DNA of 33,467 bases from Gemmatimonadota bacterium (GTDB lineage: Bacteria; Gemmatimonadota; Gemmatimonadetes; Gemmatimonadales; Gemmatimonadaceae). The position numbers and the translations under genes were made by a program. Positions 1 through 33,467 of this stretch are shown piece by piece; the stretch's first letter is position 1; each line of letters begins with the position of its first letter. The notes below the pieces were generated by a model. That model saw only the letters and a list, made by a program, of their open reading frames with translations, was not told the origin of the DNA and did not search any database. Location: the NCBI GenBank assembly GCA_003171215.1, contig PMYN01000028.1, positions 12,450 through 45,916 on the forward strand, in the 5' to 3' direction.

Positions 1-1384
1 CCGCGGATGCGAACGCGCGCGGGTCGGGTGCTTCCTGGCGCATCCCGCGCTTCAGCTGCGCGAGTCCCAGATTGTAGAGCGCGCGCCCGCGCAGCGCGGC
101 GTCGGGAACGGTCGCGGCGCGTTCGAGCACCTCTGCCGCGGCATCGAGCGAGTCCGCCGCCAGCATGGCGGTGCCGAAGTTGTAGAGGGTGGTCGGATGC
201 TTGTCGCCGGTGGCGAGCTGCTCCTTCCAGCGCTGCGCGGCGCGGGCGAATTGTCCGGCCTTGAAGAGGTCGAGGGGATTCGGCACCGATTGCGCGCGTG
301 CGGCGCCGCCGGACACGGCGAGCAGCGCCAGCGCCACGAGCGGGGCGGCGAGGCGGAACCGGCGGCGCACGTGCTCCACGCTGCCGCCGTCGGCGAACCA
401 CGAGTCCAGGAGCAGCAGGAGCACCGCCGGGAGGAGGAACCACGTGGTGCGCAGCGGGCGCGACAATCCCTCGGCCACGTCCCGCTGTCTGGCGTCGAGA
501 CGCGCGAGCGCCTGGTGTATTCGCGCGCCCTTGTCCGTCTCCTTGGCCGCGATGAACTCGCCGCCCGCGGACGCCGCGACGTCGCGGAGCAGCGACGGAT
601 CGTACCGCGTGATCACGACCTCGTCCTGCGCGTCGCGCTTTTCCGTCACCGCCGTGCCGGATCGGACGGGAATCGTCGCGCCGCCCTCGGTGCCGAAGCC
701 GACCGTCACCACGTCGATCTGGGCATCGCGGGCGGAGCGTGCCGCCGCGAGCGTCGCCGCCCGGTCGTCGAACGCCTCGCCATCGCTGAGGATCACCAGC
801 GCGCGCCCCGCCCCGCCGCGCGCCGCACGCAGGAGATCGAGGCCCTGCACGATCGTCGGTGCCATTGCGGTCCCCGCCTGCCCGACGATCGACGGATCGA
901 GGTTGTCGAGGAACAGATCGATCGCACCGTCGTCGGTCGTCAGCGGCGACAGGATGTAACTCCGGCCCGCGAACGCGAGGAGCGCCACGCGATCGCCCGG
1001 CGACGACGCGCGGAAGCGGCGCACATCCTGCTTCATGCGCTCGAGACGGCTCGGGCGCTCGTCCTGCGCGAGCATCGACAGCGACGCGTCCATGGCGAGC
1101 ACCACGTCGATCCCCTCGGTGCGCACCACGTTCGTGCCCGATCCCCACCTCGGCCCGGCGTACGCGAGCGCCGCGAGCCCGATCGCGGACGAGACGCGAA
1201 CCGCGCGCGCCACGGGTGCGCGTCGCACACCGGCCGGCGCGAGCCGTTCGATCGCCGCCTCCACGCCGAGCTGCGACAGCCGCGCGACGCGACGGCGGTG
1301 CCAGAGCCGGAACGTGAGCGCCGACAGGAGCGAGAGCACCACCGCGGCGACCGCGGCCCACGGAAGGTCGAAGCGGAGATTCAT
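1..1384 (-). CDS. BatB-type von Willebrand factor A protein fused to TPR (BatC-like) region, 3' end outside window
   Basis: The frame opens with ATG at 1384 and stays open to the window edge, so at least 461 residues are present and the C-terminus is missing. An N-terminal membrane helix (about residues 9-25) precedes a VWA domain with the metal-site motif D99-x-S101-x-S103. A second hydrophobic stretch follows the VWA domain. Then comes a segment that looks like a signal peptide (hydrophobic run ending in Ala-Arg-Ala-Gln) and TPR-like helices (LYNFGTAMLAADS, LYNLGLAQLKRG). In Bat operons BatB (VWA) and BatC (TPR) are often separate; here they share one frame without a stop. It starts 7 nt after the batA stop, so it is the last visible gene of the moxR-DUF58-bat operon. 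The VWA faces the periplasm by analogy with the family. The exact role of Bat proteins (oxidative or envelope stress) is not settled. Confidence 0.85.
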   Translation of the reverse strand, partial: MNLRFDLPWAAVAAVVLSLLSALTFRLWHRRRVARLSQLGVEAAIERLAPAGVRRAPVARAVRVSSAIGLAALAYAGPRWGSGTNVVRTEGIDVVLAMDASLSMLAQDERPSRLERMKQDVRRFRASSPGDRVALLAFAGRSYILSPLTTDDGAIDLFLDNLDPSIVGQAGTAMAPTIVQGLDLLRAARGGAGRALVILSDGEAFDDRAATLAAARSARDAQIDVVTVGFGTEGGATIPVRSGTAVTEKRDAQDEVVITRYDPSLLRDVAASAGGEFIAAKETDKGARIHQALARLDARQRDVAEGLSRPLRTTWFLLPAVLLLLLDSWFADGGSVEHVRRRFRLAAPLVALALLAVSGGAARAQSVPNPLDLFKAGQFARAAQRWKEQLATGDKHPTTLYNFGTAMLAADSLDAAAEVLERAATVPDAALRGRALYNLGLAQLKRGMRQEAPDPRAFASA

Positions 1385-1391
1385 GGATTCT

Positions 1392-2384
1392 TCACGGCAG
1401 GGGCCCCCGCAGCGCCAGCAGCGCGAGCTCGAGCAGCAACGCGGCGAGTGCGACGCCGAGCGGCCACCGATAGAGCTCGCGGTACCGCACGTAGCGCTTC
1501 GCGTGAATCGGAGAACGCTCGAGCGCGTCGATCTGCGAGTAGATGCGCCCCATCGAGAGCCCGTCCTTCGCACGAAAATAACGGCCACCGGTGGACTGCG
1601 CGATGAACTCGAGCAGCGGCTCGTCGAGTTCCACCGCGCGCGTCTCGTACCGCAGGCCGAACACCCCGCGTCCCACGGGCACCGGCGCCATCCCCTCCGT
1701 GCCGATGCCGATCGTGTACACGCGCACGCCCAGCGCCGCGGCCGCTTTTGCCGCCGTGCGCGGATCGATCGTGCCGCGGTTGTTCACGCCGTCGGTCGCC
1801 AGGATGATCACCTTGGAACGTCCCGGCGCATCCTGAAGGCGGTTGACCGACGTCGCGATCGCGGTGCCGATCGCCGTGCCGTCCTCGAGCTGTCCCGGCT
1901 GGAGATTGTCGATGGCGGCCAGCAGCACCGGATAATCCATCGTCAGCGGAACCTGCGTGAGCGCCTCGCCGGAGAACGAGACGAGCCCGATCTGGTCCTG
2001 CGTCCGGCCCGACACGAACTGCTTCATCTTGTCCTTCGCGACCTCGACACGATTCTGCGGCTGGAAATCCTCCGCGAGCATCGAACTCGAAAGATCGATC
2101 GTCATGATGATGCTGATGCCGTCGCCGCTGACCTGCTCGACGCGCGCACCGGTGCGCGGCCGCGCGAGCGCGACGCACGCGAGCACCATCGCGGTGACGC
2201 GGGACGCCAGCAGGATGCGCGCCGTCCATCGTCCGAGCGACGGGCCGCGCTGCAGCACGTCGACGCGAGAAAAAACTATGGCCGCCGGATGCCTCCGGCG
2301 GCGCCACCAGAGCCAGAGCGCCGGCAGCACGAGGAGCGCGAGCCACCATGGCTCGCCGAAGCCGAGCGCGATGAGCCGGCTCAT
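1392..2384 (-). CDS. BatA-like VWA-domain membrane protein
   Basis: The 330-residue protein begins with a short BatA N-terminal motif (GEPWWLALL, then a membrane helix and an Arg-rich turn). A second membrane segment lies near residues 56-74. The VWA domain begins near residue 88 with a complete MIDAS signature D97-x-S99-x-S101, and ATDGVNNRG supplies the later metal-site Asp. A C-terminal hydrophobic helix ends the protein, which fits the family topology with the VWA domain outside the cytoplasm between helices. The ATG at 2384 overlaps the TGA of the upstream gene as ATGA, indicating translational coupling. The next gene, another VWA protein, starts 7 nt downstream. Paired VWA proteins after a MoxR ATPase and a DUF58 protein are the standard Bat arrangement. 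The biochemical function is unknown in the family; chaperone-like or metal-dependent complex assembly is the usual proposal. Confidence 0.85.
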   Translation of the reverse strand: MSRLIALGFGEPWWLALLVLPALWLWWRRRRHPAAIVFSRVDVLQRGPSLGRWTARILLASRVTAMVLACVALARPRTGARVEQVSGDGISIIMTIDLSSSMLAEDFQPQNRVEVAKDKMKQFVSGRTQDQIGLVSFSGEALTQVPLTMDYPVLLAAIDNLQPGQLEDGTAIGTAIATSVNRLQDAPGRSKVIILATDGVNNRGTIDPRTAAKAAAALGVRVYTIGIGTEGMAPVPVGRGVFGLRYETRAVELDEPLLEFIAQSTGGRYFRAKDGLSMGRIYSQIDALERSPIHAKRYVRYRELYRWPLGVALAALLLELALLALRGPLP

Positions 2385-3376
2385 CGCCTGCGACCCCGCT
2401 GCGGCCCGCGCTCCATCGCCCGAACGCGCGCTTCGTACGCCGTCTGGATGTCGCGCACGATCGCCCGCGATTCCTTCCCGAGCGCGAGGGCCTCGTCGGC
2501 CGTGACGCCCGCGCGCGCAAAACGGATGGACGACTCTCGTCCAAGCAGCGCCGCGAGCCGCTCCGGCAGCACGGGAAGGTCCGCGTCCCTCAGCGCGCGC
2601 TCGGTTTCCTGCGGCGTGAGCGATTCGCGCATGTCCGGAAAGCGCCGCGCCAGGTAGCCGCGCAGCACGTCCACGCTGGCGATGACGTGACGACCGGATT
2701 CGCCGGCGGCCGGGAGTCCGAGCGCGTCGAGCGCCTGGAACGACGCCGAGGCCGCGACGAACGGCTCCGCCTCGCGCGGCGGCACGGCCGCACGCTGCGC
2801 GCGCCGCCACCACCAGAACCACGCGAGTCCCGTCAGCAGCAGCGCGGCGAGCAGCAGAAATTTCCAGAGCGTGCCAGGCGGCGCGACGGGATCACGCGCG
2901 TCCTTCGGCACACGCTGGGCGCTGTCGGCCGGGAGGAGCGACAGCACGGTCACCGGCGACAGCGCCACGGGATACTGCTGGTCGGCGCCGCCCGTTCCCA
3001 CGATCACGTTCGCGAAATGCGGCGTGTGCCGGCCCACGTCCCACGCCACGAGACGGTACACCGCCGTTCGGTCGATGAACTCGGCATCGCCCGCGTCCTC
3101 CATCGCGCGAGGATCGACCGCCTCGATCGCGTCGGCGGTATCGGGGACGGCGGGAAAATGGATCGTCGCGAACTTCGGCGCGCGCACGCGAATGCGCACC
3201 GAGAACGGCTCCCCCACCGTGACAGTCTCGGGAGCGACGCTCACGCTCACGAGCGCCCTCCGTTGCACCGCGTCCTGCGGGTGCGCAACGCGCGCGCAGA
3301 GGCAAGAGGCGGCGGCCAGACCGAGCGCGGCCCACCATCTCCCCGCGGCCGCACCGCACGCGGCGTGCCGGGTCAC
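2381..3376 (-). CDS. BatD-like (Bat operon) membrane protein
   Basis: The 331-residue protein has a signal-peptide-like N-terminus (hydrophobic AALGLAAASCLCA). A beta-rich periplasmic domain follows (about 40-150, VSVAPETVTVGEPFSVRIRV is typical of BatD-like repeats), then a strong membrane helix near 171-190 rich in Trp, then a cytoplasmic helical tail (about 195-331). Sequence similarity to named families is weak by eye. The call rests on topology, the oxygen-tolerance-type N-terminal strands and its place between DUF58 and BatA genes. Both ends overlap neighbours by 4 nt (ATGA at 3373-3376 and 2381-2384), so it is coupled at both sides. It may be a DUF4381-like subunit rather than classical BatD. 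It is presumably a structural partner of the VWA proteins at the inner membrane. Confidence 0.65.
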   Translation of the reverse strand: MTRHAACGAAAGRWWAALGLAAASCLCARVAHPQDAVQRRALVSVSVAPETVTVGEPFSVRIRVRAPKFATIHFPAVPDTADAIEAVDPRAMEDAGDAEFIDRTAVYRLVAWDVGRHTPHFANVIVGTGGADQQYPVALSPVTVLSLLPADSAQRVPKDARDPVAPPGTLWKFLLLAALLLTGLAWFWWWRRAQRAAVPPREAEPFVAASASFQALDALGLPAAGESGRHVIASVDVLRGYLARRFPDMRESLTPQETERALRDADLPVLPERLAALLGRESSIRFARAGVTADEALALGKESRAIVRDIQTAYEARVRAMERGPQRGRRR

Positions 3377-4281
3377 CGGCGCCTCGTCTTCCGGCCGCGC
3401 GTCTCCCGGGTATTGAAGAACCGGAGCAGCGGCTCGGCGTATCCCTTCTCCGTCCGCACGAGCACTTCATCGACCCCGAGGCGGCGGAGCAGCTGCTGGC
3501 GCGCGGCGCGCTCCTCGCCGAGTTCGCGGTCGTACCGCGAGCGCACGGTCGACGCGCTCGTGTCGATCTCCACGAACCGGCCGGTCTCGGGGTCGACGAG
3601 ACGCGCGACGCCGAGGTCGGGCAGCGCGCGCTCCCCCGGATCGTCGAGCACGACGGCCACGAGATCGTGCCGCTGCGAGAGCATCCTGAGGGGCCGGTCT
3701 ATTGCCGCGGTGACCCAGTCCGAGATCACGAAGACCAGCGAGTGGTGCGTGAGCACCCGCGACGCGTAGTCGAGCGCGAGGGCGAGGTTCGTGCCGCGCG
3801 ACGTCGTCGGCCACGCGAGCACGTCGCGCACCAGCCGCAGGGCGTGGCGCCGGCCCTTCCGCGGCGGCACGACGTGCTCGATGCGATCGGAGCAGAGGAT
3901 GAGGCCGACGCGATCGTTGTTGCGGGTCGCCGTCAGCGCGAGCACGGCGGCGAGCTCGGCCGCCATCGACTGCTTGTCGCGCTCTCCGGTCCCGAAGCGG
4001 CTCGAGCCCGAGCAATCCACGATCAGCAGCACCGTCAGCTCGCGCTCCTCGACGTAGCGCTTCACGAAGAGGCGGCGCATGCGTGCGCTCACGTTCCAGT
4101 CGATGGTGCGCACCTCGTCGCCCGACTGGTATTCGCGCACTTCCGAGAACTCCATGCCCTGCCCCTTGAACACGGAATGGTACTCGCCGACGAAGCGCGA
4201 GTTGACGAGTCCGCGCGTGCGCAGTTCGATGCGCTTGACTTGCCGGAGAATCTCAGGTGAAATGGAGCTCGGTTCACTCAC
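3373..4281 (-). CDS. DUF58 domain protein (MoxR-associated)
   Basis: The 302-residue protein carries the DUF58 signature REYQSGDEVRTIDWNVSAR (about 49-67). A degenerate VWA-like fold follows, with D89-x-S91-x-S93 in the first strand. DUF58 proteins are nearly always encoded beside MoxR AAA+ ATPases and are thought to be their partners or substrates. I chose the GTG at 4281 because GGAGGAG lies 8 nt upstream and the family starts shortly before the helix ISPEILRQVKRIELRT. An ATG at 4326 would add 15 low-complexity residues that read through a tandem repeat. The stop overlaps the start of the BatD-like gene as ATGA. Its cytoplasmic location is inferred from the absence of signal or membrane helices. 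Confidence 0.88.
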   Translation of the reverse strand: MSEPSSISPEILRQVKRIELRTRGLVNSRFVGEYHSVFKGQGMEFSEVREYQSGDEVRTIDWNVSARMRRLFVKRYVEERELTVLLIVDCSGSSRFGTGERDKQSMAAELAAVLALTATRNNDRVGLILCSDRIEHVVPPRKGRRHALRLVRDVLAWPTTSRGTNLALALDYASRVLTHHSLVFVISDWVTAAIDRPLRMLSQRHDLVAVVLDDPGERALPDLGVARLVDPETGRFVEIDTSASTVRSRYDRELGEERAARQQLLRRLGVDEVLVRTEKGYAEPLLRFFNTRETRGRKTRRR

Positions 4282-4297
4282 CTGGCGCACTCCTCCG

Positions 4298-4333
4298 CCA
4301 TCGAGCACTCCGCACCCATCGAGCACTCCTCAC
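4298..4333. repeat. 18-bp tandem repeat, two copies, moxR-DUF58 gap
   Basis: Two adjacent copies (4298-4315 and 4316-4333) of CCATCGAGCACTCCKCAC differ at one base. On the minus (coding) strand they read GTGNGGAGTGCTCGATGG, so each copy carries a purine-rich GGAG next to a start-like GTG. A partial third copy (GGAGTGCG) forms the ribosome-binding region of the DUF58 gene. Slippage here could change the spacing or number of possible translation starts for the downstream gene; that is inference. Confidence 0.8.
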
Positions 4334-4340
4334 CCCTCAC

Positions 4341-5315
4341 CTACGGAGACGGGACGGCGTCCAGGACCCTCTGGACCACCTGGTCGCTCGTCACGCTCTC
4401 GGCCTCGGCCTCGTACGTCAGCAGGACCCGGTGGCGGAGGACGTCCGGCGCCATCGCCTTCACGTCGTCGGGCGAGACGAACTCGCGTCCCCGCAGGAAG
4501 GCGTGCGCGCGCGACGACTGCGCGAGCGCGATGGTCGCACGCGGGCTCGCGCCGAACTCGATCAGCGGCACGAGGTCGGGGAGCTTGAAGTCGGCCGGTG
4601 CTCTTGTCGCACCCACGAGATCGACGATGTAGTCCACGATGCGCGCGTCGAGGAACAGCTCGGAGATGCGTTTCCGCGCGGCCATGATCGCTTGCGGCGT
4701 CGCGACCGCATCGACGGCGATCGCGAGCCCGCCCGCCATGCGGCGCATGATCTCCTTTTCCTCGTCGCGGGTCGGATAGCCGACGTGAAGTTTGAGCATG
4801 AAGCGGTCGACTTGGGCTTCGGGCAGGGGATACGTGCCCTCCTGCTCGATCGGATTCTGCGTGGCGAGCACGAGGAACGGCTCGTCGAGCTTGAACGTCG
4901 TGCCGCCGATCGTGACCTGCTTCTCCTGCATTGCCTCGAGCAGCGCGGCCTGCACCTTCGCGGGCGCGCGGTTGATTTCGTCGGCGAGAACGATGTTCGC
5001 GAAGATGGGGCCCTTCTTCACGGAAAACTTGCCGGTCGATTGATCGTAGATCTGCGTGCCCACGACGTCGGCGGGGAGCAGGTCGGGCGTGAACTGGATC
5101 CGGCTGAACGTCGTGTGCACCGTCTCGGCGAGCGTGCGCACCGTGAGCGTCTTGGCGAGTCCCGGCACGCCCTCGAGCAGGACGTGGCCGCCCGTGAGGA
5201 GCGAGATGATCAGGCGTTCGACCATGGCGTCCTGGCCGACGACGCGCTTGGCGACTTGATCGAGTACGCCCTGGATCAGCGTATGGTCGAGCTCGGATTG
5301 CGTCTCGGATTGCAT
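4341..5315 (-). CDS. MoxR-family AAA+ ATPase
   Basis: The 324-residue protein is a complete MoxR ATPase. It has the N-terminal helix with RVVGQD, Walker A GVPGLAKT (49-56), a strand with the ADVVGTQIYD motif, Walker B (VLADEINRAP), sensor-1 region LVLATQNPIEQEGTYPLPEAQ, DRFMLKL, and a C-terminal lid with GASPRATIALAQ. Such ATPases remodel or assemble partner proteins together with VWA/DUF58 proteins, which are encoded directly downstream. I chose the ATG at 5315, 8 nt after the rluB stop. An in-frame ATG at 5342 would overlap rluB by 20 nt and adds nine non-conserved residues. No strong ribosome-binding site is visible before either start. It is most likely co-transcribed with rluB and the downstream bat genes. 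Confidence 0.93.
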   Translation of the reverse strand: MQSETQSELDHTLIQGVLDQVAKRVVGQDAMVERLIISLLTGGHVLLEGVPGLAKTLTVRTLAETVHTTFSRIQFTPDLLPADVVGTQIYDQSTGKFSVKKGPIFANIVLADEINRAPAKVQAALLEAMQEKQVTIGGTTFKLDEPFLVLATQNPIEQEGTYPLPEAQVDRFMLKLHVGYPTRDEEKEIMRRMAGGLAIAVDAVATPQAIMAARKRISELFLDARIVDYIVDLVGATRAPADFKLPDLVPLIEFGASPRATIALAQSSRAHAFLRGREFVSPDDVKAMAPDVLRHRVLLTYEAEAESVTSDQVVQRVLDAVPSP

Positions 5316-5322
5316 GCGTGTG

Positions 5323-6066
5323 TTACCCCGCTCCCTTGGCAACGGCTTCGAGCAGTTTTCGCTCGCGGCTGGTGAGTGGCCGGGCCGAACCGGTTGGCAG
5401 CGACCCGAGTTCGAGCGGGCCGAACCGGGTGCGCACGAGCCCGAGCACTTCGAGTCCCAGTGCTTCGCACAACCGGCGCACCTCGCGATTCTTTCCCTCG
5501 CTGATCGAGATCGAGAGCTCCCAGAGGCGATCGCCCACGGGGTGCGCCTCGACGTGGTCCGGCTTCACGAAGCCATCTTCGAGCTCGACGCCCTTCTTCG
5601 CCGAGACGACGGCGTTGGGCGCGTTGCCCCTCACCGTCGCGACGTACGTGCGCTCGACGCCCGTCTTCGGATGCGTGAGCGCGTGGGCCGCGTCGCCGTC
5701 CGTGGTGAGCAGCAGGAGCCCCTCGGTCATGTAGTCGAGACGCCCGACGTACGTGAGGCCCGGCGCCGGAGGAACGAGTTCGAACACCGTGCGGCGGCCG
5801 CCGGGATCGCTCTTCGTGGTGAGGACGCCGGCCGGCTTGTTGAGCATGACCCACACCGGTGAAACCGGAGCGGAGATTTTCGTGCCGTCCACCGTGATGG
5901 TGTCCGACGACGGATTGACCGTCTGACCCGTGCGCGCGACGACGCCGTTCACCTTCACGCGGCCCGCCGCGACGAGTTCCTCCGCCTTTCGGCGCGACGC
6001 GATCCCCGCGCGAGCGAGCGCGCGGTGAATGCGCATTGCCGGCACCGCGGCCTTCACGCTCTTCAC
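5323..6066 (-). CDS. rluB: Ribosomal large-subunit pseudouridine synthase B (RsuA/RluB family)
   Basis: This enzyme isomerises a uridine of 23S rRNA (position 2605 in E. coli numbering for RluB) to pseudouridine. An N-terminal S4 RNA-binding domain (RIHRALARAGIASRRKAEEL) is followed by the catalytic domain with the family motif GRLDYMTEGLLLLT, whose Asp is the nucleophile, and by the C-terminal GKNREVRRLCEALG motif. The GTG at 6066 overlaps the scpB stop as GTGA, the arrangement repeated throughout this operon. An ATG at 6036 (237 aa product) would start at the usual family position and is equally possible. Neither has a clear ribosome-binding site. The scpA-scpB-rluB order is a widely conserved cluster. 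The protein ends 7 nt before moxR. Confidence 0.9.
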   Translation of the reverse strand: MKSVKAAVPAMRIHRALARAGIASRRKAEELVAAGRVKVNGVVARTGQTVNPSSDTITVDGTKISAPVSPVWVMLNKPAGVLTTKSDPGGRRTVFELVPPAPGLTYVGRLDYMTEGLLLLTTDGDAAHALTHPKTGVERTYVATVRGNAPNAVVSAKKGVELEDGFVKPDHVEAHPVGDRLWELSISISEGKNREVRRLCEALGLEVLGLVRTRFGPLELGSLPTGSARPLTSRERKLLEAVAKGAG

Positions 6067-6605
6067 AGCGGCTGCGGCTCGCGGCGCAGCGCGATCGCGA
6101 GCTCGTCGACGCGCGGCAACTCCTCGAGATGCCGCAGCGCGAACTGCTCGAGGAAGAGCGGCGTCGTGCCATACAGCAGCGGGCGGCCGAGACCCTCGCC
6201 GCGCGCCACGACCTCGACGAGGCCGCGCTCCAGCAGCGACTTGAGGATCGCGCCGGCGTCGACGCCCCGGATGTCCGCGACCTCCGCGCGCCCGATCGGC
6301 TGGCGATACGCGATGATCGCCAGCGTCTCGAGCGCCGCGCCGGACAGGCGCTGCGGACGCGAAGCGAAACGGGCACGCTCGATCGCCTCCGTGTACTCGG
6401 GGCGCGTGAGGATCTGCCACCCCCCGCCCTGCTCGACGAGCTCGACACCGTGCCCACCGTCGTCGAACATCAGCCGCAGTTCTTCGAGCGCGGCGCGCAC
6501 GTCCTTGACCGACACATCGGGATCGAGCCCCGCGAGTTCCTCGGCCGGAATGGGCCGGGGACTCGCGAAGAGCGCGGCCTCAAGCAGCTTCGCCAGCGAG
6601 TTCAC
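6063..6605 (-). CDS. scpB: Segregation and condensation protein B
   Basis: ScpB is the winged-helix dimer that binds the ScpA kleisin in the SMC-ScpAB condensin. The 180-residue product shows the two winged-helix halves: LAKLLEAALFASPRPIPAEEL at the N-terminus, and GAALETLAIIAYRQPIGRAEV with RGVDAGAILKSLLERGLVEV in the second half, ending with LPRVDEL. I chose the GTG at 6605 because GGAGA lies 6 nt upstream and the family begins just before LAKLLEA. An ATG at 6626 adds seven residues. The start lies inside the 3' end of scpA (overlap 26 nt), so translation is probably coupled. The stop overlaps rluB as GTGA. No smc gene is in the window. Confidence 0.92.
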   Translation of the reverse strand: MNSLAKLLEAALFASPRPIPAEELAGLDPDVSVKDVRAALEELRLMFDDGGHGVELVEQGGGWQILTRPEYTEAIERARFASRPQRLSGAALETLAIIAYRQPIGRAEVADIRGVDAGAILKSLLERGLVEVVARGEGLGRPLLYGTTPLFLEQFALRHLEELPRVDELAIALRREPQPL

Positions 6606-7317
6606 GCGAGATCTCCACATCGGCAAAAGGTTTTGGCTGCGCGAGCGACAGTTCGTTGCGGCGTGCCAGTTCGAGCAATGCGAGCAGGGCCGACAGCACT
6701 TCCCACGGCTCGGCGTTCACGCGCACGACGTCGCGCCAGCGCGCGCGCTGGCGCAGCGCGAGCACGGCACGGATCGTGGTGATCGCGCCGTCGACGTCGA
6801 GGGCGCGCCGGACGACTTCGTGCAGCGCCGGCTTCTTCGCGGCGCGCAGGACGCGGTCCACGGCCACGAGCAGTTCCGCCAGCGAGAGCGCGAGCGGTGC
6901 CTGCGGCGGCGCGGTGAGTTCGGGTGAATAGGTGCGCGCGAACCGGTTGCGGCGATCCTCGCCGAGCCGTTCGAGCACGTACACCACTTCGCGCATCTGC
7001 TGGTACTCGAGCAGCCGGCGCACGAGCTCGGCGCGCGGATCCTCCCACGCGTCGTCGCTCTCGCGTCGCGGCAGCAGCAGGTGCGCCTTGATGCGCAGCA
7101 GCCGCGCGGCCATCTCGAGGTACTCGGCGGCGTCGTTCAGCTCGAGGTCGCGCATGCGGACGAGGAACTGTTCGCACACACGCGCGATCGGGATGTCGTA
7201 GATGTCGATCTTCTCGTCGCGAATGAGCGAGAGCAGCAGGTCGAGCGGCCCGTTGAAGTGGGCGAGCTCGACGACGAAGCTTCCCTCGTAGGCGCCGGCG
7301 ACCGGCGCGTCGCTCAC
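6580..7317 (-). CDS. scpA: Segregation and condensation protein A (kleisin)
   Basis: ScpA bridges the SMC head domains and binds ScpB in the condensin that organises replicated chromosomes. The 245-residue protein begins with the kleisin N-terminal motif FNGPLDLLLSLIRDEKIDIYDIPI. It continues with the helical pair EYLEMAARLLRIKAHLLLP and ends with a winged helix containing VLSALLALLELARRNELSL. The GTG at 7317 overlaps the upstream protease stop as GTGA and places the first motif near residue 20, as usual. The longer open frame upstream, starting at 7485, is only the antisense-phase extension over the protease gene. ScpA, ScpB and RluB follow in the classical order. Confidence 0.93.
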   Translation of the reverse strand: MSDAPVAGAYEGSFVVELAHFNGPLDLLLSLIRDEKIDIYDIPIARVCEQFLVRMRDLELNDAAEYLEMAARLLRIKAHLLLPRRESDDAWEDPRAELVRRLLEYQQMREVVYVLERLGEDRRNRFARTYSPELTAPPQAPLALSLAELLVAVDRVLRAAKKPALHEVVRRALDVDGAITTIRAVLALRQRARWRDVVRVNAEPWEVLSALLALLELARRNELSLAQPKPFADVEISRELAGEAA

Positions 7318-7997
7318 GTCGTCCACGGGCTCGGCAGCACGAACGGGCCCACGAGACGCATCGCCACGTCGGCCAGGATGAACACGGGCTTGATCCACAG
7401 GCTGATGGGCGAATTCGGAATCCAGAGCAGCACGATCAGGACGAGGATGCCGTATCGCCCGAAGCGCTGGTAGTTCCACGCCCACGACGCCGGGAGGAGA
7501 TGCTTCATCACGTGCGAACCGTCGAGCGGCGGGATCGGAATCAGGTTGAACGCGGCCAGCACGAGGTTGATCGTGACGCCGTAGAGGAACATGAGCTGGA
7601 TGATCGCGAGCGAACTCCCGAGCACGGGCATCGCGCGGCCGGCGAGGCCGAGCGGCACGATCAGGACCGCGAGGACGACGGCCAGCACGAGATTCGTCGC
7701 GATGCCGGCGAGCGACACGATGATGTCGCCGCGCCGGTAGTTGCGGTAGAGGCGCGGGTTCACCGGCACGGGCTTCGCGCCGCCGAACGCAACGCCGAAA
7801 CTCAGGAACGTCACGAGCGGCATGATGAGCGTCATGACGGGGTCGATGTGCTTGAGCGGATTCCAGGAGAGGCGGCCGAGCATCAGCGCCGTGTTGTCAC
7901 CCTGGCGCAGTGCCGCGTACCCGTGCGCATACTCGTGCGCCACCATGGAAAAGAGCAGAATGGGGACGACGAGAGTAAACAGCTCGAACTTGTTCAA
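7314..7997 (-). CDS. Site-2 protease family zinc metallopeptidase (M50, YwhC-type)
   Basis: This is an intramembrane metalloprotease of 227 residues with about five hydrophobic segments. The zinc site HExxH is H21-E22-x-x-H25 in the first helix, and the third ligand lies in the N151-LIPIPPLDG motif. There is no PDZ domain, so it belongs to the short group without PDZ rather than RseP. The start is inferred: a TTG at 7997 puts the first helix at the N-terminus. All earlier in-frame ATG/GTG codons (for example near 8090 and 8126) lie at or upstream of a good sigma70-type promoter (8050-8078). The gene heads the scpA-scpB-rluB cluster, a neighbourhood seen in many phyla. The substrate is unknown. 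Confidence 0.88.
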   Translation of the reverse strand: MNKFELFTLVVPILLFSMVAHEYAHGYAALRQGDNTALMLGRLSWNPLKHIDPVMTLIMPLVTFLSFGVAFGGAKPVPVNPRLYRNYRRGDIIVSLAGIATNLVLAVVLAVLIVPLGLAGRAMPVLGSSLAIIQLMFLYGVTINLVLAAFNLIPIPPLDGSHVMKHLLPASWAWNYQRFGRYGILVLIVLLWIPNSPISLWIKPVFILADVAMRLVGPFVLPSPWTT

Positions 7998-8049
7998 TGA
8001 CGGTCGGGTTCGGCGTCTGGAGCGAGGCCCTCTCGGGCAGTCGAGGCGA

Positions 8050-8078
8050 AAGGTAGACGCGGTCGACGTGAGAGTCAA
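8050..8078 (-). promoter_or_regulatory. Sigma70-type promoter for the site-2 protease/scpAB operon
   Basis: On the minus strand TTGACT (8078-8073) and TACCTT (8055-8050) are separated by 17 nt. Predicted initiation near 8043 would leave a leader of about 45 nt before the TTG start at 7997. It is arranged back to back with the rpsT promoter, the two -35 boxes being only 15 nt apart. Confidence 0.6.
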
Positions 8079-8093
8079 AAGCGTTGTCACGCC

Positions 8094-8122
8094 TTGACTT
8101 TCGCCTCTCGGACGCCTACTCT
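8094..8122 (+). promoter_or_regulatory. Sigma70-type promoter for rpsT
   Basis: TTGACT (8094-8099) and TACTCT (8117-8122) are separated by exactly 17 nt. Initiation near 8129 would give a GC-rich leader of about 100 nt before the rpsT GTG, long enough for feedback structure, though I recognise no specific regulator. Confidence 0.6.
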
Positions 8123-8228
8123 CCACGCTCTCGCCCGAGCGTTGCGCGGGCGCGTTTGCGTAGTGGCCGCGGGGTGCTCGCTCGCACTCCGCCGGTCGCC
8201 AAATAACCCCAAGTCAAGAGATCGATTC

Positions 8229-8462
8229 GTGCCGAGAATTGCTTCAGCCAAGAAGAACATGCGCAAGTCGCGCGCAGCCGCCGTGCGCAATCGCGCGCAG
8301 CGCGCCGCACTGCGCACTGCAGTCAAGCACGCCAAGGCCGCGGGCTCGACGCCCGACGCCAAGAAGGCCGCGACCAAGCTGCTCGATCGCGCCGCCCGGA
8401 AGGGGCTGATCCATCCGAACAACGCCGCGCGCCACAAGAGCAAGGTGGCAAGAACGAAGTAG
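8229..8462 (+). CDS. rpsT: 30S ribosomal protein S20
   Basis: S20 binds 16S rRNA early in small-subunit assembly. The 77-residue, Lys/Arg/Ala-rich product starts PRIASAKKNMRKSRAAAVRN and ends with KGLIHPNNAARHKSKV, both diagnostic of S20, and its length matches bacterial S20 (about 80-90). The GTG at 8229 is chosen because S20 proteins start immediately before this motif; AAGAG lies about 9 nt upstream. The upstream in-frame extension to 8094 overlaps the promoter and is not coding. The gene is monocistronic: promoter at 8094-8122, perfect terminator at 8498-8529. It is flanked at its stop by a heptamer repeat array. Confidence 0.96.
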   Translation: MPRIASAKKNMRKSRAAAVRNRAQRAALRTAVKHAKAAGSTPDAKKAATKLLDRAARKGLIHPNNAARHKSKVARTK

Positions 8463-8490
8463 GCAGACGGCAGAAGGCGGACGGCAGCAA
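8463..8490. repeat. Heptamer array, GCAGACG class, beginning right after the rpsT stop
   Basis: Four consecutive 7-nt units (GCAGACG, GCAGAAG, GCGGACG, GCAGCAA) begin at the base after the TAG of rpsT. The array is imperfectly complementary to the array at 8535-8562 on the other side of the terminator, so transcripts could extend the terminator hairpin. Confidence 0.85.
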
Positions 8491-8497
8491 AGGAAAG

Positions 8498-8529
8498 GGG
8501 GCCGCGCAGAACGCGCGGCCCCTTCTTTT
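8498..8529 (+). terminator. Rho-independent terminator of rpsT
   Basis: A perfect 10-bp stem (GGGGCCGCGC at 8498-8507 with GCGCGGCCCC at 8513-8522), loop AGAAC, is followed by TTCTTTT. The T-run is on the plus strand, matching rpsT. The minus-strand gene ending at 8562 converges on it, but the opposite side has only a short T-tract. Confidence 0.92.
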
Positions 8530-8534
8530 CCTGT

Positions 8535-8562
8535 CGTCTATCGTCTGTCGTCTGCCGTCTGT
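8535..8562. repeat. Heptamer array, CGTCTGY class, inverted relative to 8463-8490
   Basis: Four consecutive units: CGTCTAT, CGTCTGT, CGTCTGC, CGTCTGT. The last base is shared with the stop codon (TAA on the minus strand, 8564-8562) of the convergent coiled-coil gene. The whole gap between the two stop codons is therefore array, terminator, inverted array. Confidence 0.85.
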
Positions 8563-9461
8563 TAAAACGCCGCCAACTCCCCCCCGCACCGCTCGCAGTA
8601 CCACTCGGTCGGATAGTTCAGCGTGCCGCACTCCTGGCACTTCAGCGACTTCACCGCTTCCGACGAGCGCGGCGTCGCGTGGCCGAACGTTCCCGATGGA
8701 CGGTTCGGCCTCTCGTCGTCGGTGCCGCGCGGCCCCGCAGGCCCCTCGGGAATCTCGGGCGTGGCGAACAACTCCGGGGTCGATGGTCGTGCCGGAACCG
8801 AAGCCGGCGCGGGCGCGGGCGCGGACGCCGCTTCGGCAATCGGCCCGGACGTCTGCCCCGACGGCCGCTTCTCCACCGGAACGCTTGCCCGCGCCGACGG
8901 CCGCTCGCCCGTCGGCGGCTCGACAATCACCGGCGCAGGAGTGTTCGAGTACGGCGTGCTCCGCCCCAGCACCGAACGCAGGAACGCGATGTCGTCGACG
9001 TCGCGCGTCGGTTCGCCGCCGGCCGGCGGCTCCGCTTCGCTGAGCAGCGCGCGCAGGGTGTCGAGCTCGCGCTGGATGCCCTCGCGCTCTCCGGACAGAT
9101 CCGCAATCGCGCCGTCGAGCTTGCCGCGCAGCTTGTCCCACTCCTTGCCGGCGAACTCGCCCACCGCCGCGCGCAGTTCGGCTTCCGCCCGCTCGTCGGT
9201 GCGCTCGGCGATCTGACGTTCGAGCTTGGCCAGCGACTCCTCGAGCTCCGTCGCGAGCGCATGCACCGCTCCTGACTCGGAAGAGAGCTTCTGCTGCGCC
9301 TCGCCGAGGCGTGCCGAGTAATCGCGGTGCACCTTCACGAAGACGTGACTCGGTGTGCTGTCCTTTCGCGCATCGAGCTGCGCGAGCCACTGCTCGTACT
9401 TGCGCCGCTCCGCGAGCAGCACCTCGATTTCCTGGATCTGTTTCGTGCGCGCGTCGGTCAT
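8562..9461 (-). CDS. Coiled-coil protein with C-terminal zinc ribbon, function unknown
   Basis: I do not recognise a named family for this 299-residue protein. Residues 1-150 are heptad-rich, charged helix (LLAERRKYEQWLAQLD, EESLAKLERQIAERTDERAEAE), predicted coiled coil. Residues about 150-265 are Pro/Ala/Ser-rich and probably disordered. The extreme C-terminus is a rubredoxin-like zinc ribbon with C275-x2-C278-x10-C289-x2-C292. There is no signal peptide. The ATG at 9461 overlaps the aldolase stop as ATGA, so it is the last gene of the pyrR-pyrB-pyrC-aldolase unit, although nothing in it suggests pyrimidine metabolism. Similar architectures are often scaffolds or nucleic-acid-associated proteins; that is only a guess. 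Confidence 0.75.
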   Translation of the reverse strand: MTDARTKQIQEIEVLLAERRKYEQWLAQLDARKDSTPSHVFVKVHRDYSARLGEAQQKLSSESGAVHALATELEESLAKLERQIAERTDERAEAELRAAVGEFAGKEWDKLRGKLDGAIADLSGEREGIQRELDTLRALLSEAEPPAGGEPTRDVDDIAFLRSVLGRSTPYSNTPAPVIVEPPTGERPSARASVPVEKRPSGQTSGPIAEAASAPAPAPASVPARPSTPELFATPEIPEGPAGPRGTDDERPNRPSGTFGHATPRSSEAVKSLKCQECGTLNYPTEWYCERCGGELAAF

Positions 9462-10072
9462 CGGTTCGCTCTCCCCTTCACCTGGCGCGCCGCGAGCAGG
9501 ATGCGCGCGGCGTGCTCGAGACTCTCCATGCGTTGGTGCGCCACCATCAGTGACGGGCCCACCGTCACCGCTCCGTGGTATTGGAGCAGCACCACGTCGT
9601 ACGACCTCAAGGATTCAGCGGCCAGCTCCGCCAGTGCGCGCGAACCCGGCTGCGCGTACGTCACCAGGGATACCGTGCCCACTCCGTATTTCAGTTCCGC
9701 GAGCATCGGGTGTTCCACCGTCTCACCCGCCACCGAAAAACCTGTCGCCACCGGCGGATGGGCGTGCACCACCGCGCGAATATCCGGCCGTATCGCATAC
9801 GCCGCGAAGTGCACCTCGACTTCGCTGGATTCCTGACCGTTGCCCTTCGACGACTTTTCGTGCTCGTGCTCGAGCTGCAACTCCACGAGGTCCGACGCGC
9901 GCACATCGACCTTCGACAACCCCGCAGGCGTCACGAGTATGCGATCCTCTTTGATGCGCACGGACACGTTGCCATCCTGCCCCGCGATCAGCCCGTGATC
10001 GTACAGCCGCCGGCAGACCTCGACGATCTCCCGTCGAGCATGTGCCACGCCGAGGATGATCCTCGCGGGCAC
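9458..10072 (-). CDS. Class II aldolase/adducin family protein (L-fuculose-phosphate aldolase-like)
   Basis: The 204-residue product is a zinc-dependent class II aldolase. The family's catalytic Glu is in SSEVEVH (E84), two zinc His are in VVHAHPP (H103, H105), and a third His is in LQYHGAV (H166). The N-terminal LYDHGLIAGQDGNVSVRI motif is typical. Members split L-fuculose-, L-rhamnulose- or related sugar-1-phosphates, or act as L-ribulose-5-phosphate epimerases or methylthioribulose-1-phosphate dehydratases; substrate cannot be read from sequence. The GTG at 10072 has AAGGGG 4 nt upstream (within the pyrC stop region), and the pyrC stop is 1 nt before it. It lies between pyrC and a coiled-coil gene; no other sugar genes are adjacent. 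An insertion rich in Glu/Lys/Ser (about 68-84) precedes the catalytic Glu. Confidence 0.88.
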   Translation of the reverse strand: MPARIILGVAHARREIVEVCRRLYDHGLIAGQDGNVSVRIKEDRILVTPAGLSKVDVRASDLVELQLEHEHEKSSKGNGQESSEVEVHFAAYAIRPDIRAVVHAHPPVATGFSVAGETVEHPMLAELKYGVGTVSLVTYAQPGSRALAELAAESLRSYDVVLLQYHGAVTVGPSLMVAHQRMESLEHAARILLAARQVKGRANR

Positions 10073-10073
10073 C

Positions 10074-11369
10074 CTACCCCTTCACGGTATGGACGATCCG
10101 GCCGTCCACGAGGACACAGGCGACCAGCCCGGTCAGCGTGCGGCCGGTGTACGGCGTGTTGCGCCCCTTCGTGAAGAACCGCGTGGGCTCGACCGTCCAC
10201 TCGCGCACCGGATCGAACACGGTGACGTCCGCCGCGCCGCCGCGGCGCAGCGTGCCGCCCGGCAGGTGAAACAGCTTCGCCGGAGCGCACGACATCTTGT
10301 CGATCAGCGTGGCGAGCGAGATGATCCCCGGCTTCACGAGCCAGGTGATGTTCACGGCGAGCGCGGTCTCGAATCCGACGATGCCGTTCGGCGCGTCGGC
10401 GAACTCGCGCTCCTTCTCGTCGTAGTGATGCGGCGCGTGGTCGGTGGCGATCACGTCGATCGTGCCGTCCTTTACGGCCTGCTGCAGCGCGTCGACGTCG
10501 TCAGCCGTACGCAGCGGCGGATTCATTTTCGCGTGCGTGTCGTAGCCTTCCACCTCGGTTTCGGTGAGCGAGAGGTGATGCGGGCACACCTCGGCCGTGA
10601 CGCGGATGTTGCGGTCCTTTCCCCATCGAATGAGCTCGACCGACCCGCGCGTGCTCATATGACAGAGATGCACGTGCCCGCCGGTGCGCCGCGCGAGCAG
10701 AATGTCGCGGATGGCCATGATCTCCTCGGCCTCGCTCGGGATCCCCTTGAGCCCGAGGCGTGCGGAGACGAGCCCCTCGTTCATCGCGCCGCCCTCGGCG
10801 AGCGTCGGATCCTCGCAGTGATCCGCGACCGGAATGCCGAACGTCCGCGCGTACTCGAGCGCCGTGCGCATCAGCTGGGCGCTCACGACCGGTTTTCCGT
10901 CGTCGCTGACCGCGATCGCGCCGGCGCCGACCATCTCGCCGAACTCCGCGAGACGCTCACCGCGCTCGCCGATCGAGATCGCGCCGATCGGATACACACG
11001 AGCCGCCGCGGCCGCCTTGCCCTGCTTGAGCACGAATCCCACAGCCGCCTGGTTGTCGGTGACCGGATCGGTGTTCGGCATCGCACAGACGGCGGTGAAG
11101 CCGCCGGCCGCCGCCGCGCGCGCGCCCGTCGCGATCGTCTCGACGTCCTCGCGGCCCGGCTCGCGCAGATGGCAGTGCACATCGATGAATCCGGGCGCGA
11201 CCACCTGCCCCGTGCAATCGATGACCGTCGCGTCCGCCGGCGCGGCGATCGTGCCACCGACACTCTCGATCTTGCCGTCGCGCACGAGCAGATCGCCGAT
11301 GCCGTCGAGCTTCGACGACGGATCAACCAGCCGGCCGCCCTTGAGCAGCACGTCGCGATGCGCGCTCAT
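10074..11369 (-). CDS. pyrC: Dihydroorotase
   Basis: PyrC cyclises N-carbamoyl-L-aspartate to dihydroorotate, step three of pyrimidine synthesis, in the cytosol. The 431-residue protein is a class I (long) dihydroorotase of the amidohydrolase superfamily. The metal motif is D63-V-H65-C-H67-LREPG, with later [16 protein letters not shown] and the metal Asp in IATDHAPHH. It ends with the usual small beta domain ([13 protein letters not shown]). The ATG at 11369 overlaps the pyrB stop as ATGA and yields the conserved N-terminus ([11 protein letters not shown]). Order pyrR-pyrB-pyrC matches Gram-positive and several other bacterial pyr operons. Because pyrB is present with its own full active site, PyrC is probably the true catalytic enzyme and not an inactive pyrB partner. 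Confidence 0.95.
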
Positions 11370-12322
11370 GCGGCGCCCTTCGCCGCCTCGGCGAGCTGGG
11401 GTGAGTTGCCGGAGAGCAGGTAGAGCACGGCCATGCGGATGGCGACGCCGTTCGTGACCTGGTTGAGGATCACGCTGTGCGGCCCGTCGGCCACGTCGGA
11501 GTCGATTTCGACGCCACGATTCATCGGTCCCGGATGCAGGATGAGCACGTCCCGGGGCGCGCGCTCGAGCCGCTCGCGCGTGACGCCGAAGACGCGATTG
11601 TATTCGCGAAGCGACGGGATGTACCCGGCGTGCATGCGCTCGAGCTGCAGGCGCAGGACGTTCAGCGCGTCGGCCCACTCGATGGCGGCCTCGATGCGGT
11701 CGAAGACCCTGACGCCCATATCCTCTATCGCATTCGGCAGCAGCGAGCGCGGTCCGCATACCGCCACCTCGGCGCCGAGCTTGCTGAGGCCCCAGATGTT
11801 CGAGCGCGCGACGCGCGAGTGGAGCACATCGCCGCAGAGGCAGACCTTCTTGCCGGCGATCGTGCCGAAGTGGTCGCGCAGCGTGAGCAGGTCGAGGAGC
11901 CCCTGCGTCGGATGCTCGTGCGTGCCGTCGCCGGCGTTGATCACGTTCGACTCGATCCGCTCGGCCAGGAACTGCGCGGCACCCGACGCCGGATGGCGGA
12001 TCACCACCATGTCGATGCGCATCGCCTCGAGATTCCGCGCCGTGTCGACGAGCGTCTCGCCCTTCGAGACGCTCGAGCCCGCCGCCCCCACGTTGACCGT
12101 GTCGGCCGACATCCGCTTCTCGGCGAACTCGAACGAGATGCGCGTGCGCGTGGACGCCTCGAAGAACAGGTTGACGATCGTCGCGCCGCGCAGCGTCGGG
12201 ACCTTCTTGATGGTGCGCTCGGAGATTTCCTTCAGCGGCACCGCGGTGTCGAGAACGAGGGTGATCTGCTCGGCCGTGAGCTGCTCCAACCCGAGCAGGT
12301 CCTTGCCGAGCGGCGCGCTCAC
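11366..12322 (-). CDS. pyrB: Aspartate carbamoyltransferase catalytic chain
   Basis: PyrB condenses carbamoyl phosphate and L-aspartate to N-carbamoyl-aspartate. The 318-residue chain carries the carbamoyl-phosphate loop S57-T-R-T-R61, the [17 protein letters not shown] segment, a [14 protein letters not shown] strand, and the aspartate loop region ending [11 protein letters not shown]. The GTG at 12322 overlaps the pyrR stop as GTGA. No regulatory pyrI is present, as expected when PyrR controls the operon. A longer frame reading upstream to 13015 is a shadow of pyrR. The order pyrR-pyrB-pyrC indicates co-transcription and PyrR feedback. Confidence 0.96.
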
Positions 12323-12867
12323 GCCGTGCCCCCGCTCGTGAGGACCACTTCGTCCTTGCCGTCCAGCTCCTTCACGAACACGTCCACCCGCGCGCCGTGC
12401 GGCGCCTCGACGTGCGTGCCGACGACGTCGGGCTGGATCGGCAGCTCGCGTCCGCCGCGGTCGATGAGAACCGCCAGCCCCACGCGGGCCGGCCGGCCGA
12501 AATCCGCCAGCTCGTCGAGCGCGGCGCGGATCGTGCGGCCGGTGAAGAGCACGTCGTCGACGATCACCACGTTGCGCCCGTCGAGGGCGATGGGGATCAG
12601 CGTCTTCCCCACCACCGGGCGCGGCCCCACCGTCTGCAGGTCGTCGCGATAGAGCGTGATGTCGAGCGCGCCGAGTGGCACGCGAACGCCTTCCGAGGAC
12701 TCGATGCGCGCCGCGATGCGCTCCGCGATCTGCACGCCCCGACGCTGGATGCCGACGAGCACGAGTCCGTCGGTGCCGTCGTTGCGCTCGAGGATCTCGT
12801 CCGCCATGCGAGTGACCGTGCGTTCGAGGGCGCGGGCGCTCAGGACGATCGACGATGAGTTGGGCAT
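12319..12867 (-). CDS. pyrR: Bifunctional pyrimidine operon regulator / uracil phosphoribosyltransferase
   Basis: PyrR binds pyr mRNA when UMP is high and has a side uracil phosphoribosyltransferase activity. The 182-residue protein has the PRPP-binding loop [15 protein letters not shown] (101-115), the substrate motif LVGIQRRG (37-44) and the PyrR-specific [12 protein letters not shown] region. The ATG at 12867 matches the family start; no good ribosome-binding site is seen. The leader (12868-12990) shows no clear PyrR binding loop, antiterminator or terminator, so how it controls the operon is not visible (translational repression is possible). It is divergent from the glycosyltransferase starting at 12991, with about 120 bp between. 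Confidence 0.94.
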
Positions 12868-12990
12868 GTCGAGCGGGAAATATGCCTCGCGCGCAGCTCG
12901 AAATGAAGCGGTGGGCGGCGCTTTCGGTGTCCAGCCGACCTTTGAGCCGGCAACGAGCGACGCGTGAGGGATGATTGGAGTTGCGTGTGT

Positions 12991-13764
12991 ATGCCACAGA
13001 CGGCGACTTTTCCACGGATGAGCGACCCGCACCTCACCCTCGTCGTGCCCTGCTACAACGGTGAGGACCGGCTGCCCGCCGCCCTTTCGCAGCTTTCGGC
13101 GTTCCTGGCACTGCAGCCATACTCGTCCGAGCTCGTGCTCGTGGACGATTGCAGCGCGGAGCCGGCGGCGAGGGTCCTGCGGGAGTACGCCGCATCGCGC
13201 CCCGGCATCACCCTGATCCGCAACGAGAAGAACCTCGGCAAGGGAAGGAGCGTCGGCCGCGGGATGCTCGCCGGGCGCGGCCGCTTTCGCGTGTTCACCG
13301 ACGCCGACCTCGCGTATCCCCCCGAAGAGGTGAACAAGATCCTGCGCGACCTCGAGGCCGGAGCCGACGTCGCGATCGCGTGCCGTGTGCTCCCGGAATC
13401 GCGCTACCTGATAAGCCCGAGCTTCTTCCACTATCTCTACACGCGGCACGTCATGAGCCGGGTGTTCAACCTGCTCGCGCGCGCCGTGCTGCTGCGCGAC
13501 GTGCTCGATTCACAGGCCGGCCTCAAGGGATTCACGTCGAAGGCGACCCAGACGGTATTCCCGAGAATCACGATTCCGCGGTTCGGATTCGACGTCGAGG
13601 CGCTGTTCATTGCCCAGAAGCATCGTCTGACGGTGCGCCAGACCGCCGTCTTCTTCCGGTACGACGAGGAGCCGACCACGGTGAAGTTCGCGCAGTCGGC
13701 ATTCACGATGGCGCTGGAGCTGCTGCAGGTCCGGCTGAACGATTGGCGGGGCAGATACGACTGA
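12991..13764 (+). CDS. Family 2 glycosyltransferase, polyprenyl-phosphate sugar synthase type
   Basis: The 257-residue GT-A enzyme shows the GT2 N-terminus [14 protein letters not shown], the nucleotide-binding DD (LVLVDDCS), [12 protein letters not shown], and the metal motif FTDADLAYP with D104-x-D106. This pattern resembles dolichyl- or undecaprenyl-phosphate hexose synthases (DPM1/ALG5-like). It has no C-terminal membrane helices, so the acceptor would be bound peripherally. The ATG at 12991 has GGAG 10 nt upstream; an ATG at 13018 fits the family start equally. The next gene begins one base after the stop, so both are co-transcribed. If it charges a lipid carrier, the polyprenyl-phosphate-sugar could serve the two GT87 enzymes encoded just downstream on the other strand; this link is inference. 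Confidence 0.88.
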
Positions 13765-14610
13765 ATGCGAGCGGACCTGCAGCACGCCCGGCGTCGGCTG
13801 ATCGTCAACGCGGACGATTTTGGGTTCACGCCGGCCGTAACGGCCGGAATCCTCGAGGCGCACGCCGCCGGCGCCGTGACGTCCACGTCGATGATGGTGC
13901 GCTGTCCCGGGTGGAACGACGGCGTGCGGCGGGCGAGAGCCACGCCGACGCTCGGCGTCGGGCTTCACCTGAACCTGCTCGTCGGCGTGCCGCTCGCGGC
14001 CGTGCCCTCGCTCACGGATGCGCGCAGCGGCCGCTTCGTGCCGCTGGCCACGATGGTACGGCGAGCGCTCCTGGGGCGGATCGACGCCGGTGAAGTCGCC
14101 GCCGAATGCGAAGCGCAGCTCGCGGCCCTCGCCGATGCCGGCATCCCCTGCACCCACATCGACTCGCACCGCCACGTCCACGCGCTGCCGGTGATTCGCC
14201 GCGCGGTCGCCGCGGTAGCGTGCCGTCGCGGATTGCCGTTGCGGCGCCCCGTCGAATCGCACTTTCGCGCGGCGGGCGGGCTGACGTCGCAGATCCATCG
14301 TGGACTCATCGGCGTGGCGTGGCGCGTGACGAGCTTCGGCGCACCGCGCACGCGCGCGGCCGATCATTTCGTTGGAGTGTCGATGCAGGGATCCGGCGGT
14401 TTTGCCCAACAGATGGCTGCGGCGATCGAGAGCCTCGCTCCGGGCACCACGGAGTTCATGGTGCATCCCGGCCGCGTGGACGACGCGCTCGCGGCGATCG
14501 ACGGTTACACGTGGCAGCGCGAGCGGGAACTCGCGGCGCTCGTCTCACCCGTGCTGATCGAGCGCCTCCGGCGCGGTGACCTGGCGCTCATCGGATTCGG
14601 CGCGCTCTGA
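13765..14610 (+). CDS. ChbG/HpnK (YdjC-like) carbohydrate deacetylase
   Basis: The 281-residue protein has all signatures of the YdjC/ChbG/HpnK fold: N15-ADDFG20 near the N-terminus, GLHLNLLVG, the metal motif H131-x-D133-x-H135-x-H137-x-H139 (HIDSHRHVH), and EFMVHPG in the last third. Known members deacetylate N-acetylated sugars such as chitobiose (ChbG) or an acetylglucosaminyl-hopanoid (HpnK). The start is immediately after the upstream glycosyltransferase stop, which argues that it acts on the product of that transferase or on a related lipid-linked amino sugar. No hopanoid genes are in the window. Its last 66 bp overlap antisense with the 3' end of the facing GT87 gene. Confidence 0.9.
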   Translation: MRADLQHARRRLIVNADDFGFTPAVTAGILEAHAAGAVTSTSMMVRCPGWNDGVRRARATPTLGVGLHLNLLVGVPLAAVPSLTDARSGRFVPLATMVRRALLGRIDAGEVAAECEAQLAALADAGIPCTHIDSHRHVHALPVIRRAVAAVACRRGLPLRRPVESHFRAAGGLTSQIHRGLIGVAWRVTSFGAPRTRAADHFVGVSMQGSGGFAQQMAAAIESLAPGTTEFMVHPGRVDDALAAIDGYTWQRERELAALVSPVLIERLRRGDLALIGFGAL

Positions 14611-15801
14611 CGGATCGCGGTTCGGAATGATGCCGAGCAGTTCGCCCTGCATCGCGAGCCACACCGGAATCAGCGGGATGGTCTTCACGAGATAGGGCAC
14701 GTACCACGCGTGGTACCACGTGCGCGGCATGAGGTCCGTGGACGCGACGTTCACGATCAGGAGCGACGCGGCCATCAGGAACGCGCGCCAGGTCGCGCGC
14801 TCCGACGCCGCGAACCAGATGGACGTGCCGATCATCGCGATGCTGTACGACGGCGACTCGGCCTGATGATTGAACAGCACGCAGAATACCAGAATCGACG
14901 AGAGAAACAGGACCCGGAAGTGCCGGCTCCCGAACCGCCGGCGCTGCAGCATGAGCGGCGCGAGCAGGATCACGACGCCGGCGAGCTGCGTGGGCCAGTG
15001 CGGCCACTCGACACCCCACCACACGCGAAACTGTCCCATGATTCCGGCGTACAGGTCCGCGCCGCCGGTGCCGTAGCGCGCGAGTGCGGCCACGTCGTGC
15101 GTCTCGATGGCGTACCAGGATCTGTACTGCGCGGCGAGCGTGGCATACGGCGTCACGAGCAGCGGGAGCGCCACGCCCACGAAGATCACCGCCGTGAGAA
15201 TGGCGGCGAATCGCAGTCTCCGGCGATGGAACAGCGCGAGCAACACTGCCGCCATCGGAAAGAGTTTCACGAACGCCGCCGCCGCGATCGCGAGCGCGGC
15301 GCGCCACTGGCCTTCGCGCTCGAGCGCCGCCCACGCCAGGATCATGAGTCCCGCGCAGAGCGCATTGCTCTGCGAGCGCTGGATGTCGCCGAACACCGCG
15401 AGCCATGAGAGCGCGAGTGCGACCACGGCCTGCGACGGCGGCAGCGCGCGCAGCAAGCCGGCGTACAGCGTCGTGACGCACGCGATCGCCCAGAGCATGT
15501 AGCCGGCCACGGGCGGCAGCATCGCGAACGGCGTCCACAGGAACGCGAACGTCGGGCTGTATTTGAAGAAGTCCGCGTGGACGGCCGGATACGCGGCGTA
15601 CAGATCCTGCCCGGAGATCAGGTGGGCCGACGCCGTGCGCAGGATGAGAAAATTATTCTCTGGCGAGAACAGCGTGCGCTGCACGGCGACGGCCAGTGCG
15701 CTCGCGACATAGATCACCAGCCACCAGATCGCGGCACGCGAGAAGCGCTGCGCGTGCGAATCCGTTTCCTCGACGGCGTGGCTCCCTCCGGTCACCGGCA
15801 T
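14545..15801 (-). CDS. GT87/DUF2029 family polyprenol-phosphate-sugar-dependent glycosyltransferase, copy 1
   Basis: The 418-residue integral membrane protein has about nine to ten hydrophobic helices. The first periplasmic loop contains GQDLYAAYPAVHADFFKYSP, with the Asp of the kind that is catalytic in GT87 mannosyltransferases (GT-C fold). Later motifs QSNALCAGLMILAW, AFVKLFPM and FNHQAESPSYS are characteristic of DUF2029. It is paralogous to the protein at 16086-17345. The ATG at 15801 lacks a clear ribosome-binding site and lies 36 nt after the stop of the 58-aa gene. The 3' end overlaps the convergent ChbG-type gene by 66 bp. It probably adds a hexose from a lipid carrier to an envelope glycan; donor and acceptor are unknown. 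Confidence 0.85.
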   Translation of the reverse strand: MPVTGGSHAVEETDSHAQRFSRAAIWWLVIYVASALAVAVQRTLFSPENNFLILRTASAHLISGQDLYAAYPAVHADFFKYSPTFAFLWTPFAMLPPVAGYMLWAIACVTTLYAGLLRALPPSQAVVALALSWLAVFGDIQRSQSNALCAGLMILAWAALEREGQWRAALAIAAAAFVKLFPMAAVLLALFHRRRLRFAAILTAVIFVGVALPLLVTPYATLAAQYRSWYAIETHDVAALARYGTGGADLYAGIMGQFRVWWGVEWPHWPTQLAGVVILLAPLMLQRRRFGSRHFRVLFLSSILVFCVLFNHQAESPSYSIAMIGTSIWFAASERATWRAFLMAASLLIVNVASTDLMPRTWYHAWYVPYLVKTIPLIPVWLAMQGELLGIIPNRDPSERAESDERQVTAPEALDQHG

Positions 15802-15837
15802 GCGTACAACATCGTGACCCGAACGACTTTTTGAAAG

Positions 15838-16014
15838 CTACGCCGCAACCGGTTGTGTGGTTTCTCGCTCGACGCGGGCGAGGTACACGGTCTCGCGTCC
15901 AGGGCCGAGCGGGTCGAGTTCCACGGGCCGCTCGATTCTCCCGATGAGTGATCCGCGCTCATCGAACAGGCACAGCGAGCCTCCGGTCGTCTGCGACATT
16001 CTGGGTTCGTTCAT
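15838..16014 (-). CDS. Small protein of 58 residues, function unknown
   Basis: The ATG at 16014 is preceded by a perfect AGGAGG (16025-16020) with 5-nt spacing, the best ribosome-binding site in this region, so I treat it as a real gene. The product contains SLCLFDERGSLIGRIERPVE followed by ETVYLARVERE. This beta-strand pattern (FD..G.L.G....P) resembles one blade of the 6-bladed beta-propeller proteins common in this kind of genome, but a single blade cannot fold as a propeller. There is no signal peptide. It sits between two paralogous GT87 genes on the same strand, 71 nt after copy 2 and 36 nt before copy 1, directly behind a strong intercistronic hairpin. Confidence 0.7.
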   Translation of the reverse strand: MNEPRMSQTTGGSLCLFDERGSLIGRIERPVELDPLGPGRETVYLARVERETTQPVAA

Positions 16015-16029
16015 GCGGTCCTCCTGCCT

Positions 16030-16076
16030 TTCTTCCCGGTGTGTTCCCTTCACATCAGACACATCGCCGGGAAGAA
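16030..16076 (-). promoter_or_regulatory. Intercistronic hairpin just upstream of the small-gene ribosome-binding site
   Basis: A perfect 10-bp outer stem (TTCTTCCCGG, 16076-16067, with CCGGGAAGAA, 16039-16030) encloses an inner TGTGT/ACACA pairing. No T-run follows, so it is not a classical terminator. It ends 4 nt before AGGAGG of the small gene and could affect mRNA stability or initiation. Confidence 0.6.
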
Positions 16077-16085
16077 TGGTTTGCT

Positions 16086-17345
16086 CTATTGCGTCGGTTG
16101 CGGCGCGTCGGGCTCCGCAGGGACTGCGCGGAGATGATCCCGTTCCGCGGGATGCGATGCGAGGCCGTTGGGGATGAGGCCGGCAAGTTCGAGCTGCATC
16201 ACCACCCACACCGGGATCAGCGGAATGGTCTTCACGAGATGGGGCACGTACCACCCGTGATACCACGCGCGAGGCATCAGGTCGGTCGACATGAGGTTCA
16301 CGACGACGAAAGACGCCGCCATCAGCGCCGTCCTCCACCACGCGCGCTCCGAAACCGCGAACCAGATCGCCATGCCGATCATCGCGATGCTGAACGACGG
16401 CGACTCGGCCTTGTGGTTGAACAGTACGCAGAACACGAGGATTGACGCGAGAACGAGGCACCGGAATTGCAGACTCCCAAACTCACTCCGGCGCACGACG
16501 AGCGGCGCGAAGAGCACGAGTGCGCCGGCAAGCTGGACCGGCCAGTTCGGCCAGTGCACGCCCCACCACAATCGGAGCTGCCCCATGATCCCCGCGTACA
16601 CGGCGCCGCCGCCGGTTCCGAGCTGCGCGACCGGCGCGGCATCGCGGCGCAGGATGGCGTGCCACGACCGGTATTGCATGGCGAGCGTTGCCGGCGGCGT
16701 CACCAGCAGGGGGAGCGCGGCGAAGACGAGGAGGATCGCGGCGAAGATGACTCCCGAGCGGATCCGCCGCGGCCGGAAGACCGCGACGGTGAGCATCACG
16801 ACGGGAAAGAGTTTCACGAGCGTCGCGGTCGCGATGGCCATCGCGGGGCGCCACGTGTGCCCCCTCTCGAAGCCGCCCCAGGCGAGGATCATCAGGCCCG
16901 CGCACAGCGCGTTGCTCTGCGCGCGCTGCAGGTCACCGACGACGGGGAGCCACGCGAGCGCGAGCGCGACGATCGCCTGACGGGGCGGCAGCGCCCGCAC
17001 GATCCCGGCGAACACCGCCATCGCGCACACGACGGCCCAGAGGAGGTAACCCGGGACGAGCGGGAGCAGTGCGAACGGCGCGAAGAGGAGCGCGAACGTC
17101 GGGCTGTATTTGAAAAAGTCGGCGTGCAGCGACGGATACGCCGCGTAGAGATCCTGGCCGGCCGACACGTGCGTGAACGCGGCGCGAAAGATCAGGAAGT
17201 TGTTCTCGGTCGCGAACGCGGTGCGCTGCACCGCGACGCACGCCGCGCTGGCGAGATAGAGGGCGAGCCACCATCGCAGCGCTCGAACGGGATCCGCATG
17301 CACCCGTCCGTCGCTGGTGGCGGCGGCGTTGCCGATGGGATCCAC
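16086..17345 (-). CDS. GT87/DUF2029 family glycosyltransferase, copy 2
   Basis: The 419-residue membrane protein aligns over its whole length with the product at 14545-15801, with more than half the residues identical by eye. Shared blocks include NNFLI, GQDLYAAYP, HADFFKYSPTFA, RALPP, QSNALCAGLMILAW, the VKLFP segment, GIMGQ and STDLMPR. The candidate catalytic Asp is in GQDLYAAYP of the first extracytoplasmic loop. The ATG at 17345 is 160 bp from the divergent histidine kinase start. It is the first gene of a minus-strand unit that continues with the 58-aa gene and copy 1. The C-terminal tails and the N-terminal 25 residues differ between the copies, which suggests an old duplication with separate donor or acceptor specificity. 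Confidence 0.85.
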   Translation of the reverse strand: MDPIGNAAATSDGRVHADPVRALRWWLALYLASAACVAVQRTAFATENNFLIFRAAFTHVSAGQDLYAAYPSLHADFFKYSPTFALLFAPFALLPLVPGYLLWAVVCAMAVFAGIVRALPPRQAIVALALAWLPVVGDLQRAQSNALCAGLMILAWGGFERGHTWRPAMAIATATLVKLFPVVMLTVAVFRPRRIRSGVIFAAILLVFAALPLLVTPPATLAMQYRSWHAILRRDAAPVAQLGTGGGAVYAGIMGQLRLWWGVHWPNWPVQLAGALVLFAPLVVRRSEFGSLQFRCLVLASILVFCVLFNHKAESPSFSIAMIGMAIWFAVSERAWWRTALMAASFVVVNLMSTDLMPRAWYHGWYVPHLVKTIPLIPVWVVMQLELAGLIPNGLASHPAERDHLRAVPAEPDAPQPTQ

Positions 17346-17505
17346 GATGACTGAAGTAAAGCAACCGGCTAACCGGTTTCAACCTTCCGTCGGCTTGCAT
17401 GCGTTCTCCGCGCGACGGCGGGAGCGGCCTGCCGCCATTGCGGACACCAACCCGCCGACTGACTATACGAGATCTGTTCCGGCCGACGCCGGTCGCTCCC
17501 AGCCA

Positions 17506-20022
17506 ATGCCGACCCTCCTACGTTTGGCCACAAACCAGCTCCATCCGCGGGTCGCGCCGTCCGCGCGCTCGATCCTGACCCGGTTCGCGGTCGTCGCCTT
17601 TCTCGTCGTCGGCGTCGTGCTGGCGGCGGGCAAGCTCGCCGTGGACGCCGTCATTCGCGGCGTGGACGTCGCGGACCAGCGCGACGACCTCACGCGTGCG
17701 CGGCTGGCCTTCGACCGCCTCGCGAATCACGCGCGGCAGAAGGTCGAGGACTATGCGTTCTGGGACGAGACCGTGCGCCTCGCACAGAATCCGGCGGCGC
17801 CCGGCGCGACCGGCTTCTTCCGGCGCAACTTCGTCGACTGGCTGCCGCGGAACGACTACGAGTTCATCGAGCTGCTCGACCAGAAGCACGACAATGCATT
17901 CGAGTGGTCGGCCTCGCCGCGGGTCAGGCGTCCCGCCGAGCTCACCAGCGCCGCCTTCCTCGATCACCTCGCGCGCCAGGGAAGCATGGGCGGATACGTT
18001 CGCGACGGACGCGACCTCTTTCTGGTGGCGGGATCGGCGGTGCGGCCGACCAACCGCGCGAGCGGCACGCCGGCGCCGGGCGTGCGCGGGTACCTCGTGG
18101 TGGGAGGCGCGATGCACGACCAGCTGCTCCGGGACCTGGAGCGCGAACTCCAGCTCACCATTCGCGTCCTGCCCTCCGACACGCCGCTCCCCGATACCCC
18201 GCTGCACGCGGAGACCTACGCGAAGGACGACAGCGTGCGCATCCTCTTCCGCCTCGCCGGCGTGACCGGAGAACCTGCGGCGGTGATCGCGGTGCTGGAC
18301 ACGCGGGTCCAGCAGCACCGCTTCTCGGAGTGGACGCTGTACGGCGAGCTGATGGCCGTGTTCCTGTGCGCGGTGGCGTTCTTCCTCGTCTGGCTGTACG
18401 GCCGCCGCCTCCTGATCACGCCATTGAGCGCGATCGCGCTCGAGATCGTCGCGATGCACGGCCGCGGAGAGCTCTCGCCCATCTCCAGTCCCGCGCCGTC
18501 GGAAGAGTGGGCGCTCTTCCTTACGACGTTCAACGACACAGTGCGCTCGCTTCGCGATTCCGAGCAGCGGTACGGCGCACTCTTCGACGGCGCCGTCGAC
18601 CCGTACTTCCTGCTCGACGCGCCCTCGGGACGCGTGGTGGACGCGAACCCCGCGGCGGCCTCGCTCATCGGAGAGCCGCGCGAGAGGCTGGTCGGCGCGC
18701 CGCTCCCCGAGATGCTGCGCGCGCAGCCCGTCAGCGACACGATCCGCGTGCGGCGGCCCGACGGCACCGTGCAGACGTGGGGCGTCGCCGAGACGGACGT
18801 GACGATCGGCGAGCGCCACCTCGTGCTGGCCGCGTACCGCGACCTCACCGACCGCGAGGCGCTCGCGCAGTCACAAAAAATGGAAGCCGTCGGCTCGCTC
18901 GCCGGCGGCATCGCGCACGACTTCAACAACCTCATGGGATCGGTGCTCGCGGGGGTGCGCGTCGCGCGTGACTCGCTCGGCGCCGACCGGCGCGGCGGCG
19001 CGGCGCTCGACGCGATCGAGCACGCGGGGCGGCGCGCGGCGGAACTCACCAAGCAGCTGCTCGGCGTCAGCCGGCACGAGCCGTTCGTGCGCCGGCCGGT
19101 GGACGTCGGCGTGGCGATCGCGAACATCCAGCGCATGTGCGCGAGCACCTTCGATCGTCGCATCCGGATCTCCCTCGACGTGCCGGATCGACTGCCGGCG
19201 GTCGAGGGAGACGCCGGCCAGATCGAGCAGGCGCTGCTCAACCTGTGCATCAACGCGCGCGACGCGATGCCGCACGGCGGCACGCTGCGCCTCGCCGCCC
19301 GCGTCGAGCAGGTGGACGGCGAGGCCGCGCTCACCATTCGCGACATCCAGCCGGGATTGTTCGTCGTGATCAGCGTCGCCGACGACGGCATCGGCATGAG
19401 CGACGACATCAAGCAGCGCATCTTCGAGCCATTCTTCACCACCAAGAGCAGCGGCCAGGGCACGGGGCTCGGGCTCGCGATGGTCTACGGATTCGCGCAC
19501 AGCGCAGGCGGCACGATCGTGGTGGACAGCGCGCCCGGCGCGGGCGCGCGCTTCTACCTGTATCTGCCTGCGTCGAGCGCCGCGGCGCCGGTCGCGCAAA
19601 GCCCCACGTCGGAGGCGCCGCCGTCACGCGCGCACGGCGAACGTCCGCCGGTGATCCTCGCCGACGACGAGGCGGGGCTTCGCGAGATGCTGCGGATGGT
19701 GCTGGAGCACGAGGGCTACGAAGTGATCGAGGCCGCGAACGGAGAGGAAGCGATTGCGAAGTTCAGCGCGCGGCGCGACGACGTCGCAGCGGTGCTCCTC
19801 GACGTTCAGATGCCGCTGCTCGGCGGACTCGAGGCGTACACGCGGATTCGCGCGATGTCGCCGCAGACGCCCGTGATTCTCGGCACCGGATACGTGGGCG
19901 ACGCGGAGCTCGCGGCGATCCGCGACTCGGGAGCCGACGACATGCTCCTCAAGCCGTACGAGATGCGCGACCTGCTGGACCGGCTCGCGCGGGTGACGGC
20001 GACGAGGGTCGACAACGCCTGA
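17506..20022 (+). CDS. Hybrid sensor histidine kinase (CHASE4-like sensor, PAS, HisKA, HATPase, receiver)
   Basis: With the ATG at 17506 the protein has 838 residues. A first membrane helix (about 28-46) and second (about 281-301) bracket a periplasmic CHASE4-like sensor with the diagnostic D82-YAFWDE motif. Then come a HAMP-like linker, a PAS domain (RYGALFDGAVDPYFLLD), HisKA with phospho-acceptor H471 in GGIAHDFNN, a HATPase with N-box NLCINARDAM, G boxes DDGIGM and GQGTGLGLAM, and a C-terminal receiver with Asp766 in LLDVQMP. The frame is open upstream to 17317, but that part reads through the divergent gene's start and low-complexity sequence. A TATACG at 17464 could be a -10 box and supports the later start. 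No dedicated response regulator is adjacent, so output is unknown. Confidence 0.88.
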   Translation: MPTLLRLATNQLHPRVAPSARSILTRFAVVAFLVVGVVLAAGKLAVDAVIRGVDVADQRDDLTRARLAFDRLANHARQKVEDYAFWDETVRLAQNPAAPGATGFFRRNFVDWLPRNDYEFIELLDQKHDNAFEWSASPRVRRPAELTSAAFLDHLARQGSMGGYVRDGRDLFLVAGSAVRPTNRASGTPAPGVRGYLVVGGAMHDQLLRDLERELQLTIRVLPSDTPLPDTPLHAETYAKDDSVRILFRLAGVTGEPAAVIAVLDTRVQQHRFSEWTLYGELMAVFLCAVAFFLVWLYGRRLLITPLSAIALEIVAMHGRGELSPISSPAPSEEWALFLTTFNDTVRSLRDSEQRYGALFDGAVDPYFLLDAPSGRVVDANPAAASLIGEPRERLVGAPLPEMLRAQPVSDTIRVRRPDGTVQTWGVAETDVTIGERHLVLAAYRDLTDREALAQSQKMEAVGSLAGGIAHDFNNLMGSVLAGVRVARDSLGADRRGGAALDAIEHAGRRAAELTKQLLGVSRHEPFVRRPVDVGVAIANIQRMCASTFDRRIRISLDVPDRLPAVEGDAGQIEQALLNLCINARDAMPHGGTLRLAARVEQVDGEAALTIRDIQPGLFVVISVADDGIGMSDDIKQRIFEPFFTTKSSGQGTGLGLAMVYGFAHSAGGTIVVDSAPGAGARFYLYLPASSAAAPVAQSPTSEAPPSRAHGERPPVILADDEAGLREMLRMVLEHEGYEVIEAANGEEAIAKFSARRDDVAAVLLDVQMPLLGGLEAYTRIRAMSPQTPVILGTGYVGDAELAAIRDSGADDMLLKPYEMRDLLDRLARVTATRVDNA

Positions 20023-20038
20023 CGGCCGATAGCGCCGT

Positions 20039-20311
20039 CTACCGCTGCACCTCCGATCTCTTCAATGGCACCACCCCGAAATCCCGCGGCCTCGACTGCG
20101 TCACTTCCACCGGCCGCGCCTTCGTCATGCGGCAATGCCCCTCGAACAGCACCGTCCCGGCGCGGATCGTCGCGTTCACGATCCCCTTCGCGCCGATCAC
20201 GAGCTTGCCGCCGACCTTCACTTCGCGGCGCTCGCCAAAGCCGCAGCTCGCGCCGCTGGTTCGCTCACAGGGCCTCGGCGAGGTACAAGAAGGGCACCTT
20301 CGCGAAGTCAT
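20039..20311 (-). CDS. Small bactofilin-like fragment with degenerate zinc-ribbon start
   Basis: The 90-residue frame contains CPSC and a later CGFG, which look like a damaged C-x2-C pair. Then EVKVGGKLVIGAKGIVNATI resembles one or two turns of a bactofilin beta-helix. Real bactofilins are longer and have several such turns. The ATG at 20311 lacks a ribosome-binding site and sits right behind the tRNA terminator. It is either a small degenerate relic of a zinc-ribbon bactofilin gene or a short orphan protein. If it is not a gene, the stretch 20023-20316 holds nothing else that I can identify. Confidence 0.35.
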   Translation of the reverse strand: MTSRRCPSCTSPRPCERTSGASCGFGERREVKVGGKLVIGAKGIVNATIRAGTVLFEGHCRMTKARPVEVTQSRPRDFGVVPLKRSEVQR

Positions 20312-20316
20312 GGCCT

Positions 20317-20356
20317 AAAATGCAGAAGCGCAACGATTTCTAAGTCGTTGCGCTTC
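20317..20356 (-). terminator. Terminator of the tRNA-Ser transcript
   Basis: A perfect 12-bp stem (GAAGCGCAACGA at 20325-20336 with TCGTTGCGCTTC at 20345-20356), loop of 8 nt, lies 2 nt past the tRNA 3' end. On the minus strand it is followed by TGCATTTT. Confidence 0.75.
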
Positions 20357-20358
20357 AA

Positions 20359-20445
20359 CGGACGGGGTGAGATTCGAACTCACGGTACGCTTTCACGTAC
20401 ACACACTTTCCAGGCGTGCGCCTTAAACCACTCGGCCACCCGTCC
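20359..20445 (-). tRNA. tRNA-Ser (anticodon GGA)
   Basis: On the minus strand a perfect 7-bp acceptor stem (GGACGGG/CCCGTCC) with discriminator G, D-arm GCCGAGTGGTTTAAGGC, anticodon loop CTGGAAA (anticodon GGA, codons UCC/UCU), a long variable arm typical of tRNA-Ser (about 20 nt), and a T-arm with GTTCGAATC are all present. CCA is not encoded. It is the distal tRNA of a two-gene transcript. Confidence 0.96.
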
Positions 20446-20446
20446 C

Positions 20447-20599
20447 TTAAAAAGCAATCCGCATCCTGCATCGCATCATTCGCGAGTACTTTCCGGGCCG
20501 GATGCGGGAACGACTTCGTACTCGCGAATACGGCGATGCGGGATCCGGCGCACTGTGTACTCGCGAATGGGGCGATCCGGAATCCGGATTCCTTTTTAA
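20447..20599. mobile_element. MITE-like inverted-repeat element between two tRNA-Ser genes
   Basis: The 153-bp spacer is bounded by inverted repeats of about 43 bp (20447-20489 and 20557-20599), each starting TTAAAAAG and ending GTACTCGCGAAT inward, matching at roughly 36 of 43 positions. A third, internal partial copy lies at 20518-20548 in the same orientation as the right arm. The right arm contains a perfect 14-bp palindrome GGAATCCGGATTCC (20579-20592). There is no transposase or open frame. The element fills the entire space between the two mature tRNA sequences. It could be a non-autonomous mobile element or a processing/termination structure. Confidence 0.55.
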
Positions 20600-20686
20600 C
20601 GGACAGGGTGAGATTCGAACTCACGGTACCGTTGCCGGTACGCCGGTTTTCGAGACCGGTGCCTTCAACCACTCGGCCACCTGTCC
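20600..20686 (-). tRNA. tRNA-Ser (anticodon CGA)
   Basis: On the minus strand the acceptor stem GGACAGG/CCTGTCC, discriminator G, D-arm GCCGAGTGGTTGAAGGC, anticodon loop CTCGAAA (anticodon CGA, codon UCG), a long variable arm and T-arm GTTCGAATC are complete. CCA is not encoded. It shares acceptor, D- and T-arm sequence with the tRNA-Ser(GGA) downstream, suggesting tandem duplication followed by divergence of the anticodon and variable arms. Confidence 0.96.
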
Positions 20687-20707
20687 AACAATTTTGGCTA
20701 GCCGAGA

Positions 20708-20736
20708 AAATTACCCGGCGGAGAGAGCGGAGTCAA
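20708..20736 (-). promoter_or_regulatory. Promoter of the tRNA-Ser transcript
   Basis: On the minus strand TTGACT (20736-20731) and TAATTT (20713-20708) are separated by 17 nt. Initiation near 20701 would be about 15 nt before the tRNA-Ser(CGA) 5' end, which fits a short tRNA leader. Confidence 0.7.
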
Positions 20737-20780
20737 CGGAAAACCCTGCGTTCGGAGAGTGAAAAACGAGTAATCCGTCG

Positions 20781-20827
20781 TTGGTCGTCGGCGATCGGAC
20801 TAGAGCCAATGACCAATGACCAAATAC
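20781..20827. repeat. Heptamer repeat, CAATGAC/TTGGTCR class
   Basis: Three in-phase units CAATGAC, CAATGAC, CAAATAC occupy 20807-20827. A degenerate inverted counterpart TTGGTCG TCGGCGA TCGG lies at 20781-20798, with ACTAGAG between. The same heptamer occurs at 29703-29723. It sits in the gap between the tRNA promoter and tadA. Confidence 0.7.
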
Positions 20828-20852
20828 TTTCCCCTCGCCGTAAGCCCTCCCC

Positions 20853-21317
20853 CTAGCGTTTCTCCCGAAAGAATTCGGAAAGGACCTTCCCGCATTCCGC
20901 CTCCAGGACGCCTCCCTTCACTTCCGGAGAGTGATTGAGCTTCGGATTGCGCAGAAGGTCCCCCACCGACCCCGCCATCCCCGCCTTCTCATCCCATGCC
21001 CCGAACACCACGCGATCCAGCCGCGAGAGCACGATCGCACCCGCGCACATCGCGCACGGCTCGAGGGTCACGTAGAGCGTGCACCCCGCGAGCCGCTGGT
21101 CGCCCATGACGGCCGAGGCGGCCTGGATGGCGAGGAGCTCGGCGTGGGCGGTGGCATCGGCCGACGCGACGCTTGCATTACCGGCACGCGAGACGACTTC
21201 GCCCTCCCGGACGATCACGGCGCCCACCGGCACCTCGCCGGCCTCGGCGGCGTCCTCCGCCTCGTCCAGGGCCAAGCGCATCCAGGCTTCGTCTCGCTTC
21301 GCGCGTGAAGTCGTCAC
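20853..21317 (-). CDS. tadA: tRNA-specific adenosine deaminase
   Basis: TadA deaminates the wobble adenosine (A34) of tRNA-Arg(ACG) to inosine. The 154-residue product has the zinc/catalytic motif TAHAE (H58, E60) and PCAMC (C88, C91), plus TadA-specific C-terminal blocks: DEKAGMAGSVGDLL, NPKLNH, GGVLEAECGKVLSEFFREKR. These separate it from guanine and cytidine deaminases. The GTG at 21317 gives the normal family length. The frame continues upstream to 21449, but this part is unlike TadA and overlaps the presumed promoter (TATTAT on the minus strand at 21367-21362). It is divergent from the peptidase gene. Confidence 0.92.
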   Translation of the reverse strand: MTTSRAKRDEAWMRLALDEAEDAAEAGEVPVGAVIVREGEVVSRAGNASVASADATAHAELLAIQAASAVMGDQRLAGCTLYVTLEPCAMCAGAIVLSRLDRVVFGAWDEKAGMAGSVGDLLRNPKLNHSPEVKGGVLEAECGKVLSEFFREKR

Positions 21318-21457
21318 GTCAGTGGTGATCTCCGTCGCAATTCCGGGTGGAGGCAACAAGGCATAATACGGGGAACGCCCGGCTCGCGTGTCGAGCCAGC
21401 CGGCCTCATGCCGACATTCGCGAACTTTTCTCTCGCGGGCAGGTACCATGTAGTCAT

Positions 21458-23458
21458 ATGCGATACATCATGACGGGCCTGCTGCTCTGCGCAGCGTGCA
21501 GCGGCGGCAACGGCGGCTCGACGGGGCCGGCTGCGGTCGCCTCCGTGCAACTCAACGCGCCAACGAACACGATCGCTGTGAACCAGACCACAACGTTCAC
21601 CGCGATCGCGCTCGACGCCTCGGGCAATTCCACCATGGGTGGAACGGTCACCTGGCAGACGTCGTCAGCCGCCGTCGCGACCGTCACGGCCGGGTTGGTG
21701 ACCGGCGTCGCGCCGGGTTCGGCGACGATCACGGCCACGATCGGCACGAAGTCGTCGCAGACGACCATTACCGTGACGCCGCCGATCTCGACGTCATGCT
21801 CCGGCGTTACGCCGCTCTCGCTAAGCGTCGGCGCGGTCCACACGCTGACCGGGGCCGAGCGCTCTACGCTCTGCATTTCCGGCGGGGTGGCGGGAAGCGA
21901 ATACGTGCTGGTGCCGTTCAAGGCTGATACGGTCAGCGCACCGGTCTCGGTCTTGATGACCGGCAGTGGCACGCTCGCGGCAATCGGCGCGCCGACGGCC
22001 GCCGCGGCGGCCAGTCTCTTGCCTGCGCCCGCGAGCACGCGGCTGCTGAGTTCCGTCGCGCATGGCGCATTCGGCGCCGCCTTCGAGCATCGCATGCGGG
22101 TCATCGAGCGCAACCAGCTCACGCCGCTGGTCACCGCCGGTCCGCGCAGCACACTGCTCCGCAGCATGCAGCGCGCGTCGGCCAATCGCTCCGCGATCTT
22201 AAACCTGCCTTCGACGCCTGCGCTCGGATCGTTCTTCAAGCTCAATGCGAACGGCAACGACGCGTGCACCAACCGGCAGAACCACACGGCGCGCATCGCC
22301 GCGGTCTCGAACGCCGCGATCATCGCCGTGGACTCGCTCGCCCCGGCCGGCGGCTTCACCGATGCCGACTACGCCAGCTTCGCGGCGACGTTCGACACGC
22401 TGATCTTCCCGCTCGACACCGCGGCATACGGCGCGCCCGCCGATCTTGACAAGAACGGCCGCGTGCTGATCTTCTTCACGCAGGCCGTGAACCAGCTCAC
22501 GCCTCCGGGCTCCGGCGGCTACATCGGCGGGTTCTTCTTCGCGCGCGACCTCTTTCCCGACTCCACGCAGAACTCGCTGCTCGAGGCTTGCCCCGCGAGC
22601 AATCAGGGCGAGATGTTCTACGTTCCCGTCGTCGACGCGAACTCGCTGTACAACGGGTTCTTCACCGACAAGACCGCACTCCGCATCGAGCTCATCGGCA
22701 CGCTCGCGCACGAGTTCCAGCACCTGATCAACGCGTCCCGCCGGCTGTACGTGACGCAGACGCCGAACTGGGACGAGGACGTTTGGCTCAACGAGGGGAT
22801 GAGCCACATCGCGGAGGAGATTCTCTATTTCCACGAGGCGGGCTTCGCGCCGAAGCAGAACCTCGTGCTCTCGACGGTCGCGGGGAACCAGGCGGCGCTC
22901 GACGCGATCAACAATTATCAGGTGCAGAACCTAGCGCGCCTCGAAGAGTACCTGAAGGCGCCGGGCCTCAACTCGCCCTATGCGGAAAACGACAGCCTCC
23001 CGACGCGAGGCTCCACCTACGAGCTGCTGCGCTATTCGATGGACGAGTCGGCCCAGCCGAACAGCGTGTATCTCCACGCGCTGATCAACACGCAGAACAC
23101 GGGCATCGTGAATTACAACACGGTGTTCGCGGGGACCTTCCCGAACATCTTCGCGGCCGTTCAGCAGCAGGTGCTCGCGAATTTCTTCGGCGGCTCGGGC
23201 ATCACGATCGACCCGAAATACTCGTTCCCGAGCTGGAACTATCGCGACGTGATCGGGAACGGGCTGAACAACAAGGTGAATCCGCTCGCGATGCAGTCGC
23301 TCGTCGGAACCACCGCGGCGACGTTCACGCTGACCGGCGGAGGCGCCGGCTACGCCAGGTTCCGCATCGCCTCCAACGGCACGGCGAGCATCACGTCGGC
23401 GTCCGGCTCGAGCGCGGTCCCGGCGAGCGTCGTGATGCTGCTCATCCGGACGCAGTAG
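21458..23458 (+). CDS. Secreted BIG2-domain HExxH metallopeptidase (M30 hyicolysin-like)
   Basis: The 666-residue protein starts with a short hydrophobic leader ending LLLCAAC, so it may be a lipoprotein acylated on C14, although the lipobox is atypical (Cys at -3). Residues 27-108 form a bacterial Ig-like (BIG2) domain (VTWQTSSAAVATVTAGLVTG, GSATITATI). The catalytic domain has HEFQH at 418-422 and WLNEGMSHIAEE, with NEG at 445-447, as in gluzincin-type peptidases resembling family M30. A disordered Ala-rich region precedes it. The C-terminal 50 residues look like a small beta domain. The ATG at 21458 is chosen for the signal peptide; the frame reaches upstream to 21347. It is divergent from tadA and stands alone; the substrate is unknown. 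Confidence 0.82.
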   Translation: MRYIMTGLLLCAACSGGNGGSTGPAAVASVQLNAPTNTIAVNQTTTFTAIALDASGNSTMGGTVTWQTSSAAVATVTAGLVTGVAPGSATITATIGTKSSQTTITVTPPISTSCSGVTPLSLSVGAVHTLTGAERSTLCISGGVAGSEYVLVPFKADTVSAPVSVLMTGSGTLAAIGAPTAAAAASLLPAPASTRLLSSVAHGAFGAAFEHRMRVIERNQLTPLVTAGPRSTLLRSMQRASANRSAILNLPSTPALGSFFKLNANGNDACTNRQNHTARIAAVSNAAIIAVDSLAPAGGFTDADYASFAATFDTLIFPLDTAAYGAPADLDKNGRVLIFFTQAVNQLTPPGSGGYIGGFFFARDLFPDSTQNSLLEACPASNQGEMFYVPVVDANSLYNGFFTDKTALRIELIGTLAHEFQHLINASRRLYVTQTPNWDEDVWLNEGMSHIAEEILYFHEAGFAPKQNLVLSTVAGNQAALDAINNYQVQNLARLEEYLKAPGLNSPYAENDSLPTRGSTYELLRYSMDESAQPNSVYLHALINTQNTGIVNYNTVFAGTFPNIFAAVQQQVLANFFGGSGITIDPKYSFPSWNYRDVIGNGLNNKVNPLAMQSLVGTTAATFTLTGGGAGYARFRIASNGTASITSASGSSAVPASVVMLLIRTQ

Positions 23459-23510
23459 CCGCTACGCAGCCTCTCGGCCCCGCGGCTTCCTCGGGCTCCG
23501 CGCCCGGAAG

Positions 23511-26099
23511 CTACTCCGCCTTCTGGAAGTCGAGTGCGGCCCCGCGCACCACGGCGCGCACGCGATCGCCGTCCTTGAACTTCCCCTCGAGGACGGCCAT
23601 CGCCAGCGGATTCTGCACCAGCCGCTGGATGGCGCGCTTCAGCGGCCGCGCGCCGAACGACGGGTCGTAGCCGTCGCGCGCGAGCAGCTTCTTGGCCTCG
23701 GGCGTGAACTCGAGCGTGATCTTCTTCTCGGCGAGCAGCTTGTCCATGCGCGCGAGCTGAAGATCGACGATGTGCTCGATGTCCGCCTCGCCGAGCGGAT
23801 GGAACACGATGATATCGTCGACGCGGTTCAGGAACTCCGGCTTGAAGTGCGCGCGCAACGCCTGGGTCACCATCGTCTCGACGAGCGCCCAGTCCTCGGT
23901 GCCCTGCTCGAGGATCGCCGTTCCACCGATATTCGAGGTCATGATGACCACGGTGTTGCGGAAGTCCACCGTGCGGCCCTGTGAATCGGTGAGCCGCCCG
24001 TCGTCGAGAATCTGCAGGAGGATGTTGAACACGTCGGCGTGCGCCTTCTCGATCTCGTCGAACAGGAGCACGGCGTACGGGCGGCGGCGGATCGCCTCGG
24101 TGAGCTGGCCGCCCTCCTCGTAGCCGACGTAGCCGGGCGGCGCGCCGATGAGCCTCGCGACCGCGTGCTTCTCCATGTACTCCGACATGTCGATGCGCAC
24201 CATCGCCTGTTCGTCGTCGAACAGGAACTCGGCGAGCGCGCGCGCGGTTTCCGTCTTGCCGACGCCGGTGGGCCCGAGGAAGATGAACGAGCCGATCGGA
24301 CGGTTCGGATCCTGGAGCCCCGCGCGCGAGCGCCGCACCGCGTTCGCGACGGCGTGCACGGCTTCGGGCTGCCCCACCACGCGGCGCGCGAGCTCGGCGT
24401 CGAGCTTCGTGAGCCGCTCCTTCTCGCTCTCCATCATTCGCGTGACCGGAATCCCGGTCCACTGTGCGACGATGTCGGCGATGTCGTCCGCGCCGACCTC
24501 CTCCTTGAGGAAGCGCGCGCCGCCCGACTGCTGCGAGGCGAGCTTCGACTCCGTGTCGCGCAGCTCCGCCTCGAGCTTCGGCACCGTGCCGTACTGGATC
24601 TCGGCCGCCTTCCCGAGATCTCCGGTGCGCGTCGCCCGCTCGACTTCGGTGCGGGCCTCTTCGATCCGCTGCTTGAGCTTGCCGACTTCGCCGAGCGCGT
24701 TCTTCTCGTTCTGCCAGGTCGCCCGCATCGACGACGCCCGCTCCTTCAACTCCGCGAGTTCGCGTTCGATGACCGCGCGGCGCTCCTTCGACGCCGCGTC
24801 CTTCTCCTTCTGCAGCGCCTGCCGTTCGATCTCGAGCTGCACCACGCGGCGTTCCACCTCGTCGATCACCTGCGGGAGGGAGTCGATCTCGATGCGCAGG
24901 CGGCTGGCCGCCTCGTCGACGAGGTCGATGGCCTTGTCCGGCAGGAAGCGGTCGCCGATGTAGCGGTTGGAGAGCGTCGCGGCGGCGACGATAGCCCCGT
25001 CGGTGATGCGCACGCCGTGATGCGATTCGTAGCGCTCCTTGAGCCCGCGCAGGATCGCGATCGTGTTCTCGACCGTCGGCTCGCCCACGTACACCGGCTG
25101 GAAGCGCCGCTCGAGCGCGGCGTCCTTCTCGATGTTCTTGCGGTATTCGTCGAGCGTGGTCGCGCCGACGACGCGCAGCTCCCCGCGCGCGAGCATCGGC
25201 TTCAGCATGTTGCCCGCGTCCATCGAGCCCTCGGCCTTTCCCGCGCCGACGAGCGTGTGCATCTCGTCGATGAACATCACGAACTGTCCTTCGGCGCTCG
25301 TAATCTCCTTGAGCACGGACTTGAGGCGCTCCTCGAACTCGCCGCGGAACTTCGCGCCGGCGATGAGCGCGCCGAGGTCGAGCGACACGAGCCGCTTGTT
25401 CTTGAGCGATTCGGGGACGTCGCCGTTCACGATGCGCTGGGCGAGCCCTTCGGCGATGGCGGTCTTGCCGACCCCGGGCTCGCCGATCAGCACCGGATTG
25501 TTCTTCGTGCGGCGCGACAGCACCTGGATCACGCGGCGGATCTCCTCGTCACGGCCGATGACCGGATCGAGCTTCCCCTTCCTCGCCATCTCGGTGAGGT
25601 CGCGCGTGAACTTCTGCAGCGCCTGGTACTGGTTCTCGGGATTCTGGTCGGTCACCTGGTGCGCGCCGCGCACCGACTTCACCGCGTCGGCGAGCCCCTT
25701 CGGGGTGACGCCCGCGTCGCGCAACAGCGCGACGCTGTCGGCGCCCTTGGTGCCCGCGAGCGCGAGCAGCAAGTGCTCGGTCGACACGAACTCGTCGCCG
25801 AACGCCTTGGCGAACTTCTCGGCTCCGTCGACGACGTTCGACAGTTCGCGCGAGAGCGTCGGACTCGCGTCACTCTGCTTGGGGTAGCGCGCGATCTCGC
25901 GGTCGATCGCCTGCGCCAGGGCCGGAATCGCGACGCCCAGTTTCTGGAGGATGGGCGCGACGATGCCTTCGTCCTGGTCGAGGAGCACGCGGAGCAGGTG
26001 CGCATCGTGCACGAGCGGATTTCCTTCGCGACGCGCCAGCGTGAGGGCGTCGTTCAGGGCGTCGGAGCTCTTTACGGTGAGGCGATCGGGATTGAGCAT
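23511..26099 (-). CDS. clpB: ATP-dependent disaggregase chaperone ClpB
   Basis: ClpB extracts and refolds aggregated proteins with DnaK. The 862-residue protein has the N-domain (two Clp repeats; [24 protein letters not shown]), the first AAA+ domain with Walker A GEPGVGKT at 206-213, a long coiled-coil middle domain, and the second AAA+ domain with Walker A GPTGVGKT at 609-616. [16 protein letters not shown] and the C-terminal [18 protein letters not shown] are present. The residue numbering of the first Walker A equals that of well-studied ClpB. The ATG at 26099 matches the family start and has no obvious ribosome-binding site. No CIRCE operator or clear heat-shock promoter is visible in the leader, which is filled by a heptamer array (26104-26164). 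It converges on the peptidase gene, 52 bp apart. Confidence 0.96.
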
Positions 26100-26103
26100 G
26101 GGA

Positions 26104-26164
26104 TCAGACGGCAGAGGGCAGACGGCGGACGGCAGCTGGGCGATCAGACGGCAGATGACAGCGG
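26104..26164. repeat. Heptamer array, GCAGACG class, in the clpB leader
   Basis: In-phase units TCAGACG, GCAGAGG, GCAGACG, GCGGACG, GCAGCTG (26104-26138) are followed after a phase shift by TCAGACG, GCAGATG, ACAGCGG (26144-26164). It starts 4 bp upstream of the clpB ATG and is inverted relative to the array at 26259-26312. Confidence 0.8.
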
Positions 26165-26258
26165 CAAGAGTGATACCAAGCAAAGTACGTCGTTCTGGCG
26201 TGGTCGCTGGCAGGATTTTCCGTACATCGCGCCTCGGCGGCACGCTGGTCTTATCCGC

Positions 26259-26312
26259 CGTCAGTCGTCCGCCGTCTCGTCTGCCGTCCGCCGTCCGTGG
26301 TCTGCCGTCTGA
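26259..26312. repeat. Heptamer array, CGTCTGC class, abutting a terminator
   Basis: Units CGTCAGT, CGTCCGC, a truncated CGTCT, CGTCTGC, CGTCCGC, CGTCCGT, GGTCTGC, CGTCTGA run without gap up to the left arm of the hairpin at 26312. It is the inverse of the array at 26104-26164; about 95 bp of unique sequence separates them. Confidence 0.8.
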
Positions 26313-26364
26313 AGTAGCACGCAAAAACGCCCGGACATCGTCCGGGCGTTTTTGCGTGCTACTT
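26312..26364 (-). terminator. Perfect 25-bp hairpin terminator containing the stop codon of the upstream gene
   Basis: The left arm 26312-26336 is exactly complementary to 26340-26364, with a 3-nt loop ATC. Each arm includes an A5/T5 run beside the GC-rich inner stem CGCCCGGAC/GTCCGGGCG, so it can end transcripts from either direction. The last Lys codon and TAG of the minus-strand gene (26359-26364) lie inside the arm. Confidence 0.88.
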
Positions 26365-26811
26365 CATCACGATCATCTTGTTCAGCAACTTCTGTCCATC
26401 GACCTCGAGCACGTATACGTACACTCCCGAGGCTGCTTCCTTTGACGTGTTGAGATAGTTCCCGTTCCAGTACGCGATGTACTGGCCACAGGGCACCAAC
26501 ACGTTCTGCAGCGGCTGACCCCCTGCCACGTTGCCCGCTCCGCCCTGAATCACCGGAACCGCGACGAGCTGCATCAGCACGTTGTAGATGCGCAGCGTCA
26601 CCTTGTACTGATGACTTGGGTCCGTGCAGGTCGGATATCCTCCGATACTGAACGGGATCCTCGTCTCCGGATTGAACGGATTCGGGTAATTCTGTTCCAG
26701 CTTGGCAACCGGACTTTTCTGTGCAGTCGCCGTACCGGCCTGCGCAGTTCCAACTCGTGGCATGAGAATGAGGGTCAGCACCACGCACAGTGCCGACCAA
26801 CGAAACCTCAT
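26359..26811 (-). CDS. Secreted stand-alone T9SS/FlgD-type C-terminal domain protein
   Basis: The 150-residue product has a clear signal peptide (about 1-23, ending GTAQA). It is followed almost directly by [19 protein letters not shown], the hallmark of C-terminal sorting-type (FlgD Ig-like) domains. It ends with [23 protein letters not shown]-like strands, the usual very C-terminus. Such domains normally sit at the end of large secreted proteins; here there is no cargo domain. Two Cys may form a disulfide. GGAG lies 6 nt before the ATG at 26811, and a near-consensus promoter lies about 110 bp upstream. Base composition is visibly less GC-rich than in neighbouring genes, which may reflect high expression or transfer. 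The role is unknown. Confidence 0.82.
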
Positions 26812-26922
26812 GTTGTTCTCCGTTTAACTAGATAGGGGCTATGGAGCGAGCTCCTCAAAAGGTGAATGTCACTACTTCGGTCAGGAGTACTCTAACCCAT
26901 TCAGGCTGGGTACTCTAGTCCT

Positions 26923-26951
26923 ATCGTACTGACGGGCTGCGGGAGTGTCAA
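26923..26951 (-). promoter_or_regulatory. Near-consensus sigma70 promoter of the secreted domain gene
   Basis: On the minus strand a perfect TTGACA (26951-26946) and TACGAT (26928-26923) are separated by 17 nt. Initiation near 26916 leaves a leader of about 105 nt, in which GTACTCTA-type octamers (26887-26894 and 26910-26917) form an imperfect hairpin. It is the strongest-looking promoter in the window. Confidence 0.78.
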
Positions 26952-27003
26952 GCAACGCAAGCAACATGCTGGCAAGCAGTTGCCGGGAGTTTGGGGAGGC
27001 CGC

Positions 27004-28857
27004 TCATGACTTCCAGTGAAACGACCGAAGGTCGCCCCTCCTCCTGCTGACCCCGATTCGATCGCAGTACTCCAGAAACGGGATCAGATATTTTCTGCTA
27101 AGTCCAAGCGCCTCACGGAGTTGCGACGCCGTCTTGTCGGCGCCATCCGACGTCGCTTCCCGGAGCGAGGCGAGAAGCGACTCGACCGCCTTCACGCTGT
27201 AGTATCGGTCGGGAGCCACGCCCACCGCACGCCCCTCGCGTTCGAGCATGCGCAGCAGCGCCGGCGTCTCCTTGCCGAACTGGTCGGCCAGCTCGCCCAC
27301 GCTGAGAGGCGCGACTCCCCCGGCCTCGATCGCCACGGCGATCTCCGCGATCTTCGCCGCGTCCGCACCGGATCCGGCTTTCCATCCGGCCCGCGTCAGC
27401 ACGCCTCCGCGCAGCTCGATCTTTCCGCGCTCCGACAACTCGCGCACGAGGTCGTCGAACAGCACCTCGCTCGCCCGGATGCTCGACCGCGCGTGCTGCA
27501 ACGGAAGGCCGGCCTCGAGTGGATGCGCCTTGTGCCACGCGCGCACGTCCGCGGCCAGGCGGTCGCGCAACCGCGATCGCAGCGCGACATCATAGACCCG
27601 ATCGTCGAGCCGGAGGACGGCACGTGTCGCGTCGACGAGGCCCGTGACCTTCGCCGGCGGAATGCCGACGCGCACGGGAATGTCGCCAAGCGCGAGGCCC
27701 TGCCCCGCGCACTCCGCTGCGATCCACTCGAGACGCTCGGCATCGCTCGCGCCCGGAGAACGCCAGGCCTTCGCGCGGCGCGCCGGCGGCTGCGGGTCGG
27801 TGACGACGCCGCCGCCAATCGTCATCGCGGGACTCGTCGTGCGCAGCACGAAGCGATCGCCCGCACGTGCGACGATCGGTGCGTCGAGCGCGATGCGCAC
27901 GGGATGGATCGCCCCCGGTTCCACGCGGCCGGCCGCGGCGACGAGCCGCGCGCCCACATCCGACGTGCCCAGATGGAACCGCACTCGCGTGCGCACGCCG
28001 AGAGGTTTCGAGCCGTCGAGCAGCGCGACATCGGCGCGGAGGACGGCCGATTCCCTCCACGCCTCGTCGTTCGAGACGAGCACGCCGCCGTGCGATACCT
28101 CCTCGCGATCCACGCCCGCGAGCGCGACCGCCACGCGCGTGCCCGGCAGCCCGCGCTCGACCGCGGCGCCGTGCGACTCCAGCGAACGCACGCGGGCGGT
28201 TCCTCCGTTCGGAAAGAGCCGCACCGTCGACTCGCGATCGATCGCGCCGCTCCAGAGCGTGCCGGTGACGACCGTGCCGGTTCCCTTCACCGAGAACGCG
28301 CGGTCCAGTGGCAATCGCGTGAGGTCGCCGGCATTCCTCGATGGGACACCACCCGCGGCCGCGGCGAGTGCGCGGCGAATTGCATCGAGCCCCGCGCCCG
28401 TCGTCGCCGAGCACGGCACGATCCCGGCGCTCTCGAGCGCGGATCCCGCGAGCAGTTTCCGCACATCCTCGATGATGAGCGCGAGCCAGTCGCCCTCCAC
28501 GAGATCGCACTTGGTGAGCGCCACCACGCCGCCGCGCACGCCGAGCAGCGTGAGGATCGCGAGATGCTCGCGTGTCTGCGGCATCACGCCTTCGTCGGCG
28601 GCGATCACGAGCAGGGCGAGGTCGACTCCCGTCGCGCCGGCGAGCATCGTGCGCACGAACGCGTCGTGACCGGGGACGTCCACCACGCCGAGCGTTCCGG
28701 TGAACGATTCCTCGGCGAGCGCGAGCGGCGCGAAGCCGAGTTCGATGGTGATGCCGCGCCGCTTCTCCTCGGGAAGGCGATCGGTGTCCACGCCCGTCAG
28801 CGCCCGCACGAGCGAAGTCTTGCCGTGATCGATGTGGCCCGCGGTGCCGAGGATCAC
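27004..28857 (-). CDS. selB: Selenocysteine-specific elongation factor SelB
   Basis: SelB brings Sec-tRNA(Sec) to UGA codons marked by a SECIS hairpin. The 617-residue protein has G1 GHIDHGKT (7-14), [23 protein letters not shown], the NKCD-like TKCDLVEG, then EF-Tu-like domains II and III ([34 protein letters not shown]). A C-terminal set of winged helices ends [23 protein letters not shown], the SECIS-binding end typical of SelB. The GTG at 28857 overlaps the recO stop as GTGA. No selA, selD, tRNA-Sec or selenoprotein gene is in the window, so they must be elsewhere if the system is functional. Longer frames upstream of 28857 are antisense-phase extensions over recO. Confidence 0.95.
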
Positions 28858-29630
28858 GCGTGCTCCACCGCCGCGCGAGAGGCGGCCTGCCCTTCCCACG
28901 TCACGAACGCGCGCAGCGGCCGGCCGTCGCCGAGGTGCTCCTCGAGGAATTCGCGCAGGAGCCGCTGGTGCGCGCGGCGTGTGGATGAGTCGGCGAGCGC
29001 GGACTCCGCGCCCGCGAGCCAGCAGCGCAAGGTCTCGCGCGCTTCCGCCGGAAGCGGGCGGCCGCGGGGCCCAAGGCGGGCGCAGCGTTCGCACAGCGCG
29101 CCGCCGGCGCGATGGTCGAACGTCAGGACATCGTTCGGGGCGAGATCCGCGTGGCAGCCGGCGCACTGGTCGAGCGAGGGAGCGAACCCGAGCTCCGCCA
29201 CGACGCGCCAAGCGCCGGCGAGCGCGAGGGCGGGCACCTCGTCCGGCGCGGCCTGTCCGATGGCGTCGAGCACAGTGGTGGCGGCGTCGTGCACGCGGCC
29301 CGAGTCGTCCTCCCGCGCGAAACGCAGGCAAAGTTCCGCGATGGCCGATGCCGCGGTGAATCGCGCGAGCGAACCGGCGAGCTCGCTCCGCGTGCGGGTC
29401 GCGTCGAAGCCGGCGAGCACGTGGAGATCGCGCGACGGGTGCACCCGCACGTGCGCGACGCCGCTGGTGAACAGGTCGATGGCGCTTCCGAACGGGCTTT
29501 TCGGCCGCCGCGCACCGCGCGCGATCACCGAGAGCACTCCCGCCTCCCGCGTCGCGATGCGGACGATGCGCGAAGTCTCGCGGTAATCGAAGGAGTGGAG
29601 GACGAGGGAATCGGACTCGATCAATCTCAC
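28854..29630 (-). CDS. recO: DNA repair protein RecO
   Basis: RecO anneals single strands and loads RecA at gaps with RecR. The 258-residue protein starts with the OB-fold segment VLHSFDYRETSRIVRIATREAG followed by RGARRPKSPFG. A helical domain follows. It has a zinc finger with C-x2-C (CAGC) and a second C-x2-C (CERC), as in many RecO proteins. The GTG at 29630 gives the typical N-terminus; no ribosome-binding site is clear. The stop overlaps selB as GTGA. The pairing recO-selB is not a known functional link and probably reflects operon packing. Upstream lies a large inverted repeat. Confidence 0.9.
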   Translation of the reverse strand: MRLIESDSLVLHSFDYRETSRIVRIATREAGVLSVIARGARRPKSPFGSAIDLFTSGVAHVRVHPSRDLHVLAGFDATRTRSELAGSLARFTAASAIAELCLRFAREDDSGRVHDAATTVLDAIGQAAPDEVPALALAGAWRVVAELGFAPSLDQCAGCHADLAPNDVLTFDHRAGGALCERCARLGPRGRPLPAEARETLRCWLAGAESALADSSTRRAHQRLLREFLEEHLGDGRPLRAFVTWEGQAASRAAVEHA

Positions 29631-29670
29631 GTCTGTAAACTACAACGGCATGGCGGTTTTCGGTTGTGAG

Positions 29671-29755
29671 TTATTGCAACAAAGGGGTTGAGTTAACGGT
29701 CCTTGGTCATTGGTCCTGGCCAAACACGGTTAACTCATCCCCTTCGTTGCGATAA
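29671..29755. repeat. Long inverted repeat with heptamer loop between btuB and recO
   Basis: The arms 29671-29700 and 29726-29755 are complementary at 26 of 30 positions (core GAGTTAAC/GTTAACTC). The 25-nt loop contains TTGGTCA TTGGTCC TGGCCAA, the same heptamer class as at 20807-20827. No T-run follows on either strand, so it is not an ordinary terminator. Confidence 0.8.
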
Positions 29756-29787
29756 CCGTTGACCGTGTGCTGTTGTTCGCTCGCGTC

Positions 29788-31758
29788 CTATTTCCCAATT
29801 CGAACCCCGATGAACACCATCCTTCCCGGCGCCGGGAAATGCGTGACCTCCTGATACTCCGCGCCGAACAGATTGTCGACGCGTCCCTCGAGCGACACGC
29901 CGCCCCTGATACGCGACGGGAGTGGTTGCACGAACGAGAAGTCCACTTTCGTGTAACCCGGCAGCGTCGCGGGCACCGCGGGATAGGGTACGTAGTCGCG
30001 GTCGGCCCGCTCGCCGACGTACGCGGCCACCAGCGTGAGCCGCGCGCCATTCGGGTAGGTCTGCAGCGCCGAGAGGTTCCACGCGTTCCGCGGCCGGCGA
30101 ATCAGCGGCTGGCCCGGGACGTACGACGCGCCGGTCGTCGAGTCGAATCCGATCCTCGTCGTCCGCGTGTCCGTGTACGTGTAGCTGCCGGAGAGCGTGA
30201 CGCCGAGCGCCGCCTTCAATTCTGCCTCGAGCTCCACGCCGTTCGCGTTCGCCGCCGCGACGTTGAAGTAGCTGGGCGTGCCGGACGGGGCGTTGCCGGA
30301 GTAGTCGATGATGTCGTGGAATTGCTGGAAGAATCCCGTCGCCTTGAGCGTCAGTCTTCCATCGGCCAGAAAGGTGTCCATGCCGAGCTCGGCGCTTCGC
30401 GCGTGTTCCGGCTGGAGGTTCGGATTCCCGGTCACGTAGCCCGTGGCGAAATTCTGGTAAAAGCTCGGCGCCGTGAACGCGCTCCCCACCGAAGCTCGCA
30501 CCCGTGCTTCACCGGAGAGCACGTACGCAACGCTCGCGCGCATCGTCTCGAACGACCCGAACGCGCTGTTCTTGTCGAGGCGGCCCCCCACGACGTACGA
30601 GAGCCGGCCCGTGGCGTCGCCGATCGCCTGCACGAACGTCGCCGAGTTGTGCCGAAGCGCCTCGAACGCGCCCGGTGAGTTGCCGTACTGGCTGAGCGAC
30701 AGCGAGGTCTGGTTCTCGCGGTCGCTCGCGATTTCCTCGCCGATCGTGAACACGCCGCGCGCGCCGTACCGGAGGTTCAACCGCGCGTCGCCGCTGCGGT
30801 GCGTCTCCACCGAGCGGGAAAAGTAGCCGAAGAAGCCCAGCGTGTCGGCCGGCGAATCGGGGCCGTTGTTCGACCGCGGCAGATATTCGTTGGAGGCGAA
30901 GGACACGCGGACATCGGCGCGATTGCCGAGCCTGCGCCCGGCGTCGAGCGACATCACGAGGCGATGATCCGTCTGCTCCGCGTTGTGATCGACCACGGAG
31001 CCGTCCGACGCGGTGGGATAGTGATAGATCTGCGACGACCAGCGCATGGCCAGGCGCACGTCGGTGTTCACGTCCGGAGCGACGCGCAGCGATGCGCTCA
31101 GCACGTCGTCCAGGAATCCGTTGTTGAACGGCAGGATGCCATCCGTGTACTGGTGCGAGCCGCTCAGCGTGAAGCCCGCGTTCAAGTCGCCGCCCGACCA
31201 GCCGAGCTCGTCGCGGCGTCCGCCTCGCGATCCCACGCCGGTGTACGCATGGGTGCTGAGCGGGCCCTGGCCGATTCTCGTGAAGATCTGCACCACACCG
31301 GCCACCGCGTCGGATCCGTAGAGGACGCTCGCGGGTCCCTGCACCACCTCGATGCGGTCCACGTTGTCGACCGTGAGCGACGCCCAGTCGAACGCGCCGC
31401 CCGCGTCGTTCACCGGCACGCCGTCGACGAGCACGCGCACGAAGTTGCTGTTCCCGCCGCGCAGAAAGAGCGAAGTCTGTGATCCAATCGGACCGCCCGA
31501 CACGACCTGCGCACCGGGCACCAGCCGCAGCGCATCCTCCACCCGGGTGATGCCCTGCGCGCGGAGATCGTCCCCCTTGAGGATCGTCGACATCGCGATG
31601 GGCGCTGCCGTCGCGATCGGAACGCGCGTGGCGGTCACGACCACGGCGGCGAGCGAGTCGTGCGGCGGCTTCGCGAGTTCCTGCGCGGCGAGCGGGCGTG
31701 TGGCGAGAACGGCAAACGCGGTTCCGAACAACGCGGTGGCGATGGTGCGGCGGATCAT
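29788..31758 (-). CDS. btuB: TonB-dependent outer-membrane receptor, vitamin B12 (BtuB) type
   Basis: The 656-residue protein has a signal peptide ending ATRPLAAQE and a TonB-box-like VVVTATR. The plug domain carries GITRVEDALRLVPGAQVV, FLRGGNSNFVRVLVDGVPVND and DRIEVVQGPASVLYGSDAVAGVVQI. A 22-strand-type barrel with alternating aromatic strands ends in GRMVFIGVRIGK. BtuB-type identity is inferred from plug sequence and from the btuC-btuD genes upstream on the same strand, 43 nt away. Ligand could also be another corrinoid or a siderophore. The ATG at 31758 has AGG and GGAG a few bases upstream. It is the last gene of the uptake operon. Confidence 0.85.
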   Translation of the reverse strand: MIRRTIATALFGTAFAVLATRPLAAQELAKPPHDSLAAVVVTATRVPIATAAPIAMSTILKGDDLRAQGITRVEDALRLVPGAQVVSGGPIGSQTSLFLRGGNSNFVRVLVDGVPVNDAGGAFDWASLTVDNVDRIEVVQGPASVLYGSDAVAGVVQIFTRIGQGPLSTHAYTGVGSRGGRRDELGWSGGDLNAGFTLSGSHQYTDGILPFNNGFLDDVLSASLRVAPDVNTDVRLAMRWSSQIYHYPTASDGSVVDHNAEQTDHRLVMSLDAGRRLGNRADVRVSFASNEYLPRSNNGPDSPADTLGFFGYFSRSVETHRSGDARLNLRYGARGVFTIGEEIASDRENQTSLSLSQYGNSPGAFEALRHNSATFVQAIGDATGRLSYVVGGRLDKNSAFGSFETMRASVAYVLSGEARVRASVGSAFTAPSFYQNFATGYVTGNPNLQPEHARSAELGMDTFLADGRLTLKATGFFQQFHDIIDYSGNAPSGTPSYFNVAAANANGVELEAELKAALGVTLSGSYTYTDTRTTRIGFDSTTGASYVPGQPLIRRPRNAWNLSALQTYPNGARLTLVAAYVGERADRDYVPYPAVPATLPGYTKVDFSFVQPLPSRIRGGVSLEGRVDNLFGAEYQEVTHFPAPGRMVFIGVRIGK

Positions 31759-31801
31759 CCTTCGGTCTCCAGCGATCGTTGAGGGTGCGGTGGAGCGAGG
31801 T

Positions 31802-32590
31802 TCACCGGGGCGCGCGATGCCGCAGCGGCACGAGCACCGGTGCGCCGACGGCGGGATCGCGCGACACGACGAGGGGCCATTCGTAGACCTGCTCGAGCAG
31901 GTCGCCGCGCATGACGTCGTCCGGCGTGCCGAACGCGGCGAGCGCCCCGGCGTGAAGCAATGCGATGCGCGTGGCGAACCGCGCGACGAGGTTGAGTTGA
32001 TGACTCACGAGCAGCACGGCGCGGCCTTGGCGCGCGAGCGCATCGAGCAGTTCGAACACCGCCATTTCGTGCGCCACGTCCAGGAACGCGGTCGGCTCAT
32101 CGAGCACGAGCGCGTCGCCGCCCTGCGCGAGGGCGCGGGCGATGCGCACGCGCTGCCACTCGCCGCCCGAGAGTTCGACCGTGCGGCGCCCCAGATAATC
32201 ACCGACGCCGGCGCGTTCCGCGGCCGATGCGATCGCCGCGCGGTCGTCCACCGTCTCGCCGCTCCACACACCGCCGTGCGCGTAGCGGCCGAGCGCGATG
32301 AAGTCGCGGACCACGAGCGGGAAGGCGGGCTCCTCGCGCTGGGGAACGAGCGCCACGCGTCGCGCGGCCTCGAGCCTGGAGAGCGTCCCGATCGGAATGC
32401 CGTCGAGCGAGATCGTCCCGCGCTCCGGCACGAGTCGGCCGAGCAGCGCGCGCACGAGCGTGCTCTTGCCGCTCCCGTTTGGTCCGACGATCGCGGTGAT
32501 CGCGCCGCGCGGCGCGTCGAGCGAGACGCCGTTCACCGCCGCCCGCTCGGTGCGCGAGTAGCGCAGCACGACGTCGTCGAACAGGATCAC
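31802..32590 (-). CDS. btuD: ABC transporter ATP-binding protein for cobalamin/siderophore uptake (BtuD/FecE type)
   Basis: The 262-residue ATPase has Walker A GPNGSGKS (36-43), signature LSGGEWQR, Walker B ALVLDEPT and the switch His in LLVSHQLN. The length and Q-loop region VPQREEP are typical of iron-chelate/vitamin B12 importers. The GTG at 32590 overlaps the btuC stop as GTGA. Upstream in-frame starts would read into btuC. It energises the permease encoded next door, at the cytoplasmic face of the inner membrane. Confidence 0.88.
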   Translation of the reverse strand: MILFDDVVLRYSRTERAAVNGVSLDAPRGAITAIVGPNGSGKSTLVRALLGRLVPERGTISLDGIPIGTLSRLEAARRVALVPQREEPAFPLVVRDFIALGRYAHGGVWSGETVDDRAAIASAAERAGVGDYLGRRTVELSGGEWQRVRIARALAQGGDALVLDEPTAFLDVAHEMAVFELLDALARQGRAVLLVSHQLNLVARFATRIALLHAGALAAFGTPDDVMRGDLLEQVYEWPLVVSRDPAVGAPVLVPLRHRAPR

Positions 32591-33467
32591 GTCATCCTCC
32601 GCAGGCGCGAGAGGAAGAACGGAACGCCGATCAGCGCGGTCACCGCCCCGAGCGGCAACTCGGCCGGTGCGCGAACCGTGCGCGCCACGACGTCGGCCGC
32701 CACCACGAGCGCGCCGCCCGCGATCGCCGCGCCGAGCATCACGCTGCGCACCGACCGTGCACCGAGGGCGCGCACGATGGCCGGCACGACCAGTCCCACG
32801 AATCCGACGAGCCCCGCTCCCGCGACGGTCACGGCCGCGAGCAGGCTCGCCGCGAGGTACACACGCCGCGTCGCGCGCTCGACGTCCACGCCGAGCGCGG
32901 CCGCGGGATCCTCGCCAAGCGCGAGCAGTTCGATCTCGCGGCCGAGAGCGAGCAGCAGCGTGCCGCCGATCACCACGTACACCGCGACCCACCGCGTGCC
33001 CTGCCAGGTCGCGTCGCTCAGCGATCCCATCATCCACCAGAGAGCCCCCCTCACCGTCTCGCTTGGCGCGCCCGCGAGCAGCACCATCACGGCCGCGTTC
33101 GCGAACGCCCCCACGACAACGCCGGCCATGAGCAGCACGCGCGGATCGCCGCGCGCTCCGGCTGCGCGCGCCACCAGCAGCACGAGCGTCACCGCGAGCG
33201 CCGCGCCGGCGTACGCGGCGATCGGCAACACGGCGAGCGACGTGAAGTGCATTGCAACCGCCGTCACTGCGCCGACCGCCGCACCGCCTGATACACCGAG
33301 GAGGTAGGGCTCGGCCAGCGGATTGCGCAGCGTGGCCTGCAGCGCCGCGCCGCTCATGCCGAGCCCTGCGCCGATCACGATGCCGAGCGCGATGCGCGGC
33401 AGGCGCAGCGTCTGCACGATCGCGACCGCGTTCGCGTCGCCGTTGCCGAAGAGCGCGCCCCAGACCG
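32587..33467 (-). CDS. btuC: BtuC/FecCD-type permease, 5' end outside window
   Basis: The frame runs without a stop to the right edge (at least 293 residues). It starts within the conserved LRLPRI motif region that precedes the second half of helix two. Then come GLGMSGAALQATLRNPLAEPYLLG, a signature of FecCD permeases, the GALWWMMGSLSDATW motif, and the coupling segment GVDVERATRR. Seven or more hydrophobic helices are visible. The family has about 10 helices and 330-350 residues, so only some 40-50 residues are missing. The stop overlaps btuD as GTGA. A cobalamin riboswitch, if present, would be beyond the window. Confidence 0.9.
   Translation of the reverse strand, partial: VWGALFGNGDANAVAIVQTLRLPRIALGIVIGAGLGMSGAALQATLRNPLAEPYLLGVSGGAAVGAVTAVAMHFTSLAVLPIAAYAGAALAVTLVLLVARAAGARGDPRVLLMAGVVVGAFANAAVMVLLAGAPSETVRGALWWMMGSLSDATWQGTRWVAVYVVIGGTLLLALGREIELLALGEDPAAALGVDVERATRRVYLAASLLAAVTVAGAGLVGFVGLVVPAIVRALGARSVRSVMLGAAIAGGALVVAADVVARTVRAPAELPLGAVTALIGVPFFLSRLRRMT

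Follow-up and report, generated by a model that had tools for sequence, protein, structure and literature searches.

Opposed heptamer arrays around the rpsT terminator of a Gemmatimonadota bacterium belong to a genome-wide family of inverted pairs whose build matches the arms of S23 genes

The window, a stretch of 33,467 nucleotides from a Gemmatimonadota genome, contains rpsT and a convergent gene, and the gap between their stop codons holds a terminator enclosed by two opposed heptamer arrays. From the best relatives of the convergent gene, the source is taken to be a metagenome-assembled genome (MAG) of an uncultured member of Gemmatimonadaceae. The genes and features are:

8229..8462, + strand: rpsT, ribosomal protein S20 (TIGR00029, E 6.6e-17; stop TAG 8460-8462)
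8463..8490, + strand: left arm, array of GCAGACG-type (dialect A) heptamers running outward from rpsT (from the letters and Tandem Repeats Finder)
8491..8530, + strand: rpsT terminator, with a stem at 8498-8507/8513-8522 and a T-rich tract at 8523-8529; this is the part of the locus that is conserved as its core
8531..8562, - strand: right arm, opposed heptamer array running outward from the convergent gene, its last base shared with the stop codon
8562..9461, - strand: convergent gene, a 299-aa protein with a zinc-ribbon-like C-terminal end (weak PF00641 match, below the Pfam cut-off)

Specifically, the terminator has the form of an intrinsic one, with a G+C-rich hairpin after the stop codon followed by a T-run (TTCTTTTC), and it is usable from both strands because its opposite side is A-rich. 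The opposed arrays with the rpsT terminator between them, as described in an earlier note on this DNA, proved to be real, and both were detected by Tandem Repeats Finder. That note had counted four GCAGACG-type heptamers on the left; three are good (8463-8469 GCAGACG, 8470-8476 GCAGAAG, 8477-8483 GCGGACG), whereas the fourth is degenerate (8484-8490 GCAGCAA). The right-arm heptamers occupy 8535-8562 and read CGTCTAT CGTCTGT CGTCTGC CGTCTGT. The reported fit of the arrays to the stop codons was borne out, with the left array beginning at 8463, directly after the TAG, and the right array ending on T8562, with which the convergent stop TTA (8562-8564) begins. The arms can also pair into one stem, as had been proposed: RNA of the gap folds as a single hairpin (-73.6 kcal/mol, z -9.2 against 200 dinucleotide shuffles). 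Membership of an Rfam family was rejected, as a search returned only chance matches, all far below gathering scores and mostly to plant microRNA precursors, which we attribute to the long stem.

Further pairs of opposed arrays, hereafter doublets, lie elsewhere in the window:

26105..26166, + strand: left arm of a second dialect-A doublet, just upstream of a clpB-like gene (23511-26099, - strand)
26254..26311, - strand: right arm of the same doublet, the pair folding with z -8.1
20772..20823, no strand assigned: weak doublet of dialect D (TTGGTCR), with a tRNA-like stretch on one side and a deaminase gene on the other, its right arm alone above the array threshold and its left arm seen by eye

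Adjoining the second dialect-A doublet is a long perfect palindrome (AAGTAGCACGCAAAAACGCCCGGACATCGTCCGGGCGTTTTTGCGTGCTACTT, 26312-26366), which overlaps the stop of a predicted gene (26359-26811, - strand) and is probably a bidirectional terminator.

The earlier note had allowed that related strains might lack arrays next to terminators, which would make the association chance; relatives turned out to carry arrays at this very terminator. L071, L073, and L074 retain GGGCCGCGC..GCGCGGCCC, the core of the terminator, in identical or slightly altered form. Around the rpsT terminator, L071 has opposed GAAGATG arrays (AAGATGG/AAGATCG), L073 has opposed GAAGCCG arrays (AAGCCGG), and L072, in which the left side is off the contig, has a right-hand array of GAAGCCC/GAAGACC (AAGCCCG/AAGACCG). 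In this comparison the fold of the gap reached z -11.4 in the source genome (G000), -10.8 in L071, and -9.4 in L073, and z was -4.2 in L074, where the gap is without arrays. The same core thus stands between different heptamers in different species: the core is retained, and the two arms change in concert. The gap of distant relatives mostly contains a bare terminator. Opposed arrays of 8- or 9-base units were observed around the same terminator in L092, L109, and L111, which are more distant relatives, and the period is therefore not always 7.

The arrays of the rpsT gap are neither chance nor unique, and form part of a genome-wide family. The genome search suggested in the earlier note recovered CAGACGGCAGACGG (at most one mismatch) 204 times in the 4.14-Mb genome; the unit CAGACGG formed 56 arrays of score at least 18 in 739 kb, whereas six scrambled versions with its base composition formed 0-3 each. 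A reversed-pattern control was invalid because the heptamer is mirror-symmetric, and scrambled units and a unit-free lag test were used in its place. The latter covered all lags from 3 to 15, with genes called by script, and lag 7 (with its multiple 14) was the sole strongly enriched lag. In 1.03 Mb of the source genome, about a quarter of which was taken regardless of arrays and most of the remainder picked for holding them, there were 47 lag-7 runs per 100 kb of intergenic DNA versus 1.6 in coding DNA, such that period-7 arrays were about 30 times denser between genes; 0.30 Mb of the relative G118 gave 65 versus 1.9. Several array dialects were recognized in the source genome, namely A (RGACGGC), B (AGCCGGA), C (AGAYSGA), and D (TTGGTCR). 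Orientation was opposed in 44 of 50 adjacent array pairs of the 1.03-Mb sample, and one dialect was common to both arms in 42 of these 44 (0.35 expected; P ~5e-17).

Of the 3' sides, 69% had the outer edge of a doublet no more than 10 bp from a stop codon, as against 38% for random placement within the same intergenic gaps, and in several cases the stop codon was supplied by the first array unit itself (TAGACGG); on 5' sides, 24% of outer edges were within 10 bp of a start. Doublets were present in 9 of 66 convergent and 5 of 106 divergent gaps. The proposed link to a terminator, however, did not survive as a rule, since most doublets have a short loop between the arms (median ~12 bp, at least 30 bp in 12 of 44) and some sit between divergent genes. 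These loop lengths and divergent loci rule out a terminator as the doublets' common factor, and the link to it is incidental.

Variants of these arrays were also noted in other genomes. At L140-L150 (G069, genus g22), dialect-A arms form the ends of a unit some 190-260 bp long, the interior of which contains a GGAACCACAG motif and a pair of G+C-rich hairpins, each T-rich on its outer side; this looks like a more uniform, MITE-like version. At L303 and L304 (G005), arrays are located at contig ends, and short-read MAGs may therefore break at such repeats and undercount them.

Some opposed pairs in the source genome enclose a gene. A dialect-A pair (C13:4393-5037) surrounds a 23S_rRNA_IVP (PF05635) gene, hereafter S23, at C13:4601, a dialect-B pair (C34:8110-8632) surrounds another at C34:8263, and a third S23 gene, at C24:16796, has D-like arms. 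The best PDB match of the C34 protein was 2gsc, XCC0516 of Xanthomonas campestris (1e-21), and it also weakly matched the Avd family; we know of no catalytic activity of S23. Dialects A, B, and D each flank an S23 gene and also make up doublets without an ORF, and G000 yielded no S23 gene with arms of dialect C. In the 1.03-Mb sample, opposed arrays of the same dialect stood on both sides of three of five S23 genes versus none of 863 others (Fisher 9e-8), the remaining two S23 genes tested in G000 being without arms of families A-D. Across 33 S23 loci, mostly best matches per genome, with script-called genes and most of the first G000 contigs picked for holding arrays, 28 had inverted repeats in their flanks that scored higher than the 99th percentile of mismatched-flank controls (median 30.5 versus 10), and most of the repeats above control were period-7 arrays, each with its own word. 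Additionally, 24 of the 27 PF05635 loci of G000, G118, and G119 scored 15 or more.

The source genome's own S23-arm units formed 65, 28, and 26 arrays in it, and 28 foreign S23-arm units formed 0-12, most of them 0; a few foreign G-rich words reach up to 12, perhaps because weaker S23 loci of G000 carry similar words. Intergenic lag-7 runs numbered 19 in ~286 kb sampled from S23-bearing relatives versus 0 in ~388 kb of S23-free ones, the latter being five genomes, two of them in the source genome's genus. Genomes with many arrays and few S23 genes are nonetheless a real counter-example to the link. Specifically, genus g29 has many dialect-A sites and almost no S23 (G075, 204 sites and no S23 gene; G089, 112 and one; G054, 90 and one), so that either the arrays can persist without S23, or these genomes once had S23 genes and lost them, or such genes were overlooked. 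Conversely, G004 has eight S23 genes, yet no lag-7 run was found in 80 kb. A separate observation concerns G000:C33:35883 (L282) and G019:C11:21050 (L154), where two congeneric species apparently carry an S23 insertion at a shared position; its arms are clear in L154 and decayed in L282, which makes them a natural pair for dating.

Plasmid records served as an outgroup for S23 flanks outside the family. Opposed arms were present at 18 of 20 S23 loci on cyanobacterial, Azospirillum, and Gemmatirosa plasmids, not all of which are independent, as L341 and L342 are the same insertion. These loci often follow directly on the stop codon of the preceding gene, as between cas10 and cmr3 or between cas6 and cas4, and the Azospirillum S23 is inside a 23S rRNA gene, with arms AGAGGAC/GGATGAC. 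Loci from a search with a made-up S23-like consensus, which gave wider recall, included Riemerella (Bacteroidota) and a second Nostoc locus, both with opposed arms, and an Oscillatoria locus at which the flank test found none. Under a stricter cut, with flanks taken from exactly the S23 stop, 15 of 23 loci were above the 95th percentile, most of the loss falling on loci at which the S23 ORF runs into the right arm. Moreover, plasmids of Nostoc edaphicum and Pseudanabaena carry ORF-less arrays with the word of the resident S23. In total, S23 genes flanked by opposed, mostly heptameric arrays were observed in Gemmatimonadota, Cyanobacteriota, Bacteroidota, and the Azospirillum 23S rRNA insertion.

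Two side observations came from the same plasmids. At L338, L346, and L348, S23 genes with opposed repeat arms lie between cas genes, and the arms suggest that these genes came in by insertion and do not encode Cas proteins; the presence of 23S_rRNA_IVP genes at cas loci has been noticed earlier, with repeats unmentioned in the part of that source available to us. The Anabaena sp. 90 plasmid pANA02 bears a diversity-generating retroelement (RT and Avd; L357 9043-10539) besides an S23 gene.

Several known repeat systems share parts of this build. The S23-carrying intervening sequence (IVS) of Coxiella has inverted termini and tandem GACAGAT heptamers, and the same paper describes the functionality and origin of IVSs as still unclear (PMC4990558). 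As in the rpsT gap, the inverted complementary ends of such elements form a stem and, in Coxiella, heptameric tandem repeats stand at an end; unlike the rpsT gap, where a terminator is found between the arms of a feature located between two protein genes, these elements have an S23 ORF between their ends and are placed in an rRNA gene. The sister loci at C13:4601, C34:8263, and C24:16796 do have the S23 ORF between the arms. Rehm et al. 2015 (PMC4692102) described heptamers of Xanthomonas (GGGNATC) and Nostoc (GGGGA(C/T)T), with 70-75 convergent inverted pairs per Xanthomonas genome, on the coding strand near stops, including overlap with the stop, and on the non-coding strand upstream of ORFs; they reported no association with mobile elements. 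The doublets described here are likewise dispersed, intergenic, convergent, and stop-adjacent, and follow the same outward strand rule, but they contain GG at most (GCAGACG/GCGGACG) and not the G-tracts for quadruplexes. The likeness to the 7-bp STRR units of filamentous cyanobacteria (PMC2670836) raised in the earlier note is sound, as both are tandem, intergenic, and hairpin-forming, although words and phylum differ; cyanobacterial plasmid heptamers are linked with S23 in the present data. The intergenic TAACTGA heptamers of Beggiatoaceae, so far as the part of PMC4679880 available to us goes, are direct repeats, with one indirect case in the genome, unlike the opposed pairs here.

Among the rival explanations, an REP-like structure of 3' ends under selection would arise by slippage of a purine-rich word near stops and copying across the terminator hairpin; the long stems would strengthen bidirectional termination and protect mRNA, and S23 elements would merely tolerate or use them. 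The close stop-codon fit, the enclosed terminator, the high stability of the folds in three species that differ in sequence, and the somewhat higher frequency of doublets in convergent gaps all point this way. Selection for a stem alone does not, however, account for one common word, and within a genome the heptamers are found again and again at unrelated loci, including between divergent genes and around S23 ORFs, where there is no common terminator; we therefore regard this explanation as rather unlikely, if still deserving of some weight. Less plausible again, and in our view improbable, are neutral simple-sequence repeats, produced by 7-base replication slippage with palindrome correction by strand switching and no mobile partner. 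Such repeats would suit the variable copy number, the degenerate units, and the 8- and 9-base versions at the rpsT locus of L109, L111, and L092, but not the strong enrichment of lag 7 (with 14) alone or the common dialect of 42 of 44 pairs, and the idea is weakened further by the strong flanking of S23 and not of other genes.

The doublets are inverted, dispersed, and extragenic, as are REPINs (PMC3116915), which also consist of two inverted repeats per unit, form families per genome, and have a gene partner beside the same repeat, as S23 is here. That partner is the RAYT (Y1) transposase, and spread of REPIN doublets by it is very improbable: the doublets keep one dialect per family, but their arms are heptamer arrays rather than REP hairpins, and PF01797 had no match in the source genome, which is 98.8% complete and in which a RAYT partner is thus ruled out, or in G019. 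DNA uptake sequences of the Neisseria type were also rejected and seem scarcely credible. The Neisseria signal GCCGTCTGAA, which is also found in inverted terminator pairs, includes the core CCGTCTG, and GCCGTCTGAA is present where the second doublet ends on the right (about 26304-26313); the units here are nevertheless tandem, about 30 times rarer in coding DNA, and replaced by unrelated words in other dialects and in relatives.

The arms are opposed, with one dialect per locus, near gene ends and above all stop codons, and can fold into one stem; the heptamer differs between species while the terminator core stays; and genes for S23/IVP, relatives of the Avd of diversity-generating retroelements, have arms of the same build in several phyla. 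The wider family of the rpsT-gap feature is likely that of S23/IVS-type inverted-arm elements, and we consider it probable that the dispersed palindromic doublets are ORF-less relatives of these elements. A dialect would spread within a genome from such elements, with transposition, RNA-templated copying, or gene conversion with hairpin-templated strand switching as candidate routes. Once transcribed, the arms would pair into a long double-stranded stem; in the rpsT gap this would lengthen the terminator of both genes and, by analogy with IVS stems, may be a substrate of RNase III. The exact stop-to-stop fit may follow from arms existing only up to coding boundaries. An inserted element should leave the old sequence outside it, and at rpsT the terminator is inside the arms, which would speak against a unit having simply inserted there and in favor of arms growing, or being exchanged, on either side of the core; no empty/filled site pair with a target duplication, and no insertion junction, was found among the loci compared. 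A broader proposal, which we put forward tentatively as possible rather than probable, is that S23/IVP is the partner of one widespread repeat class, in which the heptamer arms of each element yield ORF-less doublets of its dialect at gene ends, perhaps through RNA as in Avd-containing retroelements, with STRR, the Xanthomonas GGGAATC pairs, and ribosomal intervening sequences all being outcomes.

Most single components of this picture are known, and as far as the literature searched extends, the association across phyla is new: no paper linking S23 arms with heptamer repeats was found there, most subscription journals lying outside its scope. The flanking of S23 genes by opposed, mostly heptameric arrays across phyla is the main new result. 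STRR, the Xanthomonas pairs, and S23-carrying intervening sequences have long been known without an agreed function or way of moving, and if S23 arms and dispersed heptamer pairs belong together, two old puzzles become one. That link, if true, is testable in culturable strains, and intergenic hairpins of such build would be read as members of a dialect family rather than as individual terminators.
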